Assembly (NCBI GenBank): GCA_027490195.1
Contig: JAIXYN010000098.1
Location: 1-64,000 of the forward strand
Direction: 5' to 3'
DNA length: 64,000 bases
Source: Verrucomicrobiaceae bacterium
GTDB lineage: Bacteria > Verrucomicrobiota > Verrucomicrobiia > Verrucomicrobiales > Verrucomicrobiaceae
A model generated the notes under the pieces. That model had not been told where the DNA came from. It saw nothing but the letters and a program-made list of their open reading frames with translations, and did not search any database. Positions 1 through 64,000 of this stretch are shown one piece after another (the stretch's first letter is position 1; the number at the start of each line of letters is the position of its first letter). A program made the position numbers and the translations under genes.

Positions 1-34
1 AGTGCCGCGCGGCCTTCAACCGACGGACTTCCAT
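1..34 (-). CDS. possible 5' end of a gene leaving the window
   Basis: An ATG on the minus strand (complement of 32-34) opens a frame that stays open to the window edge and reads MEVRRLKAARH. A purine-rich AGGA lies directly upstream. Only eleven residues are visible, so no function can be assigned and the call may be wrong. Confidence 0.2.
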   Translation of the reverse strand, partial: MEVRRLKAARH

Positions 35-155
35 TTCCTGGTGATCTCTTCTCTTGCTCATCCAGCCATTCTACAACAGTTCTCGACCTTTGTCAGCCTA
101 TTATGCAAGTCTCAATAAGATGGATAACGCGTTCGCAAATCATTGGGACATTGGG

Positions 156-185
156 GCTTCATTCCTCATTCTGGTTTCGTCATTC
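156..185. repeat. short TTCGTCATT-type intergenic repeat
   Basis: A stretch just past the stop of the aminopeptidase gene resembles 3365-3410. Both share the pattern GGGGCTT, then CATTC, CATTCTG and TTCGTCATT. When translated such DNA gives 'SSFVI'-like peptides, which from memory are common in spurious ORFs of Verrucomicrobiota and Planctomycetota. The match is by eye. Confidence 0.45.
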
Positions 186-1478
186 CGCGCAGCGGTTCAT
201 CAGCGCTTCAATCTCATCCGCCTCGATCGGAATATGCGCCATGAGATCAATGTTTTCGTGTTCACCGATGAAGATGTTGTTCTCCAGGCGGACGCCGAGT
301 TTTTCCTCACGGATGTAGATGCCGGGCTCCACGGTGAAGACCATGCCTGGCTGCACGGGCTTCCACATGTGGCCCACGTCATGCACGTCGATGCCCAGCG
401 GATGCGAGGTGCCGTGCGGGAAGTATTTCTTATACGCGGGCTTGTCGGGGTCCTGCTTGGCGATGTCCTCTTCCGTGATCAATCCGAGGCCGAGCAGCTC
501 CTTTTCCATCAGCTTGCCCACTTCCTCCTGATACTCACGGATGATGACGCCGGGGCGGAGCATCTGGCAGCACTTTTTGAAGACACGCAGCACGGCGTCA
601 TAGACCTGGCGCTGGCGCGGCGTGAACTTGCCGTTCACGGGAATCGTGCGCGTGAGGTCCGCGTTGTAGTTGCCGTAGTTCGCCGCCACATCCAGCAGCA
701 GCATCTCACCGTCCTGACACTGGCAGTGGTTGGTGATGTAGTGCAGCACGCAGGCGTTGGCACCGGTGGCAATGATCGGCGTGTAGGCAAAGCCGCGCGC
801 GCGCTGGCGGATGAACTCATGGCAAAGCTCCGCCTCGATCTCGAACTCCTGGACGCCCGGTTTCACGAACTTCAGCAGGCGGTCAAAGCCATCGCCCGTG
901 ATGCGAATCGCTTCATTCAGCGCCGTGATTTCATGCGGGCTCTTGATGACTCGCAGCTCATGCATGAGCTGCGCAAGACGGCGGTAGTCATGCAGCGGAT
1001 ACTCACGCTGGCAGCGCTGCGTGAAGCGCATCTCCCGCGTCTCTGTGGGGATGGTGGCACGGGGGTGCTCGTTCGAGTTGAGGAAGACATGGTCCGCCTG
1101 ACACATGACGGCGCGGAACTGCACCTCAAAATCCTCCAGCCAGTGCACGCGTGAGATGCCACTGCGCTCCTTCGCCTGCGCCTTGCTGAGCTTCTCGCCC
1201 TCCCACACGGCGATGTGCTCGTTCGTCTCGCGCACAAACAGCATCTCCCGCTGCTTCGGATCTGCCGCATCTGGATACAGCACCAAAATCGTCTCCTCCT
1301 GATCCACGCCGCTCAGATAAAACAGATCACTGTTCTGCACAAAGCTCAGGGAGCCGTCCGCATTCGTCGGCAACACGTCATTGGCATGAACGATCACCAC
1401 CGACTGCGGCGGCAGCTTGGCATACAAATGCTGGCGGTTTGAAACAAACAGTTCGGCGGGCAGGGGTTGGTAGCGCAT
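180..1478 (-). CDS. pepP: Xaa-Pro aminopeptidase (M24B metallopeptidase)
   Basis: A 432-residue protein that should remove N-terminal residues preceding proline, probably in the cytoplasm. The N-terminal half (about 1-170) is the aminopeptidase-P non-catalytic domain. The C-terminal half is a pita-bread M24 fold with a complete dinuclear metal site: D263 and D274 (LLLDVAANYG...NADLTRT), H359 (HGTSHPLGIDVHD), E384 (FTVEPG) and E399 (GVRLEN). I start at MRYQPLP; the open frame continues 37 codons upstream, but that part looks non-coding. Length and motif order match E. coli PepP-like enzymes. The gene stands alone. Confident on family; the symbol is by homology. Confidence 0.93.
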   Translation of the reverse strand: MRYQPLPAELFVSNRQHLYAKLPPQSVVIVHANDVLPTNADGSLSFVQNSDLFYLSGVDQEETILVLYPDAADPKQREMLFVRETNEHIAVWEGEKLSKAQAKERSGISRVHWLEDFEVQFRAVMCQADHVFLNSNEHPRATIPTETREMRFTQRCQREYPLHDYRRLAQLMHELRVIKSPHEITALNEAIRITGDGFDRLLKFVKPGVQEFEIEAELCHEFIRQRARGFAYTPIIATGANACVLHYITNHCQCQDGEMLLLDVAANYGNYNADLTRTIPVNGKFTPRQRQVYDAVLRVFKKCCQMLRPGVIIREYQEEVGKLMEKELLGLGLITEEDIAKQDPDKPAYKKYFPHGTSHPLGIDVHDVGHMWKPVQPGMVFTVEPGIYIREEKLGVRLENNIFIGEHENIDLMAHIPIEADEIEALMNRCAE

Positions 1479-1674
1479 AGGTGTAGGGCAAGCGTCCCGC
1501 TTGCAGGAGGAGGCGATTGTGGCTGACTTTCTCCGAAAGTCGAGGCCATGAACACACTTGAGGACTCGCCTTTGCCAAGGGATGCCCAACCTGCCAAGTG
1601 AACGCCTTGCGCATTTGACGGACGCGAAGAAAGCGAAACCTTGAACTTCGGAAAGGTGAGTTTAGTTTATCAGC

Positions 1675-1884
1675 ATGCCTGTTACATCCGTGCAACCTCC
1701 TGGCGCATTTGGAGAAAAGACCGAGGGTTTGATCATTCACCCAAAACGGGAATGGATGAGCACCTTCGGGGCCTTTGCTGAAGATCCGATTTTTGAATCT
1801 GCGATGGATGCAGGTGAGGCATGGGCAAAAAAGCAGACTTGGGAGAAGGAACAGTCCATGCTGAAGCCCCATGCTGGTGCTTGA
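1675..1884 (+). CDS. putative VapB-like antitoxin
   Basis: A 69-residue acidic small protein starting MPVTSVQPPG. No DNA-binding fold was recognised by eye. It is called an antitoxin because its last 14 bases overlap the start of a PIN-domain toxin gene, the usual translationally coupled layout of VapBC pairs. The middle (GAFAEDPIFESAMD) is acidic, as expected for a toxin-neutralising tail. It would normally bind its own promoter and the toxin. The role rests on context rather than on sequence. Confidence 0.6.
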   Translation: MPVTSVQPPGAFGEKTEGLIIHPKREWMSTFGAFAEDPIFESAMDAGEAWAKKQTWEKEQSMLKPHAGA

Positions 1885-2293
1885 TGGCAACATGCTGCGG
1901 CAGTTTTTGAGCGCCTCCGAGCGAGGTGAGCGATTGCGCGTGCGAGTCGATGCATCCGGTGACGACGCGTCCCTGACAGTGGTGACCATTGAAGAATCCA
2001 TGCGTGGATGGTTGGCGGAGTTGAATCGCAGGTCCAGCATTCCACACGGGCAGATCGAGGTTTATAGACGCATGCATACAAGTGTCGAAGTGTTTGCCAA
2101 ATGGACGGTGCTGGCTTGGGATGCGGAATCATCCGATTTGTTTGTCAAGCTGCGCCGTGATGGCATCCGCATTGGGACGCATGATTTGAAGATCGCCTGC
2201 ATTACCTTGGCGCATGATGCGCTGCTGTTGACGCGAAACACGGTGGACTTTGCGCATGTGCCTGGCCTGCGATTTGAGAACTGGGCGGATTAA
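1871..2293 (+). CDS. vapC: PIN-domain ribonuclease toxin, VapC family
   Basis: A 140-residue PIN-domain protein, predicted Mg2+-dependent RNase toxin. Visible features are the first acidic residue D5 (MLVLDGN, where most relatives have LDTN), E41/E42 in TIEES, D105 in IGTHDLKIA, and the C-terminal TRNTVDFAHVPGLRFENW strand typical of VapC (D126). It overlaps the upstream small gene by 14 bases, so the two form a toxin-antitoxin operon. All acidic positions seem intact, so it is probably active. The GN after the first Asp is a minor departure from the TN consensus. Confidence 0.86.
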   Translation: MLVLDGNMLRQFLSASERGERLRVRVDASGDDASLTVVTIEESMRGWLAELNRRSSIPHGQIEVYRRMHTSVEVFAKWTVLAWDAESSDLFVKLRRDGIRIGTHDLKIACITLAHDALLLTRNTVDFAHVPGLRFENWAD

Positions 2294-2299
2294 GTGCCT

Positions 2300-3382
2300 T
2301 TATTGCGCCGGCACCGCCTTTGGCGGGTGGCGGTCGGCCTTGATCCACTGCTGGGCCTCGGTCCAGAAGGCTTCCACAGGGAGGGCAAAGGTGGTGACGC
2401 GGTCCACACGGGCGATGTTGATGCCGACGACCTTGCCTTCGAGCGTGGCCACCGGGCCGCCCATGTCGGCGGGGAGAAGGGGAATGTCGTGCTGGAGGAC
2501 TTCGGGGAAGTTGTCGCTGCGCAGGGAGACGCCGCCATTGGCGAAGTCCTCACCCTCCCAGTTATTCAGCACCTTGGTGCGGCTGGCGAGGCGGACCCGG
2601 CAGCTCTCCTCCTTGTCTTTGCGCAGGTAGTGGATGTCGATGATCTCACCCGGCTGGCGCTTTTTCACGATGTCATAAACGCGATCCAGAGCTGCCACCT
2701 TTTCACCTGCGATGGTGATGAGGACATCGTCTTCCTGCAAACCGGCGGCCTCGGCGGGGCTCTCGCTGGCGATGCCGACGATGCGCACCCCTTTGCCATC
2801 TTTGGACGCTTTGGCATCCATGCGGATGCCCATGGCGGCTCCCTCGCCGGGAATGCGGCGGAATTTGGCGCTTACAATGCCGATGCGCGTTTCCTTGCCT
2901 GCATCTGCCACACTGCACAGCCACTGGCCGAGGCCGAGTGAGTGTGCGCCGCCAAACGAAACCGCGCGCAGTCCGGTGATGCCCACAGCCTGGGCCAGCA
3001 CCAGGTCCAGCCGCGTCTCACGGTGCACCTCGCGCAGATCCGCAGTGCGCCCGTCGCTGAACTTGACGCGTGTTTTCTGGAGCTCCGGCACTTCGCTGGC
3101 CTTGATCAAAACGTAGCCGTCCTCACCCACGATGGTGGCGGTGCAGAGGGGGCGGCCCAGCGTGCTCTCGATGCGCGCGCCACAGGCAATGGTCAGCGGC
3201 TTGAGTTTTTCGACTGCCGCGAGTGTGTGCTTTCCATTGGTGCGGTCCTCCTGCGGCAGAGGCAGGCGTGGCGGGTCCGCATAGATGAGAAGGGGACTGA
3301 GGAGTGCCAGCAAAGTGGAATGATGAAGCCCGAATGACCAAGCAGCCCGCGCACGGAATGCGGTGGGGCTTTCCTTCGTCAT
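2300..3382 (-). CDS. exported trypsin-like pseudo-protease with an inserted PDZ domain
   Basis: About 360 residues from the chosen start MTKESPTAF; the frame is open to 3454, but the extra 24 codons lie mainly in the upstream gene's end and the repeat at 3365-3410. A hydrophobic signal segment (STLLALLSPLLIYA) ends near residue 35. The first barrel resembles an S1C/HtrA protease, but the TAAHV box reads IKASEV (93-98). The serine loop reads ADMGGP (305-310) instead of GxSGGP. The catalytic His and Ser are therefore absent. A PDZ-like stretch (about 190-266) lies between the GIVSA strand and the GGP loop, whereas HtrA proteins carry PDZ after the protease. It follows the active protease gene by 25 bases, suggesting a regulatory or scaffold partner. 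Confidence 0.8.
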   Translation of the reverse strand: MTKESPTAFRARAAWSFGLHHSTLLALLSPLLIYADPPRLPLPQEDRTNGKHTLAAVEKLKPLTIACGARIESTLGRPLCTATIVGEDGYVLIKASEVPELQKTRVKFSDGRTADLREVHRETRLDLVLAQAVGITGLRAVSFGGAHSLGLGQWLCSVADAGKETRIGIVSAKFRRIPGEGAAMGIRMDAKASKDGKGVRIVGIASESPAEAAGLQEDDVLITIAGEKVAALDRVYDIVKKRQPGEIIDIHYLRKDKEESCRVRLASRTKVLNNWEGEDFANGGVSLRSDNFPEVLQHDIPLLPADMGGPVATLEGKVVGINIARVDRVTTFALPVEAFWTEAQQWIKADRHPPKAVPAQ

Positions 3383-3410
3383 TCTGAATTCGTCCTTCGT
3401 CATTTGCTTA
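3365..3410. repeat. second copy of TTCGTCATT-type repeat
   Basis: This stretch spans the 3' end of the active protease gene and the start of the pseudo-protease gene. It contains two TTCGTCATT units and is similar to 156-185. In the pseudo-protease frame it reads MTKDEFRMTKE, so it could mislead start-codon choice. Confidence 0.5.
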
Positions 3411-4397
3411 CTGTCCTTCCTCCTGTGGTTTTTGTGCCAGTTGGACGGAAACATCGCGCTCCTTGTCTTGAGTGCGCAGTCTCAGCTTGAGGGTGTCGCC
3501 TGCGGCCCGGGCGCGCACGGTGGCGCTGAACTGCTGCTGGTCGGTCATGGCTTCATCATTGACGCTCAGGATGACATCTCCGGCGCGAATCCCAGCCTTG
3601 AGTGCGGGAGAGGCTTCGATCACATCGGCAACTTCGAGATCCAGACTGTCGTTTATCACGGTCGCCACCCCGAGATAGCCGCCCGCGCCCGTGCCCCAGG
3701 TTTTGATGACCTGCGACTTCTGCATCGCCTCCCAGGAGCGGAGAAAAGGAGCCATGGAGACGTGCACGTTTTGATCCCGGCCCTCCCAGATCTGGCTGTG
3801 GATGCCGATGACTTCGCCGTTAAAATTGAAGAGCGGGCCGCCGGAGTCTCCACCCATCAGCACGCAGTCGCTGTGCAGGCTGTTGGCGGTTTGTTTGATG
3901 ATCTTGCCCACCCGCAGCACCAAGCCGCGTGCCTTGTCGTAGCCGCCGGGGTGCCCGAGCGCAAAGCACCACTCGCCCGGCTGTGCCTTGGCGACTTCGC
4001 GGCTCAGAGTCACAAAAGGCCAGGGTTTGCCCCGGTCTTTCAGCCTGGCCAGTGCGGCATCGGTCGTTTTATCCAATCCCAGAGATTTGGCAGTGGTGAC
4101 GGTGCCATCTTCCAAAATGACCTTCATGTCCTTGCCAGGGCCGTTGGGAACGTGGGCGGCCGTCAGCATCAGCCCGTCGGCGGAAATGATGACCCCGCTG
4201 GCCGTGCCGTCCCCGCTTTGGATGGCCACCAGCGCCTGCCGCACCCGGGGCAGCAGCTTTTGCACGTCATTCTGGATCTTCAGGAGCTCGGCGATGTCCG
4301 TCTTGGGAGATTGATCCAAGCTCTGGCGCTGTTCCGCCGCGCATTCGCGTCCAGACAGCAGGACCACGAGCAGTAGAAGGTGGAATGAAGTGCGCAT
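3408..4397 (-). CDS. secreted trypsin-like serine protease with C-terminal PDZ domain
   Basis: A 329-residue S1C/HtrA-type protein. MRTSFHLLLLVVLLSG is a signal peptide, which decides the start; the frame runs 18 codons further upstream. The triad is complete: H82 in LTAAHV, D113 in TTDAALARL, S185 in GGDSGGPLF. One PDZ domain occupies about 240-320 (YLGVATV...VIEASPALKAGIRAGDVIL). The expected role is periplasmic protein quality control or regulated proteolysis. It is transcribed first in a two-gene unit with the catalytically dead PDZ protein downstream. HtrA usually has a longer linker and one or two PDZ domains; this is the short single-PDZ form. Confidence 0.9.
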   Translation of the reverse strand: MRTSFHLLLLVVLLSGRECAAEQRQSLDQSPKTDIAELLKIQNDVQKLLPRVRQALVAIQSGDGTASGVIISADGLMLTAAHVPNGPGKDMKVILEDGTVTTAKSLGLDKTTDAALARLKDRGKPWPFVTLSREVAKAQPGEWCFALGHPGGYDKARGLVLRVGKIIKQTANSLHSDCVLMGGDSGGPLFNFNGEVIGIHSQIWEGRDQNVHVSMAPFLRSWEAMQKSQVIKTWGTGAGGYLGVATVINDSLDLEVADVIEASPALKAGIRAGDVILSVNDEAMTDQQQFSATVRARAAGDTLKLRLRTQDKERDVSVQLAQKPQEEGQ

Positions 4398-4469
4398 TGT
4401 GAATCTACAGAACCAACGGCTCAAGTGCAGGAAAGTTGCCAGATTTGGCACTTCTGTTCAAGACAAGTC

Positions 4470-5096
4470 TTAGTCTTCTTCAGCCGGTTCCCATAGCTTT
4501 TCCGCAGCGGGCAGCAGTGCTGATGAACCGGGCGGCACCAGAGCGATGACCAGATCCACCGGGATGATCACGCCATCGAGATCGCGGCGGAAATTGCGTG
4601 CGTGGGCATCCGTGATGAGAATGCCATCCCGTTGGCGATACCACGTCACTCCATGCACTTCGGGATTGATGATGTGGGCATCGGCCACCCGCTCAAACCC
4701 ATGGGCGTTGAAAAACGCCTCCGCATCCTCCAGGGTGGCAGGCAGGCTTTCATCCTCAGGGATGAAGGGCTGCTCCACCGCCATCTGTGGATCGCGGTCA
4801 GAGCCGGTCACCTTGCCCAAGTAATGGGTACGCATCCCGAAAACAGCCGTCATCACCGCCCAGCGGCGTAGGTACTCTGAGGGTAGCGCCGCCCGCATCA
4901 TGAGGCGGGTTTTGTTCTGAAAGGTGCGTGGGTCGAGCAGCTTCGTCTCGTCCATGATCCTGCCGTAGAAGCCAGGCAGGGTGTGTTTGATGACGGCTTC
5001 TGACTGATCAGGAATGAAAACCGTGTGCTCTCCGCCAATGAAGGAAGGCGGATAGTCCGGAATCCCGACTTCAAGCTCTTCTAAAAGCCGACTCAG
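4470..5096 (-). CDS. polyvalent-protein-kinase-like protein, probable CTG start
   Basis: The first ATG is at 4955 and would give 161 residues, but recognisable family sequence continues upstream in the same frame: FIGGEHTVFIPDQSEAVIK, a kinase N-lobe-like strand with Lys, then TLPGFYGR. No ATG, GTG or TTG occurs in frame upstream to about 5330. A CTG at 5096 overlaps the TGA of the small upstream ORF as CTGA, mimicking an ATGA coupling, and gives 208 residues. The C-terminal half has QPFIPEDESLPATLEDAEAFF and the catalytic-like ITDAHARNF...IIPVDLVIA, resembling the Ser/Thr/Tyr kinase-like domain of phage polyvalent proteins. The target is unknown. Alternatives are a 5'-decayed gene or a frameshift. 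Compare 51565-52236. Confidence 0.65.
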   Translation of the reverse strand: MSRLLEELEVGIPDYPPSFIGGEHTVFIPDQSEAVIKHTLPGFYGRIMDETKLLDPRTFQNKTRLMMRAALPSEYLRRWAVMTAVFGMRTHYLGKVTGSDRDPQMAVEQPFIPEDESLPATLEDAEAFFNAHGFERVADAHIINPEVHGVTWYRQRDGILITDAHARNFRRDLDGVIIPVDLVIALVPPGSSALLPAAEKLWEPAEED

Positions 5097-5242
5097 CTCA
5101 CTCGCGCGGGAGGCGGGGATGAGCTTGCCCGATTGGCAGCCAAAATGGAGCGAATGGCCTGCTCCCGCGAGACGCGCGGCTGATTGGAGCAGATCGCGAA
5201 CAGCTTTTTTGGATCCGTGATGATGACCGCTTTGGGCTTCAT
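5093..5242 (-). CDS. small hypothetical protein coupled to the kinase-like gene
   Basis: A 49-residue ORF (MKPKAVIITDPKKLF...) ends with a TGA that overlaps the putative CTG start of the kinase-like gene. An in-frame ATG six codons upstream (5260) is an alternative start. No domain is recognised. The repeated layout, small ORF followed by overlapping kinase-like gene, also occurs at 51387-52236, though the two small proteins do not look alike by eye. It could be an antitoxin-type partner, or the detached N-terminus of a frameshifted gene. Confidence 0.4.
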   Translation of the reverse strand: MKPKAVIITDPKKLFAICSNQPRVSREQAIRSILAANRASSSPPPARVS

Positions 5243-5377
5243 AGGCAGTACGAATAGCATGAGTGCCGCATATCCGCCAACGGGAAAAAGTCTGCCTAGG
5301 GAAGACTGATTCCCCGGTTGAACATCCTCCCGCCCTGCGCTTCTCTCGGGCGTCTTACCCCCAATCACTCTCTTTTC

Positions 5378-6754
5378 ATGAACTACGACCTCATCGTCAT
5401 CGGCGGCGGGCCTGCGGGCTACGTCGGAGCCATCCGCGCAGCGCAACTCGGCAAAAAAGTGGCCTGTGTCGAAAATGACCGCGCCGGGGGCACCTGCCTG
5501 AACTGGGGCTGCATTCCCACCAAGGCCCTGCTGAAGAATGCTGAGCTGTATCACACCATCACCCACCGCGCCGATGAGTTCGGCCTCAAGATCGGCAGCG
5601 TCGAGTACGACTGGTCCAAGGTCATCGGTCGCAGCCGCGGCGTCAGCGATAAGCTCAACAAGGGCATCGAATTCCTCTTCAAGAAGAACAAGGTGGACTA
5701 CCTCAAAGGCACCGCCAGCATCCCTGCCGCAGGCAAGGTCGAAGTGACCGCCGCCGACGGCACCAAGGAAACCCACGATGCGGCCAACATCCTCATCGCC
5801 ACCGGCGCGAAAACCCGCCCGATGCCCGGCTTCCCCTTCAATGGCAAGACCGTCATTGGCAGCAAGGAGGCCATGACCCTCGACAAGCAGCCGAAGAGTA
5901 TCATCGTCATCGGCGCCGGAGCCATCGGCATCGAGTTCGCCTATTTCTTCAACGCCTACGGCACCAAGGTGACCGTCGTTGAAATGCTCCCAGACATCCT
6001 TCCTGTCGAAGACACCGAAGTCAGCAAGACCCTGGAAAAGAGCCTGACCAAGTCCGGCATCCGCATCCTCACCAACACCAAAGTTACCGGCACCTCCGAA
6101 GACGGCAACGGCGTGAAGATCACCGTCGAAGGCGCTGCCAACGAAACCCTAGAGGCAGACGTCTGCCTCGTCGCCATCGGCGTGGCCCCCGTGCTGCCCG
6201 GCGGCATTGAGCTCAAGCTCTCCGACCGCGGCTGGCTCCAGACCGACGAACGCTATCAGACCTCCGTCAAAGGCATCTACGGTGCCGGCGACATCATCGG
6301 GCCACCCTGGCTCGCCCACGTGGCCAGCTACGAGGCTGTGCAGTGCGTGGAAGGTCTCTTCACCAAGCACAAGCCCAAGAAAGTCGGCGTCTTCCCCGGT
6401 TGCACCTACTGCCATCCGCAGGTGGCCAGCATCGGCCTCACCGAGCGTGCGGCCAAGGAAAAGGGCCTCAAGTTCAAGGTCGGCAAGTTCCCCTACGTGG
6501 CCAGCGGCAAGGCACTCGCCGCCGCCGAGCCCGAAGGCTTCGTCAAGATCCTCTACGGCGAACCGCACGGTGAGATCATCGGCGCACACATCATCGGCAG
6601 CGAAAGCACCGAGATGATCGCCGAGATCGGCCTCGCCATGAACCTCGAAGCCACCTGGGACGAAATCGAAGCCACCATCCACGCCCATCCGACCCTGTCC
6701 GAGATGGTCAAGGAGGCCACGGAAGTCGCCAAGGGGCATCCGATTCACGTGTGA
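5378..6754 (+). CDS. lpdA: dihydrolipoyl dehydrogenase (E3)
   Basis: A 458-residue flavoprotein that re-oxidises dihydrolipoamide with NAD+ for 2-oxo-acid dehydrogenase or glycine cleavage complexes. FAD-binding GGGPAG (9-14), redox-active disulfide C40/C45 in GGTCLNWGCIPTK, a central NAD Rossmann motif GAGAIGIEFAYFF, a second FAD motif YGAGDI, and C-terminal catalytic H437/E442 (HAHPTLSE) are all present. Start MNYDLIVIGG is preferred over the 20-codon upstream extension. No E1/E2 genes are adjacent, so its partner complexes lie elsewhere. It is divergent from the small ORF at 5093-5242. Confidence 0.95.
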   Translation: MNYDLIVIGGGPAGYVGAIRAAQLGKKVACVENDRAGGTCLNWGCIPTKALLKNAELYHTITHRADEFGLKIGSVEYDWSKVIGRSRGVSDKLNKGIEFLFKKNKVDYLKGTASIPAAGKVEVTAADGTKETHDAANILIATGAKTRPMPGFPFNGKTVIGSKEAMTLDKQPKSIIVIGAGAIGIEFAYFFNAYGTKVTVVEMLPDILPVEDTEVSKTLEKSLTKSGIRILTNTKVTGTSEDGNGVKITVEGAANETLEADVCLVAIGVAPVLPGGIELKLSDRGWLQTDERYQTSVKGIYGAGDIIGPPWLAHVASYEAVQCVEGLFTKHKPKKVGVFPGCTYCHPQVASIGLTERAAKEKGLKFKVGKFPYVASGKALAAAEPEGFVKILYGEPHGEIIGAHIIGSESTEMIAEIGLAMNLEATWDEIEATIHAHPTLSEMVKEATEVAKGHPIHV

Positions 6755-6780
6755 GCCTTTGATGTCTTCGTTCAAGAGAC

Positions 6781-7713
6781 ATGACAAAGCTCTTCATCAG
6801 CCATGCATGGGAGGATAAAGCCGATTTGGTGGAACCTCTCGTGCGGGCTCTTGGAGAAGAACCAGACTTTGAAGTTTGGTATGACAAACACTCCCTGACT
6901 ATGGGAGACGGGCTGCGCGAAAAAATCAGCCAAGGATTGAGGGAGTGCGACTACGGGGTCGTTGTATTGAGTAAATATTTCTTCGCAAAAAAATGGCCTC
7001 AAAATGAATTGGACGGTTTGCTTGAGCTTGAGACAGCCCAAAGGAAACTAATATTGCCAATCTGGAAAAATGTTACCAGAGAAGACATCATGGCCTTTTC
7101 GCCAATTCTTGGCAGTCGGCTTGGTGTTCAAGCTAGTGAAGGTGTGACAGCTTTGGTTTCTGAAATTAGACGAGCCGTGCAAGCTGGAGATCGAGTTGCT
7201 TCGTTCTCGCCGTGGGACTCTCTTGCCGCAAAATTTCATTCTCTAGGCAAAGACTTGGAACATGAGGCAAAAGCAAACAAACTATCCTCTTCGAAAGAGG
7301 GAGTTGCCTTGGTCGAGTCATCGGCAAAAGATGTAATCGACATGATGGCATCAAGATTAAACCAACTTGCTTCCGGAACTTCCTCGCTCGAATTTAGGAT
7401 AGTGAAGGGTAATGATACAATTGAAATTGACTGCCCCTTACGAATTCAAGCTTGCGGCCAATATAGCAACCCCAGTTGGTACGGCGTGAGCAAAGCCTCT
7501 TTAAATTTCAAGGTTTCTAAAGACAAAGGTTTCTCTGGCGCCTCTAGACGGGATCCTATTACTCTTTCTAATTTAGAGGCACGGTGTTGGTTCGGTCCTG
7601 ATAATGAAGTTGTGTGGAGGATCGGGACGGATTGTGTTTTGAGTTCAGAACAACTCGCAATGCGTTTTATTGACGATTTGATTACGGCAATCGATAAAGC
7701 CCGTCCTCGCTGA
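6781..7713 (+). CDS. TIR-domain protein with uncharacterised C-terminal domain
   Basis: A 310-residue protein. Residues 1-130 form a bacterial TIR domain: MTKLFISHAWED at the first strand, then VWYDKHSLTMGDGL, and WPQNELDGL with E76 in the position of the NADase catalytic glutamate. Residues about 150-310 form a separate domain (LEFRIVKGNDTIEIDCP...) that I cannot assign and that may sense a ligand. Many bacterial TIR proteins degrade NAD+ or make cyclic-ADP-ribose-type signals in antiphage defence. The gene is visibly AT-richer than its neighbours (7381-7440 has 24 G/C in 60), which suggests horizontal acquisition. No other defence gene is adjacent apart from the small gene at 7828. Confidence 0.85.
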   Translation: MTKLFISHAWEDKADLVEPLVRALGEEPDFEVWYDKHSLTMGDGLREKISQGLRECDYGVVVLSKYFFAKKWPQNELDGLLELETAQRKLILPIWKNVTREDIMAFSPILGSRLGVQASEGVTALVSEIRRAVQAGDRVASFSPWDSLAAKFHSLGKDLEHEAKANKLSSSKEGVALVESSAKDVIDMMASRLNQLASGTSSLEFRIVKGNDTIEIDCPLRIQACGQYSNPSWYGVSKASLNFKVSKDKGFSGASRRDPITLSNLEARCWFGPDNEVVWRIGTDCVLSSEQLAMRFIDDLITAIDKARPR

Positions 7714-7827
7714 TTCATTGCGATCAAGCCAACGGCTTGTCGAAGACTGAGATATGCTCTCTTGCCCGACGGTTCTTTGCCTCTAACATCAGGTGAGATG
7801 TCACCCGCCGCTCATTCACTGTTGAAC

Positions 7828-8025
7828 ATGAACCGCCTGGATCGCACGGCGATCTCAGTGGGCTCATTTGAGGATCAGCGGCGCGAAGATTACGAATACT
7901 GGATGTCACGTCCAGCGCGTGAACGCTTCCTGGCTATCGAAAAACTACGACTGGTTTACTATGGAGAGTCTGCTCTCAGACGGTCTGACAGAGTTTTTGA
8001 GGTGTCTCATCTCGGAGAGAGTTGA
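7828..8025 (+). CDS. small conserved hypothetical, orphan antitoxin-like
   Basis: A 65-residue protein, MNRLDRTAISVGSFEDQ, then EDYEYWMSRPARERFLAIEKLR. From memory, this pattern (a DRTAF/I-like start, YW near residue 24, RxxAIExLR) is typical of small proteins encoded directly before nucleotidyltransferase-type toxin genes. No such partner is present here: the next gene is an exported amidohydrolase. I start at ATG 7828; an in-frame TTG at 7762 is possible but lacks family resemblance. Biological role uncertain. Confidence 0.6.
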   Translation: MNRLDRTAISVGSFEDQRREDYEYWMSRPARERFLAIEKLRLVYYGESALRRSDRVFEVSHLGES

Positions 8026-8081
8026 GATTCCAGAGCGAAACTCGACAGGGTCATCCCGTATAGGCATTCCCATCCTCCACC

Positions 8082-9053
8082 ATGAACCGCCGTCAGTTCC
8101 TCCACACCACCTCCGCCGCGGCCCTAACCGCCTCCTCCTGCACCACGACCACCCAGCGGGCGGACAAGCTGATTATCGACACGCATCAGCACCTCTGGGG
8201 CGGAAATTTCGTGAACCCACCCTGGGTCAAAACAGCGCCAGAAGTGCTGCAGCATGATTTCCTCACTCCCGAGTATGTGGAGGCCACTCACGGCCTCAAC
8301 GTGAAGGCCATCTACATGGAAGTGGACGTGGCTCCGAAAGATCACATCAAGGAGGCCGATGCCATCGTGGCCCAATGCCGAGCCCGCAACACCCCGACCA
8401 TCGCCGCCACGATCGGCGGGCGTCCCGCCTCAGCAGATTTCGAGAGCTACGTGCAGCGCTACGCGGGCAATGGCATCGTCAAAGGCCTGCGCCAGGTGCT
8501 TCACGGCCCCTCCACGCCCGCAGGCTTCTGCCTGCGTCCCGATTTCGTGCGCGGCGTGCAGACGCTCGGCAAACACGGCCTCAATTTCGAACTCACCATG
8601 CGCCCCACGGAACTGCACGATGCCGTGAAGCTCATCCAGCAGTGCCCGGAGACCCACTTCGTCCTCGACCACTGCGGCAACGGCGACCCCAAGGCCTTCA
8701 ATCCCAAGCTCGGTCCCGGCTTGAAACGCAGTTGCACCGCTGACGGCTGGAAACGCGGCATCGATGCCGTGGCCGCGCAGCCCGGCGTGATGTGCAAGAT
8801 CAGCGGCATCGTCGCCTTCGTTCCACCCGGCGAATGGCGCGCCGAAGACCTCGCACCCGTGGTCAACCACTGCCTGGATGCCTTCGGTCCCGACCGCGTC
8901 TTCTTCGGCGGCGACTGGCCCGTCTGCCTCCTCGGCAGCCGCGTGCGCGGCTGGGTCGATGCCCTGGACCAGATCGTGGCATCACGCCCTTTGGCCGACC
9001 AACGCAAGCTGTGGTCGGGTAATGCGAGCAAGTATTACAAGCTCACGGTCTGA
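8082..9053 (+). CDS. Tat-exported amidohydrolase-2 family protein
   Basis: A 323-residue metal-dependent hydrolase. The N-terminus MNRRQFLHTTSAAAL has a twin-arginine signal, and a Cys follows (TASSC), so it may be a lipoprotein. The TIM-barrel metal-site motifs of the amidohydrolase-2 family are visible: DTHQHLW near residue 30, FVLDHCG in the middle, and FFGGDWPV late. Relatives include lactonases of sugar catabolism such as L-fuconolactonase. The substrate cannot be read from sequence. It is convergent with the truncated lipoprotein gene at 9059-9196. Confidence 0.85.
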   Translation: MNRRQFLHTTSAAALTASSCTTTTQRADKLIIDTHQHLWGGNFVNPPWVKTAPEVLQHDFLTPEYVEATHGLNVKAIYMEVDVAPKDHIKEADAIVAQCRARNTPTIAATIGGRPASADFESYVQRYAGNGIVKGLRQVLHGPSTPAGFCLRPDFVRGVQTLGKHGLNFELTMRPTELHDAVKLIQQCPETHFVLDHCGNGDPKAFNPKLGPGLKRSCTADGWKRGIDAVAAQPGVMCKISGIVAFVPPGEWRAEDLAPVVNHCLDAFGPDRVFFGGDWPVCLLGSRVRGWVDALDQIVASRPLADQRKLWSGNASKYYKLTV

Positions 9054-9058
9054 GCAGA

Positions 9059-9196
9059 TCACTGGGTCGTGCCCAAAAAAACATCCACAAACTCACCCTC
9101 CACATAGCCTTGCAGGATGTTGGACGGCGGACGCTTGCAGCCAAGTAACCCGAGGATCAGCGCCATGGCACCAATGGAGTGGAAAAACTGCTTCAT
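9059..9196 (-). pseudogene. 5' stump of an HlyD-family membrane-fusion lipoprotein
   Basis: A 45-residue ORF with a lipoprotein signal (MKQFFHSIGAMALILGLLGC) followed by ILQGYVEGEFVDV. The QGYVEGEF segment after a lipobox is characteristic of the start of HlyD/YhiI-type periplasmic adaptors, which are normally over 300 residues with 'EGEFVYVASP' next. Here the frame ends seven residues later, next to the convergent amidohydrolase stop. It is most simply a truncated remnant of an efflux adaptor gene. A genuine small lipoprotein is less likely. Confidence 0.55.
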
Positions 9197-9278
9197 GTGG
9201 AATTGACAACGGTACACCGAATACCCTGTTACGGATGGGTTGCAAGGTGCGGACGTCTGATATGCGCTTAGTGCGCGG

Positions 9279-9611
9279 CTATTCCTGTAACAGCCGGTAG
9301 CATTCCATGATTTTACGCCCAATGGCTCGCCGCCGCTCACGGGATACCTCGCCTCGTTTGCCCTGGAACAGATTTTTGGGCAGAAGATAGATAACGTCAC
9401 AGCGCACCGCTGTCGGCCAGTCGAGCCCATCAGAACCATTCAGAATGACCTCGTTCTTCTTCGCGGGTCTGGCAGCACGGAGAGTGGTGCACAGCAGCGC
9501 ATTCACATGCGGGTAATGCTGATTGTCGCAGCGTTCGTCATTGCTGATGATAACAGCAGGATGGGAACCCTCGGCGGTGAACGGATAGAGATAAATATCC
9601 CACTGCTTCAT
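9279..9611 (-). CDS. MazF/PemK-like endoribonuclease toxin
   Basis: A 110-residue protein starting MKQWDIYLYPF, with AVIISND and NALLCTTL strands typical of the SH3-like PemK/MazF fold; these toxins cleave mRNA. The ATG at 9611 overlaps the stop of the upstream gene as ATGA, so translation is coupled. The frame is open 7 codons further upstream, inside the antitoxin gene. The C-terminus is basic (GKRGEVSRERRRAIGRK). The family is well supported; cleavage specificity cannot be read. Confidence 0.78.
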   Translation of the reverse strand: MKQWDIYLYPFTAEGSHPAVIISNDERCDNQHYPHVNALLCTTLRAARPAKKNEVILNGSDGLDWPTAVRCDVIYLLPKNLFQGKRGEVSRERRRAIGRKIMECYRLLQE

Positions 9612-9850
9612 GGCACCATCGTGGTGGGGCAATGTGCTGCGGCCGCGATTTCCAGATCACGGAACTCATCTTCTTCCAGGCAGTCGGCAAAATAGCCGGG
9701 TTCACGCACGGGAAGCGGAAAATCATCCTCGGCTAAATGGAGCACCATGTTCTTGCCCGCAAAAGGGATTACGATCCACTCTCCCTCCATCACCGCTAGG
9801 GCGAGTTTCGGCAGAGAAGTTTGCGCATCTGGTAGAGTGACCGTTTGCAT
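9608..9850 (-). CDS. putative antitoxin of the MazF-like toxin
   Basis: An 80-residue acidic protein, MQTVTLPDAQTSLPKLALAVMEGEW, resembling the N-terminus of Phd/YefM-like antitoxins. Its C-terminus (CLEEDEFRDLEIAAAA) is acidic and would be the toxin-binding part. It is first in a two-gene operon with a 4-base overlap onto the toxin. Such antitoxins usually autoregulate their promoter; no operator was identified. Confidence 0.68.
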   Translation of the reverse strand: MQTVTLPDAQTSLPKLALAVMEGEWIVIPFAGKNMVLHLAEDDFPLPVREPGYFADCLEEDEFRDLEIAAAAHCPTTMVP

Positions 9851-9899
9851 ACTGAAAAATCACCCAAGCAGCGCGTTCCTCAAGCTCTCATTTCGCCCA

Positions 9900-12497
9900 T
9901 CACTTCACCACGCCCAGCACTTCCAGCTCATGAATGGACCAGAAAGTCCCCTTCGCTTCACCCGTCTGCGAGATGCGGATGAATTTCACCTTGGCCGGTT
10001 TTGGGAAGACGTATTCGACCGCTCCAGCATCGCCTTTGCCCTGAAGAACGGGCTTCTCCCATTCGCTGCCGTTGAGTGAGAGTTCGATCTTATACTGACG
10101 CGGATAATCATTGTGGGATTTGCCCGTGTCGAGCACGAGGCCGGAAATGTCCGTGGCTTCGGGGAGGTCGATCTGGAACCACATGTCCGGAGTCTGTGCC
10201 TTGCGGCTGTCCCAGCGCGTGGCGATGTCACCATCGATGGCCTTAGCAGTTTCCTTTTCATTGTTGCTGGCCGTGAGCTTCCACGCAGAGCGATTTTTCA
10301 GCGGCTGCGGGGACAGAGCCTGCAGCTCTTCGATGCTCCAAGGCGTGGTGCGCTTGGAGAGGTCTTTGCGCAGCTTGGCCACTTCCTGCTTGGTGACGAG
10401 CTTGCCGTTATTGCCAAAAGCCTTGCGGATGTAGCTCGTCACATCGGCGATCCATTGGTCGTTGTTCGTGGCCATGGGCACCATCTGCGCCTCATAGGTC
10501 TTGCCATTGATGGGGCCGGTGAGGCCGTTCATCATCACCCGCACGATGGCATCTCCCTGCACCGCTGTTTTAGAACCGGCGAGCGGTGGGGCGAGCGTGG
10601 CTCCTTCGCGTCCGGCGATGGGCATGCCATTGCCGTCGAAACCATGGCAGGCAAAGCACAGCGAGCGGAAGATCTCCTGACCACGCTCCAGCTGCTTCTT
10701 CTCATCCTTGGTGAAGCTGCCGCTGATCTTCGGCGCCTCCACCAGCAACTGCGCACCGATTTCCCGCACGCCAACGCTGGCCGATGTCATCAGCGCGGTC
10801 TGCGCTTCGAGCTTCCAGTTTGGCCAGTTCAAGTGACGGCTGGTGTAGAGCGTCTGCAATACCACAGTCGGATCTTTGTCCACACGCATGGCCTTGATGT
10901 CGGCCTGTAGCGCAACCGTCTCGGTTGCATCCTTCTTAGCCGGATCGGCTGCGCTGCGTTTCAGCAGCGTTTCAGCCACGCGGATGGCATTGGCGCGGAG
11001 CTGCGGATGCGTATCCTTCATCGCGGTGTGGATGATGTCCGGCGTGATGGCGTCGAGCCCTTCGAGAGTCCACAGAGCGTGCAGGCGGGCGAGATGGTTC
11101 TCATTTTTCGCCGCCATCTCAATGAGCGCAGGCACCACGGATTTGTCATTCTTCACCACCAGCATGCGCTGCGCGGTGTCGCGCCAGAAACCATTCGCGT
11201 GCGTGAGATGCGCCACCAGTTGTGCAGACGTCTCGCCGATCATCTTCGGCTGCGGGCCGGGCTTGAAGTCCTTGTGCACCAGACGCCACACACGGCCGTG
11301 GCCGGTCACGTGCTGCATGCCGGTGGGTTCAATAGCCCCGCGCAAGTAGCTGCCCGGCTTCACCCAGTTACCCTCTTGAATGATGCCGCGATACGCATCG
11401 ACGATGTAGAGGCAGCCATCGGGACCTGTGGTCATGTTCAGTGGGCGGAAGTTCGGATCGCTGCTGCGGATGAACTCGCTCATCTCAGCCTCATAGGGAT
11501 TGGTCACGGTGGTGATGCCATCTTTCACTTCGACGGTGGAACGGCGGATCAAACGACCCACCGGCTCCGGCAGGAACACATTCCCATAGAGTTCCTTCGG
11601 CAGGCGATCACCACGATAGACTGTCTGTCCGGCGCAGCCGGTGAAGTGGTTCAAGCGGAGATCTTCCGGCGAGTGGAAGCGACCGGGGCCACCTTGGAAA
11701 TCGCCGAGTGCCACGATGGGCCACACCGTGTCGTATTTTTCGCTCTTCTGCTGCGGCACATTGATCGCGGCGTAGAGGATCGGTGCCTGGTAGTTCCACA
11801 GGCCCTTTTCTCCACCGGCATTGCTCCACCACATCTTGCCGTAGTCATCCTGCGCCAGGCCCCACTGGCCACCATTCGGCGCGGTGTTTTCTTTGAGAGG
11901 CGCATCCTTGCCATTCCAGCGCAGGCGGTAGCCGTTGTAGGTCGTGTAAATCCAGTTGTCCAGACCCCACACCAAGCCGCTGGGCTGGTGCTCCATGTTG
12001 CCGCCACGTGGACCGCCGACGTACCATGGCGACTGCTCATCCGCCACGCCGTCGCCATTTGCATCGCGATGCAGCGTGATGTCATTCGTGTCCGTGATGC
12101 CCACCAGCACCCGGTCATCCAGCGGCAGCACCATGCGTGGCAGCAAAATGTTGTCCATATAGACACTGTGCTTGTCATACACCCCATCGCCCTTGGTGGA
12201 CTCATGCAGCGAGATTCGGCTCTTCGGCGTCAGCTCGTCCGTGCCGTCGATGTCCTGCATGTAGGTGCGCATCTCGACGATGTACATCTTGCCGTTCCCG
12301 TCGAACGCGATGGCCGTCGGCTCCTTGATGATCGGATCGCTCAGCACCAGTTCCAGCGAGTAGCCATTCGGCAGTTCAATCGTCTTCAGCTCCTCCTCGG
12401 CGGTCAGCGCCTTGACGGGAAAGGTGTAAGTCGGCTTCGTTTGAGCGAATGCGGCGGTGCCGGCGAAGGCGAGGAGGGAAAGAAGACGGAGGTGCAT
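9900..12497 (-). CDS. PVC-type heme-binding CxxCH protein with discoidin-like C-terminus
   Basis: An 865-residue exported protein. MHLRLLSLLAFAGTAAFA is a signal peptide and fixes the start 9 codons inside the open frame. Residues about 25-400 form a beta-propeller dehydrogenase-like domain (LPNGYSLELVLSDP...TAIAFDGNGKMYI). A HEAT-like helical region follows. One c-type heme site, CFACH, lies at 614-618. Residues from about 734 to the end look like an F5/8-type C (discoidin) carbohydrate-binding domain (AIDGDIATRWDS). Such proteins are expanded in Verrucomicrobiota and Planctomycetota and are thought to act in periplasmic oxidation of sugars or polyols. It is divergent from a PAS-AraC regulator, its likely controller. 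Confidence 0.9.
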   Translation of the reverse strand: MHLRLLSLLAFAGTAAFAQTKPTYTFPVKALTAEEELKTIELPNGYSLELVLSDPIIKEPTAIAFDGNGKMYIVEMRTYMQDIDGTDELTPKSRISLHESTKGDGVYDKHSVYMDNILLPRMVLPLDDRVLVGITDTNDITLHRDANGDGVADEQSPWYVGGPRGGNMEHQPSGLVWGLDNWIYTTYNGYRLRWNGKDAPLKENTAPNGGQWGLAQDDYGKMWWSNAGGEKGLWNYQAPILYAAINVPQQKSEKYDTVWPIVALGDFQGGPGRFHSPEDLRLNHFTGCAGQTVYRGDRLPKELYGNVFLPEPVGRLIRRSTVEVKDGITTVTNPYEAEMSEFIRSSDPNFRPLNMTTGPDGCLYIVDAYRGIIQEGNWVKPGSYLRGAIEPTGMQHVTGHGRVWRLVHKDFKPGPQPKMIGETSAQLVAHLTHANGFWRDTAQRMLVVKNDKSVVPALIEMAAKNENHLARLHALWTLEGLDAITPDIIHTAMKDTHPQLRANAIRVAETLLKRSAADPAKKDATETVALQADIKAMRVDKDPTVVLQTLYTSRHLNWPNWKLEAQTALMTSASVGVREIGAQLLVEAPKISGSFTKDEKKQLERGQEIFRSLCFACHGFDGNGMPIAGREGATLAPPLAGSKTAVQGDAIVRVMMNGLTGPINGKTYEAQMVPMATNNDQWIADVTSYIRKAFGNNGKLVTKQEVAKLRKDLSKRTTPWSIEELQALSPQPLKNRSAWKLTASNNEKETAKAIDGDIATRWDSRKAQTPDMWFQIDLPEATDISGLVLDTGKSHNDYPRQYKIELSLNGSEWEKPVLQGKGDAGAVEYVFPKPAKVKFIRISQTGEAKGTFWSIHELEVLGVVK

Positions 12498-12589
12498 GAC
12501 GGACGGGGGTTGAAATATCGCCATTTACATACTTTCGCCACTCTTTGTTCCTTTGGTGACAGGCTGCCAAATTTTGTTAAAATCCGGCC

Positions 12590-13330
12590 ATGCCGCTGCC
12601 ACGCCTCCAAGCCGATTTTTTCGACCGGATCGCCGATCCGCAAGGCGTGCGGGCCATCTTCGAGCACGTGCCGGGCGTGTTCTTCTTCATGAAGGATGAT
12701 CAGGGACGGCACATCGCGGCAAACAGCGCCACCTATGAACGCTTCGGCATCAATAGCGAGCGCGAGCTCGTTGGCGCGATGGACGAGAAATTCTTCCCGC
12801 CCGAGGTCGCCAAGGCCTACCGCGAGGATGACCAAAAAGTCATCCGCAGTGGCAAGCCGCTCATCAACCGCCTCGAAGTCTGGTATGACGAACAGCACAA
12901 CCTGAGCTGGTTCCTCTGCACGAAGCTGCCCGTGCTCGACAAGCGCGGCAAAGTTATCGGTGTCATGGGCATCACCCGGCGGGATGAAGATCGCATGCGC
13001 CAGCACGACGTGCGCGAGGTGACCGCCGCAATCCAATACGCCCGCGCGCACTGCCAGGAGGTCGTCACCACGGCTGAACTCGCCCGCGCTGCCGGAGTCT
13101 CAGAGCGCCACCTTCATCGCAAGCTCCGCGCCGCCCTCGGCCTCAGCCCCTACGAGTTGCTGCTGCGCGCGCGCGTTCAATCCGCCGCCGAAGCCCTGGC
13201 CAAAACATCCACCCCCATCATCCAGATCGCCCTTGATCATGGCTTCTGCGATCAAAGCGCCTTCACCCAGCAGTTCCGCAAACGCACCGGCATGACCCCC
13301 AAGGAGTTTCGCACCCGGCACCACGGGTGA
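12590..13330 (+). CDS. PAS-domain AraC-family transcriptional regulator
   Basis: A 246-residue regulator. Residues about 15-130 form a PAS sensor (FEHVPGVFFFMKDDQGRHI...TKLPVLDKRGKVIGVMGI). Residues about 140-245 form an AraC double helix-turn-helix (TTAELARAAGVSERHLHRKL; IIQIALDHGFCDQSAFTQQF). It is divergent from the heme-protein gene across 92 bases, so it probably regulates that gene and itself. TAAAAT at 12578-12583 lies so close to the ATG that a leaderless transcript is possible, though this is weak. Its ligand is unknown. Confidence 0.9.
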   Translation: MPLPRLQADFFDRIADPQGVRAIFEHVPGVFFFMKDDQGRHIAANSATYERFGINSERELVGAMDEKFFPPEVAKAYREDDQKVIRSGKPLINRLEVWYDEQHNLSWFLCTKLPVLDKRGKVIGVMGITRRDEDRMRQHDVREVTAAIQYARAHCQEVVTTAELARAAGVSERHLHRKLRAALGLSPYELLLRARVQSAAEALAKTSTPIIQIALDHGFCDQSAFTQQFRKRTGMTPKEFRTRHHG

Positions 13331-13339
13331 TGCACGCAT

Positions 13340-13960
13340 TCAGCCATTTGAGGAAGCTGCGCGAAGAAAAGCCAGCTTTTGGCGCAAACTGTTGGCCGCA
13401 GAGGTGTCCGGCAGCACGGCCTCATCAAGCATGAGCGTCAATTCCCATCCGCCAGGTGGCTGCCTGACATGGGTCGCCCCCAGGCTGCTCCACCAGGTGA
13501 GCATCACATGGTTTTCATCGAGCACATGCCCCACGAACTGCCGAATGCCAATGGCGTGCGCATGTTCCCAGATGGCAGCCAGCAGGATCGTTCCTGCACC
13601 TTGCCCCTGAAACTCATCCGCCACCGTGAAGGAGACTTCCGCCGTATCGGCCTGCTCTCCCATGCGCCAGAATGAGCCGCCTCCCACGCCTGGAACATCA
13701 TCGTTGTCTTCGATGACAATGATCCAGCTCGCATGCTGCCCCTGTTCTTCCTCACAGAGCCGGTCGATGAAGGTCGGATTGGCTCCGCGAAAGCTCGTCC
13801 AAAACCTGAAGTACGTGGATTCAGGCGAAAGCCTCCTGAAGGCCTCAATGATCCGCTCCCGATCATCCGGCAGCAGTGGGCGCAGGATTACGGGAAGTTG
13901 GTCACGAAGGTGCAGTCGATAGTGGTTCAGCAAAACGGGGGAAGTTTGATTTGAACTCAA
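13340..13960 (-). CDS. GNAT-family N-acetyltransferase
   Basis: A 206-residue acetyltransferase. The core has the acetyl-CoA binding motif A, VADEFQGQGAGTILL (around 113-127). The opening, RPLLPDDRERIIEAFRRLSPESTYFRF, is typical of the GNAT domain found alone or at the C-terminus of Pat-type protein acetyltransferases. The substrate is unknown. It is convergent with the AraC gene, with 9 bases between the stops. Confidence 0.87.
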   Translation of the reverse strand: MSSNQTSPVLLNHYRLHLRDQLPVILRPLLPDDRERIIEAFRRLSPESTYFRFWTSFRGANPTFIDRLCEEEQGQHASWIIVIEDNDDVPGVGGGSFWRMGEQADTAEVSFTVADEFQGQGAGTILLAAIWEHAHAIGIRQFVGHVLDENHVMLTWWSSLGATHVRQPPGGWELTLMLDEAVLPDTSAANSLRQKLAFLRAASSNG

Positions 13961-14042
13961 GTAGTGGCCAAATGAGCATCTCTACAACCACGACAAAGCA
14001 ATCGTATTTGTGAGGAAGCGCATCCTTGTCTAGCCTGCACCC

Positions 14043-16220
14043 ATGCCAGCCCCGCGAAGAACCACCAAACCCGAAGTCCTGCGCGGACTCGTGGACCGGG
14101 TTGTGTTTCACAATGAGGACAACGGCTACTGCATCCTCAAAATCGTCCCCGAAGGTCGGCACGATGTCGTGAGCCTTATCGGCAAAGCGCCACGCGTAGT
14201 CGCCGGAGAGGAATTCGAAGCCAAGGGCATCTGGGAGCCAAACCGAGACTTCGGCCCGCAGTTCAAAGCAGACGCGCTCAAGCTCCGACGACCCGATTCG
14301 CTCGCAGGCATCGAGCGCTACCTCGGCAGCGGTTTGATCGAAGGCATCGGGCCGAAGTATGCCAAGCGCATGGTGGAGAAGTTCGGGCCCAAGGTCTTCG
14401 ACATCATCGAAAACGAATCCAAGAAGCTCGAAGACGTGGAAGGCGTGGGCAAGAAGCGTCGCGTGGAAATCCGCGAATCATGGATCAAGCAGAAGTCCAT
14501 CCACGGCATCATGCTCTTCCTGCATCAGCACGGCATCAGTTCCTCCCGTGCCCTGCGCATTTATAAAACCTACGGCGAGGAATCGCAGGCGGTGCTGAAG
14601 GAGAACCCCTACCGTCTGGCGCAGGACATTCGCGGCATCGGTTTCAAAACGGCAGATGACATCGCCTATCAGCTCGGCGTGGCCGAAGATGCGCCGGAAC
14701 GAATCAAAGCGGGCATTCTACACGTGCTCGAAACCGCCGCCGGAAGCGGCCATTGCTGCGTCCCCGAAACCGAGGCGATCAAAAAAGCCATCGACCTGCT
14801 CGGCGTGGAGGCCTTGATCGCACCGCAGATCGACGCCCTCATTGCGAGTGATCAACTCGAACGACACGAAACCTTTCTATACCTGCCCTACCTGCGTGCC
14901 GCAGAGCAAAGCATCGCGGCGAATGTGGAGTCACTCGCCGCCCTGCCCGCTGCCTATCCGAGCATCGATGAAGACGCCGCCCTGGCCTGGGTGATGAAGA
15001 AGACCGGCAAAGAACTCGCCGATAGCCAGCAGCGCGCCGTGCGCGAGGCCCTGCGGCATCGCTTGCTCATCATCACCGGCGGCCCCGGCGTGGGCAAGAC
15101 CACCATCCTGCGCAGCATTCTCCTCATCCTGCAAAGCAAGCAGATCAAACTCGTGCTCGCCGCGCCCACCGGTCGTGCGGCCAAGCGCCTCACCGAAAGC
15201 ACCGGCCTTGAAGCCAAGACCCTTCACCGCCTGCTCGAATACCAGGGCGAAGGCCAGTGGGGCCGTCATCGCGGCAAGCCCCTCGCGGGTCATTTGTTCG
15301 TCGTCGATGAAGCGTCGATGATCGATGCGCCCCTCATGGCGCAGTTCCTCTCCGCCCTGCCTGATGGCGCGCATCTGCTCATCGTGGGAGATGCCGATCA
15401 GCTCCCCTCCGTCGGTCCCGGCATGGTGCTGCATGATCTGATCGCAAGCGACAAAGTGCCCTGCGTGAAGCTCACCGAGATCTTCCGTCAGGCCGCCAGC
15501 AGCCGCATCATCACCAGTGCGCACGCGATCAATCGCGGCCAGGTGCCCGATCTGAAAACCTCGCGCAGCAGCGATTTCTTTTTCCTTCAGGAGAGTGAAC
15601 CCGAGGAGATCAAGCACACCCTCGTTGAACTCGCGCACACCCGCCTCGCCACCAAATACGGCCTCGATCCCATCCGCGACATCCAGGTGCTCACGCCGAT
15701 GAATCGCAATCTCCTCGGCACCATCTCGCTCAATCAATCCCTGCAACTCGCGCTCAATCCCCCCAACGAGCTCAAGTTCGAAATCGAGCGCTTCGGCGTC
15801 ACCTTCCGCGTTGGCGACAAGGTCATCCAGACCCACAACAACTACGACAAGGAAGTCTTCAATGGCGACATCGGACACATCGTCACCATCGATGCCGATC
15901 CCGTCAAAGTTCACGTCCGCTACGATGCCGACCGCCTCGTCGAATACGAACCCGGAGAGCTCGATGAACTCCAGCTCGCCTACGCGCTCAGCATACACAA
16001 AAGCCAGGGCAGCGAGTTCCCCTGCGTCATTATCCCCGTCAGCACCCAGCACTACGTACTGCTGGAGCGCAGCCTCATTTACACCGCCATCACACGCGCC
16101 AAAAAACTGTGCGTCCTCGTTGGCGATGAGCGCGCTCTGTCACTCGCTGTTAGCAAGCAGGAAAGCCGCAAGCGGTGGACTGGGTTGCGCCAATTATTGT
16201 GCTCGTCATCCGGGGCATGA
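14043..16220 (+). CDS. recD2: RecD2-type ATP-dependent 5'-3' DNA helicase
   Basis: A 725-residue superfamily-1B helicase. The N-terminal OB-like domain (about 10-90) and helix-hairpin-helix region (about 95-205: GSGLIEGIGPKYAKRMVE, LEDVEGVGKKR, IRGIGFKTADDIA) are diagnostic of RecD2 rather than RecD of RecBCD. Walker A is GGPGVGKTT (about 346-354) and Walker B is VVDEASMID (about 421). QGSEFP and YTAITRAKK at the C-terminus are the SF1 motifs V/VI. Likely role is DNA repair independent of RecBC. Length is normal for the family (about 740). Confidence 0.93.
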   Translation: MPAPRRTTKPEVLRGLVDRVVFHNEDNGYCILKIVPEGRHDVVSLIGKAPRVVAGEEFEAKGIWEPNRDFGPQFKADALKLRRPDSLAGIERYLGSGLIEGIGPKYAKRMVEKFGPKVFDIIENESKKLEDVEGVGKKRRVEIRESWIKQKSIHGIMLFLHQHGISSSRALRIYKTYGEESQAVLKENPYRLAQDIRGIGFKTADDIAYQLGVAEDAPERIKAGILHVLETAAGSGHCCVPETEAIKKAIDLLGVEALIAPQIDALIASDQLERHETFLYLPYLRAAEQSIAANVESLAALPAAYPSIDEDAALAWVMKKTGKELADSQQRAVREALRHRLLIITGGPGVGKTTILRSILLILQSKQIKLVLAAPTGRAAKRLTESTGLEAKTLHRLLEYQGEGQWGRHRGKPLAGHLFVVDEASMIDAPLMAQFLSALPDGAHLLIVGDADQLPSVGPGMVLHDLIASDKVPCVKLTEIFRQAASSRIITSAHAINRGQVPDLKTSRSSDFFFLQESEPEEIKHTLVELAHTRLATKYGLDPIRDIQVLTPMNRNLLGTISLNQSLQLALNPPNELKFEIERFGVTFRVGDKVIQTHNNYDKEVFNGDIGHIVTIDADPVKVHVRYDADRLVEYEPGELDELQLAYALSIHKSQGSEFPCVIIPVSTQHYVLLERSLIYTAITRAKKLCVLVGDERALSLAVSKQESRKRWTGLRQLLCSSSGA

Positions 16221-16238
16221 TCGGATATGAATCCCGCC

Positions 16239-17576
16239 ATGACCGATCAAGCCCAGCTTTCCACGGCCTGGTTGAGACAGGCCTGCCGCACGCGTCGCAA
16301 GGTGAATGCCGGCTGGTGGCTCGCGCGGGCGATGCCCCTGCTGGTGATGGCGGGAGTGCTCGGCTTTGTCGTGATTTTTGTGCTCCGTTCGCGCGGCATG
16401 GAACTGGGATGGCGCCACGTCTGGCCATGGGTGGCGTCTGGCTTTGCAGCTTTGATGATCACAGCTTGGCTGCTCGCGCGGCGGCAGTTTGTTTCGACTT
16501 CGCAGGCCTTGGTGCGGCTTGAGTCAGAACTCCATCTGCACAATGCCCTGACCACAGCCGCAGCAGGCCGCGGTGTCTGGCCCGCACTGGTTCCATCTGC
16601 GGACGACGGCTGGCGCTGGCGCTGGCAGACCTTGGGTGGGCCCATCGCAGCATTCGCCGGTAGTCTCGCCCTCGCGATCTTCCTGCCCGTGGCCCAGGAT
16701 GCTGAAGCCAAAGGGCCGACGGTGGAGCCCCAGGCCTGGGCACAGATGGAAGACTGGCTGGAAAAGCTGAAGGAAGACCAGATCGTCACCGAAGAGGAAA
16801 AAGACGAGCAGCTCGCGAAAATCGCGGAGCTGCGGGATCAGCCACCGGAAAAGTGGTTCAGCCATGAGAGCCTCAATGCGGGGGACACCCTCAAAGAGCA
16901 ACTGCAGCGCGACATCAAACAGCTGGCGCAAAATCTCTCCACGGCGGAGCGCAGCCTCAATGCGCTGAAAAATTACACCGACCAGCTTTCGGTAGAGGCC
17001 AAGGAGCAGCTGCTCAAAGACTTTGATCAAGCGCTGGCAGACATGAAGTCGAGCTCCTTGGAGCTTGATCCTGAGCTGCTGAAGTCGATTGCGGGCCTCG
17101 ATCCAAAAAACCTGAAGAGCCTTTCCAAGGAGCAGATGAAAGAGCTGGGCGAATCGATGAAAAAGAAAGCGGGTGCCTGCAATGGCATGTGCAAAAACCC
17201 CGGCTTTCTCGGCGATGGCGAAGGCGAGGACGACGCACTGGCTGAAGCCTTGGGACTGCTGAAAAAACAAGGAGAGGGCGAAAATCCGGGCAATGGTGGC
17301 ATCACACGTGGCCCCGGCACGGCACCGTTGACACTTTCCGATGAAGAAAACGATTTCGGCACGAACAAAAAAGAAGCGGTGTCGAACACCGACATGTCAC
17401 GTGCCCAGGTAGGCAACATGCTGGCACTTCAGGATGGCAAACACGAAGTGGACAAGAGCATCAAAGGCCCCCAGGCCGCCGGTGCGATCCAAAACGCCGG
17501 CCAGGGCGGCGAACAAGTCTGGCGTGAGTCATTGACTCCGGAGGAGAAGGCCGTGCTGAAGCGCGTTTTCCGCTGA
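16239..17576 (+). CDS. membrane-anchored coiled-coil protein of the MoxR operon
   Basis: About 445 residues. The start is MTDQAQLSTAW; ATG 16227, four codons upstream, is an alternative. Three hydrophobic segments are seen near 30-50, 70-85 and 130-150 (PLLVMAGVLGFVVIFVL; FAALMITAWLLARR; PIAAFAGSLALAIFL). A long charged helical region follows (160-300: MEDWLEKLKEDQIVTEEEKDEQLAKI) and a glycine-rich tail ending in LTPEEKAVLKRVFR. No enzyme motif is seen. It is the first gene before MoxR in the operon and might be a membrane scaffold for the machine encoded downstream. Confidence 0.75.
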   Translation: MTDQAQLSTAWLRQACRTRRKVNAGWWLARAMPLLVMAGVLGFVVIFVLRSRGMELGWRHVWPWVASGFAALMITAWLLARRQFVSTSQALVRLESELHLHNALTTAAAGRGVWPALVPSADDGWRWRWQTLGGPIAAFAGSLALAIFLPVAQDAEAKGPTVEPQAWAQMEDWLEKLKEDQIVTEEEKDEQLAKIAELRDQPPEKWFSHESLNAGDTLKEQLQRDIKQLAQNLSTAERSLNALKNYTDQLSVEAKEQLLKDFDQALADMKSSSLELDPELLKSIAGLDPKNLKSLSKEQMKELGESMKKKAGACNGMCKNPGFLGDGEGEDDALAEALGLLKKQGEGENPGNGGITRGPGTAPLTLSDEENDFGTNKKEAVSNTDMSRAQVGNMLALQDGKHEVDKSIKGPQAAGAIQNAGQGGEQVWRESLTPEEKAVLKRVFR

Positions 17577-17678
17577 GCATTTGCTTTCGCATCTGCACTT
17601 GGAGCGCATTTATGAAATGTGTGTGAAGTTCCGTTTTCATCTCGACTTCATGCCTTGGTTCTTGTTTTAGTCGGATGA

Positions 17679-18695
17679 ATGACCGACGCCTACGCTTCAG
17701 ACTCAGAAATTCAGTCAGCATCCTTACCCGTCAATGCCCTGCGCCGCACCCTGAACGAGGTGCTGTTTGGGCAGGGTGAACTCATCGAGCTGGTGCTCTG
17801 CGGCGTTATCGCACGCGGTCATGTGCTGCTCGAAGGTTTGCCGGGACTTGGAAAAACCGAGTTGGTGAAAGGACTCTCCAAAGCCCTCAACCTCACCACA
17901 CGTCGCGTGCAGTTCACGCCCGATTTGCTTCCCGGCGACATCACAGGAAACCCCGTGCTGCAGGAGGTGGATGGCAAACGCGAGTTCGTCTTTCAACCGG
18001 GGCCTGTGTTCACCAACCTGCTGCTCGCAGATGAAATCAACCGCGCCTCTCCCAAGACGCAGTCCGCACTGCTCGAAGCCATGCAGGAGCGCCGCGTGAC
18101 GGTGCTTGGGCAGACGCACACGTTGCCAGATCCTTTCTTTGTGCTCGCCACGCAGAACCCCATCGAACTCGAAGGCACTTATCCGCTGCCAGAGGCACAG
18201 GTGGACCGCTTTTTGTTCAAGCTGGAGGTGCTGCGCAATTCGGCGGCAACGCTGGCAAAGATCGTCACTCAGCGCGAACTCGGCGTGGAGCCACAGGTGA
18301 TGTCCGTGGTCACGCGTGAGGCTTTCGCGCTGATCCAGGCCACCGCACGTCGGATCTTCCTGCCCGAGATCGTTGCAGACTACATCGCGCGCATCGTCGA
18401 TGCCACACACCCGGGGCAGTCGCAGGCATCGCAGGGCGTGCGCTTTGGCGCCAGCCCGCGCGCGGCGCTGAGTTTGGCGGCGGCTTCAAAGGCACGCGCT
18501 CTTATGCATGGCCGGCCAAATGCGAGCTTTGAAGACGTTCAGGCGCTGGCCCTGCCGGTGCTCAATCATCGTGTGCTGCTGGACTATACCGCGCGCATGG
18601 ATGGCAAAACCAGCGCTGGCATCGTGCGTGCCATTCTGGCGGAAGTGCCCGTGCAAAATCTCGCCACACCCCGCACGCTGAAGGAGGTCGCATGA
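17679..18695 (+). CDS. moxR: MoxR-family AAA+ ATPase
   Basis: A 338-residue chaperone-like ATPase. Walker A is GLPGLGKTE (about 53-61), Walker B is LLADEINRASPKTQ, sensor 1 is FFVLATQNPIELEGTYPLPEAQ, all classic MoxR. MoxR proteins act with VWA-domain partners to mature or insert metal-containing or membrane complexes. Two VWA proteins and a DUF58 protein are encoded in the same operon. The next gene overlaps it by 4 bases (ATGA). Very confident on family; the client is unknown. Confidence 0.95.
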   Translation: MTDAYASDSEIQSASLPVNALRRTLNEVLFGQGELIELVLCGVIARGHVLLEGLPGLGKTELVKGLSKALNLTTRRVQFTPDLLPGDITGNPVLQEVDGKREFVFQPGPVFTNLLLADEINRASPKTQSALLEAMQERRVTVLGQTHTLPDPFFVLATQNPIELEGTYPLPEAQVDRFLFKLEVLRNSAATLAKIVTQRELGVEPQVMSVVTREAFALIQATARRIFLPEIVADYIARIVDATHPGQSQASQGVRFGASPRAALSLAAASKARALMHGRPNASFEDVQALALPVLNHRVLLDYTARMDGKTSAGIVRAILAEVPVQNLATPRTLKEVA

Positions 18696-20488
18696 AGTCA
18701 CTTCACCGCCTGCTGCTCGGTGTGCTGCTGCTGGGGGCAACGGAGGCATATGCACAGAAAAACATCGCCAATGAGGAGCTGGACTCGCTCTCTGGCACTC
18801 GCCTGCAGGTTCGCAGCGTGTTTGATCCACTGCCTCCCTCGGGCTATGCGCCGATGCGCATCGTTGCAACAAACGGCACGGGCCGCAATGCGCGCTGGGG
18901 CTTCGATTTTCATTCGCAGACCCAGCTCTACCCGCAGCAAAACGCGCACCGCAGCAGCTTTGCGCTGGATGTCCCCGCGCGCTCCACCCAGTCGGCATTG
19001 TTCTTGGTGCCGGTGGCCGTGGACTACGGGGACAGAAGCGTGGAAGTTAGCGGCCATGTGCTGCGCGTGGATTTCTCAGGCACGGGTTTTGATGTGGGGT
19101 CAAAAAATGAGCATGAAAACCGCGTCACCCATCGCGCGGCCCTGGCCCTGAGTGAGACGTTGGCCGAGTTCAGTATCACCCAGCTAAACAAGGAGATGGA
19201 GTCGAGGCTTCGCTCCAGCAGCGGCGGCTACTACGGCGGCCCCGTGACTTTTGGCAGCCGCTTTGACGTGTCGGATCTCCCGGACTCCTGGCTGGGCTAC
19301 AGCGGTTTTGACATCATTCTTCTGAGCAGCACCGACTGCCAGAAGCTGAAGCCAGGTGTGAAGCGCGCGCTGCTGGAGTGGGTGCGGCTGGGCGGTACGC
19401 TGCATGTCTATCTCTCGCCGGGTGCCATGGCTTCATCGCTGGGGCTACCCGAGGTGACGGATGCAGGTTCAAAGGCGGTCTCGCTGGGGAAAATCGCGGT
19501 CTTTGGCTGGGACGGCAAGACTCTGCCCGCACGAGAAACCATCAACCGCTACTGGGGTGAGAAAGCGCGCATGGAAAGTCTCAGGTCTGACCATGCCACG
19601 TCGAGCTCATGGCCGCTGCTGTCTCTGCTGGGCTCGCGCAGCTTTGCCTCATGGCAGGTCATCGTGTTCCTCGTCGTCTTCGGCCTGCTGGTGGGTCCGG
19701 TGAATCTCTTTGTGCTGGCTCCTGCGGGCAGGCGGCACAAGCTCTTCATCACCACGCCGCTGCTTTCCATCGGCGCCAGCCTCGTCATGGTGGTTCTCAT
19801 CCTTCTCCAGGACGGTACCGGCGGCAGCGGCAGGCGTTTTGTTGCCATTGATTTGGAGCCGGATGAAGCGGCAGCCTACGTGACGCAGGAGCAGGTCTCC
19901 CGCACGGGCGTTCTTCTCGGCGCGGCTTTTGAGGTGAAGCAGCCCGTGCTCATCGAGCCCCTCACCATGCCAGACACACCCTGGGCAAAACTGAAAAACA
20001 CCAACAACCTGCAGCCCGCAGACCTGACGCAGGACGGACGTGAACGCCGTGGGAATTTTTTCCAAAGCCGCGCAGAGCAGGGGCAGGCACTGCGAGCCGC
20101 CGTCTCGACGCGCGCACGTCTCGAACTCAAGGCCGGTGCCGCACCTGAAGCCGCACCGACACTGATCTCAGCACTCGGCTTCACGGTGGAGGAATTGTTT
20201 TACACCGATGCAGCGGGCGCGCAGTGGCGGCTCGAAAAACCGCTTAGCACCGGCCAGAGCGCCACGCTGGTCAAAGCGGATCACAGTGCTCAACGGTTGT
20301 GGTGTGAGGCCGCCTTCGATCCCGCCGTGGACTCGCTGCGAAATTTGCTCACTACCACCACCACGAACCGTCGTTCCTTCTTCGTCGCCAAGGCCCGGCA
20401 GGCGCCTGATTTCACACTCGACACCCTGTCCTCCATCCGCTGGGAGGACGATCACATTGTTGTCTTCGGCCCGGTCACGCAGCCCTGA
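18692..20488 (+). CDS. exported membrane protein of the MoxR/ABC operon
   Basis: A 598-residue protein starting with a signal peptide (MKSLHRLLLGVLLLGATEAYA). A beta-rich extracytoplasmic region (25-310) contains a GATase-like LPDSWLGYSGFDIILLSS stretch. Two transmembrane helices follow near 320-375 (VIVFLVVFGLLVGPVNLFVL; LLSIGASLVMVVLILL), then a second soluble part. From memory, GPVNLFVLAPAGRRHKL-like sequence occurs in large membrane proteins encoded next to MoxR/DUF58 and ABC-2 transporters, reminiscent of gliding/GldG-type partners. It overlaps moxR by 4 bases. The exact function is unknown. Confidence 0.75.
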   Translation: MKSLHRLLLGVLLLGATEAYAQKNIANEELDSLSGTRLQVRSVFDPLPPSGYAPMRIVATNGTGRNARWGFDFHSQTQLYPQQNAHRSSFALDVPARSTQSALFLVPVAVDYGDRSVEVSGHVLRVDFSGTGFDVGSKNEHENRVTHRAALALSETLAEFSITQLNKEMESRLRSSSGGYYGGPVTFGSRFDVSDLPDSWLGYSGFDIILLSSTDCQKLKPGVKRALLEWVRLGGTLHVYLSPGAMASSLGLPEVTDAGSKAVSLGKIAVFGWDGKTLPARETINRYWGEKARMESLRSDHATSSSWPLLSLLGSRSFASWQVIVFLVVFGLLVGPVNLFVLAPAGRRHKLFITTPLLSIGASLVMVVLILLQDGTGGSGRRFVAIDLEPDEAAAYVTQEQVSRTGVLLGAAFEVKQPVLIEPLTMPDTPWAKLKNTNNLQPADLTQDGRERRGNFFQSRAEQGQALRAAVSTRARLELKAGAAPEAAPTLISALGFTVEELFYTDAAGAQWRLEKPLSTGQSATLVKADHSAQRLWCEAAFDPAVDSLRNLLTTTTTNRRSFFVAKARQAPDFTLDTLSSIRWEDDHIVVFGPVTQP

Positions 20489-20508
20489 ACTCCGCATCTT
20501 CGATCTTC

Positions 20509-21564
20509 ATGTCATCGTCTGTTCCAAACTCCGCCCCCGCTCACGAGATGGACCGCAGCCAGCCTGCGGTCGTGGTGGAGGATCTGCACCGCACCTTTGG
20601 CAACCTGAAGGCGGTGAATGGCGTGTCCTTCAGCATTGATCACGGGCGCGTGGTCGGTTTCGTCGGTGCCAATGGCGCGGGCAAAACCACCACCATGCGC
20701 ATCATGGCCACGCTTGATTCTCCAGGCAGCGGCAAGGTAAGCATGGGAGGCCACAACGTCGTGCATCATCCGGCCAAGGTGCGCCGTCTGCTGGGCTGGA
20801 TGCCGGACAGCTTCGGCACCTATGAGCACATGACCGTGCTGGAATACCTGGACTTCTATGCGCGCGCCCTTGGCTTCAAAGGCGCGGACCGTCTCCGGCG
20901 CATCCAGGAGGTGATGGACTTCACCGATCTCACGCCGCTGGCAGATCGCATGAGCAACAAGATGTCCAAAGGCCAGACCCAGCGCCTCTGCCTGGGGCGC
21001 GCTTTGCTGCACGATCCGCAGATCCTCATCCTCGATGAACCCGCCGCTGGCCTTGATCCCAAGGCGCGTGTGGAACTGAAAAACCTCATCCGCATTCTCG
21101 CGCAGGAGGGTAAGACCATCCTCATCAGTTCGCATATCCTCAGCGAGCTCGGGGAAATGTGCGACAGCCTGCTCTTCATCGACAAAGGCCGCATCGTGCA
21201 TCATGGCGACGCCGAAAGCATGGTGCGCGGCACCGAGACTGCCGGAGAGACCTTGGTGAATGTACAGATCGCCGGCGAACCTGCCAAGCTCATCGAATGG
21301 GCGCTCACTGCCCCGCTGATCAAGGTCGAGGAAGAGACCAAGCGCGGCGCTCGTCTCCGCATTCAGGCTGCCGATGATGCCACCCTGGCAGGAGTACTGC
21401 GCCGCATGATCCAGGATGGCCTCCCCGTGCTCGACTACCACCGCGAGGAGCGCCGCCTCGAAGACGCCTTCATCGACATGCTCGGTCAGATCGACAAGAA
21501 CACGTTCAAAGCGCAGCAGCCGGGAGAATTGCCGCAAAAAAACGCAGAAGCCGCAAAACTATGA
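20509..21564 (+). CDS. ABC transporter ATP-binding protein
   Basis: A 351-residue ABC ATPase. Walker A GANGAGKTT (about 55-63), signature MSKGQTQRL (about 151), Walker B ILILDEPAAGLD (about 172-183) and H-loop ILISSHIL are intact. The C-terminal extension (about 240-351) is typical of ABC-2 type exporters (drug, polysaccharide or gliding type). Two permease genes follow, so it should energise a heteromeric ABC-2 transporter. The substrate is unknown. Confidence 0.94.
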   Translation: MSSSVPNSAPAHEMDRSQPAVVVEDLHRTFGNLKAVNGVSFSIDHGRVVGFVGANGAGKTTTMRIMATLDSPGSGKVSMGGHNVVHHPAKVRRLLGWMPDSFGTYEHMTVLEYLDFYARALGFKGADRLRRIQEVMDFTDLTPLADRMSNKMSKGQTQRLCLGRALLHDPQILILDEPAAGLDPKARVELKNLIRILAQEGKTILISSHILSELGEMCDSLLFIDKGRIVHHGDAESMVRGTETAGETLVNVQIAGEPAKLIEWALTAPLIKVEEETKRGARLRIQAADDATLAGVLRRMIQDGLPVLDYHREERRLEDAFIDMLGQIDKNTFKAQQPGELPQKNAEAAKL

Positions 21565-21599
21565 ATCAAATCCGGCATCCCTTTTCTGCGTTTTTTTGC
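21534..21599. repeat. perfect 16-bp inverted repeat between ABC ATPase and permease genes
   Basis: Arms at 21534-21549 and 21584-21599 are perfect inverse complements (GCA7CGCAGAA type), separated by 34 bases that include the ATPase stop. The second arm has a seven-T run, so it could attenuate transcription inside the operon. It could also be a mobile-repeat relic. Further TTTGCG/TTCTTTGCGG sequence follows to 21610. Confidence 0.65.
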
Positions 21600-21622
21600 G
21601 CTTCTTTGCGGGCATCCCACTC

Positions 21623-23068
21623 ATGAACGCCGCTCCCGCCATCATGGACTTTTCAGACCGCCTCTCACCGATGGTGGTGAAGGAGCTGCGGCAGGGGCTG
21701 CGCACGCGTCTGTTCGGCGGCGTGCTGCTAACGCTGCATCTCATGCTGGTGCTGCTCACGCTCATGAGCGGCGGGGCGGAAAATGCCGCCGTGGTGAGCG
21801 GGTGGTTCGATGGCATCGCCACGCTCGTGCTGTGCATCATCATGCCGCTGCGCGGGTTTTCTGCCGTGGCAGATGAGTTGAAGTCCGGCACCCTGGACAT
21901 GCTGGCGCTCACCCGGCTCTCAGCCGGGCGCATCATCTTCGGCAAATGGGCCGCCATCGCCTCGCAGTCGCTGCTCCTCATGCTCAGCATCATGCCTTAC
22001 GTGGTCGCACGTTTTGTGTTTGGCGGCCTGGATTTGTTCGGCGAGATCGCGGCGTTGTTTTACAAATGGCTGGCCGGTGTCGTGATTGCGGCGGTGATCG
22101 TGGCGCTCTCCACTCAGCGCCAGTTTTGGCTGCGGGCCGTGATTGTTTTCCTGCCGATGTTGTTCGGCGGCTGTGGTGCGGCTTCCTTCATGATGATGTC
22201 ACGCATGGGCGGCGGAATGTCTTCGGGCTTGGTGTTCACCTCCTTCACGAAATCAGGTGGCGGCGGTTCCGTGTTGCTGGTGCTGGGCATGGCGGCCTGG
22301 GCCATTTTTTTCTTTCTCAGTCTGGCCGCCACGCGCATCGCCCCTGCCGCTTCACTATTGAGTGTGATCAAGCGCTCCGTAAATCTGGTCGCGCTGCTGT
22401 CATTGATGCTGCTGGGCTGGCTGACCGGATCCAGTGCTGCGATGGGAATGACGGCTGCGGGCGTGCTCTCACTCCTGATGATGGACGCCCTGACCGAACG
22501 CGTGAACGAAGTGCCCTCGGTGTATGCCGCCTTCTATCAGCGCGGCTGGCCGGGCCGGCTGGCACTGTGGCTGCTGGCACCGGGCTGGGTGACGGGGCTG
22601 GCTTACTCTGCGCTGCTGGTGGCTCTGGTGTCGGCATATGTGGGTTGGGCCCGCAGTGTGGAGGAGGCGAAACTGATCGCTGTGGGTGCCGCCGGCACGT
22701 GGATGATCGCGGCACTGGTGCAGCTGTTTTCCACACGCAAATCACGTGATCTGCTGCCGCCTTTCATCATCTTTTGGCTGATTGTAAATGTGATGATTGC
22801 TACCCTTGGCAGCCTGTTGATGATTCCATGGGCCATGAAGACCACCACGGTCTGGTTCACCTGCGCTCTGCCGCAGTTGCTGCAAGCCGGCTATACGACC
22901 GCGCAGGCGGGAGATAAGGCCGCCCTTCTCAATCTTGGCATGCTCACCGCCTGTATCTGGCCTGGGGCGCTGTTGATTGCCGCAGTGTTTGCCTGGCGGC
23001 GCGCACGCGCTGCGCGGCAGGAAGGCTGGCGCATGATTCACGGCGATCAAGGAGGCTCTGCAGTCTGA
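21623..23068 (+). CDS. ABC-2 type transporter permease
   Basis: A 481-residue multi-pass membrane protein, start MNAAPAIMDFSDRLSPMVVKELRQGLRTRLF. The cytoplasmic 'VVKELRQGLRTR' entry followed by a hydrophobic helix is typical of ABC-2/NatB-like permeases. Around ten or more hydrophobic segments are visible. The frame extends 69 codons upstream through the ATPase gene, but that part is an overlap shadow. It is similar in its first 100 residues to the next gene (SGTLDMLALTRLSAGRIIFGKW versus DGTLDMLTLTSIASFRILYGKW), so the two probably arose by duplication and form a heterodimer. Confidence 0.87.
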   Translation: MNAAPAIMDFSDRLSPMVVKELRQGLRTRLFGGVLLTLHLMLVLLTLMSGGAENAAVVSGWFDGIATLVLCIIMPLRGFSAVADELKSGTLDMLALTRLSAGRIIFGKWAAIASQSLLLMLSIMPYVVARFVFGGLDLFGEIAALFYKWLAGVVIAAVIVALSTQRQFWLRAVIVFLPMLFGGCGAASFMMMSRMGGGMSSGLVFTSFTKSGGGGSVLLVLGMAAWAIFFFLSLAATRIAPAASLLSVIKRSVNLVALLSLMLLGWLTGSSAAMGMTAAGVLSLLMMDALTERVNEVPSVYAAFYQRGWPGRLALWLLAPGWVTGLAYSALLVALVSAYVGWARSVEEAKLIAVGAAGTWMIAALVQLFSTRKSRDLLPPFIIFWLIVNVMIATLGSLLMIPWAMKTTTVWFTCALPQLLQAGYTTAQAGDKAALLNLGMLTACIWPGALLIAAVFAWRRARAARQEGWRMIHGDQGGSAV

Positions 23069-23069
23069 T

Positions 23070-24539
23070 ATGAACACGACCCTGCCCATGCTTCGCGATT
23101 TCAGCGATCACTTCAGCCCGATCGTTGTCAAGGAACTGCGCCAGGGCCTGCGCACTCGGTTCTTCACCTCGGCGCTGATCCTGTTCCACACCTTCATCAT
23201 CCTGCTTCTCGTGTCGGTGACGTATGGTGCACCGCTGGAGGCCGTGAACGGCATTTTCTGGGGCATCGCAGGTTTCATGCTGTTGGCGGTCATGCCACTG
23301 CGTGGATTTGCCGCCCTGCATACCGAAGCCACCGATGGCACGCTGGACATGCTGACGCTGACCTCCATCGCCTCATTCCGTATCCTTTATGGCAAATGGG
23401 TCGCGCTCTACAGCCAGGCGCTGCTGGTGGCTGGCTCCATTCTGCCCTACATGGTCGCCCGCTACTTCTTTGGCGGCGTTGAAATCCTACAGGAGGTCGT
23501 GGCGCTGGTGATGCTGGCTCTCGGTTCCGGCGTCATCACGGCGGCATTGCTGGCCTTTTCTTCGCAGGGGCCGTTGTTGCTGCGCATCTTTCTGGCTCTC
23601 TGTATCGGCGCGGGCGCGGTGCCGCTGGGGTTCTTCACCGCATTCCTCGTATCGGCGTCGCAGGCAGACTCGCTGGTGCGCGAATTCTTTGCACTCGATC
23701 TGTGGGAGCAGTGCAGCCTCATCGGCGGCATTCTGGCTCTGGTGGTCTATGCCGTGTATTACTTTCTGGCGCTTGGTGCCTCACGCATCGCTCCGCCGTC
23801 AGAGAATCACAGCACGCTGAAACGCCTCATCGCATTGGCCGTGCATGGAGCCTTGATGGTGACGGGCCTGCTGCTGTGTTTTCTCAATACGGATCCACGG
23901 GTTGCTTTTTGGGCTTTTATTCCCCTGATGTTCCTGACGCTCATCGTCTGCATGGATGTGCTGACGGAGGAGATGCCGCGCTACCCCACCGCCGTGGTGG
24001 CACTGGCACGGCGTGGGCGTTTTGGCAGGCTGGCAGGCAGGCTGCTGTATCCAGGCTGGGCTTCCGGCGTGATGTTCTCCGCCGTTATGTGTGGGATGGC
24101 GTTGGTTATTCTCGCGGGTATAACATGGAAGTCTTCTTCAGTTGATTGGGATACTGGTCCGTTTCCACACTTTCTTTGCTTGTTCCTTGCCGTCTTCGTG
24201 CCGGTGATTCTGTGCATCAACCGCACGAATATCTTTGCCAACTGGTGGGTGGTGCAACTTTGTTCCGTCTTTCTCGGCATCCTACTGTCGATGTTTTGCC
24301 ACACCATGAATGCGCGTGATTTGGGGGTTCTCGGCATTTTCACCCCCATCACCTCTTTGTTTGGTGTGGAGTGTGTGAACTACAGCCGCCGTGGCAGCGT
24401 CATGTTCCTTGGCTGCATGTTCAGTGCAGTGTGGCTGCTCGTCGCCATGCTGCGTGCTGCCTCAAATTTCAGCACCTACACCACGCTTGAACGCGAAGAG
24501 CTTGAGCTTGCCGGTCAGGAACCCTCCTCGCACTCATGA
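23070..24539 (+). CDS. ABC-2 type transporter permease (paralogue)
   Basis: A 489-residue membrane protein starting one base after the previous stop. It repeats the same plan as its neighbour: FSPIVVKELRQGLRTRFF, then a transmembrane segment, then GTLDMLTLTSIASF and ILYGKW. About a dozen hydrophobic segments are seen. The tail (YTTLEREELELAGQE) is charged. It likely pairs with the preceding permease and the ATPase. It overlaps the DUF58 gene by 4 bases. Confidence 0.87.
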   Translation: MNTTLPMLRDFSDHFSPIVVKELRQGLRTRFFTSALILFHTFIILLLVSVTYGAPLEAVNGIFWGIAGFMLLAVMPLRGFAALHTEATDGTLDMLTLTSIASFRILYGKWVALYSQALLVAGSILPYMVARYFFGGVEILQEVVALVMLALGSGVITAALLAFSSQGPLLLRIFLALCIGAGAVPLGFFTAFLVSASQADSLVREFFALDLWEQCSLIGGILALVVYAVYYFLALGASRIAPPSENHSTLKRLIALAVHGALMVTGLLLCFLNTDPRVAFWAFIPLMFLTLIVCMDVLTEEMPRYPTAVVALARRGRFGRLAGRLLYPGWASGVMFSAVMCGMALVILAGITWKSSSVDWDTGPFPHFLCLFLAVFVPVILCINRTNIFANWWVVQLCSVFLGILLSMFCHTMNARDLGVLGIFTPITSLFGVECVNYSRRGSVMFLGCMFSAVWLLVAMLRAASNFSTYTTLEREELELAGQEPSSHS

Positions 24540-25420
24540 CGCTGCTTGAAGATGCCAGCGCATTGCGCACGTTGCACATCCGCGCACGTGGCTGGGCGCG
24601 CGTGCTGAAGTTGCCCTTTCGTCAGCAGCGCTGGCGTGGTCATGCGGGTGAGTTTCTTGGCAGCGGCACCGGTAGCAGCCTCGACTTCCAGGACCATCGC
24701 CTCTACCTGCCCGGTGACGATCCGCGCCAGATCAACTGGCAGGCCTACGCCCGCACCGGCACCTACTCGATGAAGCTCTATCGCGAGGAGGTCCGCCCGC
24801 TCGTCGATGTGATACTCGATGTATCGGCATCCATGTTCGCCTTTGCCGCCAAAGAGCAGCGCGCGCTGGAATTGTTTGCCTACACCGTCGAGTCGGCGCT
24901 GCAGTCCGGCGCCACCCTGCGCTGCTATGCTGTCGCCGGATTACAGCACCAATTGCTTGAGCCCGAGGTCATCCTCAGCGGTCAGTGGTATTCACGCGTC
25001 AGCGCCTTGATCCCCACTCAGGAAACTCCCGCGCTCAACCGTCTCCCCCTGCGTGCCGGTGCCATGCGCGTCTTCATCAGCGACCTGCTCTTTGCCACCG
25101 AACCCGAGGCCGTGCTCGCCTGCCTCAGCTCACGCAGCGGTCGCGGCATCGTCTTCGCTCCGCAGGCGCAGGAAGAGGCCGATCCCGGCTGGGACGGCAA
25201 CTATGAATTCATCGACCCCGAAACCGGCCTTCCACATGAGCACCGGGTCGAAGCCGCGCTGCTGCAGCGCTACGAATCAGCCTACCGCCGCCATTTTGAA
25301 CTTTGGAAGGCGGCCGCCCAGAAACACGGCATCGCATTGGCCCGTGTGGCAGCAGAGGCCGACTTCCAAAAGGCGCTGCAACTCGAAGGCCTTTCCAGCG
25401 GAGCTGTGGAAACCGCATGA
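24536..25420 (+). CDS. DUF58 (VWA-like) protein
   Basis: A 294-residue soluble DUF58 protein. The hallmark LPGDDPRQINWQAYARTG lies near 58-76. A VWA-like strand with a modified metal site, VDVILDVSASMF, follows. DUF58 proteins are almost always encoded beside MoxR and are thought to couple the ATPase to membrane VWA proteins. ATGA overlaps are present at both ends, giving strict operon coupling. Confidence 0.92.
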   Translation: MTLLEDASALRTLHIRARGWARVLKLPFRQQRWRGHAGEFLGSGTGSSLDFQDHRLYLPGDDPRQINWQAYARTGTYSMKLYREEVRPLVDVILDVSASMFAFAAKEQRALELFAYTVESALQSGATLRCYAVAGLQHQLLEPEVILSGQWYSRVSALIPTQETPALNRLPLRAGAMRVFISDLLFATEPEAVLACLSSRSGRGIVFAPQAQEEADPGWDGNYEFIDPETGLPHEHRVEAALLQRYESAYRRHFELWKAAAQKHGIALARVAAEADFQKALQLEGLSSGAVETA

Positions 25421-27186
25421 ACCTCACGCTCGCCAACACCTGGGGCCTGTGGGCGCTGCTCGGTCTTCCGGCCGTGATCGCCATTCACTTCCTGCAGCGG
25501 CGCAACCGTCGTGTTCCAGCCACCACACTCTTCCTGCTGCAACAGATGAAGCGCGAGAGCCGCACCGGCAGCCGCTTTGAACGCCTGCGCACTTCCATCC
25601 CGTTTTGGCTGCAATTGCTCATGGTGCTGCTCCTCACCTGGCTTTTGGTGCAGCCACGCTGGCTCAAACACGACGCCGTGCAGCGCATCGTCATCGTGAT
25701 GGACACCTCCGCAAGCATGCAGGCATTTCGCGCACCCGCTCTCAAAGCAGTTGACGATGTTCTCGGCCTGCTTGAAGGGCCGCTCGCACGCGCGGAGCTT
25801 ACCCTGCTGTCTTCGGATGCCGAGGCCCCCAGCCTCTATCACGGCACGCTGGCTGGTGAACTGCGGCAGGGGCTCGATCATTGGGAGCCACTGCTCGGCG
25901 TGCATGATTTCACACCCGCCTTGCGCGTCGCGCGCGGACTCGTCGGGCAGCAAGGCGTTGTGGTGCTCATCACCGATCACCCTCTGCCAGTGCCACCGCT
26001 CTTTGGTGCACAGGTGGTATCCGTCGGTCAGGAAACCGACAACGTCGGCTGGGCAGGCGTCACCGTGGAAGAAAAAGACGGCCAATGGCTGTGGCATGCG
26101 CTGGTTAAAAATTACAGCCGCACCGCACAGGAGCGTCAGTGGCGTGCGCAGGCCGGTGCTGCCGAATCTCCTTGGAAACCCGTCAAGCTCGGCCCCGGTG
26201 AAACCCAGACGCTCTCGGGTCCTTTCCCCGCCGGTGAGATCCAGCAGATCGCGCTGAACCTCAGCGACGACGCGCTTTCACTCGACAACGTTCTGCCCCT
26301 GGTGCGTCCTCAGCCCAAGGTTCTCTCACTCTGTCCGCTTGAAGGCAAAGTGCCGCTGCTCGCCGAGTTGTTCAGCCGCTACGCGCACCTGCGCATGGTC
26401 GCTGTGCCGGGTGAATCTGACCTCGTCGCCGCAGTGATGACTGAGAACTTTGCGTTGCCGGAACAGCGGCATGGCTGCTTTTTTCAAGCACCGGCAGATG
26501 AAGCCGCCCCCTACCTCAAAGGCAGCATCGTCGCCGAACCCCATGCGCTGGTGGAAGGACTGAACTGGCAGGGTCTGCTTGTGCGCGAGTCCAAAGTCAT
26601 GCCCCGGCAGTCGCAGGATCGCGTCCTCCTCTGGCAGGGCGAGCGCCCTCTCATTGTCCTGCGCATGATGCCCGCAGGCGGACGTCAGTTGATCTGCCAG
26701 TTTGATTTGGAAACCTCCAATGCACGCAAACTCCCCGCCTTCGCCGTGCTGCTGCATCGCTTTCTCGAAGAATTGCGCACGGACAAACTCGCCCCCGAAG
26801 CCGCCAATTTCGATGTGCGTCAGCACCTCGTCATCGCTCATCGTCAGGATGCAGGTGCTGCTCCTCTTAAACTCGGAGATCAGGAAATCCCCCTCGCACA
26901 AGCACGCCTGCTGCGCGCACCTTCACGGCCCGGACACTTCACCGTGCGTCAGGGTGAAACCTTGCTGCTGACTGCGGCCGCACACTTTGCCGACACTCGT
27001 GAGGCCGACCTCACCCAGGCGAAGCCGTTCAGCGACCTCGACAAAATCAAAGCCGTACAAATCGAAACCCTGCACGAGGCCGATCCCAACTGGCGGCTGT
27101 GGCTTCTCATCCTGCTGCTTCTGCTGCTAGCCAGTTGGTGGTTCACGAATTCCAGACGCGAAGTTCAGGAGGTATCGCGCGCATGA
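25417..27186 (+). CDS. BatA/VWA-domain membrane protein
   Basis: A 589-residue protein. The N-terminal BatA module (about 1-75) has two hydrophobic helices (LWALLGLPAVIAIHFLQRR; FWLQLLMVLLLTWLLV). A VWA domain begins with VIVMDTSASMQ, an intact DxSxS metal-ion site. A C-terminal helix (LWLLILLLLLLASWWF) ends the protein. BatA-like proteins face the periplasm and work with MoxR. Start MNLTLANTW overlaps the DUF58 stop as ATGA; the 38-codon upstream extension is rejected. Confidence 0.85.
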   Translation: MNLTLANTWGLWALLGLPAVIAIHFLQRRNRRVPATTLFLLQQMKRESRTGSRFERLRTSIPFWLQLLMVLLLTWLLVQPRWLKHDAVQRIVIVMDTSASMQAFRAPALKAVDDVLGLLEGPLARAELTLLSSDAEAPSLYHGTLAGELRQGLDHWEPLLGVHDFTPALRVARGLVGQQGVVVLITDHPLPVPPLFGAQVVSVGQETDNVGWAGVTVEEKDGQWLWHALVKNYSRTAQERQWRAQAGAAESPWKPVKLGPGETQTLSGPFPAGEIQQIALNLSDDALSLDNVLPLVRPQPKVLSLCPLEGKVPLLAELFSRYAHLRMVAVPGESDLVAAVMTENFALPEQRHGCFFQAPADEAAPYLKGSIVAEPHALVEGLNWQGLLVRESKVMPRQSQDRVLLWQGERPLIVLRMMPAGGRQLICQFDLETSNARKLPAFAVLLHRFLEELRTDKLAPEAANFDVRQHLVIAHRQDAGAAPLKLGDQEIPLAQARLLRAPSRPGHFTVRQGETLLLTAAAHFADTREADLTQAKPFSDLDKIKAVQIETLHEADPNWRLWLLILLLLLLASWWFTNSRREVQEVSRA

Positions 27187-29897
27187 TGTTCCGCCACCCA
27201 GAATGGTTCGCTCTTCTGCCCGTGCTGCTGCTGGCAGGCTGGCTCCTGCCACGCCTCATGCTCAAGCGTCCGGTGCGGCTGCTGCTCGTCGCTTTGATCA
27301 CGCTGAGCCTGGCGCAGCCGCAGTGGCGGCGTCTCGCAGACGGCGTTGATCTCTGGGTCCTGCTGGACTCTTCCACCTCCGCCGAGCAGCCGATGGCCAA
27401 GGGCATACAGGAATGGGAGAAGCTGCTCGAAAAAAGCCGGGGCCGCGAAGACCGCATCTTTTACCTCAACTACGCGGCGGAGGTGATGAAGCGCGGTGCT
27501 GAAGGCGCGGAGATGTATGCCCGCAATCAGACCCAGACGCGCACCGCCCAGGCCGTGACTCAGGCGCTCGCCTTTGCCCAGCGTGAAGGCCGTGGCAGAC
27601 CGGCGCGCATCCTGACCATCACCGACGGTTATTCCACCGAGCCTCTCACCGGCCTCGCCTCCAAACTCACGCAGCAGGGCGTGGAGCTGGACTACCGCCT
27701 CGCCCGTGAAATCGAGACCACCGACTACCGCGTCTCCGCCATGAAGCTCCCTGCGCGCGCGCAGTTGGGCGAACCCTTCCTCATCGAAATCGAACTGCGT
27801 GGCACCACCGATGGCAAGGTCCCCCTCACACTGCTGCGCAACGGGCGTGAACTCAAAACAAGCGAAGTGGCAGTGCAGCTTGGCAGCGGCAAGATCCGCT
27901 TCACCGACCGCCTGCCTGCTGCCGGTGTGGCGCATTACGAAGCCATCATCCAGCCTGGCAAGGACGCGCACTCGGGAAACAACCGCCATGAGGCCATGAT
28001 CGAAATCGCCGGCGGTCCTCGCGTGCTGCTGCTGACAAAGTACACGAATGATCCCGTCGCAGAAACATTGCAGCGGCAGGGATTCACCGTCGAGACCGTC
28101 ACGGAACTTCGCTCATTGCGTCCCGGCCAGCTCGCTGGAGTGAAGTGCGTCATCTTCAACAATGTCCCCGCATTCGAACTGCCCTCCGAGTTTCTGCCAG
28201 CCATGGATTTTTACGTGCGCGAGCAGGGTGGCAGCATCCTCATGGCGGGTGGCAAACAGAGCTTTGCAGCAGGCGGCTACTTTGAATCTCCACTCGATCC
28301 ACTGCTGCCAGTCTCGCTGGAGATGAAACAGGAGCATCGCAAGCTCATGGTGGCCATGGCCATCGTGATGGACCGCAGCGGCTCCATGGGCATGACCGTG
28401 CAGAACGGCTTCACCAAAATGCAGCTCGCCGACGAGGGCGCAGCCAATGCCATCCGCTTCCTTGGCCCGCAGGATCTGCTCGCGGTTTATGCCGTGGACA
28501 GCGAAGCCCATGAAATGGTGCCGCTGCAGCAGGTGGGGCCGAATCGTGAAAAAATGGAGAGCGCCGTGCGCCGCATCGAAAGCACCGGCGGTGGCATCTA
28601 TGTTTACAACGGCCTCAAAGCCGCATGGGATCAGCTCAAAACAGCACCCGCTGGCCAGCGGCACATCATTCTCTTTTCAGACGCTGCGGACTCTGAGCAG
28701 CCCGATGCCTACCAGAGCCTGATGGATGAAATCACCAAGAACGGCGGCACCGTCAGTGTCATCGCCCTCGGCACCCGCAGCGATCCCGACGCATGGCTGC
28801 TCGATGACATCGCCAAGCTCGGCAAAGGCCGCATTTTTTACACCGACAAAGCCGAGGAACTGCCGAGCATCTTCAGCCAGGAAACCGTCGCCGTGGCACG
28901 CAGCGCCTTCATTGCCGAACCCGTCGGCACCAAGGCGGCCGGCGGCTGGTTTGAGATCAGCAGCCAGACCTTCGAGTGGCCCAAGGAAGTGGATGGTTTC
29001 AATCTCAGCTACCTGCGTGACTGGGCCAGCCAGGCGCTCATCACGCAGGATGAATACGCCGCACCGCTCGTCGCCTTCGGACCACGTGGCACTGGCCGCA
29101 CGGCTGCCGTCAGTTTCCCCCTCGGTGGCGAGCACTCCCAGCGCGCGCGTGCCTGGCCCAAATACGGCGACTTTCTGCAGACACAGGTGCGCTGGCTCAT
29201 GGGCGAAACCGTGCCGCCGGGCATCGGCGTTCGGCATCGCATTGACGGCAATACCCTCACGCTGGATCTCCTCTACGACGAGGAATGGGAGTCCAAATTG
29301 CGCACCAAAGCTCCGCGTGTGGTGCTCGCACATGGTTTACGTGCCGAAGGCTCGCATGAACTCGCTTGGGAGCGTGTCGCCCCGGGGCATTTTCAGACCA
29401 GCACCGAACTCCCCGAAGGTGAAATGGTGCGCGGCGCTGTGCAGGTCGGTGGTCAGGCCATCAGCTTCGGTCCCGCCATCGTCGGCACCAGCACCGAGTG
29501 GGCCTTCGATGAGTCACGCGTGGAAGAGCTGCGCCGCGTGTCCCAAACCAGCGGCGGCCGCGAGCTGCTGGAAATGAGCCAGGCCTGGCGCAGCCCCACC
29601 ATCCCCCGCTTCACGGATCTCGGTCTCTATCTGCTCAGCGCCACCCTGCTCCTCCTGCTCTTCGAAGCCTTCGTCACACGCACCGGCTGGAAGCTGCCGC
29701 AGTGGGCCCGTGCCGAGGCCCGGCAGCGCCCCAAAGTCGTCAAACCCACCCGGGAAGCCGTACAGCATCAGCAACGGCTGCAGCAAACACCGCAGGCTGA
29801 ATCGCCCAAAACCACTTCAGTGGCGTCGGAAACGAAATCCGAACCCATCACTGATGCCGAGCGCCAGAGCCGTTTTCAGCGGGCGAAGAAACGATGA
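27183..29897 (+). CDS. large VWA-domain membrane protein
   Basis: A 904-residue protein, start MMFRHPEWFALL, with ATGA overlap to the preceding gene. Two N-terminal transmembrane helices precede a VWA-like domain with a partial metal motif (LLDSSTSAEQ). A GATase1-like segment lies near 280-375 (PRVLLLTKYTNDPVAETL), then a second VWA domain with complete DRSGSMG (about residue 395). The protein ends with a helix (LGLYLLSATLLLLLFEAFV) and a charged tail. It resembles large chloride-channel/Bat-type VWA proteins found with MoxR and is the probable terminal structural component of the operon. Confidence 0.85.
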   Translation: MMFRHPEWFALLPVLLLAGWLLPRLMLKRPVRLLLVALITLSLAQPQWRRLADGVDLWVLLDSSTSAEQPMAKGIQEWEKLLEKSRGREDRIFYLNYAAEVMKRGAEGAEMYARNQTQTRTAQAVTQALAFAQREGRGRPARILTITDGYSTEPLTGLASKLTQQGVELDYRLAREIETTDYRVSAMKLPARAQLGEPFLIEIELRGTTDGKVPLTLLRNGRELKTSEVAVQLGSGKIRFTDRLPAAGVAHYEAIIQPGKDAHSGNNRHEAMIEIAGGPRVLLLTKYTNDPVAETLQRQGFTVETVTELRSLRPGQLAGVKCVIFNNVPAFELPSEFLPAMDFYVREQGGSILMAGGKQSFAAGGYFESPLDPLLPVSLEMKQEHRKLMVAMAIVMDRSGSMGMTVQNGFTKMQLADEGAANAIRFLGPQDLLAVYAVDSEAHEMVPLQQVGPNREKMESAVRRIESTGGGIYVYNGLKAAWDQLKTAPAGQRHIILFSDAADSEQPDAYQSLMDEITKNGGTVSVIALGTRSDPDAWLLDDIAKLGKGRIFYTDKAEELPSIFSQETVAVARSAFIAEPVGTKAAGGWFEISSQTFEWPKEVDGFNLSYLRDWASQALITQDEYAAPLVAFGPRGTGRTAAVSFPLGGEHSQRARAWPKYGDFLQTQVRWLMGETVPPGIGVRHRIDGNTLTLDLLYDEEWESKLRTKAPRVVLAHGLRAEGSHELAWERVAPGHFQTSTELPEGEMVRGAVQVGGQAISFGPAIVGTSTEWAFDESRVEELRRVSQTSGGRELLEMSQAWRSPTIPRFTDLGLYLLSATLLLLLFEAFVTRTGWKLPQWARAEARQRPKVVKPTREAVQHQQRLQQTPQAESPKTTSVASETKSEPITDAERQSRFQRAKKR

Positions 29898-29977
29898 TGC
29901 AAAACCTCCTTGGATGCACTCCGGGGAACGCTAGGATGAAGGCTTGCGTGTCTTGGAGGGTGGAATTAGAATTAGCC

Positions 29978-30550
29978 ATGGTTCCCATCCTGAGACAGCC
30001 GGGTTTTCAACAGCGTGCCATGCCGCTGTCGATCAAAGCGTGGCATCAAATGATCGCCACCGGTCTTGCTCCAGCACGGGCTGAACTCCTCAGGGGGGTG
30101 ATTGTCGAAAAAATGAGCAAGTCCATCATCCATACCAAGCTCTCTGCGCGAATCTTCGCCTTGCTGCAAAAACTGGCAGGCGATCAAATGTGGGTCCGCA
30201 AGGAAGATCCGCTGACCTTGACGGATTCAGAGCCAGAGCCCGATGCCTCGGTTGTTGCAGGAAAGGAAGAAGACTTTCAGAGTCATCCCACAACGGCTCT
30301 CCTTGTGGTTGAGGTGTCTGTTTCCAGCCTCAATGAAGACCGTGAAATGGCTGCTTTGTATGCAGAAAATGGTGTGGCCGAATATTGGATCGTTAACGGC
30401 CAGGAGCGTTGCATTGAATGCTATCGTGATCCCGCTGCCGGTCGTTACCAAACGCAGCTTCGTATCACCGAAGGTTCCTTGCTGGAAAGCTCCGCATTGC
30501 CAGGAGTGAACGTGGACATTACTGAGTTGTTCGCGGGTATTGCCGCATAG
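29978..30550 (+). CDS. Uma2-family (DUF820) PD-(D/E)XK nuclease-like protein
   Basis: About 190 residues, chosen start MVPILRQPGF. The frame begins at 29894, where it overlaps the previous stop as ATGATG, but the first 28 codons do not look like protein. Start MPLSIKAWHQ (30020) is also reasonable. The Uma2 core is visible: LLRGVIVEKMSKS, EPEPDASVV, LVVEVSVSSLNEDREMAALYAENGVAEYWIV, giving the restriction-like D...ExS...K/R arrangement with the last lysine replaced. Uma2 proteins are common orphans of unknown role, possibly nucleases. It follows the MoxR operon but is probably unrelated to it. Confidence 0.8.
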   Translation: MVPILRQPGFQQRAMPLSIKAWHQMIATGLAPARAELLRGVIVEKMSKSIIHTKLSARIFALLQKLAGDQMWVRKEDPLTLTDSEPEPDASVVAGKEEDFQSHPTTALLVVEVSVSSLNEDREMAALYAENGVAEYWIVNGQERCIECYRDPAAGRYQTQLRITEGSLLESSALPGVNVDITELFAGIAA

Positions 30551-30622
30551 ACTGTCTTTCCAGACAAAGAATCCGTCTGTGGCAGCGTAGGTTTGAGGCA
30601 CTCAAATCCATCGTCGCTCATC

Positions 30623-31984
30623 ATGCCCACCTCTCGTCGCTCCTTCCTGAAAAACTCCACGCTCGCCTCCGCCGCTGTCGCCTTTCCGGCCTTCGTCCGT
30701 GGGCAGAACCTTAACAGCAAGCTCCAGGTCGCCTGCGTCGGCGTTAATGGCATGGGCTACAGCGATCTGCACAATGTGGGATCGCACGCCGCAGTGAAGT
30801 TCGTCGGCTTCTGCGATGTGGATGCGAATCGCTTCGACAAGGCAGACGCGGAGTTCCCTGGTGTGAAACATTTCTCCGACTATCGCGAGATGTTCAGCAC
30901 CCTGGGCGACGGCTTCGATGCCGTCACCGTGGGCATCCCCGATCACATGCACGCTCCTGTGGCCGTGGCTGCCATGCAGAAGGGCAAGCACATCTATTGC
31001 CAGAAGCCCCTCGCGCACACCGTCTGGGAGGCACGGCAGATGAAGTTGTGGGCTGAGAAGAAGAATCTCATCACCCAGATGGGCAATCAAATCCACTCGT
31101 CCATCGAGTACCGCATGGGCACACGCCTCATCAAGGAAGGCGCGATCGGCAAAATCAAAGAAGTTTACTCATGGGTCGGCGTGACGGGCAACGAGCGCAC
31201 TCGCATGTTCCAGCCACCGGCCTCGGCTCAGCCACCGGCGAATTTGAACTGGGACCTCTGGATCGGTGCCGCCCCCATGCGTGAGTATGCACCTGCCTAT
31301 CATCCCTTCATCTGGCGCGACTGGCAGGACTTCGGCGGCGGTGGCCTCGGCGACTTCGGCTGCCACATCATGGACCCCGTCTTCACCGCGCTCGATCTCA
31401 CCGCGCCCATCAGCGTTCATGCGAAGAACAGCGGCATCAATAACCAGATCTGGCCCACGCATGAGACCATCAACTACGTCTTCCCCGGCACCGAATACAC
31501 TGCTGGCAAAACGATGAAGCTGACCTGGATGGACGGCGGCCTGAAACCCAGCCACAAGCTCGCGCAGATGCCCGGAGACATCGATCTCCCCTCCAGCGGT
31601 TCCATCTTCATCGGCGAAGGCGGCACCATGGTCCTCGCCCACGTGGCCGGCCCGCGCCTCTACCCTCTCGACAAGTTCACCGGCTTCAAATATCCCAAGG
31701 AAGAAGGCCGCAGCCACTGGCACACCTGGGTGGATGCCTGCCTCGCCAGCAAAAAGACCAGCGATGGCTTCCACTACGCCGGCCCGCTCGCGGAAACCGT
31801 GCAACTCGGCAACGTGGCCACACGTCTCGCCATTCCGAAGATCGACCCCATCACGGGCCGCATGGAGGAGGCAAACAAGGTCCTCGAGTGGGACGCCTCC
31901 AATCTGAAATTCACCAACGCCCCCGAGGCTGACAGTCTGCTCACAAAAACCTACCGCAAGGGCTTCGAAGTGGCCGCTGCTTAA
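30623..31984 (+). CDS. Tat-exported Gfo/Idh/MocA family oxidoreductase
   Basis: A 453-residue NAD(P)-dependent oxidoreductase. The Tat signal SRRSFLKNSTLASAAVAF sets the start, 10 codons into the open frame. A Rossmann fold starts at LQVACVGVNGMGYSD, with CQKPLAHTVWEARQM as the EKP-equivalent catalytic box (QKP here). The C-terminal GFO_IDH_MocA domain includes DFGCHIMDPVF. Secreted members are abundant in Verrucomicrobiota and Planctomycetota and are thought to act on sugars. A strong terminator follows. Confidence 0.9.
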   Translation: MPTSRRSFLKNSTLASAAVAFPAFVRGQNLNSKLQVACVGVNGMGYSDLHNVGSHAAVKFVGFCDVDANRFDKADAEFPGVKHFSDYREMFSTLGDGFDAVTVGIPDHMHAPVAVAAMQKGKHIYCQKPLAHTVWEARQMKLWAEKKNLITQMGNQIHSSIEYRMGTRLIKEGAIGKIKEVYSWVGVTGNERTRMFQPPASAQPPANLNWDLWIGAAPMREYAPAYHPFIWRDWQDFGGGGLGDFGCHIMDPVFTALDLTAPISVHAKNSGINNQIWPTHETINYVFPGTEYTAGKTMKLTWMDGGLKPSHKLAQMPGDIDLPSSGSIFIGEGGTMVLAHVAGPRLYPLDKFTGFKYPKEEGRSHWHTWVDACLASKKTSDGFHYAGPLAETVQLGNVATRLAIPKIDPITGRMEEANKVLEWDASNLKFTNAPEADSLLTKTYRKGFEVAAA

Positions 31985-32004
31985 AACATTCCTGATCGAA
32001 TCAG

Positions 32005-32043
32005 ACGCGCGCTGAACTTAAAAAGTCAGCGCGCGTTTTTTTT
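32005..32043 (+). terminator. Rho-independent terminator after the Gfo/Idh/MocA gene
   Basis: A perfect 11-bp stem (32005-32015 with 32026-32036, ACGCGCGCTGA type) has a 10-base loop and is followed by a run of eight or more Ts ending at 32043. This is the clearest intrinsic terminator in the window. Confidence 0.9.
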
Positions 32044-32088
32044 GATGGCAATTGAGTGACTGGCGTAGTTATTGCGTCAGACATCGAT

Positions 32089-32652
32089 ATGAATTCGGAA
32101 CACACCAACGAATCATCGTCTTCCCTCAGTGGAAGCCTCCTGCTCGCCTCACCGGCCATGCGCGACTCAAACTTTGCCCGCTCCGTGGTCTTCATGGCGG
32201 CGCACAACGCGAAGGACGGAGCCTTTGGCTACATCCTGAACCGGCCGCTGGAACAATGCGTCGCCGATCTGCTCCCAGATCAGGATCTCGGCGCGCTCGG
32301 TGAGGTTCCCGTCTTCATGGGCGGCCCGGTTTCCACCGACAAGCTCGCCTTTGCCGCGCTGCATTGGAACAAACGTCGCCGTACCCTGCGTTGCCAGACA
32401 CACCTCTCGGTGACAGACGCCCTGCATGCGCTCAGTCTTGGTCATGATGTGCGCGGCTTCGTCGGCTACTCCGGCTGGAGCGGCGGCCAGCTCGAAAGCG
32501 AGCTCGAAGTGCGTTCCTGGATCACTACCGACGCACGTCCGCTGGTGCTCACCGTTGAAAAACCGACACAGATGTGGTCCGCCATTCTCAAGGACATGGG
32601 CCCCGTCTATCAAGTCATGGCCGGCATGCCTGAAGATGTGAGCCTGAATTAA
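32089..32652 (+). CDS. YqgE/AlgH family protein (UPF0301)
   Basis: A 187-residue protein. Start ATG 32089 is preferred over an upstream in-frame GTG (32056). Family motifs are clear: GSLLLASPAMRDSNFARSVV, GAFGYILNRPL, VFMGGPVSTD, and GYSGWSGGQLESEL. The family is widespread; AlgH was linked to alginate regulation in Pseudomonas, but the general biochemical role is not established. It is convergent with the repeat-rich gene across 57 bases holding a hairpin. Confidence 0.93.
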   Translation: MNSEHTNESSSSLSGSLLLASPAMRDSNFARSVVFMAAHNAKDGAFGYILNRPLEQCVADLLPDQDLGALGEVPVFMGGPVSTDKLAFAALHWNKRRRTLRCQTHLSVTDALHALSLGHDVRGFVGYSGWSGGQLESELEVRSWITTDARPLVLTVEKPTQMWSAILKDMGPVYQVMAGMPEDVSLN

Positions 32653-32662
32653 CCCAGCGTGG

Positions 32663-32687
32663 AGTGGTCCGCATTCTCCGAGTGCGG
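32663..32687. repeat. hairpin repeat with AGTGGTCCGCA, copy 1
   Basis: AGTGGTCCGCA (32663-32673) begins a hairpin whose arms are CCGCATTC (32669-32676) and GAGTGCGG (32680-32687), with one mismatch. The same 11 bases begin a perfect hairpin at 39319-39344. Both lie between the 3' ends of convergent genes. Confidence 0.6.
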
Positions 32688-32709
32688 TTCCGAGTTTGCC
32701 TGCCCGCAA

Positions 32710-35550
32710 CTACTTCGTAAACTCCTTGTCGATCGCATCCAGATACTTCGAGATCGGATCAGTGCGTGGCGGGAGCTCTTTCTGAATGGTGGCCGGCAGA
32801 TTGAGGTAGTCGTCAAACTTGCCTGACAGACGACCGCTCTCACTGGCTTCAAACCAGTCAAGGTAGTCACGCACAGCGATGGACTTCTGATACGCGATGA
32901 TCGCAAACTCATGCAGCGCGGCGAGGCGCTTGTCCATGTCCTTGGTCCTTCCGGCCTCAATGTCGTGCACCGCGACAAGATAGCCTCGGATCACCGGACG
33001 GAACAAAACACTGACACGCAGCTCCAGCGCACGCAGTGAGGCGGTGTTGGTGGCCAGAATTTTGGCGCGATCCGGGTTCTTGAGGATGTGCTGGTATTCT
33101 TCCAGCGGCAGACTCACCGGCACAAGGGCGGGGCCGGCGTTTGGGGTGGCTGCGGACACAGCTTGTGCCTGTTCAGGCGTGGCGGGCTTGGCGTTTGGAT
33201 TGGTGGTTTTGGGTTTGTCCGAAGTTTTGTCCGAAGTTTTGTCCGAAGTTTTGGCGGATGGTTTGGATGCCGGCTGGGAATTGGGATTGGTCGTGCGCGG
33301 CTTGCTGCTTTTCTTGACAGGGGGGCTCTCCTTCTCGGGTTTCTGCGCAGGCGGCTCCTCTTTGCGTGGTTCTTCTGCCTTGGGCTTGCGTTTGCGGAAA
33401 TCAAACAGCGGCTCCGCGGTCTGACGTGCGGCGGCAGGTGCGAGCATCTGCCACGCATCCGCCATCATGGGCGAGATCAGTCGTGCGACATCGAAAGTGT
33501 CAGGAGGTGTGAGGAATGCCTCCTTCTCCTTGGCGGGCGTCTCTTCTTTCTTCTCCTCAGCTTTCTTGCCACCACGAAACCAGTTCATGGGATTGAGCTT
33601 GGTGGGCTTCTTCTCTTCCTTGGCCTCCTCCTCGGCTTCAGGCTCCTTTTTGACGATGACCTTGGGTTTTTCGATGGCGGCAGCCTTCTCTTTTTCGGAC
33701 GCTTTTTTGTCAGCCGTCGCGGTCACCGCCGGTTTGTTCTCAGGCTTCTTTTCGTCACTGCCTGTACCAAAGAGGCGGCCCATGAAGCCGGGCTTCTTTT
33801 CTTCCTCCCCTTTCTTGTCTTTTTCGACAGCGGGGGGAGTTACCGCCAGTTTTTCAGCGACCTTGGGTGTGCTTTCTTTGACGCTCGGCTCTTCCGGAGT
33901 CTTTTTCTCTTCGCTGCCTGCACCGAAGAGGCGGCCCATGAAGCCAGGCTTCTTTTCCTCTTCCCCTGTCTTCTCCTTTTCGACAGCCGCGAGAGTTTCC
34001 GCCGGCTTATCAGCGATCTTGGGTGTGCTTTCTTTGGCGCTCGGCTCATCCGGCGTCTTTTTCTCGTCGCTGCCGGCACCGAAGAGACGGCTCATGAAAC
34101 CAGGTTTCTTTTCTTCATCTGCAGTCGGCTGATCTTTTTCGTCGGCAGCCTTGGGTTCGTTTTCTTTTCCACCGGCATCACCCAGAAAAAGCAGGCGGCG
34201 TAGGAGACTGCGTTTTTCTTTGGGATCCTCTTGTGCGGGCTCTTTCTTGACCTCAGCGGCGAGTTCTTTCGCCTTGGACTTGGTCGGCGCAGGCGCTGCT
34301 TGGGACTGCGCATCAGATTCGCTTGCTGCGATGACTGCCAACGGTGCCGGGATCACAAACGGGTGCAGCTTCACGTTCTTCGGGACTGCGGCAGGAAGTG
34401 CTTCGTAATGAATGGTGATGGCTTCCTCGATGGCCCTGAGACTTTCGGCTGCCCCCAATGGTTCCGAGACCCCTGGCTTGGCCAGGGCAGCTAGCTGCAA
34501 CGACCACCACTTGTTCAGGCTGGAGGCCGAGGCGGCAAAGTTTGGAAAGGCTACGCTGATCAGTTCGCGTTCTGAACGCGGGTCGCTTGCCAGGGAGTTG
34601 AGGAACTTATTCAGATTCTGTGGTCCGTTGGGCTGGTCAACGAGCGCCAGCACCAGAGCGCAGCAGGAGGTCTCATAAATAGTGCGGGATAGGTTGTCCA
34701 TCTTCACCGGGGAGGCCTCGATGATTTCCTCGATGCCATAGACTTTGCCGCTGTTGAAAAGCGTGGCAAACATGGCGCTGGGGGCGGGGCTGGCACGGTA
34801 GTCCAGCGCATGCAGCACGCCGGTCATGATCCAGTCTGGCAGCAGCAGGCGTCCTTCCGGCACCTCAATCTTCTGGTGATTGCGCAGGATGCGCTCGGCG
34901 AGCAGCGCACGCACCAGTTCCTTGCGCAGTTCCTCCTTTTTGAGCCCGGGGCCTTCATTGATCGTCACCTGAAGGTGAAAGCCGCCAAAGTTCAGTTCGG
35001 AAATGGTGGTGGAGATTGGCGGACCTTTCGACTTGGCCGCCTCCTCACCTGTGTTCAACAGCACGACGATAGGCAGCACCCACGGCTCCTTGTCATTGAG
35101 CACCTTGCGTACTTCATCGGAAACCTCCTCACAGTGCGTGGACATGGCGCTGCGAGTCTCAAAGACTTTCCCATGCACGATGAACTGCCGGCTGGTGCTG
35201 GTGGAACTGGTGACGGGAAGCTTGTCCGCAGGAGTCGAAACGCGCGGAACTTCCGTGCCCGCAGGCTTCTGCGTGGCAGCTTCCAGCGCCTGCATTTTGC
35301 TAGCGGAATTATCCGAGGCCGCAGGCGCTGCGGGTGGCTCCACCGCAGGCTTTGCAGGGGCTCCATTCGCCATCTGGCCTGGCAAGGGAGGTGGCATGGC
35401 AGTCTTCGGTGCCTCAATGGCAGCCGCAGCTTCCTTCTGCTCCTTTGTGAGCGGCGGGACCGGAGGCGCGGTTGTCTGGCCCACCGCAATCAGGGTGGTG
35501 CCAACAAAAGAGAGCACGCTCGCAAGGGCGGATGGGAAACGGCGGTTCAT
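32710..35550 (-). CDS. large exported repeat-rich low-complexity protein
   Basis: A 946-residue protein with an N-terminal signal (FPSALASVLSFVGTTLIAVG) and a Pro/Ala-rich segment. A globular region at about 110-390 (RQFIVHGKVFETRSAMSTH...) has a peptidase-like DWIMTGVLHALDY stretch, but no active-site motif is visible. Residues about 430-700 are Lys/Glu-rich with three tandem units of exactly 52 residues, each starting KKPGFM(S/G)RLFG, plus degenerate copies (RSLLRRLLFLGD, LNPMNWFRGG). A KTSDKTSDK stretch and a helical C-terminus (DYLDWFEASESGRLSGKFDDYLNLP) end it. Probably an envelope-associated lineage-specific protein. Function unknown. Its start overlaps the upstream gene stop by 4 bases. 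Confidence 0.8.
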   Translation of the reverse strand: MNRRFPSALASVLSFVGTTLIAVGQTTAPPVPPLTKEQKEAAAAIEAPKTAMPPPLPGQMANGAPAKPAVEPPAAPAASDNSASKMQALEAATQKPAGTEVPRVSTPADKLPVTSSTSTSRQFIVHGKVFETRSAMSTHCEEVSDEVRKVLNDKEPWVLPIVVLLNTGEEAAKSKGPPISTTISELNFGGFHLQVTINEGPGLKKEELRKELVRALLAERILRNHQKIEVPEGRLLLPDWIMTGVLHALDYRASPAPSAMFATLFNSGKVYGIEEIIEASPVKMDNLSRTIYETSCCALVLALVDQPNGPQNLNKFLNSLASDPRSERELISVAFPNFAASASSLNKWWSLQLAALAKPGVSEPLGAAESLRAIEEAITIHYEALPAAVPKNVKLHPFVIPAPLAVIAASESDAQSQAAPAPTKSKAKELAAEVKKEPAQEDPKEKRSLLRRLLFLGDAGGKENEPKAADEKDQPTADEEKKPGFMSRLFGAGSDEKKTPDEPSAKESTPKIADKPAETLAAVEKEKTGEEEKKPGFMGRLFGAGSEEKKTPEEPSVKESTPKVAEKLAVTPPAVEKDKKGEEEKKPGFMGRLFGTGSDEKKPENKPAVTATADKKASEKEKAAAIEKPKVIVKKEPEAEEEAKEEKKPTKLNPMNWFRGGKKAEEKKEETPAKEKEAFLTPPDTFDVARLISPMMADAWQMLAPAAARQTAEPLFDFRKRKPKAEEPRKEEPPAQKPEKESPPVKKSSKPRTTNPNSQPASKPSAKTSDKTSDKTSDKPKTTNPNAKPATPEQAQAVSAATPNAGPALVPVSLPLEEYQHILKNPDRAKILATNTASLRALELRVSVLFRPVIRGYLVAVHDIEAGRTKDMDKRLAALHEFAIIAYQKSIAVRDYLDWFEASESGRLSGKFDDYLNLPATIQKELPPRTDPISKYLDAIDKEFTK
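33217..33252. repeat. three perfect 12-bp tandem repeats inside the repeat-rich gene
   Basis: The unit GTCCGAAGTTTT occurs three times head to tail and encodes the KTSDKTSDK stretch. The 12-base period keeps the frame, so copy number could vary without disrupting the protein. Confidence 0.9.
33779..34115. repeat. 156-bp period repeats encoding FM(S/G)RLFG units
   Basis: The block CCCATGAAGCC at 33779 recurs at 33935 and, diverged, at 34091, each exactly 156 bases apart. This equals 52 codons and gives three KKPGFM(S/G)RLFGxGS(D/E)EKK units in the protein. Copies 1 and 2 are nearly identical at the core, which suggests recent duplication. Confidence 0.85.
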
Positions 35551-36119
35551 GCGGAAGGGAAGCGGGGATCGAGCACGAGCTTGTCCCTGGCGATGGTGAT
35601 TTGGTTCATGAGGAACAAGGCCCGGATTTCCGGATCAAGCGCCTCAGCCAAAGCCTTGAGTGAGGGATAAAGCGGCCGCATCATGCCACGTGGCATGTGC
35701 AGGTGGCCGTAGGCACCACGCAGCACCTCGACACGGAAGTCCTTGTCATCGCGACTGATAGCGAGATCAATGCTGGCCGTCTGGGTGTAGCCTTTGATGT
35801 TCCAGATGAGGATCAAGCGGGCGCTGTTCGGCTCCAGATCAAGACGTGCGCCGTCAAAAGCGACCCAGCCATCGAGCATGCCAGGGATTTTTCCTGCGAG
35901 CGTCGCGGCGAGGTGGCGGTTGATGTCAGCCTCGCTGATCTCCATCACCGCCGCACGTTTGATCGTCGTCTGGCGCAGGTTGTCGGTGAGGTCATCGACT
36001 TTCGCAGGGTTCGTCGCGGCAACTTTGGGCAGATCGGCCGGCCGATGCGCTACCCAGGTGGCTCCAGCCAGCATGCTGATCCCAAGCAGCCGCAATGTCT
36101 GGAGCAGATGGCGAATCAC
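35547..36119 (-). CDS. hypothetical membrane-anchored protein upstream of the repeat-rich gene
   Basis: A 190-residue protein with a probable GTG start (complement of 36117-36119). An N-terminal hydrophobic anchor (LLQTLRLLGISMLAGATWVA) precedes a soluble domain (VMEISEADINRHLAATLAGKIPGMLDGWVAFDGARLDLEPNSARL in pieces) that resembles small lipid- or polymer-binding folds, but I cannot name it. It overlaps the downstream 946-residue gene by 4 bases, so the two are probably one functional pair in the envelope. Confidence 0.72.
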   Translation of the reverse strand: MIRHLLQTLRLLGISMLAGATWVAHRPADLPKVAATNPAKVDDLTDNLRQTTIKRAAVMEISEADINRHLAATLAGKIPGMLDGWVAFDGARLDLEPNSARLILIWNIKGYTQTASIDLAISRDDKDFRVEVLRGAYGHLHMPRGMMRPLYPSLKALAEALDPEIRALFLMNQITIARDKLVLDPRFPSA

Positions 36120-36154
36120 GGCGGCAGGGGTGGGGTATGGATGCGAGCTCAGTT

Positions 36155-36466
36155 CTAGGCACCCGACGTCTTGGCAGGTGCCGCTGGGGTGGAGGCAGGA
36201 GCAGGGCTGGCAGCGGGTGTCGAACTTGTGGAGGCTGAGGCGCTTTCAGAATCTTTCTTCGCCGCCGCTTTGTAGGAATCACTGCGGTAGTCCGTGATGT
36301 AGAAACCGTTGCCCTTAAAGATGAAACCTGCACCCATTCCAATCTTGCGCTTCACCGGACCCGGGCAGGCTTCAACTGGGCAGTCAGTGAGGTGCGGATC
36401 CTTCATTGACTGTTTGGCCTCAAACTTGTGGCCGCACGTCGTGCATTCGTAATCGTAAGTGGGCAT
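36155..36466 (-). CDS. FmdB-family zinc ribbon protein
   Basis: A 103-residue protein. MPTYDYECTTCGHKFEAKQSM is the FmdB-type zinc ribbon, with the first CxxC and the second pair in CPVEAC. RKIGMGAGFIFKGNGFYITDY is the conserved second half. The tail after residue 65 is Ser/Ala/Pro-rich and likely disordered. Named from a putative formamidase regulator; the true function of most members is unknown. Confidence 0.92.
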   Translation of the reverse strand: MPTYDYECTTCGHKFEAKQSMKDPHLTDCPVEACPGPVKRKIGMGAGFIFKGNGFYITDYRSDSYKAAAKKDSESASASTSSTPAASPAPASTPAAPAKTSGA

Positions 36467-36612
36467 GGTGTGTTGGTAAATGCGTGCGCGGGGGTAATGA
36501 GGTGCGCAGCAGGGGACGGAGTATGCCGCTTGGCACCCTCTGCTGCAAAAGGATTTTCCCCCTCACTTGGGTCTTCGTCTCAATTCAATGCTCGACACCT
36601 CGCCGTCCATGA

Positions 36613-37488
36613 ATGTATTATCCGGCCATGGCTCCATTGCTTCAAGAAACCGTCTTTATGACGAATCTTTATGCCACTCCCGCCGACTGGCAGCGTGATT
36701 TGTTTTATTCCGTGGTGCGCGCGGGCCATTTGAAGGCGGGATTCGAGCACCGCATCGAGCGTGAAACGTACCCGGGTCACGAGCTAATTCTCTGCCTCAG
36801 AGGCCATGGCTGGGTCCAGGTCGCAGGCAAACGGCATGCCGTCGGACCCGGAGCGCTGCTGTGGGTGAACTGCCATCACCCGCACATCTATGGTGCCGCA
36901 AAAAAAGATCCGTGGGAGTTGTACTGGATGCGCATCGAAGGCAGATCGCTGGACCGCATTGCCGAACTCCTGCAGGTGCGCTCTCAGCCCGTGCTCCAAG
37001 GCATCAATGAGCAGGCGGTGAAGCAGGAGATTGAGCACGCCTTTCAATACATGAGCGGCACCCGCCCCAGCGATGCCGCACTCGCCAGCGCTGCCGTCGC
37101 TGCCATCATCGGTCTGGCATTCCATGTGCGTCTCTCGGAGCCGGGACTCGTGCAGCCCGAGCTTCCCTCCGCCGTTTCCAAGGCACTGGAGCGCATGCGT
37201 CTCTACTTCCACCTGCCCATGCGTGTGGTCGAGCTCGCCCAGCTCAGCGGCATGAGCGAAAGTCACTTCAGCCGCCAGTTTAAAGCCGCCATAGGCACCA
37301 GCCCCATCGACTGGCTGCGGCGTGAGCGCATCAATCAGGCCAAGCGCCGCCTCATTGAATCCGACGACCCTGTCAAAGAAATCGCCCGCCAGGTCGGCTA
37401 CCACGATCAGTTCTTCTTCTCCAAGGACTTCAAGAAAATGACCAAGCTCACCCCCACGCAGTTTCGTGAGCAGGAAAAGCAGTCTTAA
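36613..37488 (+). CDS. AraC-family transcriptional regulator with cupin sensor
   Basis: A 291-residue regulator (alternative start ATG 36628). The N-terminal AraC cupin, including ETYPGHELILCLRGHGWVQV and the GALLWVNCHHPHIY strand, would bind a sugar or related effector. The C-terminal double HTH includes VVELAQLSGMSESHFSRQF and VKEIARQVGYHDQFFFSKDF. No obvious target gene is divergent. It overlaps the convergent membrane-protein gene by 4 bases at its 3' end. Confidence 0.9.
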   Translation: MYYPAMAPLLQETVFMTNLYATPADWQRDLFYSVVRAGHLKAGFEHRIERETYPGHELILCLRGHGWVQVAGKRHAVGPGALLWVNCHHPHIYGAAKKDPWELYWMRIEGRSLDRIAELLQVRSQPVLQGINEQAVKQEIEHAFQYMSGTRPSDAALASAAVAAIIGLAFHVRLSEPGLVQPELPSAVSKALERMRLYFHLPMRVVELAQLSGMSESHFSRQFKAAIGTSPIDWLRRERINQAKRRLIESDDPVKEIARQVGYHDQFFFSKDFKKMTKLTPTQFREQEKQS

Positions 37489-37886
37489 CCCACGAGCGTC
37501 TTCTGCTTCATCCGCTGCTCCACCCACGCATGCGTGCGGCGGAAAATAAAATCCAGCAGTAGCGCGAGCAGCGCGCCTGCAAACGCTCCACCGATGCCGC
37601 CATACACGGCGATCATCCAGCTCTCGTCCACGTTCTGAAGCACTGTCCGTCCCACCCAGGCCGTCACTGCTCCGGCGGGAATACCCGCCAGAATGCCGCA
37701 TTGCAGCAGCAGCGCCCGCACCGCGGTCGCCGGCCGTTTCGTGAAGAGACCCAGCGCCACGGAACTGGACACCACCCCCAGCATGGCCAGGCCCGCTGCA
37801 ATCGCGCAGGCAACCAAACCGATGCCGATGCCAACGCCGATCAATACGACCATGACAAGCAGCGCGATGAGGCCAGGGATTCCCAT
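37485..37886 (-). CDS. small membrane protein, Gly/Ala-rich
   Basis: A 133-residue integral membrane protein with four hydrophobic segments (LIALLVMVVLIGVGIGIGLV; ACAIAAGLAMLGVVSSSVAL; LLLQCGILAGIPAGAVTAW; MIAVYGGIGGAFAGALLALLL) and a basic C-terminus. No family assigned. It is divergent from rlmN. 37893-37935 upstream has an AATCTCGAATTTCAAATCC-like stretch of intergenic-repeat character. Confidence 0.7.
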   Translation of the reverse strand: MGIPGLIALLVMVVLIGVGIGIGLVACAIAAGLAMLGVVSSSVALGLFTKRPATAVRALLLQCGILAGIPAGAVTAWVGRTVLQNVDESWMIAVYGGIGGAFAGALLALLLDFIFRRTHAWVEQRMKQKTLVG

Positions 37887-37949
37887 GCCTTCAGCATCAA
37901 ACCCAAATCTCGAATTTCAAATCCTCATTTCATCGCCACTGTGGCACGC

Positions 37950-39077
37950 ATGACCATCACCCCCGCACCCCAGGGCCTCCTCGGCATGAAGCCGGAGGAG
38001 ATCTCTGCCGTGTTCGCAGAGCTTGGCCAGCCCGCATTCCGTGCCAAACAGCTCGTCGAGTGGGTCTTCGCCAAACGCGCCGCCACTTTTGAGGAGATGA
38101 CCAATCTCCCCAAAGCCACCCGCGAAGCCCTCGCCACCCGCTTCGTTACGCGCACGATGAGCATCGCCAAAGTCGCCGGCTCCAGCGACACGACGCGCAA
38201 ATTTCTCCTCAAACTCCACGACGGCCGCTACGTCGAAACCGTGCTCATCCCGGCCAATCCCGCCCTCTACGGCGGCAGCTCAGACCGCCGCACCCTCTGC
38301 GTCTCCAGCCAGGTCGGCTGTGCTTATGACTGCAAATTCTGCGCCAGCGGTCTTGCCGGTTTTGCGCGCAATCTGACCGCCGCAGAAATCGTCGAGCAGA
38401 TCGTGCAGGTGGAGGCCTATGCCGGAGAGCGCGTGGACAATCTCGTCTTCATGGGCATGGGCGAGCCCCTCGCGAATTACTCGAACGTTACCAAGGCCAT
38501 CGAGATCTTGAACGCCGAATGGGGCATTGGCATCGGCGCGCGCCACATGACCGTCAGCACCAGCGGTCTCGCCCCGCAGATCAAAAAACTCGCCGACTTC
38601 CCCTTTCAGATCCGTCTCGCCATTTCGCTGCACGGTGCCACCGATGAAGTGCGTGAGAAAATCATGCCGGTGAACCGCAAGCACAACCTCGGCGAGCTCT
38701 TTGAAGCGCTCGACTACTGGAACCAGAAGCGGAAGCAGTTCCTCACCTTTGAGTTCATTCTCATCGCCGACGTGAACGACAGCCTCCAGCAGGCCCACGC
38801 CTTGGCCAAACGCGCCCGCAGTGCCAATGCCAAGGTCAATTTGATACCCTACAATACCGTCGATGGCCTGGACTGGGTGCGCCCCAGCGAGGCCAGCCAG
38901 GATGCCTTCCTCGCCGTGCTCACGAATGCCGGCGTCACCGCCACTCTCCGCCGTGAAAAAGGCCACGACATCGCCGCCGCCTGCGGTCAGCTCCGCCTGA
39001 AACAGGAGACCGAACTCGGCATCATCGAATCCCCGATCCCCGCCAAACGCATCACGATTGGCGGCGGCGCGGAATGA
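37950..39077 (+). CDS. rlmN: 23S rRNA (adenine2503-C2)-methyltransferase RlmN
   Basis: A 375-residue radical-SAM enzyme that methylates A2503 of 23S rRNA and A37 of some tRNAs. The start is MTITPAPQG; the 83-codon upstream frame is a shadow of the opposite gene. C124, C128 and C131 (CAYDCKFC) bind the 4Fe-4S cluster. FMGMGEPLANYSNV and the HMTVSTSGL motif are characteristic, and the conserved C-terminal Cys lies in IAAACGQL. The N-terminal FRAKQLVEWVF domain is the RNA-binding part. Confidence 0.95.
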   Translation: MTITPAPQGLLGMKPEEISAVFAELGQPAFRAKQLVEWVFAKRAATFEEMTNLPKATREALATRFVTRTMSIAKVAGSSDTTRKFLLKLHDGRYVETVLIPANPALYGGSSDRRTLCVSSQVGCAYDCKFCASGLAGFARNLTAAEIVEQIVQVEAYAGERVDNLVFMGMGEPLANYSNVTKAIEILNAEWGIGIGARHMTVSTSGLAPQIKKLADFPFQIRLAISLHGATDEVREKIMPVNRKHNLGELFEALDYWNQKRKQFLTFEFILIADVNDSLQQAHALAKRARSANAKVNLIPYNTVDGLDWVRPSEASQDAFLAVLTNAGVTATLRREKGHDIAAACGQLRLKQETELGIIESPIPAKRITIGGGAE

Positions 39078-39080
39078 TTC

Positions 39081-39440
39081 TCTGGAGCGCCAAAGGCGCG
39101 CTCTATCGCAGCCCAGGGCAACGCCCTGGGTCATGTGCAGCACCATTCCGGGAAGCAAACCCAGCACGCCGCCACACCGTACGATAGCTAGCAGCGTTTG
39201 CATAGCACCCCGCTACGCATTGGCGTCGTGCCTCCTCATCGTGATGCGCGGCAGTCTGCACAACAACAGGTTCAGTCGAGCGGTGAAAATCCACAGAGCA
39301 TCGCGAATGCGTCAGCAAAGTGGTCCGCACAGTCCTCTGTGCGGTGTCTGGGCAGTCGTGCACGCTGAAAATCACATAGAGCACCTTTCAGCCCGCTATA
39401 TGCGCCAGCCTCCGGTTCCCAAACTCCAGAGGCTGTAAAA
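39081..39440. repeat. intergenic region with three perfect or near-perfect hairpins
   Basis: This 375-base convergent gap holds hairpins at 39085-39103 (GAGCGC/GCGCTC), at 39112-39130 (CCCAGGGC, loop AAC, GCCCTGGG) and at 39325-39344 (CCGCACAG, loop TCCT, CTGTGCGG, preceded by AGTGGTCCGCA). An open frame across it (39058-39438) looks non-coding. The CCCAGGGC/GCCCTGGG element recurs at 49385-49419. Confidence 0.65.
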
Positions 39441-39452
39441 TGTCCAAATGCG

Positions 39453-40058
39453 CTACCTCACCCGCGCCGGTTTCCTCACCACCTTGGCAGGCGCGCGTTT
39501 CACCGGCCGCTTAAGCTTCGGCGCAGTCGCCGGTTTGGCCGCAGATGGCTTCGCGCCAGCCTTGGCTTCCTTCAGCTCGCGCAGTTCCTTCTCGACCTCA
39601 GCCAGTCGGCGCGAAGTGGCCTCCAGCTTGCGTACCACGAGGCGCGCGACGAATTCGTACAGCGCCGCATGGAAATCCGGATCTTCCTCGCGCGGATGGA
39701 TGTCCTGCAGGAATTTCTGGTCCACCGCCAGACAGACGGCTTTCGTGGAGGCGATGACGGAAGCGAGACGCTTGTCATGGTTCACGAGCGCCAGCTCACC
39801 AAAAACTTCCCCAATGCGGGTGATGGCAGCCACTTTCTTGGTGCCGACCCGCACCTCAAGCTCACCACTGAGCAGGACGTAGATGCGGGAGTCGATGCTG
39901 CCCTCCTTAATGATGTGATCGCCGGGCTCGCATTGCAGCAAGCTGCTGGAGTTCAGGACATCATCAAGTTGGTCATCGCTAAAGCTGGCGAGAGCAGGCA
40001 CCGCACGCAAAGGCGACGGGCTGTTTTTCTCGTCATGGATGTAAGCAAACTCTTTCAT
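39453..40058 (-). CDS. cyclic-nucleotide-binding domain protein with basic tail
   Basis: A 201-residue protein. Residues about 20-130 form a CRP-like cNMP-binding domain (LLQCEPGDHIIKEGSIDSRIYVLLSGEL; IGEVFGELALVNHDKRLASV, the phosphate-binding cassette). A coiled coil follows (LEATSRRLAEVEKELRELKEA), then a 45-residue Lys/Ala/Pro tail (KPATAPKLKRPVKRAPAKVV) reminiscent of histone H1-like tails. No HTH is present, so it is not a classical CRP regulator. The tail might bind nucleic acid. Confidence 0.83.
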   Translation of the reverse strand: MKEFAYIHDEKNSPSPLRAVPALASFSDDQLDDVLNSSSLLQCEPGDHIIKEGSIDSRIYVLLSGELEVRVGTKKVAAITRIGEVFGELALVNHDKRLASVIASTKAVCLAVDQKFLQDIHPREEDPDFHAALYEFVARLVVRKLEATSRRLAEVEKELRELKEAKAGAKPSAAKPATAPKLKRPVKRAPAKVVRKPARVR

Positions 40059-40112
40059 GGAATTCGCACGGATTCTGTCAGGAGCAAGGCAGGGGGGAAA
40101 GATAAATTTTGT

Positions 40113-41027
40113 TCATTTTCCGCCAGCCTTCACCGCCGCATCATAGGCGGGCCAGAAACTGGCCGGGGGCATCAGGTCCTTGCCGCCGTCGTCAAAACGC
40201 GTGCCGATCTCCTGCAACTGGAGTGATCTCGCCACATCAATGCCCGCCGTGATGTTCGCCGGGGTAAACACAAGGCGCGTGAGCTGCATGCCCTTCAGCG
40301 GGGTCAAATCGGTCACCGGCGTCTCCGCTATGTGCAGGCGCTGCAGGGCCGTGCCGGTCAGCGGCGAGAGATCCTTCACCTTGGTGCGGTGCAGCGTCAC
40401 GCTCACCAGCGGCACCGTTTTCAGTGCGCGGATGTCCGCCACCGGGCAGTCCGTCAGCCACAGCATCTGGATCGGGCAATGGGCGATCCCCGAGATGTCA
40501 CCAATCGGGCAGCCCACCGCATTCAGCTCCACCAGCGGCATGTTTTCCAACGCCGCCAGATTTTCCACCGGCGTGCGGCTCAGGTAGAGCTTTTCCAAAG
40601 GCATGCCACGGATCGGCGAAAGGTCCCGCACCTTGGTATCTTCAAGATACAGCTCCACCAGCTTCTTGCCCTGCATCGGCCGCAGGTCGGTGATCGGCGT
40701 CTCGCTCAGGTCCAGCGCCAGCGGCTCAATGTGTTCGAGAAACTTCACGTTCTCAATCTTTGCCCCACGCAGGCTCAGCGCGACCACCTTTCCTGCTTCG
40801 ATGTTGAACTGACCTTCACCCATGTAAGCCGGATTGTGAAACTTGATCTCCGTATGCATCATCTCCTGCGTCCAATACACCTTCTTCGGCGCATCCTTGG
40901 CCAGAGCTGGGGCAGCGGCAGGTGCCGCAGGCTTTTCCGCCACGGGCTTCGCCGCAGACGCAGGTTTCTTGGGCTCATCACCACACTGGGTCAAAAGGAG
41001 AGGAAGGAGGAGCAGGCTGGGCTTCAT
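40113..41027 (-). CDS. leucine-rich-repeat lipoprotein
   Basis: A 304-residue protein. MKPSLLLLPLLLTQC is a lipoprotein signal with Cys in LLTQC, which decides the start. After an Ala/Pro-rich linker there are about eight LRR-like units of roughly 22 residues (LVELYLEDTKVRDLSPIRGM; LEKLYLSRTPVENLAALENM; LQRLHIAETPVTDLTPLKGM). It is probably an outer-envelope protein-interaction module. It is divergent from the sulfatase gene across 83 bases. Confidence 0.82.
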   Translation of the reverse strand: MKPSLLLLPLLLTQCGDEPKKPASAAKPVAEKPAAPAAAPALAKDAPKKVYWTQEMMHTEIKFHNPAYMGEGQFNIEAGKVVALSLRGAKIENVKFLEHIEPLALDLSETPITDLRPMQGKKLVELYLEDTKVRDLSPIRGMPLEKLYLSRTPVENLAALENMPLVELNAVGCPIGDISGIAHCPIQMLWLTDCPVADIRALKTVPLVSVTLHRTKVKDLSPLTGTALQRLHIAETPVTDLTPLKGMQLTRLVFTPANITAGIDVARSLQLQEIGTRFDDGGKDLMPPASFWPAYDAAVKAGGK

Positions 41028-41110
41028 GCCATGGGCATGCCGGATTTCCTGGTGCGATGCAAGCCGGAAGTGAAACAAGGACCGCAAACCAACGTTTTTC
41101 GCGCTCCACC

Positions 41111-42472
41111 ATGCGATCTCTCCTTTTCCTCGCCTCGCTGCTGCTCACCGCATCTGCTTTTGCCGCCAAACCGAACGTGCTGCTCATCATCGCAGACGAT
41201 CTCGGCTACCACGATGTCGGTTTTCAGGGCTCCAAGGAGATCCCCACCCCAAACCTCGACAAGCTGGCCGCACAAAGTCTCGTCTGCACCAATGGCTACG
41301 TGTCGCATCCGTTTTGCAGCCCCACCCGGGCGGGCATCATGACGGGCCGCTACCAGCAGCGCTTCGGGCATGAAAACAATCCCGCCTGGCTGCCGCAGGA
41401 CACCGTGGCGGGATTGCCACTGACGGAAACAACCTTTCCGCAGCTCATGCAAAAAGCGGGCTACACGACGGGTGCCGTGGGCAAATGGCACCTCGGCGCG
41501 CATCCGCAGTTTCACCCAAACAAGCGCGGCTTTGACGAATACTTCGGCGCTCTCGGCGGCGGGCACATGTACTTCCCGGGCACCGGCGGCGGTGCGGAAT
41601 ACAACATCCCGCTGAACCGCAACGGCAAGGATGAAGCCCAGACCAATTACCTCACCGAGCAGTTCGGCGATGAAGCCTCTTCCTTTGTGGAACGTCACGC
41701 TGCTGAAGCCAAACCATGGATGCTCTATCTGGCCTTCAATGCCCCCCACACGCCGCTGCAGGCACCGCAGAAGTGGCTGGACAAGTTCTCCCAGATCACA
41801 GACAAAAACCGCCAGACCTACGCCGCCATGGTATGCGCCATGGACGAAGCCATTGGCGGTGTGCTGGCCAAGCTTGAAGCTACCAAGCAGCGCGAGAACA
41901 CGCTGATCTACTTCGTCAGTGACAACGGCGGTCCCAATTTGCAGGCAAAGAGCGGCAGCAACTTCACGGACAACTCTCCGCTTCGCGGCGCAAAAGGCAT
42001 GGTTTACGAAGGCGGCATGCGCGTGCCCTTCCTCGTGAGCTGGCCTGCCAAAATCAAGCCGGGCAAATACGACCAGCCCGTGATCGCACTCGATTTCCTG
42101 CCCACCTCACTCGCCGCCGCAGACTTGTCTGACTTAACCCCGAAGAATCTGGATGGCGTGAACCTGCTGCCCTTCCTCAGTGGTGAAAAAACCAGCTCAC
42201 CCCATGACACCCTGTTCTGGCGCAGCGGCGGCCCCGGCGGCAACAACGCCGTGCGCCGCGGCAGCATGAAGCTTGTGCGCCTCGGCAAAGCAGAACCAGA
42301 ATTGTATGATCTCGCGACAGACATCGGCGAATCCAAGAACCTCGCCGCAGAAAAGCCCGAGATGGTGAAGGAACTCGTCTCCGCCATCGCCGAATGGGAG
42401 AAAGGCACCATCGTTCCGATCTTCGAAAGTCCGAAGGCTGGCAAACCGGCACCAAAGAAGAAAAAGAAATAG
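41111..42472 (+). CDS. secreted sulfatase (formylglycine-dependent)
   Basis: A 453-residue type-I sulfatase. The signal peptide MRSLLFLASLLLTASAFA sets the start; the frame runs 63 codons upstream as a shadow. NVLLIIADDLGYHDVGF carries the first metal-binding Asp pair. C69 in CSPTRAGIMTGR is the formylglycine site. GKWHLG and SDNGGP are also present. Such enzymes remove sulfate from polysaccharides and are expanded in marine and freshwater Verrucomicrobiota. The tail is Lys-rich (PAPKKKKK). Confidence 0.92.
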   Translation: MRSLLFLASLLLTASAFAAKPNVLLIIADDLGYHDVGFQGSKEIPTPNLDKLAAQSLVCTNGYVSHPFCSPTRAGIMTGRYQQRFGHENNPAWLPQDTVAGLPLTETTFPQLMQKAGYTTGAVGKWHLGAHPQFHPNKRGFDEYFGALGGGHMYFPGTGGGAEYNIPLNRNGKDEAQTNYLTEQFGDEASSFVERHAAEAKPWMLYLAFNAPHTPLQAPQKWLDKFSQITDKNRQTYAAMVCAMDEAIGGVLAKLEATKQRENTLIYFVSDNGGPNLQAKSGSNFTDNSPLRGAKGMVYEGGMRVPFLVSWPAKIKPGKYDQPVIALDFLPTSLAAADLSDLTPKNLDGVNLLPFLSGEKTSSPHDTLFWRSGGPGGNNAVRRGSMKLVRLGKAEPELYDLATDIGESKNLAAEKPEMVKELVSAIAEWEKGTIVPIFESPKAGKPAPKKKKK

Positions 42473-42497
42473 GCAGCCACGCCACGTTTCTGGCAGG

Positions 42498-44765
42498 ATG
42501 AATTTCTTCATGCTGCGCTCGCTCACTTTTCTTCTTCTTTGCTCCTTCGCGCATGCGGATGAGTTCGACTCACTGCGTGCCGTGGTCAGCAAAGCGGTGG
42601 CGAAAGGCAATCCGCCAGGGGCCGTGCTCTGGTTTGAAAGCGGAGAGAAAAAGATGACCATGGTCGAAGGCCGGCGTGCGCTTGCTCCCGCGAAGGAGCC
42701 CATGACCGAGGACACCGTCTTTGACGCTGCATCCCTGACCAAGGTAGTGGCCACGCTGCCAAGCGTGCTGATCCTCATGGAGCAGGGAAAGATCGAACTG
42801 GAGGCCGAGGTGCGGCGCTACATCCCAGAATTTCGCAGCGGCATCACCGTGCGCCATCTCCTCACCCACACCTCCGGCTTGAAGGCTGGCATTCCCAAGG
42901 AGCCCGAATGGACGGGTTACACAGCCGGGATCGAACGAGCCATCGCATCAGAGGCTGAAGGCCCGCCCGACCGCTTCTTCCGCTACTCCGACATCAACTT
43001 CATCCTCCTCGGCGAGATCGTTCGGCGCGTGAGCGGCATGGGCTTGAATGAGTTCGCCTCAAAGCACGTGTTCGCGCCTCTGCACATGGACTCCACACGC
43101 TTCCTGCCTCCGGAAGATTGGCGGCCACGCATCGCACCCACGGAGAAAGATGAAAACGGCGTCATGCTTCGCGGCGTGGTGCATGACCCCACCTCGCGCA
43201 AGATGGGCGGCGTCACCGGCCATGCAGGCCTCTTCACCACCGCCGGTGATCTGGCGAAGTATGCGCGCATGATTCTCGCGGGCGGTGCAGGCATATTAAA
43301 ACCAGAGACCGTCAAACTCATGACGGCACCGCAGACCGTCGCCACAATCTTCGAACGCCGCGGCCTCGGCTGGGACATCGACTCAGCTTTCAGCAGGCCG
43401 CGCGGGAAAGTGTTTCCACTGGGCTCCTTTGGTCACACAGGCTTCACCGGCACTAGCGTCTGGATCGAGCCCGCATCGAAGACCTTTGTTATCTTCATGA
43501 GCTCACGCCTGCACCCCAATGGCAAAGGCAGCGTGCGTGATTTGTACGAAGAGATCGGCACCGCAGCAGCAAGTTGTGTGAAGCTCAACCCCACCAACGG
43601 CCCCCCATGGCCCCGTGCCGAGACCGAAGTTCCCACCGTATTGAACGGCATCGACGTACTCGCCCGGCGCAAGTTCGCGGACCTGCAGGGCCTCCGCATC
43701 GGCCTCATCACCAATCAAACTGGCATCGATGCCCAGCGCCGCAGCACCATCGATCTTCTGGCCAATGCCCCCGGCGTGAAATTGAAAAAACTCTTCAGCC
43801 CCGAGCACGGAATCCGTGGTGAACTCGATCAGGAGAAAATCAGCAACTCCATCGACAAAAAGACCGGCCTGCCCGTGCTGAGCTTGTTCGGCGAGCAGCG
43901 CGCCCCCACCCAGGAACAACTCGCAGACGTGGATGCCTTGGTATTCGATATCCAGGACATCGGCTGCCGCTTCTACACCTACATCGGCACCATGCGTCTG
44001 TGCATGGAGGCGGCGGCCAAGGCGAAGAAGACTTTCTACGTGCTCGATCGCGTCAATCCCATCGGCGGCATCCAGGTCGAAGGCCCCGCCATCATTGATG
44101 CCGAAAAACCCACTGCCACGCACGCCATCCCGCTGCGCCACGGCATGACCGCCGGCGAACTCGCGGCTATGATGAACGCCGAGCGCGCCATCGGCTGTGA
44201 TTTAAAAGTGATCCCCGTCGAAGGCTGGCAGCGCCACATGCGCTTCGATCAAACAGGCCTGCCATGGATCAATCCCTCCCCCAACATGCGCTCATTGAAC
44301 GCCGCGCTGCTCTATCCAGGCATCGGCCTACTCGAGTTCAGCATCACCGTCGGGCGCGGCACCGACACCCCCTTTGAAGTCCTCGGCGCACCCTATGTGG
44401 ATGACCTGCGGCTGTCGTATGAACTGAACAAACTGGGCCTGGCAGGCCTGCAGTTTACCCCCATACGCTTCACGCCCACAGCCAGCATTTTCAAAGGCGA
44501 AGCCTGCGGCGGCGTGCGCATGGCCATCACAGATCGCAACGCCTTGAATTCAGTCGAAGTAGGCATCGCCATCGCCACCACATTGCAACGGCTCTATCCA
44601 AAAGAGTTCAAACTGTCACTTGTGGACACCCTCCTCAATCGAGCCGCCAGCGTGAAGGCCCTGCGCAGTGGCGATGCATGGAAAAAAGTCGTGGCAGACT
44701 GGTCCGCAGAGACGCAGGCATTTGCGGTGCGGCGAAAGGAATTCCTCCGTTATGCCGAGGAATAA
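42498..44765 (+). CDS. beta-lactamase-family / NamZ (DUF1343) fusion protein
   Basis: A 755-residue exported fusion. ATG 42510 is also possible, with AGGA 12 bases upstream and a signal peptide MLRSLTFLLLCSFAHA. Domain 1 (about 25-355) is a serine beta-lactamase/DD-peptidase fold: S79-x-x-K82, YSD near 162 and GHTGFTG near 311. Domain 2 (about 375-755) is DUF1343/NamZ, exo-beta-N-acetylmuramidase: IGLITNQTGID, LFSPEHGIRGE, VFDIQDIGCRFYTYIGTM, DRVNPIGG. NamZ releases MurNAc from cell-wall fragments, so the fusion may couple peptide hydrolysis with sugar release in peptidoglycan turnover. Confidence 0.9.
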   Translation: MNFFMLRSLTFLLLCSFAHADEFDSLRAVVSKAVAKGNPPGAVLWFESGEKKMTMVEGRRALAPAKEPMTEDTVFDAASLTKVVATLPSVLILMEQGKIELEAEVRRYIPEFRSGITVRHLLTHTSGLKAGIPKEPEWTGYTAGIERAIASEAEGPPDRFFRYSDINFILLGEIVRRVSGMGLNEFASKHVFAPLHMDSTRFLPPEDWRPRIAPTEKDENGVMLRGVVHDPTSRKMGGVTGHAGLFTTAGDLAKYARMILAGGAGILKPETVKLMTAPQTVATIFERRGLGWDIDSAFSRPRGKVFPLGSFGHTGFTGTSVWIEPASKTFVIFMSSRLHPNGKGSVRDLYEEIGTAAASCVKLNPTNGPPWPRAETEVPTVLNGIDVLARRKFADLQGLRIGLITNQTGIDAQRRSTIDLLANAPGVKLKKLFSPEHGIRGELDQEKISNSIDKKTGLPVLSLFGEQRAPTQEQLADVDALVFDIQDIGCRFYTYIGTMRLCMEAAAKAKKTFYVLDRVNPIGGIQVEGPAIIDAEKPTATHAIPLRHGMTAGELAAMMNAERAIGCDLKVIPVEGWQRHMRFDQTGLPWINPSPNMRSLNAALLYPGIGLLEFSITVGRGTDTPFEVLGAPYVDDLRLSYELNKLGLAGLQFTPIRFTPTASIFKGEACGGVRMAITDRNALNSVEVGIAIATTLQRLYPKEFKLSLVDTLLNRAASVKALRSGDAWKKVVADWSAETQAFAVRRKEFLRYAEE

Positions 44766-44802
44766 TCTGGCAAAGAATGCGATTTTCGGTTACTCATAAG
44801 CC

Positions 44803-45024
44803 ATGAATTCCAATGCCCCAGCGCTGCGTGGTGAGGCAGATATGTTTCAAGATTTGCTGGCTGATGCGCTCGCAATCCAGGATCGTTTTGTTGCGGAGCC
44901 CAGGCTCAAAACAACGGGAACAGGCCATCTGAAAAGCCGCGGTGTCGATGGCTTGAAGCAGGACGCGGCGGAACTGGCAGCCAAATACTCCAAGCAACGT
45001 GTGGAAACGAAACTGGCTCGATAA
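44803..45024 (+). CDS. small hypothetical protein
   Basis: A 73-residue polar protein (MNSNAPALRGEADMFQDLLADALAIQ...). No domain recognised. Its 3' end overlaps the next gene by 26 bases in another frame, so the two are likely co-translated. It could be an antitoxin-like partner, but no toxin signature is seen in the neighbour. Confidence 0.45.
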   Translation: MNSNAPALRGEADMFQDLLADALAIQDRFVAEPRLKTTGTGHLKSRGVDGLKQDAAELAAKYSKQRVETKLAR

Positions 45025-45421
45025 GTTCCCTTGGGAGATGGTGGAACGGCTCAATGCCGCTCTCTGCCAGCGACAAAACGTGGTGCACAAGCCCACTTCC
45101 GACGGCTATGAACCCGCGCGCAGCTTGTGGGAGTCGCATTACTCCCAGGAACTGTCTTTGGAACGGGCGCTGTTGATTGCCTACGAATGCCATTGCCTCG
45201 GCCCATTCTGCTTTTTCAATGGCAACACATTCGTGGCGGTAGTGCGACAAATGATTGAACCGATCCTGGCGCAGGTGGCTCCGGACGATCCAAACAAGGC
45301 CGCGCAATTTCGTTCGGTCGTTGGGCACTTCGTCGCAGGGACTGAGGGAATGGAAGAGTTAAGAGGTGCAATTCGTTCGATTGAGCAACGCCTGAGTGGG
45401 GCAGCGCCAGGAGATCAATAA
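44999..45421 (+). CDS. hypothetical protein, GTG start
   Basis: A 140-residue protein from GTG 44999, or 127 residues from ATG 45038, which has a GGGAG sequence unusually close upstream. Mostly helical, with a hydrophobic cysteine-rich centre (LLIAYECHCLGPFCFFNG). No family recognised. The downstream lipoprotein gene starts 52 bases after the stop. Confidence 0.5.
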   Translation: MWKRNWLDKFPWEMVERLNAALCQRQNVVHKPTSDGYEPARSLWESHYSQELSLERALLIAYECHCLGPFCFFNGNTFVAVVRQMIEPILAQVAPDDPNKAAQFRSVVGHFVAGTEGMEELRGAIRSIEQRLSGAAPGDQ

Positions 45422-45473
45422 CGGCATGTCCGGACTTGCGCGCCAGGGGAGTGTCTATGCTACCATGCAGACA

Positions 45474-46424
45474 ATGAAACTCCGCCACATCCTTCTGGCC
45501 TCCACCTTCCTGATTGCCGCCTGCGGCAAGACTTCGGATCAACATGCGGAATCCAAAGGCACCATCGCGGTGTCGTTGCTCTCCTTGCAAAATCCCTTCT
45601 TCAAAGTGATCGGCGACAGCATCATCGCCGAGGCCAAGAAGAACGGGTATGACACGCTCGTGGTCAGCGCAGACGGTGACGTGGCGCGCCAGAGCAACCA
45701 GATCAAAGACTTCATCGTGAAAGATGTCGCCGCCATCGTGCTGAGCCCCACGGATTCAAAAGCGATTGTAACCGTGATCCAGGAAGCCAACGCCGCCGCC
45801 ATTCCCGTCTTCACCGTGGATGTGCCCTGCAACGAGCCCGGCGTGAAAATCGCCACCCAGGTGGCCACGGACAACTTCGGCGGCGGCAAGATGGCGGCAG
45901 AGGCCATGATCGAGGCGCTGCAAGGGCAGGGGGGTAAGATCGGCGTGCTCGACATGAAGCAGGTCGAGTCCTGCATCCTGCGCGTTAAAGGCTTCAAGGA
46001 AGTACTGGCCACTCACAATGCCACAGCGGCGAGAAAAATCGAGATCGTAAGCGAACTCGACTGCCACGGCGCCAACGACAAAGGCTACAAAGCCACCGAA
46101 GACATGCTGCAGGCCCAGCCAGATCTCGTCGGCATTTTTGCCATCAATGACCCCGGCGCACTCGGTGCACGCGGTGCCATTGAGAAGGCGGGCCGCACGG
46201 ACAAGGTCGTCATCATCGGTTTCGACGGCCAGCCTGAAGGCAAGCAGGCGATCAAGGAAGGCAAGATCTACGCTGACCCCATTCAGTTCCCGGACAAGAT
46301 GGGCGCAGAAGTCGTGCGCGCCTTCATGCGCTACTCCAAAGGCCAGGAACTCCCGCCCCAGATGCTCATTCCGACAAGTCTGTATCGCAAAGCCGATGGC
46401 GCGGCGGATGCTTCACTGAGATAG
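45474..46424 (+). CDS. sugar ABC transporter substrate-binding lipoprotein (RbsB-like)
   Basis: A 316-residue periplasmic-binding protein of the type I (ribose) class. MKLRHILLASTFLIAAC is a lipoprotein signal with Cys as first mature residue. IAVSLLSLQNPFF opens lobe 1; ADGDVARQSNQIKDFI and TDSKAIVTVI follow; KVVIIGFDGQPEG is the second-lobe signature. No permease or ATPase gene is adjacent, so it is an orphan here and may act as a sensor or with a distant transporter. Confidence 0.87.
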   Translation: MKLRHILLASTFLIAACGKTSDQHAESKGTIAVSLLSLQNPFFKVIGDSIIAEAKKNGYDTLVVSADGDVARQSNQIKDFIVKDVAAIVLSPTDSKAIVTVIQEANAAAIPVFTVDVPCNEPGVKIATQVATDNFGGGKMAAEAMIEALQGQGGKIGVLDMKQVESCILRVKGFKEVLATHNATAARKIEIVSELDCHGANDKGYKATEDMLQAQPDLVGIFAINDPGALGARGAIEKAGRTDKVVIIGFDGQPEGKQAIKEGKIYADPIQFPDKMGAEVVRAFMRYSKGQELPPQMLIPTSLYRKADGAADASLR

Positions 46425-46428
46425 TCCC

Positions 46429-46974
46429 ATGCTCAATCTCATGAACCCGCTCACCGTCCTCACCCTGCTGGCGCTTGCCACATCCGTCGTCTCTGCTGCC
46501 GATCCAAAGCCCGCGTCCGAATTCACCACCACCGACCCCAAGAAGGTCAAAATCCTCGAAGACTCGTCCCGCGAAAAAGATCCCGAGATCGATCACTTCA
46601 GGCATCTCTGCCCCGGTCTTGGCGGCTATCAGGTCATCCATGAAGGCGGCGATCTGCGCAGCTGGATCAATCTGATCTACGACGGCAGCAAGACCGACCT
46701 CATGAGCGACACCCTCACCGCCTGCCCCGGCCAGTTCCCGGCCAAGGCGAACAACGTCGTGCAATGGCGCGGCTTCCGCAAAGGCGGCTCCTTTGCCCCT
46801 TACGCCATCATCTACCGCATGATGTCCAGCGCCGATGACGAAAAGCAGACGCGCCTGGAAACGCTCGTCATCATCAAGCTCGACAAGGACAAATCAACCG
46901 TCGTCGGCCATGTGTCCGCGAAAGAAGGAAACGAAAAAGCCGAGATGCTCGCAGACAAGCTCTGCAAGCCATGA
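46429..46974 (+). CDS. hypothetical exported protein
   Basis: A 181-residue protein with signal LTVLTLLALATSVVSA (an internal ATG at 46441 is an alternative start). The mature part has two cysteines in HLCPGLGGYQV and TACPGQFPAK. It has RSWINLIYDG and alternating strands, but no recognised family. It lies 4 bases after the binding-protein stop and 10 bases before the SGNH-like gene, so a three-gene operon is likely. Confidence 0.6.
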   Translation: MLNLMNPLTVLTLLALATSVVSAADPKPASEFTTTDPKKVKILEDSSREKDPEIDHFRHLCPGLGGYQVIHEGGDLRSWINLIYDGSKTDLMSDTLTACPGQFPAKANNVVQWRGFRKGGSFAPYAIIYRMMSSADDEKQTRLETLVIIKLDKDKSTVVGHVSAKEGNEKAEMLADKLCKP

Positions 46975-46984
46975 GCAAACACAC

Positions 46985-47845
46985 ATGAAGGCACGCTCAT
47001 TCATTCATTGGTCCCGCCGCACGCTGTTGCTGGCAGCTTTCGTCGCCGCTTGCTGCTTGCAGTCAAAGGCCGCCGACGAGCTGCCGCACGTGCGCATCCT
47101 CTTTCTCGGCAACAGCTACACCGCCTTCAATCTCCTGCCCGGCATGGTGGGCGAGCTCATGCTCTCCTCCCAAATGCTGGCGCCGCACATCGGCAGCAGT
47201 CTTCAGGGCAACTACACGCTGGAGCGCCACACCACCAATGCGGAGGGCATGGACTTACTGAAAAAAGGAGCCGACGACGGCAAGCCCTGGGACGTCGTCG
47301 TCGTTCAGGAGCACAGCGTCGTCTCCGCCGCCGCCGCCGTGGATGCAGATGCCAAAATGCTCATGGAAAACGGCCTCGCCAAGCTCGTCAAATCCGCCCA
47401 CGAATTGAACCCCAAAGTGCTGGTCGTCGTGTTTCAGGTGTGGGCTCGGCACGAAAAGCTCTGGAAGGAAAAATCCGCCGATGCCCTCGCCACCGGCGAA
47501 AATCCTGGGCAGGCCCTTGCCCGCATTCACCTTGCGAATGCGAACGCCGTGAAAGCCGCGCAGGAAAAAAATCCAGGCGCACAAATCATCGTCAGCCCCG
47601 TGGGAGATTTCTGGTGGCTCGTGCATGACCTCTATCCCGCGCTCTCGCTCTATGCTGAGGACGGCACGCATCCCGATCTGCTCGGCTCACTGCTTAGCGC
47701 TTACATCATTCTCGGCAGCATCGGCGGACGTGAAATGCTCGAACAATCTTCATGGCTGCCGCCAGACTGTCCTGCGGTGCAGGCTGCACGCGCGAAGAAG
47801 ATGGTGCTGGATCACCCCGAAGTGTTCAAAGCGGCTGGGAAGTAG
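46985..47845 (+). CDS. SGNH/GDSL-like hydrolase, exported
   Basis: A 286-residue protein. MKARSFIHWSRRTLLLAAFVAACC is a signal. VRILFLGNSYTAFN is the SGNH block I (GNS in place of GDS), VVVQEHSV fits block III, and EDGTHPDLLGSLL supplies the catalytic Asp-x-x-His (DGTH). Families of this type deacetylate glycans or act as esterases. The start is 50 codons inside a longer frame that overlaps the upstream gene. Confidence 0.78.
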   Translation: MKARSFIHWSRRTLLLAAFVAACCLQSKAADELPHVRILFLGNSYTAFNLLPGMVGELMLSSQMLAPHIGSSLQGNYTLERHTTNAEGMDLLKKGADDGKPWDVVVVQEHSVVSAAAAVDADAKMLMENGLAKLVKSAHELNPKVLVVVFQVWARHEKLWKEKSADALATGENPGQALARIHLANANAVKAAQEKNPGAQIIVSPVGDFWWLVHDLYPALSLYAEDGTHPDLLGSLLSAYIILGSIGGREMLEQSSWLPPDCPAVQAARAKKMVLDHPEVFKAAGK

Positions 47846-47947
47846 TACCACTCGCAGTTTAGGCGATGTTTAAAACCTGTGCTGAATGCCTGGAGTGACT
47901 TCATGCTAGCTTAGGGTCACTTCACGCCCCATGCGCCTCTCTCCGAA

Positions 47948-48039
47948 AGCCCGGAGGGCTGGCATAATGGTAGCCGGGGGCGCAAGCCCCCGGAGCTCAT
48001 CACCCACCCCTCCCAAATTTCGTGGAACCGCGTAGCGGT
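47948..48039. repeat. array of three small perfect hairpins in a convergent gap
   Basis: AGCCC, loop GGA, GGGCT (47948-47960); CCGGGGGC, loop GCAA, GCCCCCGG (47974-47993); ACCGC, loop GTA, GCGGT (48027-48039). The middle hairpin has a GNRA-type tetraloop. The region lies between the SGNH-like gene and the convergent pseudopilin gene. No coding sequence is evident. Confidence 0.65.
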
Positions 48040-48112
48040 GACACAAAACTCCAAGCCGCCCAAACGTGACAACGGCAGCGTCAAAGCATGTTTTCAGACG
48101 CCTTTGGCCCCA

Positions 48113-48733
48113 TCATTTGGGCCGCCAGGAGGTGACATCATCACCCGTGCGCGGAATCTGGTCTTTCCCGCTGCTGTAAACGGCCACCTTGTTGACAACA
48201 TGCGCCGCCTGACCCGTCGAGATCTTGGGGTCGGTATTGCTGACATCGGGATTTTTCACCTGATTGTCACCGTTCGTATCCAGCAGGATGTGGTAAGGCT
48301 GGCCATACATGTCAGCCAGCTTGAAGGGGCGTGCAGCGCCTACCAGACCGTGGTGGCCATTATTCGCTGGGGGGAATGTTACGAAAGGCGTCCGCTTGGG
48401 ATTCAGATCCACTGCGCCGCTCGATGCAGGAGGAATGCCCATGAGAGTATCCACCAGCGAATTCGTGCCATCCGTCAGCAGTTCGGCTGCGTCCTCACCA
48501 TTCGCTCCGGTGACACTGGAGTCGATGGGCCAGCGGCCATAGTCAGTCTGGTATTGGTCAATGCCATTCTTGAGATCCATCAACACCGTTCGTACCTTGA
48601 GACGATTGGCTTGGTCAATGGCGTTGGTGATTCCCGCTGCCGTTAGGCTCGCGAGGATCGCGATGATGGTGATCGTAATGAGCAGTTCGATCAAGGTGAA
48701 CGCTCTCGAAGCAGGTAGCCGGTGCGTTTTCAT
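48113..48733 (-). CDS. type II secretion-like pseudopilin (GspG/PulG type)
   Basis: A 206-residue protein with the class III prepilin motif: MKTHRLPASRAFTLIELLIT, cleavage expected before F with E at +5. A hydrophobic helix (ITITIIAILASLTAAGI) follows, then DQYQTDYGRWP as in GspG C-terminal domains. The C-terminus (YGQPYHILLDTNGDNQVKNPD) resembles the calcium loop of GspG. Other T2SS genes are absent nearby; isolated pseudopilins are numerous in Verrucomicrobiota and Planctomycetota. Confidence 0.9.
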   Translation of the reverse strand: MKTHRLPASRAFTLIELLITITIIAILASLTAAGITNAIDQANRLKVRTVLMDLKNGIDQYQTDYGRWPIDSSVTGANGEDAAELLTDGTNSLVDTLMGIPPASSGAVDLNPKRTPFVTFPPANNGHHGLVGAARPFKLADMYGQPYHILLDTNGDNQVKNPDVSNTDPKISTGQAAHVVNKVAVYSSGKDQIPRTGDDVTSWRPK

Positions 48734-48824
48734 AAACAGATTTTACCTGAAATGCCAGTGGCAGGTCAATACTGCTTTTTCACCCTTGATCCACCTCTGG
48801 AAACAGCGCACGGCTTCCCTCCCC

Positions 48825-49295
48825 GTGAACAAACCTGCCGTCCTCGATCAACTTCTCTCCGTGCTCAATGCCGAACTCGCCGCACTCACCCGCGCCGCGC
48901 AGGGAGCCTTCGCCGCCGCCACGGACCCGGACAGCAAGGCAGAGAACAAGTACGATACCCGCACCTTGGAAGCCTCCTACGTCGCTCGTGGTCAGGCCCA
49001 GCGCGTGGCAGAGCTTCAAGAGGCTGTGCGTGCCTTTGGTGCCTTGTCTGGAAACACCCTGGACTCAGGTGCCGCCATCACACTCGGAGCACTCGTCACC
49101 TTGGAGACCCCCGACGAACAAACCCATTACTTCCTCGGCCCCTTTGCCGGTGGCACCGAGATAGTGCATGCAGGTCAGGAAGTCGTCGTCATCACCCCCG
49201 CATCCGCCTTGGGTCAGAAACTCATCGCCAAGCGGGCAGGGGACACCATCGCACTGCGGCCCGGCCTTTCCGCCAAGGTGATCGCAGTGGCCTGA
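48825..49295 (+). CDS. GreA/GreB-like transcription elongation factor family protein
   Basis: A 156-residue protein from GTG 48825 (VNKPAVLDQLL); no ATG start fits. The N-terminal coiled coil (LLSVLNAELAALTRAAQGAFAAA, AENKYDTRTLEASYVARGQAQRVAELQ) and a C-terminal FKBP-like part (ALVTLETPDEQTHYFLGPF, ITPASALGQKLIAKRAGDTI) resemble GreA/B. The tip residues differ, so it may be a Gre paralogue binding the RNA polymerase secondary channel. It is divergent from the pseudopilin gene. Confidence 0.78.
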   Translation: MNKPAVLDQLLSVLNAELAALTRAAQGAFAAATDPDSKAENKYDTRTLEASYVARGQAQRVAELQEAVRAFGALSGNTLDSGAAITLGALVTLETPDEQTHYFLGPFAGGTEIVHAGQEVVVITPASALGQKLIAKRAGDTIALRPGLSAKVIAVA

Positions 49296-49384
49296 TCACG
49301 GCGAATCTGCCTCCTCATGTAGAATGCAACGGCATCTTCCTCAAAGCATCGCACTTCATGGGGTCTGAAGGACCCACGGACTCA

Positions 49385-49419
49385 GCCCAGGGCGCCGGAG
49401 CGCAGCGACAAGCCCTGGG
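49385..49419. repeat. CCCAGGGC/GCCCTGGG repeat, second copy
   Basis: Arms CCCAGGGC (49386-49393) and GCCCTGGG (49412-49419) repeat the hairpin at 39112-39130, including CAGCC before it and GTCA..ATG after it, but with an 18-base spacer. It lies between two convergent genes. The rest of 49296-49547 shows no gene. Confidence 0.65.
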
Positions 49420-49547
49420 TCACATGAGCCAATGCACAGCGTTTCTTCAGGAAGCGCCCTGAATGGGCGCGGGAGCAGGTGCTTTCGCCCTACCATCTCA
49501 CGGTTCATGCCGTTCCTGGAAGTTTGCCAAATCAAGGACGGCCTGCA

Positions 49548-50591
49548 CTAGCAGTCACAGCCGCAGCATCCACATCCGTCGCCGTCGCAGGGATTGCAGT
49601 CGATCATGGAACTCCCGCCTCTGGTCCATCCGGGGCGGCAGCAATCAAAGCATTCGCAGCAATTGCAACCATCGCATTTGTCCCAGCAGGAGCGTTTGCG
49701 CTGGGTGCCTTCAATGGGTGACTGCACATGCTTCGTGCCTTTGTCTTCCTTTCCCGCCACCTGCGCCACTCGCGCTTCCGCCCCTGCGATCAGCACCGCC
49801 TGTAGCAGATCGCGATGTCGCAGCAGCGGCAGCGCATCAAACGCACGCCGCAGGCTAGCGAGTGCTTGCTCAAGCGCAGGCAGCAACGCGGCACGACGTC
49901 CCCCGAGATCAGCAAAGGCATGCAGCGGGTTGAACTGCCCGCGCCTCTTGTCCCGCGCCCAATCCTCCCACGCATCCTGCGCGTAGATGAGAAAGCCCAG
50001 GCTCTCACCGAGTTGTTGCAGCAGCGGCTTGGCCTCCGTTGCTCTAGACACCTGCGCGAGGTGCCCCACGATCTCACCATACGCCGCACACGTCGGCCTA
50101 GCGCATGCGTCGAGGCTCGCTGAGGGATGCTCGATGTCTCTTTGTCCGGCCATCCAGCCGCGAACCTCTTGCACACGAAAGCGCATCGCATGCAGCAGGC
50201 CCAGCGCATCGCCGATGGGCCTGTCGAGCGCTCTCGATCCCACACGCGCCGCATGGCGTCGCCACCCCCGTTCATCCTGCGCATCGTCATCCAGCTTCGC
50301 GCTCAGGCCACAAATCGTCACAGCAGCGGTGTATTGCAGCACCGGGCTGTCCGCCACCAGATCACGCGGCGCGGCGAATGCATTGCAGCAGGTGGTCTGG
50401 CACAGCTCCGGCGGCGCTTCCGCCAGGGCATTGCCCAGCAGCGTGAGAAAAGCGCTGTCCCTGTTCACCAGCCACCGCGCCCAAGCGCCATAGTGACGGT
50501 GCAAATTCGTGCCGAGACCGCAGAAGTGCGCTCGATACAAAAACGCCGCCTTCTGGCAGCACATCGTGGGACCCGGGAGATGGCCGAACAT
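49548..50591 (-). CDS. DUF5685 family protein with Cys-rich tail
   Basis: A 347-residue protein from start MFGHLPGPTMCCQK. The N-terminus FGHLPGP...FLYRAHFCGLGTNLHRHYG and the CQTTCCN cluster match DUF5685-type sequences. A helical core follows (LGFLIYAQDAWEDWARDKRRGQFN) reminiscent of polyprenyl-synthase-like folds. The last about 45 residues are extraordinarily cysteine-rich (KCDGCNCCECFDCC ... CGCCGCDC) and might bind metal. It lies 44 bases downstream of the desaturase gene, so the two may be co-transcribed. Confidence 0.78.
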   Translation of the reverse strand: MFGHLPGPTMCCQKAAFLYRAHFCGLGTNLHRHYGAWARWLVNRDSAFLTLLGNALAEAPPELCQTTCCNAFAAPRDLVADSPVLQYTAAVTICGLSAKLDDDAQDERGWRRHAARVGSRALDRPIGDALGLLHAMRFRVQEVRGWMAGQRDIEHPSASLDACARPTCAAYGEIVGHLAQVSRATEAKPLLQQLGESLGFLIYAQDAWEDWARDKRRGQFNPLHAFADLGGRRAALLPALEQALASLRRAFDALPLLRHRDLLQAVLIAGAEARVAQVAGKEDKGTKHVQSPIEGTQRKRSCWDKCDGCNCCECFDCCRPGWTRGGSSMIDCNPCDGDGCGCCGCDC

Positions 50592-50635
50592 CGCCGAAGA
50601 TGGCGCAAACACCCCCGGCGACGAATGGTTTTCTC

Positions 50636-51241
50636 TCACCCCGCACGCCGCATCTCAGCGATCCACTCCGGCGGAATGCCCTGCCCGGGCACCGAGCTGT
50701 CCGGCTGCCGCTTCAGCCCCACCGTATGCTCTAGCAGCCACTCCAGGCCTTCCCAAAAATGCAGCGCATCCAGCACCGGGTTCAGCGCATTCGTTACCGG
50801 GCAGTAATGCACCTCCTTCGGATTCGTGTGGTGCAGCGTGTGGTGCTGTGGCGTCTGCAAGATTCGGAGATCCTGCAACCGCGAGATGAAGCGCCCGTTT
50901 TCCTTCCGGGTTCGGTGCGACCACTTGTGCACCTCGTTCGCATTCCCACCCACCAGCGCAAAGAGCCACACATGCCACGTCAGGCAGCCCAGCCACGACG
51001 CCGCGATGATCAGCAGCCCCATCGCCGCCAGCAGCTCCTTGTTGCTCTCCCACCACGTGTTCCGCGTCATGCGTCTTGGCAGGTGATGATGCACAATGTT
51101 CGGCCGCCCGATCCAGCGCCCCAGCCACGGCGTATCTTCGCGGATGTAAGCATCCTCCATCCAATGGACAAGACCAGCGGCAAAATCCGCAGCAAGCACC
51201 ACGCCTGCCGCCTGTAGAGTGAGTGAGATAAGGTCGTTCAT
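50636..51241 (-). CDS. carF: plasmanylethanolamine desaturase (CarF/PEDS1/TMEM189 family)
   Basis: A 201-residue membrane protein of the lipid-desaturase family that introduces the vinyl-ether bond of plasmalogens. The conserved His set is complete: H26 (GLVHWMED), H51-H53 (NIVHHHLP), H105 and H109 (NEVHKWSH), H133/H134 and H137/H138 (QHHTLHH), H145. Transmembrane segments are near 8-25 and 70-97. Bacterial CarF lets Myxococcus make plasmalogens for singlet-oxygen signalling. The symbol is by family. It is encoded upstream of the DUF5685 gene on the same strand. Confidence 0.9.
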   Translation of the reverse strand: MNDLISLTLQAAGVVLAADFAAGLVHWMEDAYIREDTPWLGRWIGRPNIVHHHLPRRMTRNTWWESNKELLAAMGLLIIAASWLGCLTWHVWLFALVGGNANEVHKWSHRTRKENGRFISRLQDLRILQTPQHHTLHHTNPKEVHYCPVTNALNPVLDALHFWEGLEWLLEHTVGLKRQPDSSVPGQGIPPEWIAEMRRAG

Positions 51242-51386
51242 GACCCCCCATCACTTGCCCACAAAAGCACACCTCAGGACATTGATACTCTTGAAGCTTC
51301 GATTGAGAGGATCAATGGAGGTCTGCTAGGTTCCAGGGGGCTGAACTACGAGTTGCACACGCTGGGGATTTCCATATCTTTGGCCC

Positions 51387-51599
51387 ATGTCATTTGATCC
51401 TGCTGCCATTCAACTGCCTCCACTCGGAGTTGAGACGCGCATGCCGCCGCAGAATCGGCGTGAGCTGTCATTCGAAGAGGTATATCAGCAGGTGCGCCGT
51501 CATTTGAAGGATGATGTGGCCGGAACAATGTCGGTGCAAATGAAAGCCCAGATCAACGGCAGCCATGCTCACACAGCGCGAGTTTGCACGGCTGGTTGA
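51387..51599 (+). CDS. small hypothetical protein coupled to the kinase-like gene
   Basis: A 70-residue protein (MSFDPAAIQLPPLGVETRMP...). A helical part, LSFEEVYQQVRRHLKDDV, is visible. No family named. It overlaps the kinase-like gene by 35 bases. This repeats the layout at 4470-5242 and might be an antitoxin-like or regulatory partner. Confidence 0.5.
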   Translation: MSFDPAAIQLPPLGVETRMPPQNRRELSFEEVYQQVRRHLKDDVAGTMSVQMKAQINGSHAHTARVCTAG

Positions 51600-52236
51600 T
51601 GGTCCGTCGTTGGATCGCGAAATCGACCGCCTTACGAAAAAGGGCGGCGGTTGGCTTCAGGCGGCCCAGATACTCAGCCGCAGGGTTAACTGTACCTTGG
51701 ATTGGGAGGAATTAGGGCCTTCAGGTTCACGCTACCAAGTCTTGGGCAGTCGTGGCGAGGCGGTGCTCTTTTGGGACAGTCACCTGAAGAACTGCATCGT
51801 GAAACTACGTGGCCGCGAGGAGAACGGCTATGGCACTGCAGGCTTCGGCTGCATCCTTCTGCGCAATGAGCGCGGCATGATCGACTACGGGCCGGGGACC
51901 CTTGAGCAGGCGCTGGAACGCGAGCGTCTGAGCTGGGTTCATCTCGGCTTTGGCTGTGTGTTCGAAGATGTCATTGGCGATGTCTCAGGACTGCTTCTGG
52001 CACAGGCATTCATCAGTGGCTCTGCGCCCACCGAGCCTGAAATCCATGCGTGGATGACACAGCACGGCTGGGAATCCTTGGCGGAAGCGCGCGACGTGTC
52101 TGTCACACTGCGTCAGCATGCCTGGCGGCGTGGCAAGATCGGTGCCTTTGACGCCAATGAGACGAACTTCATCAAGAGCGATGTGGACGGTCAGTTGTAC
52201 CCGATTGATCTAATCGTTTGGACGCTGCCCGAGTGA
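51565..52236 (+). CDS. polyvalent-protein-kinase-like protein
   Basis: A 223-residue protein. Residues 1-45 are helical. A kinase-like N-lobe strand with lysine is at KNCIVKLRG (about K80). The C-lobe contains LAQAFISGSAPTEPEIHAWM and the catalytic-like FDANETNFIK (D196, N201) followed by GQLYPIDLIVW, comparable with ITDAHARNF...IPVDLVI in the gene at 4470. The family is seen in phage polyvalent proteins and as stand-alone genes. Target unknown. A hairpin terminator follows. Confidence 0.72.
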   Translation: MLTQREFARLVDGPSLDREIDRLTKKGGGWLQAAQILSRRVNCTLDWEELGPSGSRYQVLGSRGEAVLFWDSHLKNCIVKLRGREENGYGTAGFGCILLRNERGMIDYGPGTLEQALERERLSWVHLGFGCVFEDVIGDVSGLLLAQAFISGSAPTEPEIHAWMTQHGWESLAEARDVSVTLRQHAWRRGKIGAFDANETNFIKSDVDGQLYPIDLIVWTLPE

Positions 52237-52237
52237 C

Positions 52238-52261
52238 AGGGCCGGTGTTGCCCGGCCCTTT
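52238..52261 (+). terminator. short GC-rich hairpin terminator
   Basis: GGGCCGG (52239-52245) pairs with CCGGCCC (52252-52258) across a 6-base loop directly after the kinase-like stop, extended by A-T at 52238/52259 and followed by only three Ts (52259-52261). A weak intrinsic terminator. Confidence 0.6.
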
Positions 52262-52326
52262 CAATCCCACACGTTTGGCGAGTGCTCCCTTGGAAACCGC
52301 GCACCCATTCCCCCCTCCAGTTCCCC

Positions 52327-52497
52327 GGACCGCAACGCGGTCCCGTCACGTGCATTGTGCTAGCTTGTGGCCGCTCGGCTGACGGAACTTCCTTGAGGTT
52401 CATGATCCTGCGAGGATCGCGCGTGGCACTGTTCCCAGGAGAGCACTCGCTGTCACTCGGCACTCCTGGGCTGCATGACGAAAGCCCGTTGGGCTTT
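52327..52497. repeat. array of perfect short hairpins in intergenic DNA
   Basis: The 320-base gap 52237-52556 contains GGACCGC, loop AAC, GCGGTCC (52327-52343); CCCAGGAG (52434-52441) with CTCCTGGG (52463-52470); and AAAGCCC, loop GTT, GGGCTTT (52481-52497). No convincing coding sequence is present. The design resembles 39081-39440 and 47948-48039. Confidence 0.65.
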
Positions 52498-52556
52498 GGA
52501 TAGCCAGATTCACAAATTAATTGCTGTGGACGCTCTCTTTGGGGCAACATGATCAG

Positions 52557-53267
52557 ATGAATCCAAAAGCGAAAATCTGGCTTCTTCGTTTGGCTGGCAT
52601 TCCCATCACGATTCTCGTTCCCATGATTGGTTCGAATCTCTTGATGTATCTGTGCCAGTGGCTCCTGGGTTATGGCAGCCTGTTCTTCTTGTCCATTCCG
52701 ATACTTGTAGTCTTAATCTGGTCAACTTTCCGGATGGCTGGCTGGACCGTTTTTGCTTCACAAGCGAACTTGTTAAGTCATGGCATCCGCCGCGTCGGTT
52801 ATGCCGTGGGTTTCGTGGCATTTTTGATCTTGGCATACTGGGTCATTCGACTCCCAGAACGACCGTATGATCGAGCAGCGCTTAAATTTTCTGAGATCAC
52901 ACCGGCAACAGTGAACGTAACCGGAGTCTGGAATGGCACATGGACAGATCCAAGAGCCAGATACGAAGAGGTTATTTCTTTAACCCTCGAGCAAACGGGC
53001 AATACCATCTCCGGCACCATTCAAAGCGAAAAGGAAAGGGTGCCAGGTTACAAAAGAGAGCGAGAGTGGGAGATCATCGATGGCCAGATCAGTGGTGACC
53101 GGATCAATTTGTATTATAGGCAAGGAGATTTCCGGATGGACATCCCCGCGACGCTTCTTGGTGTGTGCAAAAAAGGTGAAATGTCAGGGGAGTACTTCGG
53201 TCATGTGGCTGCTAGGATCGGCTTCTCAACCAAGGGCACCTGGCATGTGACTAAGACAAAGCCATGA
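52557..53267 (+). CDS. hypothetical membrane protein with C-terminal beta domain
   Basis: A 236-residue protein from MNPKAKIWLL; the preceding 12 codons are rejected. Three hydrophobic segments are seen (IPITILVPMIGSNLLMYLC; GSLFFLSIPILVVLIW; VGYAVGFVAFLILAYW), then a lipocalin-like beta domain (VTGVWNGTWTDP...GNTISGTIQSEKE...GEMSGEYFG). Base composition is less GC-rich than its neighbours. No family named. Confidence 0.65.
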   Translation: MNPKAKIWLLRLAGIPITILVPMIGSNLLMYLCQWLLGYGSLFFLSIPILVVLIWSTFRMAGWTVFASQANLLSHGIRRVGYAVGFVAFLILAYWVIRLPERPYDRAALKFSEITPATVNVTGVWNGTWTDPRARYEEVISLTLEQTGNTISGTIQSEKERVPGYKREREWEIIDGQISGDRINLYYRQGDFRMDIPATLLGVCKKGEMSGEYFGHVAARIGFSTKGTWHVTKTKP

Positions 53268-53314
53268 CACACCCGGTTCGAGCGCATGAGACCCATTTTC
53301 CTACGGCGTAACTT

Positions 53315-53551
53315 TTACTTCTCGTCCCCTGGCATCGGCGGCACATCCGGCACCATGGCCAGAACCTCGCTGAGGCCGCCTTTACGGCCGCGTGCAGCCC
53401 GGACTTCGATGCTATCACGAACTTGCCAGGCGGAGATCTGGGAGGAGAGCGCCAAGGCGACGATCTGATCCACCGAGGTGCTCTCCTTCTCTGCCGCATC
53501 AGCAATGATACGAGCGAGGAAGTCTGGGATGCTGGCGGAGATGGTTGTCAT
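53315..53551 (-). CDS. ribbon-helix-helix-like antitoxin (second gene)
   Basis: A 78-residue protein, MTTISASIPDFLARIIADAAEKESTSVDQIVALAL: a strand followed by two helices, as in CopG/Arc-like antitoxins. Its start overlaps the PIN toxin stop as ATGA, so the order is toxin then antitoxin, the reverse of the usual VapBC order. The acidic C-terminus (VPDVPPMPGDEK) would bind the toxin. Confidence 0.72.
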   Translation of the reverse strand: MTTISASIPDFLARIIADAAEKESTSVDQIVALALSSQISAWQVRDSIEVRAARGRKGGLSEVLAMVPDVPPMPGDEK

Positions 53552-53970
53552 GGCGACTGACGTACTATGTCCAGAAAAGTCTTGGGATCAACCACGCGAA
53601 CGGCGGGGAGCCGGTCTGCAGGGAAATGCCGGACATTGTGCGTGACAAGATAATCGATCTTCGACTCCATGGCTAGCTGGGCGAGAGGCTCGTCGTCAGG
53701 ATCAGGCAATGCAGGCTTCCAAGAGGCCGATGGTTTGAAGGATTGCGCCTCCAAGCAAAGTTCATCGAGGAATTGTTCGATCCAAACATGCGAGAATCCC
53801 AGAGGAACCAATTCTCGCTTCAAAATCTCTTCATATTCAGCCAAGACCGTATTGCTCAGCAACAAGGTGAACTCTCCGAGCTCGAGCCTTTTCATGATCT
53901 CAAATGACGCCCCATTCCGCGAACGAAGCGCGGAAAGGACGACATTGGTATCGAGAATGGCTCGAATCAT
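53548..53970 (-). CDS. PIN-domain toxin (COG1569 type)
   Basis: A 140-residue PIN protein. D7 is in AILDTNVVLSAL, E46 in LAEYEEIL, an acidic PDPDDEPLAQLA cluster follows, and LVTHNVRHFPAD is the C-terminal strand. It is a predicted endoribonuclease. It is the first gene of the pair and precedes its antitoxin. It lies 10 bases upstream of nothing else on that strand; its own 5' end adjoins the pyruvate carboxylase 3' end (10 bases), so read-through from that gene is possible. Confidence 0.85.
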   Translation of the reverse strand: MIRAILDTNVVLSALRSRNGASFEIMKRLELGEFTLLLSNTVLAEYEEILKRELVPLGFSHVWIEQFLDELCLEAQSFKPSASWKPALPDPDDEPLAQLAMESKIDYLVTHNVRHFPADRLPAVRVVDPKTFLDIVRQSP

Positions 53971-53980
53971 AAGCTCAGGA

Positions 53981-56900
53981 CTACTTCACCAGCCTCACCA
54001 TCAAATCCTTGCTCTCCACACTCTCACTGATCTTCACGCAGATCTCACTGACAGTGCCCGCAATCGGTGACGAAACGGCAGCAAACATCTTCATGGCCTC
54101 CAGTGTCAGCAGGGTCTCCCCCTCCTTCACCTTCTGTCCCACGCTCACTGCAATGCTCGCCACCATCCCGGGCATCGGCGCACCCACCTGAGTGGAATCC
54201 GCAGGATCTGCCTTGGTCTTGGTCACCGCGTTCTTCGCCAGCGCCTTGTTGGTCACCGTCGTATGACGCGGGTAGCCGTTCAGCTCAAAGATCGCCGTCT
54301 GCTGACCTGTGGCGTCGGCCTCGGTCATGTTGAGCAGTCGCACAAAGAGCGTCTTGCCTTCTTCCAGGCTAATGTGGATTTCCTCCTTGTCCTGCAGGCC
54401 GTAGTAATACGCCGGCGTCGGCAGGGCGGACACGTCACCGTAGGTCTTGCGGAATTCAGCAAACTTCAGGAACACATCCGGATACATGAGGTAGCTCCAC
54501 ACATCGTCTTCGGTAGGCTCCTTCTTGAGCTTGCCCTTGAGCTCCGCGCGCACGTCCTCCAGCTTGATCTTCGCGGCGTGCGTGCCGGGGCGGCCTTTGA
54601 TGCGTTTGCCGCCTTTGCCGACGATGGCATCGGCCAGTGCATTCCACTTCTTGCGTGAATCCGCCGCCTTGGCGGGTTCCATGCCGTAGAAGGGTTCGCC
54701 CAGCCAGCCTTCAAACATGCTGGTCACGTCCTTGCTCCACTTGGTGCCTTGCAGGTTGATGATGTCCGTGGGCTTCACGCCACGCGCCACGCACTCGATG
54801 GCCAGATCGCCGACGACCTTGCTCGATGGCGTCACTTTGACGATGTCACCGCAGAGCTGGTTCACTTCCGCATACGCATGCGCGATCTCCGGCCAGCGTG
54901 GGCCGAGGCCCATGCCGATGGCCTGTTCCTTGAGATTCGTGTACTGCCCGCCTGGCATCTCGTGCAGATAGACCTCCGCAGTGCCGTAGGGCTCGGCAGT
55001 GTCGAAAGGCTTGTAGAAACTGCGCACCGCAGCCCAGTAGTCGCTGAACTCCTGCAACGCTTCGACATCCAGTCCGGTGTCGCGCGGCGTGTTCTGCATG
55101 GCAGCCACAATGGAGTTCAGGTTCGGCTGCGAAGTGCCGCCAGACATGGAGGCGATGGCCGCATCCACCACATCGACACCCGCCGTGGCGGCTTCGATGA
55201 TGCTCGCGGCGTTCAGCCCGCTCGTGTCATGTGTGTGGAAGTGAATTGGGATGCCCACTTCATCCTTCAGCGCCTTGACCAACTTTTTCGCCGCAAACGG
55301 GCGGACGAGTCCGGCCATGTCCTTGATGCACAGCATGTGCGCCCCCATCTTTTCCAGTTCCTTGGCCAGACGAACATAGTACTTCAGGTCATACTTGTCG
55401 CGCTTCGGATCCATGATGTCGCCCGTGTAGCACAGCGTGCCTTCACAGATCGAGTTCGTGTCCTCACGCACCGCATCCATCGCCGCCTTGAGGTTCGGCA
55501 GGTAGTTCAGCGAATCAAAGATGCGGAAGATGTCCATGCCATTCTCGGCGGAATGTTTGATGAAGCCCTTCACCACATTGTCCGGGTAGTTCGTGTATCC
55601 CACGGCGTTCGAGCCACGGAAGAGCATCTGCAGCAGGATGTTCGGCACCTTCGCGCGGATGTCGCGCAGGCGCTCCCACGGATCTTCCCGCAGGAAGCGC
55701 ATCGTCACGTCAAAGGTCGCGCCACCCCACATTTCCAGGGAGAACAGGTTCGGCGTGCGGCGTGCCACGCTGTCCGCCACGGCCAGCATGTCAAAGGTGC
55801 GCATGCGCGTGGCCAGCAGCGACTGATGCGCATCACGCATTGTCGTGTCGGTGATCAGCAGCTTCTTCTGCTTCGCAATCCAGTCATTGCAGAACTTCTC
55901 CGGCCCCATCTCCGTGAGCAGCTGCTTCGTGCCTTTCGCCGGCAAGATGCGGTGGTCATATTTCGGAATCGGCGGTGCAGTGAATGCCTTGCTCAGCGTG
56001 TGGCCCTTCGCATGCGGATTGCCGTTCACGATGGTGTCAGCCAGGTAGCTTAGCAGCTTCGAGGCACGGTCCTTGCGCGCCACAAACTTGAGCAGGTCGG
56101 GATTGTTGTCGATGAAGCGCGTCGTGGCCTGTCCCGCCATGAAGTCCGGGTGATGCACCACGTTCATGAGGAAGGGGATGTTCGTCTTCACCCCACGGAT
56201 GCGGAACTCGCGCAGACCCCGGTCCATGCGGTCCAGCGACTGCTGGTACGTGCGGGCATACACCGTCATCTTCACCAGCATCGAGTCATAATAAGGCGTG
56301 ATGACCGCGTTCGTCGCGCCCAGCGCGCCATCCAGACGAATGCCAAAGCCACCCGCGCTGCGGTAGGTCAAAATTTTGCCAAAGTCCGGCGTGAAGCCGT
56401 TTTCCGGATCTTCCGTCGTGATGCGGCACTGGATCGCAAAGCCGCTCTTCTCAATCTTGTCCTGCGGCGGCAATGCCAGCGGCTCCTGATGAACCTGGTA
56501 GCCCTGCGCGATGAGGATCTGGCTGCGCACGATGTCGATGCCCGTGATCTCCTCCGTCACGGTGTGCTCCACCTGAATGCGCGGGTTCATCTCGATGAAG
56601 AACCACTCTCCTGTTTCGTGATCCACTAGGAACTCAACCGTGCCCGCGTGCGTGTAATTCACCGCCTCGGCCAGTTTCACCGCTGCCTCGCACAGGCCGT
56701 CGATGATCTCCTGCTTGATTCCGTAGCTCGGTGCCTGCTCGATCACCTTCTGATGCCGGCGCTGCACGGAGCAGTCACGTTCATGCAGGTGCAGCACATT
56801 GCCATGCTTGTCGGCCAGAATCTGCACTTCGATGTGCTTCGCCTTGCCCACAAATCTTTCGAGGAACACCGCTCCGTTGCCAAAGGCGCGTTCCGCTTCG

Positions 56901-57496
56901 GTCTGCGCCTCATCCAGCAGCTTTTCCAGGTCCTTGGACTCGCGCACGATGCGCATGCCGCGCCCGCCACCGCCAAAGGCCGCCTTGATGATCAGCGGAA
57001 AGCCGATTTTCTTCGCTGCCGCCAGCGCTTCCTTGCGGTCGCTCACAGGCTCGTCAGTGCCTTCGAGAATCGGCACCTTGAGCTTGCGGGCTACATTACG
57101 GGCCGCCGTCTTGTCGCCCATCATGTCGAGAATCTTTGCCTCAGGCCCGATGAAGATGATGCCAGCGTCTTCGCACGCCTGGGAGAACTTCGGGTTCTCA
57201 GACAGGAAGCCATAGCCGGGGTGGATCGCATCCACGCCCTTCTCCTTCGCCAGGGTCACGATGCCTTCGATGTCCAGGTAGGCTCCCAGCGGTCCCTTGT
57301 CCTTGTTCAGCTCGTAGGCCTCGTCCGCTTTGAAGCGGTGGGGGCAGAAGCGGTCTTCCTGCGCATAAATCCCCACCGTTTTCAGCCCCAGTTCAGTGGC
57401 CGCGCGCATGACGCGGATGGCAATTTCGGAGCGGTTCGCGACCATCAGCTTCTTGATGGGGCGGATCGTGGCAGGGGCTGGAGTTTTCTTGGGCAT
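53981..57496 (-). CDS. pyc: pyruvate carboxylase
   Basis: A 1171-residue biotin enzyme that converts pyruvate, bicarbonate and ATP to oxaloacetate (anaplerosis). Biotin carboxylase domain about 15-470, with ATP-grasp FGGGGRGMRIV and ERDCSVQRRHQKVIE. Carboxyltransferase domain about 540-850, with DTTMRDAHQSLLATRMRT and FHTHDTSGLN. The C-terminal biotinyl domain has EAMKM (K1136). Single-chain type. Start MPKKTPAP is chosen; the frame is open 69 codons upstream into a stretch without coding character. Confidence 0.96.
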   Translation of the reverse strand: MPKKTPAPATIRPIKKLMVANRSEIAIRVMRAATELGLKTVGIYAQEDRFCPHRFKADEAYELNKDKGPLGAYLDIEGIVTLAKEKGVDAIHPGYGFLSENPKFSQACEDAGIIFIGPEAKILDMMGDKTAARNVARKLKVPILEGTDEPVSDRKEALAAAKKIGFPLIIKAAFGGGGRGMRIVRESKDLEKLLDEAQTEAERAFGNGAVFLERFVGKAKHIEVQILADKHGNVLHLHERDCSVQRRHQKVIEQAPSYGIKQEIIDGLCEAAVKLAEAVNYTHAGTVEFLVDHETGEWFFIEMNPRIQVEHTVTEEITGIDIVRSQILIAQGYQVHQEPLALPPQDKIEKSGFAIQCRITTEDPENGFTPDFGKILTYRSAGGFGIRLDGALGATNAVITPYYDSMLVKMTVYARTYQQSLDRMDRGLREFRIRGVKTNIPFLMNVVHHPDFMAGQATTRFIDNNPDLLKFVARKDRASKLLSYLADTIVNGNPHAKGHTLSKAFTAPPIPKYDHRILPAKGTKQLLTEMGPEKFCNDWIAKQKKLLITDTTMRDAHQSLLATRMRTFDMLAVADSVARRTPNLFSLEMWGGATFDVTMRFLREDPWERLRDIRAKVPNILLQMLFRGSNAVGYTNYPDNVVKGFIKHSAENGMDIFRIFDSLNYLPNLKAAMDAVREDTNSICEGTLCYTGDIMDPKRDKYDLKYYVRLAKELEKMGAHMLCIKDMAGLVRPFAAKKLVKALKDEVGIPIHFHTHDTSGLNAASIIEAATAGVDVVDAAIASMSGGTSQPNLNSIVAAMQNTPRDTGLDVEALQEFSDYWAAVRSFYKPFDTAEPYGTAEVYLHEMPGGQYTNLKEQAIGMGLGPRWPEIAHAYAEVNQLCGDIVKVTPSSKVVGDLAIECVARGVKPTDIINLQGTKWSKDVTSMFEGWLGEPFYGMEPAKAADSRKKWNALADAIVGKGGKRIKGRPGTHAAKIKLEDVRAELKGKLKKEPTEDDVWSYLMYPDVFLKFAEFRKTYGDVSALPTPAYYYGLQDKEEIHISLEEGKTLFVRLLNMTEADATGQQTAIFELNGYPRHTTVTNKALAKNAVTKTKADPADSTQVGAPMPGMVASIAVSVGQKVKEGETLLTLEAMKMFAAVSSPIAGTVSEICVKISESVESKDLMVRLVK

Positions 57497-57610
57497 GGCA
57501 GGTTGGTTGAATGCGGGCGCATAGTCCCGCGAAATCGTGGGGAGGCAAGGCTGTTGGTGGGATTCATGAAGAGAGTTGAAACCGCAGCCGCAGCCGCTAC
57601 CCTTGCTCAC

Positions 57611-57829
57611 ATGAAAACGTACACCGCCATCCTCCACCAGGGTGAGGCTGCCGAAGGCGGCTTTTGGGCCACCTGCATGGAGGTTCCGGGTGCCAATGGC
57701 CAAGGAGAAACACGTCAGGAGTGCCTGGATGATCTTGCTGCTGCCGTGAAGCTGATGTTGCAGGTCAATCGTGAGGATGCTTTCCGCGACGATCCGAACG
57801 CCATTGAGACCGAACTCGCCCTAGCATGA
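57611..57829 (+). CDS. hicB: HicB-family antitoxin
   Basis: A 72-residue protein, MKTYTAILHQGEAAEGGFWATCMEVPGANGQGET in pieces, the HicB partial RNase H-like fold (strand, then FWATCxEVPG). ECLDDLAAAVKLML is the helix. It lacks the DNA-binding tail of longer HicB proteins. It is first in the pair and overlaps HicA as ATGA. A longer frame of 321 upstream codons is antisense to pyc. Confidence 0.88.
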   Translation: MKTYTAILHQGEAAEGGFWATCMEVPGANGQGETRQECLDDLAAAVKLMLQVNREDAFRDDPNAIETELALA

Positions 57830-58020
57830 AGCGGCGTGATTTGCTGCGCCATCTGGAGGAGCACGGCTGCATCATGCAGCGTGAGGGCTCCAGTCATACC
57901 CTTTATGGGCGTCCTGATTCAGTGCATAAAGAGGCAGTGCCCAGGCATGCGGAAATCAAAAAACATCTCGCCCGCAGCATTTGCAGGAATCTGAATGTGC
58001 CAGTACCAAAAGGAGCTTGA
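57826..58020 (+). CDS. hicA: HicA-family mRNA interferase toxin
   Basis: A 64-residue dsRBD-like toxin. MKRRDLLRHLEEHGCIMQREGSSHTLY contains the catalytic His (H24) after GSS. VPRHAEIKKHLARSICRNL matches the second half. HicA cleaves mRNA and tmRNA. The gene order hicB-hicA is the less common arrangement. Confidence 0.9.
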   Translation: MKRRDLLRHLEEHGCIMQREGSSHTLYGRPDSVHKEAVPRHAEIKKHLARSICRNLNVPVPKGA

Positions 58021-58171
58021 GATAATTTCGGCCCGCAGCGCTGGTTGGGGTATTTTGCAGCAGCGCAATAGGGCTCTCTGCTTTTGATGCCTTCTGCCGC
58101 CAAATTGGCCATGAACTTGCTAATTATAACATAGCGGGAATGGAGTTCCCGTCCGCCCCCAACCTTTTCGC

Positions 58172-61100
58172 ATGTCCATCCACGTCGCCCTTCACCACCG
58201 CACCAGCTACCGCTACGAGCGACCCATCGAGCTGGGCCCCCAGATCATCCGGTTGCGCCCTGCACCGCATTCCCGCTCACGCATTCTGAGCTACTCGCTG
58301 AAAATCACCCCGGAAAAGCATTTCCTGAACTGGCAGCAGGACCCCCAGTCGAATTTCCTCGCCCGGCTGGTCATCCCGGAAAAAACCAAGGAGTTCAGCA
58401 TCGAGGTGGACGTCGTGGTGGAGATGGCGGTGTTCAATCCCTTCGACTTCTTCCTGGAGCCTGAAGCTGAAAAATTCCCCTTCGACTACGATGCCACGCT
58501 GGATCATGAGCTCGCCCCCTTCCTGAAGTGCGGCGAACTCACGCCCAAATTCGCGGAATACTTCACCCAGGTCGAGAGCGAGCTCCTCGCCATGAAACCC
58601 TGGCCACCGCGCACGATTGACGCCCTCGTCACCATCAATCAGCGCCTCTGGAAGGACATCGGTTACACCGTCCGCATGGAGCCGGGCGTTCAGACGCCGG
58701 AGGAGTCCCTCACCAAGCGCACCGGCTCCTGCCGTGACACTTCATGGCTCATGGTGCAGCTCATGCGCCGTCTCGGCATCGCCGCTCGCTTTGTCAGCGG
58801 CTACCTCATCCAGTTGAAGCCGGACGTGAAGTCGCTCGATGGCCCCAGCGGTACGGAGGTGGATTTCACCGACCTCCATGCCTGGTGCGAGGTCTATCTG
58901 CCCGGCGCTGGCTGGGTCGGACTCGATCCGACCTCAGGCCTCTTCGCCGGGGAAGGGCACATTCCCCTTGCCGCCACTCCAGACCCAGGGAGCGCCGCAC
59001 CCATCAGCGGTATGGCGGAGCCCTGCGAAACGGAGTTCGAGTTCGACATGAAGGTGGATCGTATTTACGAGTCGCCTCGCGTCACGAAGCCCTACACCGA
59101 AGAGCAATGGGCAGAGATCGAAGCCTTGGGTCATGCCTTGGATAAAGAACTGGAAGCCAATGATGTACGTCTGACCATGGGTGGTGAGCCAACCTTCGTC
59201 TCCATCGACGATGCCGAAGGGGCTGAGTGGAATACCGCCGCCGTCGGGCCGATGAAGGCCAAGCTCTCGGACATCCTGCTCAAACGCCTCAGAGACCGCT
59301 TCGCCCCGGGGGCCTTCCTGCACCACGGCCAGGGCAAATGGTACCCTGGGGAGTCCCTCCCGCGCTGGTCCTATGGCTGTCACTGGCGCAAGGACGGTCA
59401 GCCCTTGTGGGCGCACCCGCATTTGTATGCCGACATGCAGAAAGACTACGGCGTGAATGAGACCCACTCCGCGCGCTTCACCCATGCGCTGGCAGAGCGC
59501 CTTGGCTGCAGCACTAAATGGATCATGCCGACGTATGAAGATGCGTTCTACTACCTCTGGCGCGAGCGCAAGCTGCCGGTGAACGTCGATCCGCTCAAAT
59601 CCAACCTCAAAGACAAGGAGGAGCGCACGCGCCTCGCCAAGGTGTTTGAGGAAGGTCTCGACAAAATCATCGGCCACGTGCTGCCGCTCAAACCCGTGCA
59701 CAATGGCTGGGAAACTGGCCCCTGGTTCCTGCGTGCCGAGCGCTGCTACCTTGTGCCGGGGGATTCACCCATCGGCCTGCGTCTGCCCTTGGACTCCCAG
59801 CCCTGGGTCAAGACCACCGACTATCCCTATCATCACGAGCAGGACCCCATGCAAGACCGCGATCCTTTGCCCTCGCGGCAGCAGTTTGTGCGTGGCATCG
59901 CCGGGGTTCCGCCCTCCTTTTGGAAAAAACTCGCTCAGCGCCGTGGCCCCTCCAGTGCCGATGGACTGACCGAGGAAGTCGGCGAAGAGAATCAGCAGGA
60001 AATTGATCCTGCCGCCCAGCCGCCTTCGGTGGGCCAATCCGCCGATCAGATCGTGCGTACCGCCCTCTGCGTGCAGCCGCGTGAGGGCAAGCTATTCATC
60101 TTCATGCCGCCCACCAAGACTCTTGAGGAATACCTCTCCGCTCTAGGGGCCGTGGAGGACGTGGCGCTGGCATTGGATCAGCCTGTCGTCATCGAAGGCT
60201 ATCCGCCACCCTTTGACCCGCGCCTAAACGTGCTCAAGGTCACCCCTGACCCGGGCGTGATCGAAGTGAACGTACATCCCGCCAAGAGTTGGGACGAAAT
60301 GGTGAACATCACCGAGTCTCTCTACGAAGAGGCCCGGCTCACCCGCCTCGGCACCGAGAAATTCATGGTCGATGGCCGCCACACCGGCACTGGCGGTGGC
60401 AATCACATCGTCATGGGCGCGGAAACACCCAAGGACAGCCCCTTCCTGCGGCGTCCCGATCTCCTGCGCAGCCTCACCAGCTACTGGCAGAATCATCCGT
60501 CGCTCTCGTTCATGTTCGCAGGCATGTTCATCGGCCCCACCAGCCAGAGCCCGCGCATCGACGAAGCGCGCAACGATTCGCTCTACGAACTCGAAGTGGC
60601 CTTCAAGGCCGCATCTGAGGCCATGGCAAAGGGCGGAGAATTGCCCCCATGGTTGGTGGACCGCTTGTACCGCAACCTCTTCATCGACTCCAGCGGCAAC
60701 ACCCACCGTGCCGAGTTCTGCATCGACAAACTCTACTCGCCAGACAGCAGCACGGGCCGCCTCGGCCTGCTCGAAATGCGCGGGTTTGAAATGCCGCCCC
60801 ACCCGCACATGAGTCTCGCGCAGGCGCTCATGCTCCGCACCCTCATCGCCCGCTTCTGGAAGGAGCCTTACGAGGCGCCACTCGTGCGCTGGGGCACCGA
60901 CATCCACGACCGCTGGATGCTGCCTCACTTCGCCTGGAGCGACATCGAGGACGTCTGCCATGACACGCAGCAGGCCGGGTTTGAATTGAAACCCGAGTGG
61001 TTCGCCCCGCATTACGAGTTCCGCTACCCGCTCAGCGGCGACTGGTGCACGCGCAATGTGAACGTGGAAATCCGCCAAGCGCTGGAGCCCTGGCACGTGC

Positions 61101-61564
61101 TCGGTGAGGACAACGGTGCCGGTGGTGCCGTGCGCTTCGTCGATTCCTCGCTCGAACGCATCCAAATCAAGGCGCAGGGGCTCGTGGAAGGCCGTTACGC
61201 CATCACCTGCAACGGGCGTACCGTGCCGATGCATCCCACCGGCACCAATGGCGAATACGTCGCCGGGGTGCGTTACCGCGCTTGGCAGCCCCCAAACTGC
61301 CTGCATCCCACCGTGGGCGTCCACTCACCACTCACGATCGACCTCGTCGATCAGTGGAATCAGCGCTCCCTCGGTGGCTGCAAGTATCATGTCGCCCATC
61401 CCGGCGGCCTGAGCCACGAAACCTTCCCGGTGAACGCTTACGAGGCCGAAAGCCGCCGTTACTCCCGTTTCTTCCGCCACGGCCACACGCCTGGGAAGAT
61501 GAAGGTGGAGCCGGCCAAGCCGAACCCGGAATTCCCCTTCACCCTGGATCTGCGGAACGCCTGA
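58172..61564 (+). CDS. transglutaminase-like / DUF2126 protein
   Basis: A 1130-residue cytoplasmic-looking protein. Residues 1-80 are a transglutaminase N-terminal domain (HHRTSYRYERPIELGPQIIRL). A transglutaminase core follows with C186 (GSCRDTSW), H236 (DLHAWCEV) and D252 (LDPTSG). The rest (about 300-1115) is DUF2126, which I recall being placed with glutamine-synthetase-type amide ligases. It is normally neighboured by circularly permuted ATP-grasp and alpha-E proteins, as here (62087 onward). The system may build or cleave isopeptide or amide bonds; the product is unknown. Upstream 58021-58171 is AT-richer with TATAAC at 58125-58130, a possible -10. Confidence 0.9.
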   Translation: MSIHVALHHRTSYRYERPIELGPQIIRLRPAPHSRSRILSYSLKITPEKHFLNWQQDPQSNFLARLVIPEKTKEFSIEVDVVVEMAVFNPFDFFLEPEAEKFPFDYDATLDHELAPFLKCGELTPKFAEYFTQVESELLAMKPWPPRTIDALVTINQRLWKDIGYTVRMEPGVQTPEESLTKRTGSCRDTSWLMVQLMRRLGIAARFVSGYLIQLKPDVKSLDGPSGTEVDFTDLHAWCEVYLPGAGWVGLDPTSGLFAGEGHIPLAATPDPGSAAPISGMAEPCETEFEFDMKVDRIYESPRVTKPYTEEQWAEIEALGHALDKELEANDVRLTMGGEPTFVSIDDAEGAEWNTAAVGPMKAKLSDILLKRLRDRFAPGAFLHHGQGKWYPGESLPRWSYGCHWRKDGQPLWAHPHLYADMQKDYGVNETHSARFTHALAERLGCSTKWIMPTYEDAFYYLWRERKLPVNVDPLKSNLKDKEERTRLAKVFEEGLDKIIGHVLPLKPVHNGWETGPWFLRAERCYLVPGDSPIGLRLPLDSQPWVKTTDYPYHHEQDPMQDRDPLPSRQQFVRGIAGVPPSFWKKLAQRRGPSSADGLTEEVGEENQQEIDPAAQPPSVGQSADQIVRTALCVQPREGKLFIFMPPTKTLEEYLSALGAVEDVALALDQPVVIEGYPPPFDPRLNVLKVTPDPGVIEVNVHPAKSWDEMVNITESLYEEARLTRLGTEKFMVDGRHTGTGGGNHIVMGAETPKDSPFLRRPDLLRSLTSYWQNHPSLSFMFAGMFIGPTSQSPRIDEARNDSLYELEVAFKAASEAMAKGGELPPWLVDRLYRNLFIDSSGNTHRAEFCIDKLYSPDSSTGRLGLLEMRGFEMPPHPHMSLAQALMLRTLIARFWKEPYEAPLVRWGTDIHDRWMLPHFAWSDIEDVCHDTQQAGFELKPEWFAPHYEFRYPLSGDWCTRNVNVEIRQALEPWHVLGEDNGAGGAVRFVDSSLERIQIKAQGLVEGRYAITCNGRTVPMHPTGTNGEYVAGVRYRAWQPPNCLHPTVGVHSPLTIDLVDQWNQRSLGGCKYHVAHPGGLSHETFPVNAYEAESRRYSRFFRHGHTPGKMKVEPAKPNPEFPFTLDLRNA

Positions 61565-61609
61565 CAGGCTCGACGTTGACGCTTCCTACCCAACACCCTA
61601 GATTCGAGC

Positions 61610-61825
61610 ATGAGTTCACGCAGTCAGGCCACCCTGAGCCAGATCCAAGCGCTGCCCCCTGAGGAACAGCAGGAGGTCTGTGATCATGTGATGCTGTGGG
61701 CACATGCGGCTGAGGCTATTATGGCGAATAGAGACCCCATTCGCTCAGCACGGGGGATGTTCGCTGGCAGCAGGTTAAACGACGCCCTGATGAAACATCG
61801 TCAGGAGGAGCGCCGCCGTGGCTGA
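61610..61825 (+). CDS. putative antitoxin of a decayed VapBC pair
   Basis: A 71-residue protein (MSSRSQATLSQIQALPPEEQQEVCDHVMLWAHAAEAI...). Its 3' end overlaps the GTG start of a truncated PIN gene, the usual antitoxin position. The ALPPEEQQEVCDHV helix is like that of antitoxins whose toxins are PIN proteins. It appears full length while the toxin is not. Confidence 0.6.
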   Translation: MSSRSQATLSQIQALPPEEQQEVCDHVMLWAHAAEAIMANRDPIRSARGMFAGSRLNDALMKHRQEERRRG

Positions 61826-61913
61826 AGCCATCGTGCTGGACACCTCGGCATGTTTTGCCCTGCTGGAGGATGAAGGCGGTTCGCTGAAACAGAAAATGCT
61901 TGCCCCCAAATGA
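61818..61913 (+). pseudogene. truncated VapC-like PIN toxin
   Basis: GTG 61818 starts VAEAIVLDTSACFALLEDEGG, the canonical first strand of a VapC with its catalytic D8 in LDTSA. It ends at TGA 61911 after 31 residues, far short of the about 130 expected, and none of the later acidic motifs is found before the next gene. The toxin is presumably lost. A PIN gene this short cannot be functional. Confidence 0.72.
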
Positions 61914-61923
61914 AGAACCCGCC

Positions 61924-61940
61924 ATGCCAATTTATGGCAT
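61924..61940. promoter_or_regulatory. ATGCCA...TGGCAT palindrome
   Basis: ATGCCA (61924-61929) and TGGCAT (61935-61940) form a perfect inverted repeat with 5 A/T bases between, in the 173-base gap between the broken PIN gene and the ATP-grasp gene. It could be an operator or a chance palindrome. Confidence 0.3.
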
Positions 61941-62086
61941 AAACATTGCGTTCATCCGACAAATGGGATGCACTGGCGGGATCGATTCGTACTGTCAACA
62001 TCGTCCCTACAGCCACCTCCAACCCCGCATTGATCTTCCAATCTCAAAGTTCCACCGCCGCTGCTCCCGTTTCCCAACGGGCAGCG

Positions 62087-64000
62087 ATGTCGCGATTGGA
62101 TGGTCCTGACGCCCGAGGGCATTACGATGAACTTCGTGATGCCAGCGGCAAAGTGCGGGCGCACTACGAGCCGGTTATCACGGATCTCACGCGTCGTGAT
62201 GCCGCCGGCGTCAAACGGCTGGCAGACACCGGACGCCGGCTTCTCGCAGAGCGCGGTGTCACCTTCAACATCTATGATGACAAAGGCATGGACACGCCAT
62301 GGCACATGGACCCGGTGCCATTTGTCATCTCGGCGCGTGAATGGGAAGGCATCGAGAAGGCGCTGATTCAGCGTGCAACGTTGCTCAATGCGATTTTGAA
62401 CGACAGCTATGGCCCGCAGCAGTTGATCCGTGATGGCAGTATGCCTGCGGCCCTCGTGCTTGGCCAGCCCGGCTATCTGCGGCCCTGCCACGGTATCAAA
62501 CTTCCGAACGCCCAACCGCTTCAGCTCTACGGTGCAGACATCGCTCGTTCGCCCGACGGTCAGTGGTGGGTCATCTCCGACCGCACCCAGATTCCGACCG
62601 GCTCTGGCTACGCTTTGGAAAACCGTCTCATCACCTCCAGGCTGCTGCCGGATGTGTTTCGTGACGCGCGTGTGCGCCGTCTCGCCAGCTTCTTCCGCCA
62701 GATGCAGCAGTCGCTCGCCGCTTTGGCACCTCGTCCGGTGGAAGAGCCGCGCGTCGTCCTGCTGACACCCGGCCCGTACAATGAGACCTACTTTGAGCAG
62801 GCCTACCTGGCCCGTTATCTGGGGTACACCCTGGTGGAAGGCGAAGACCTCACCGTGCGTGATGACCGGGTTTATTTGAAGACACTCAACGGTCTCGAAC
62901 CCGTGGACGTCATTCTGCGCCGGGTGGATGATGATTTCTGCGATCCGCTGGAGCTGCGCAACGATTCCATGCTCGGCGTTCCCGGCCTCGTACGCGCTGT
63001 CCGCGCTGGCAATGTGTCCTTGGGAAATGCCCTCGGCTCAGGTCTCGCCGAAGCCCCCGCGATGATGGCCTTCCTCCCCGGTTTGTGTCGCAAACTGCTG
63101 GGGTCGGAATTGCTCATGCCTTCCGTGGCCACTTGGTGGTGCGGACAGGAACGCCCGCGTGGCGAGGTTGAAAAAAACCTCGACCGTCTGGTCATCAAAA
63201 GCGCCTTCCGGGTGCGTGGGCGTGAGGTCTGCTTTGGCGGGCGCCTCAGCGGTGCCGAGCGTGCCTCCCTCGCCGAGCGCATGCGCTTTGCCCCGGATCG
63301 CTGGGCGGCGCAGGAAAAGATCGCCTTCTCCACCGCACCCACTTGGGAGGACGGGCATCTCGTGCACAAGCCGGTAAGTGTGCGGGTTTACCTCGTCGCC
63401 ACCAAGGACGGCTACATGGTCATGCCCGGCGCACTCACGCGCGTCGCCGCCTCCATGGATTCCCCTCTGGTATCCATGCAGAAGGGTGGCACCAGCAAAG
63501 ACACCTGGGTGCTCAGTGAAGGGCCCGTGGAAAACGTCACGCTGCTATCCAGCACCAGCACTCCGGTGGAACTCCGCCGTACCGGCCACAATCTGGGCAG
63601 TCGTGTTGCCAATCATCTCTACTGGCTCGGTCGCTACGCCGAGCGTGCTGAATCCAGCGCCCGCCTCCTGCGCTCCACTCTCCTGCGCTGCTCTCCAGAA
63701 AGCGGCATGAGCGAAACTCCCCTCCTGCTTCCCTTGCTAGAGGCATTGAAGAGTCTCGCCGTTCTGGATGATGTGCCAGATGCCGCCTCGCTCGCCTCCC
63801 AGCAGGAGCAGCTCGAAGCCCGGCTGCTCGAAGCCATCTTTGATGCCAATCATCCCACCAGCATCCGCTCCAATGTGTCGCACATTCAGCGCATCGGAGT
63901 CTTGCTCCGGGACCGCATTTCAGTCGATACCTGGCGCGTCATCAGCCAGCTTGGCGATGCACTTGACGCTTACGACAACACCCCGAGCGTCACGCCCATG
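62087..64000 (+). CDS. circularly permuted ATP-grasp / alpha-E protein (3' end outside)
   Basis: At least 638 residues, open to the window edge. ATG 62087 (MSRLDGPDARGHYDELRD) is chosen; the frame is open back to 61943 with TTG 61946 as an alternative. GHYDELRDASGKVRAHYEP and RGVTFNIYDDKGMDTPWHMDPVPF open the circularly permuted ATP-grasp domain (former DUF404/407). The alpha-E domain (former DUF403) begins at about 505 (GSRVANHLYWLGRYAERAE). It is on the same strand after the transglutaminase/DUF2126 gene, a neighbourhood known in many bacteria. Confidence 0.88.
   Translation, partial: MSRLDGPDARGHYDELRDASGKVRAHYEPVITDLTRRDAAGVKRLADTGRRLLAERGVTFNIYDDKGMDTPWHMDPVPFVISAREWEGIEKALIQRATLLNAILNDSYGPQQLIRDGSMPAALVLGQPGYLRPCHGIKLPNAQPLQLYGADIARSPDGQWWVISDRTQIPTGSGYALENRLITSRLLPDVFRDARVRRLASFFRQMQQSLAALAPRPVEEPRVVLLTPGPYNETYFEQAYLARYLGYTLVEGEDLTVRDDRVYLKTLNGLEPVDVILRRVDDDFCDPLELRNDSMLGVPGLVRAVRAGNVSLGNALGSGLAEAPAMMAFLPGLCRKLLGSELLMPSVATWWCGQERPRGEVEKNLDRLVIKSAFRVRGREVCFGGRLSGAERASLAERMRFAPDRWAAQEKIAFSTAPTWEDGHLVHKPVSVRVYLVATKDGYMVMPGALTRVAASMDSPLVSMQKGGTSKDTWVLSEGPVENVTLLSSTSTPVELRRTGHNLGSRVANHLYWLGRYAERAESSARLLRSTLLRCSPESGMSETPLLLPLLEALKSLAVLDDVPDAASLASQQEQLEARLLEAIFDANHPTSIRSNVSHIQRIGVLLRDRISVDTWRVISQLGDALDAYDNTPSVTPM

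What the first reader, a model, noticed from the sequence alone, without database searches (positions are those of the whole stretch)
51387..52236. Second small-ORF plus polyvalent-kinase-like module
Two loci 46 kb apart share the layout of a small ORF overlapping a kinase-like gene with the DxxxxNF...PxDL core. A repeated two-gene arrangement suggests a functional unit, possibly a kinase-type toxin-antitoxin or phage-response module not yet described.
Basis: inference. Interest (0 to 1): 0.6.

Follow-up and report, generated by a model that had tools for sequence, protein, structure and literature searches.

The report
Kinase genes with overlapping small partner
A stripped-down bacterial protein kinase is encoded together with a tiny protein whose gene overlaps the start of the kinase gene in another reading frame, and this pairing recurs beside dozens of related kinases, which suggests a kinase and its dedicated regulator, perhaps a toxin and antitoxin.

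Summary
At 51387-52236 a 70-codon ORF overlaps a 223-codon kinase gene by 35 nt. In the bacterial family, all 15 places (window included) with upstream sequence carry the pair. The small ORF is under purifying selection (dN/dS about 0.16). The kinase is C-lobe-less and homologous to Kinase-PolyVal (PF18762), though Pfam itself does not hit it. At the first locus the conserved small ORF is 5093-5242 (-). A small ORF in another frame was accepted at 83 of 114 PolyVal kinase loci (62 by HMM, 21 by group); 11 of 11 groups show a dual-coding signature. The small proteins share a short helical core. Genome searches with it led to kinases at 36 of 50 new places, 6 weak. No library family covers it. 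Most likely it is the kinase's cognate regulator, probably an antitoxin-like inhibitor; inhibition and toxicity are inference. At the first locus a dnaX-like A_AAA_AAG suggests, but does not prove, -1 frameshifting.

The parts
51387..51599 (+). small partner gene of locus 2, 70 aa; conserved core LPPxGxxxRxPPxxxRxLSxEExYxQVRRxLKDD...MSVQMK
   Evidence: dN 0.283, dS 1.756 over its non-overlapping part
51565..52236 (+). kinase of locus 2, 223 aa; E65, K80, Q147, D196, N201, D215 conserved; no C-lobe
   Evidence: AF2 model; kinase folds in PDB
51565..51599 (+). 35-nt overlap of the two genes in different frames
5093..5242 (-). small partner gene of locus 1, 49 aa (MKPKAVIITDPKKLFAICSNQPRVSREQAIRSILAANRASSSPPPARVS); an in-frame ATG lies further upstream at 5260
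4470..5203 (-). kinase reading frame of locus 1 as conserved in relatives; its open frame runs to 5351 but the first ATG/GTG/TTG is at 4955, inside the conserved domain
   Evidence: PF18762 24.6 bits, cut-off 27
5204..5210 (-). A_AAA_AAG heptamer in the small frame; possible -1 frameshift site into the kinase frame
   Evidence: A_AAA_AAR in 11 of 13 relatives with TDPKK; inference

Best explanation
The locus is a two-gene module: a C-lobe-less protein kinase of the Kinase-PolyVal type and a 50-75-residue, mostly unstructured partner with one helix, encoded at or across the 5' end of the kinase gene in another frame. Shown by sequence: the pair is conserved, the partner evolves as a protein, similar partners recur with widely diverged kinases, and the kinase catalytic residues are kept. 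Inferred: the partner is made from the same mRNA and binds and restrains its own kinase, as HipS restrains HipT. When the partner is lost or titrated, the free kinase phosphorylates a cell (or phage) target and arrests growth. The overlap ties the synthesis of the two together and makes it hard to lose the regulator without damaging the kinase.
For: Pair at 15 of 15 testable places, window included. Small ORF dN/dS about 0.16, like the kinase. Dual-coding signature in 11 of 11 groups, 54 loci. A small-protein HMM built without locus 2 finds the locus-2 small ORF in 12 of 13 loci at E 4.6e-5 to 4e-3; profile-profile E 1.7e-5 over 21 columns. A genome search with the small profile leads to a kinase at 36 of 50 new places, 30 strong and 6 weak (one further place, L213, was already known and is dropped). 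Catalytic K, D, N, D plus the family's E and Q conserved in 57 kinases. Kinase fold. Traits shared with TA modules: regulator-then-effector overlap, several paralogues per genome and patchy presence in close relatives, and a PIN_3 gene with a small overlapping ORF about 1.1 kb away. Precedent: HipS, a small protein encoded just upstream, neutralises the kinase HipT (PMC8262856, passages).
Against: No experiment shows toxicity or inhibition. The small protein has no recognised DNA-binding domain and no confident fold alone (pTM 0.29). Decay does not discriminate: at locus 2, 13 places have both genes intact; 4 have an open small ORF with the kinase broken or missing (G027, G052, G020, G054); 2 have a kinase remnant or none and a late stop in the small ORF (G026 C91, G053 C6, seen only as search rows); 1 has both damaged (G051); 0 have an intact kinase with a broken small ORF. 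But the kinase is the larger target. Small ORFs without a detected kinase occur at 14 of 50 new places (one of them at a contig end), which fits orphan antitoxins but also plain decay or another role. A C-lobe-poor kinase such as OspG is reported to be activated by a binding partner (title of PMC3585378 in a listing). 31 of 114 kinase loci have no accepted small ORF.
Confidence: 0.45

Rival explanations
1. The small protein is an obligate activator or adaptor: it completes or positions the C-lobe-less kinase, or brings it to its substrate.
For: The kinase lacks a C-lobe. Its closest solved folds include the mini-kinases OspG and NleH, and OspG is reported to be activated by binding ubiquitin (title only). 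No intact locus-2 kinase with upstream sequence lacks the small ORF.
Against: Small ORFs without a detected kinase exist (14 of 50 new places). Sequence alone does not separate activation from inhibition.
Confidence: 0.25
2. The small ORF is mainly a leader for translational control of the kinase; its peptide has no function of its own.
For: Start layouts suggest translational coupling or start choice: kinase ATG 10 nt upstream of the small ATG, TTG kinase starts 13 nt upstream, or kinase starts inside the small ORF.
Against: Purifying selection at the amino-acid level and a peptide core shared across kinases that are mostly 13-30% identical to the window kinase are not expected of a pure leader.
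Confidence: 0.12
3. The small-frame similarity is a by-product of a conserved kinase N-terminus or of RNA structure; there is no small protein.
For: In most groups the two frames share the DNA, so conservation in one frame can leak into the other. Openness of the frame alone is weak evidence: mean chance 0.50 under synonymous shuffling of 60 loci.
Against: At locus 2 most of the small ORF (178 nt) lies outside the kinase gene and still has dN/dS about 0.16. In overlaps, kinase third positions become conserved in 11 of 11 groups and first positions (the small frame's third) are the more variable in 9 of 11. 0 of 1303 control segments match the small HMM at E<0.1.
Confidence: 0.05
4. The pair is a domesticated cassette of phage polyvalent proteins that acts against rival elements or host proteins rather than as an addiction module.
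For: Iyer et al. place this kinase mainly in (pro)phage polyvalent proteins and describe, near one in Verrucomicrobium spinosum, smaller ORFs coding for other polyvalent-type domains (PMC5512222, passages). Long kinase-bearing open frames occur in the same genomes.
Against: No relative in phages, plasmids or viral contigs with the locus-2 kinase. Flanking ORFs are shared only within subclades (e.g. 6 of 17 loci) and look chromosomal by eye.
Confidence: 0.13

Closest known systems
Kinase-PolyVal (PF18762), Iyer et al. 2017, PMC5512222
   Same: C-lobe-less kinase fold, conserved E before strand 2, Q at the end of the N-lobe, catalytic K/D/N/D; profile-profile E 1.3e-15 with relatives found by PF18762
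   Different: Locus-2 kinase has no Pfam hit; the genes here are stand-alone with an overlapping small gene, which the passages I read do not mention
HipBST / HipJS kinase modules (PMC8262856)
   Same: Small protein encoded just upstream of a Ser/Thr kinase; HipS neutralises HipT (passages)
   Different: HipS resembles the about 100-aa HipA N-subdomain 1; the partner here is shorter, modelled as one helix, and matches no HipS-like model; the partner gene overlaps the kinase gene; no third, HipB-like gene was identified at locus 2 (neighbours, Pfam of some)
OspG / NleH mini-kinases
   Same: Among the closest solved folds (Z 8.8 and 8.2 over 127 and 122 residues)
   Different: Secreted effectors without such a partner gene (recalled); 17-18% identity

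Membership tests
Kinase-PolyVal (PF18762) | Pfam gathering score (27 bits) | tested here: not met
   Locus-2 kinase: no hit. Locus-1 fragment of 161 aa: 24.6 bits. 45 of 57 aligned relatives hit at E<=0.01
Kinase-PolyVal (PF18762) | Homology to members found by the Pfam model | tested here: met
   hhalign A1 vs A6, probability 98.6, E 1.3e-15
Kinase-PolyVal (PF18762) | Loss of the C-terminal subdomain with intact active site | tested here: met
   223-aa model ends just after the strand following the DFG-like Asp215; D196, N201, D215 conserved
Kinase-PolyVal (PF18762) | Glu before strand 2 and Gln in the last N-lobe strand | tested here: met
   E65 (>=90%) just before strand 66-71; Q147 invariant, in strand 142-148
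Kinase-PolyVal (PF18762) | Insert between catalytic His and Asp | tested here: inconclusive
   H185 and D196 are 11 residues apart in locus 2; equivalence of the His not established
Type II toxin-antitoxin module | Toxin arrests growth when expressed alone | not testable with these tools
   needs expression
Type II toxin-antitoxin module | Antitoxin binds and neutralises the toxin | not testable with these tools
Type II toxin-antitoxin module | Two adjacent, often overlapping genes, conserved as a pair | tested here: met
Type II toxin-antitoxin module | DNA-binding, autoregulatory antitoxin (common, not obligatory) | tested here: inconclusive
   no DNA-binding domain hit; low-confidence model with one helix
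HipBST-like kinase TA | HipA-type kinase and HipS-like antitoxin | tested here: not met
   No HipA- or HipS-type Pfam or NCBIfam match for the kinases or small proteins scanned

The most novel reading that the evidence does not exclude
A whole class of kinase toxin-antitoxin modules in Verrucomicrobiota is overprinted. The antitoxin is written in another frame over the start of the toxin gene, and one translational decision on the mRNA (closely spaced start codons, weak versus strong start, or a -1 slip at A_AAA_AAG as at the window's first locus) sets the ratio of inhibitor to kinase.
Probability: 0.2. Interest if true: 0.85.

Novelty: new variant of a known kind. Interest (0 to 1): 0.62.

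Why it matters
Out-of-frame overlapping small genes are easily missed in annotation, so a partner that accompanies dozens of kinases can stay unseen. If it regulates them, PolyVal kinases become a testable system: each kinase comes with its own candidate inhibitor or activator. The overlaps are also a natural set for studying how two proteins evolve on the same DNA and how start choice or frameshifting sets their ratio.

Tried and rejected
Rejected or not used as proof: (1) the 58-codon ORF 4898-5074 as locus-1 partner (another frame; the conserved one is 5093-5242). (2) Openness of the small frame: mean chance of being open 0.50 over 60 of 66 loci (L092, L032 and loci with a stop in the kinase-frame stretch were dropped). 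(3) Asymmetric decay at locus 2 (counts in the Against line): the kinase is the larger target. (4) Frameshifting as the rule for all groups: several have an ATG, GTG or TTG kinase start near or inside the small ORF. (5) Phage, plasmid or viral homologues: none found. (6) PDB relatives by sequence: none credible. (7) A PIN-like reading of 1871-2293: no Pfam hit.

Weak points. The iterated small HMM (62 of 114 loci) was trained on the same loci. More independent support is the leave-locus-2-out test and the new places, but some new places are close relatives of known pairs, so their kinases are not fully independent finds. I inspected 51 small-profile places; one (L213) lies beside a kinase already and is dropped, leaving 50; weaker matches, whose list was also cut, were not inspected. 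The reverse HMM test (locus-2 model against the others) is weak, best E 0.003. 31 of 114 kinase loci had no accepted small ORF. Groups C, D, H and J have small ORFs that the HMM does not link to the rest; they are accepted by dual coding (19 loci) or similarity to those (2 loci). In one search two loci with a broken kinase frame (L032, L092) were included with stops read as X, and L065 and L138 were measured only over a short tail. Foldseek gave only one match at E<=0.001. Paper searches for Kinase-PolyVal, PF18762 and overlapping kinase/antitoxin genes showed nothing describing this pair in the rows listed; the library is open access only and long lists were cut.

Full report
What is in the window. 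At 51387-51599 (+) lies a 70-codon ORF and at 51565-52236 (+) a 223-codon ORF; they overlap by 35 nt in different frames. The 18 named relatives of the kinase come from Verrucomicrobia assemblies, mostly labelled Verrucomicrobiaceae or Prosthecobacter, two labelled Akkermansia, so the window is probably from that family.

Is the pair real? A search of 68 genomes of the family with the kinase gave 17 places at 61-100% identity in 16 genomes, window included. Two of these start at a contig edge. The other 15 all have the small ORF directly upstream, overlapping the kinase start; in two of them the kinase is broken. The small ORF aligns in 14 rows with 18 invariant residues. Over its non-overlapping part dN is 0.283 and dS 1.756, against 0.231 and 1.378 for the kinase: both evolve as proteins under similar constraint. 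The C-terminal tail in the overlap is free to change (pN/pS 1.8), and in two genomes it stops six residues early.

What the kinase is. Pfam, PHROGs, PADLOC and NCBIfam give no hit for the locus-2 kinase. A profile of its 14 closest members matches relatives found by the PolyVal model with probability 98.6 and E 1.3e-15. Across 57 relatives Q147, N201 and D215 are invariant and E65, K80, G168 and D196 at least 90% conserved. These fit the features that Iyer et al. list for PolyVal kinases: glutamate before strand 2, glutamine in the last N-lobe strand, intact active site, no C-terminal subdomain (PMC5512222, passages). The AlphaFold2 model has mean pLDDT 79 and pTM 0.73, above 90 for most of residues 101-223 and low before residue 60. 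The rows shown for the PDB are kinases or kinase-like throughout. Foldseek's best is NleH1 (E 5e-4, the only match at E<=0.001); VIA-align puts DAPK1, OspG and NleH1 near the top (Z 8.2-9.1 over 122-135 residues). The kinase claim therefore stands.

The first locus. The kinase at 4470 to about 5200 (-) is a remote relative (PF18762 24.6 bits, below the 27-bit cut-off). Its conserved small ORF is 5093-5242 (-), found in the same layout in several other genomes. It overlaps the kinase frame almost completely.

The layout is general. I collected 114 kinase loci from the family and phylum, 13 of them of the locus-2 type. By eye many stand-alone kinases had a 50-75 codon ORF in another frame at their 5' end. 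An iterated HMM of these finds a small ORF at 62 of 114 loci at E<1e-3, while 0 of 1303 control segments (reverse strand or downstream) match even at E<0.1; the HMM was trained on these loci. Outside the locus-2 group all 49 such hits are in the same relative frame. A further 21 loci belong to groups accepted by dual coding (19) or similarity to these (2), and 31 have no accepted small ORF.

Dual coding. In 11 of 11 groups (54 loci) kinase third-position divergence falls from 0.43-0.62 downstream to 0.07-0.32 in the overlap, and in 9 of 11 the kinase first position, which is the small frame's third, is then more variable than the third (in one of the nine only slightly). This is what two constrained frames on one DNA would give, and it is hard to get from chance ORFs.

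One small-protein family. A model built without locus-2 sequences finds the locus-2 small ORF in 12 of 13 loci at E 4.6e-5 to 4e-3 (the last at 0.1); the reverse search is weak (best 0.003). Profile-profile comparison gives probability 78 and E 1.7e-5 over 21 columns, NRRELSFEEVYQQVRRHLKDD against SRRSITSEEFRQQVSAHLGRP. Locus 2 matters here because its small ORF is mostly free of overlap. Searching the 68 genomes with the small profile gave matches at E<=0.05 in 56. Of 50 inspected places not next to kinases already known, 30 have a strong kinase match beside them (26 intact-looking, 4 broken or partial), 6 a weak one and 14 none, one of these at a contig end. No library family covers it: 0 of 36 members in PHROGs and NCBIfam, 1 of 36 with a lone E 0.005 hit to DUF7219 in Pfam. 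Alone it is predicted as one helix (29-44) with the rest extended, pTM 0.29, as might be expected of a protein that folds on a partner.

How translation may be arranged. The kinase start differs by group. In group A an ATG lies 10 nt upstream of the small ATG in 7 of 9 loci, a GTG at the same place in the eighth and an ATG 7 nt upstream in the ninth. In group C a TTG lies 13 nt upstream in 5 of 5. In group B ATG, TTG or GTG sits at one fixed place inside the small ORF in 4 of 5 (the fifth has a broken kinase frame). At locus 2 in the window the ATG is inside the small ORF. In the locus-1 group four of 13 loci share an ATG 58 nt upstream of the TDPKK codons. The window copy and four others (one with a broken kinase) have no ATG, GTG or TTG in the kinase frame before the conserved N-terminal motif, three have only a TTG downstream of the site, and one was not scorable. 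Eleven of 13 keep A_AAA_AAR in the small frame, in the phase that would shift -1 into the kinase frame; the one with CCG AAG AAG has the upstream ATG, and the other exception, CCA AAG AAA, has a broken kinase frame. For comparison CCA is 14% of proline and AAA 50% of lysine codons in these kinases. Against it: three loci are near-identical, the lysines may be kept for both proteins, a more distant relative (L248) shows neither the A run nor a canonical start near the small ORF, and the window copy could simply have lost its kinase start. I hold frameshifting as a lead.

What it does. The evidence supports a kinase with a dedicated partner. By analogy with HipS/HipT (PMC8262856, passages) and by TA-like traits (overlap, paralogy, patchiness), I think the partner is an inhibitor, confidence 0.45. 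An activator is the main rival, because OspG is reported to be activated by a partner (title of PMC3585378). Nothing here measures toxicity, binding or phage effects.

Novelty. The kinase family is known; the overlapping partner family and its generality appear to be new, as far as the open-access searches show. On checking, the count of new small-profile places was mended from 37 of 51 to 36 of 50 and the decay counts were recast; neither changes the odds.

Noticed in passing
window 53315-53970 (-): PIN_3 domain gene 53548-53970 (E 1.3e-19) followed on the same strand by a 78-codon ORF 53315-53551 that overlaps it by 4 nt, about 1.1 kb from the kinase pair: looks like a separate PIN-type toxin-antitoxin pair.
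   Followed up: partly
window 6781-7713 (+): TIR_2 domain protein (E 2.3e-18) about 1.5 kb from the first kinase locus, beyond a gene that looks by eye like dihydrolipoamide dehydrogenase; possible defence gene.
   Followed up: partly
L240, L241, L242, L243, L252, L259, L260, L263: Open small-partner ORFs without a detected kinase next to them; orphan regulators or recent losses.
   Followed up: partly
L022/L051 (G051 C226): The first residues of the small ORF run in frame into a piece of the kinase, as if a deletion had fused them.
   Followed up: no
L073, L076, L077: In three genomes of another family of the phylum, kinase-bearing open frames of 308-505 codons carry an overlapping small ORF MKDxGxxSYRWNPP..., similar in all three.
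   Followed up: no
L024, L027, L030, L242, L252: Kinases or orphan small ORFs run into or lie beside genes that look by eye like oligopeptide ABC-transporter ATPases in several genomes.
   Followed up: no
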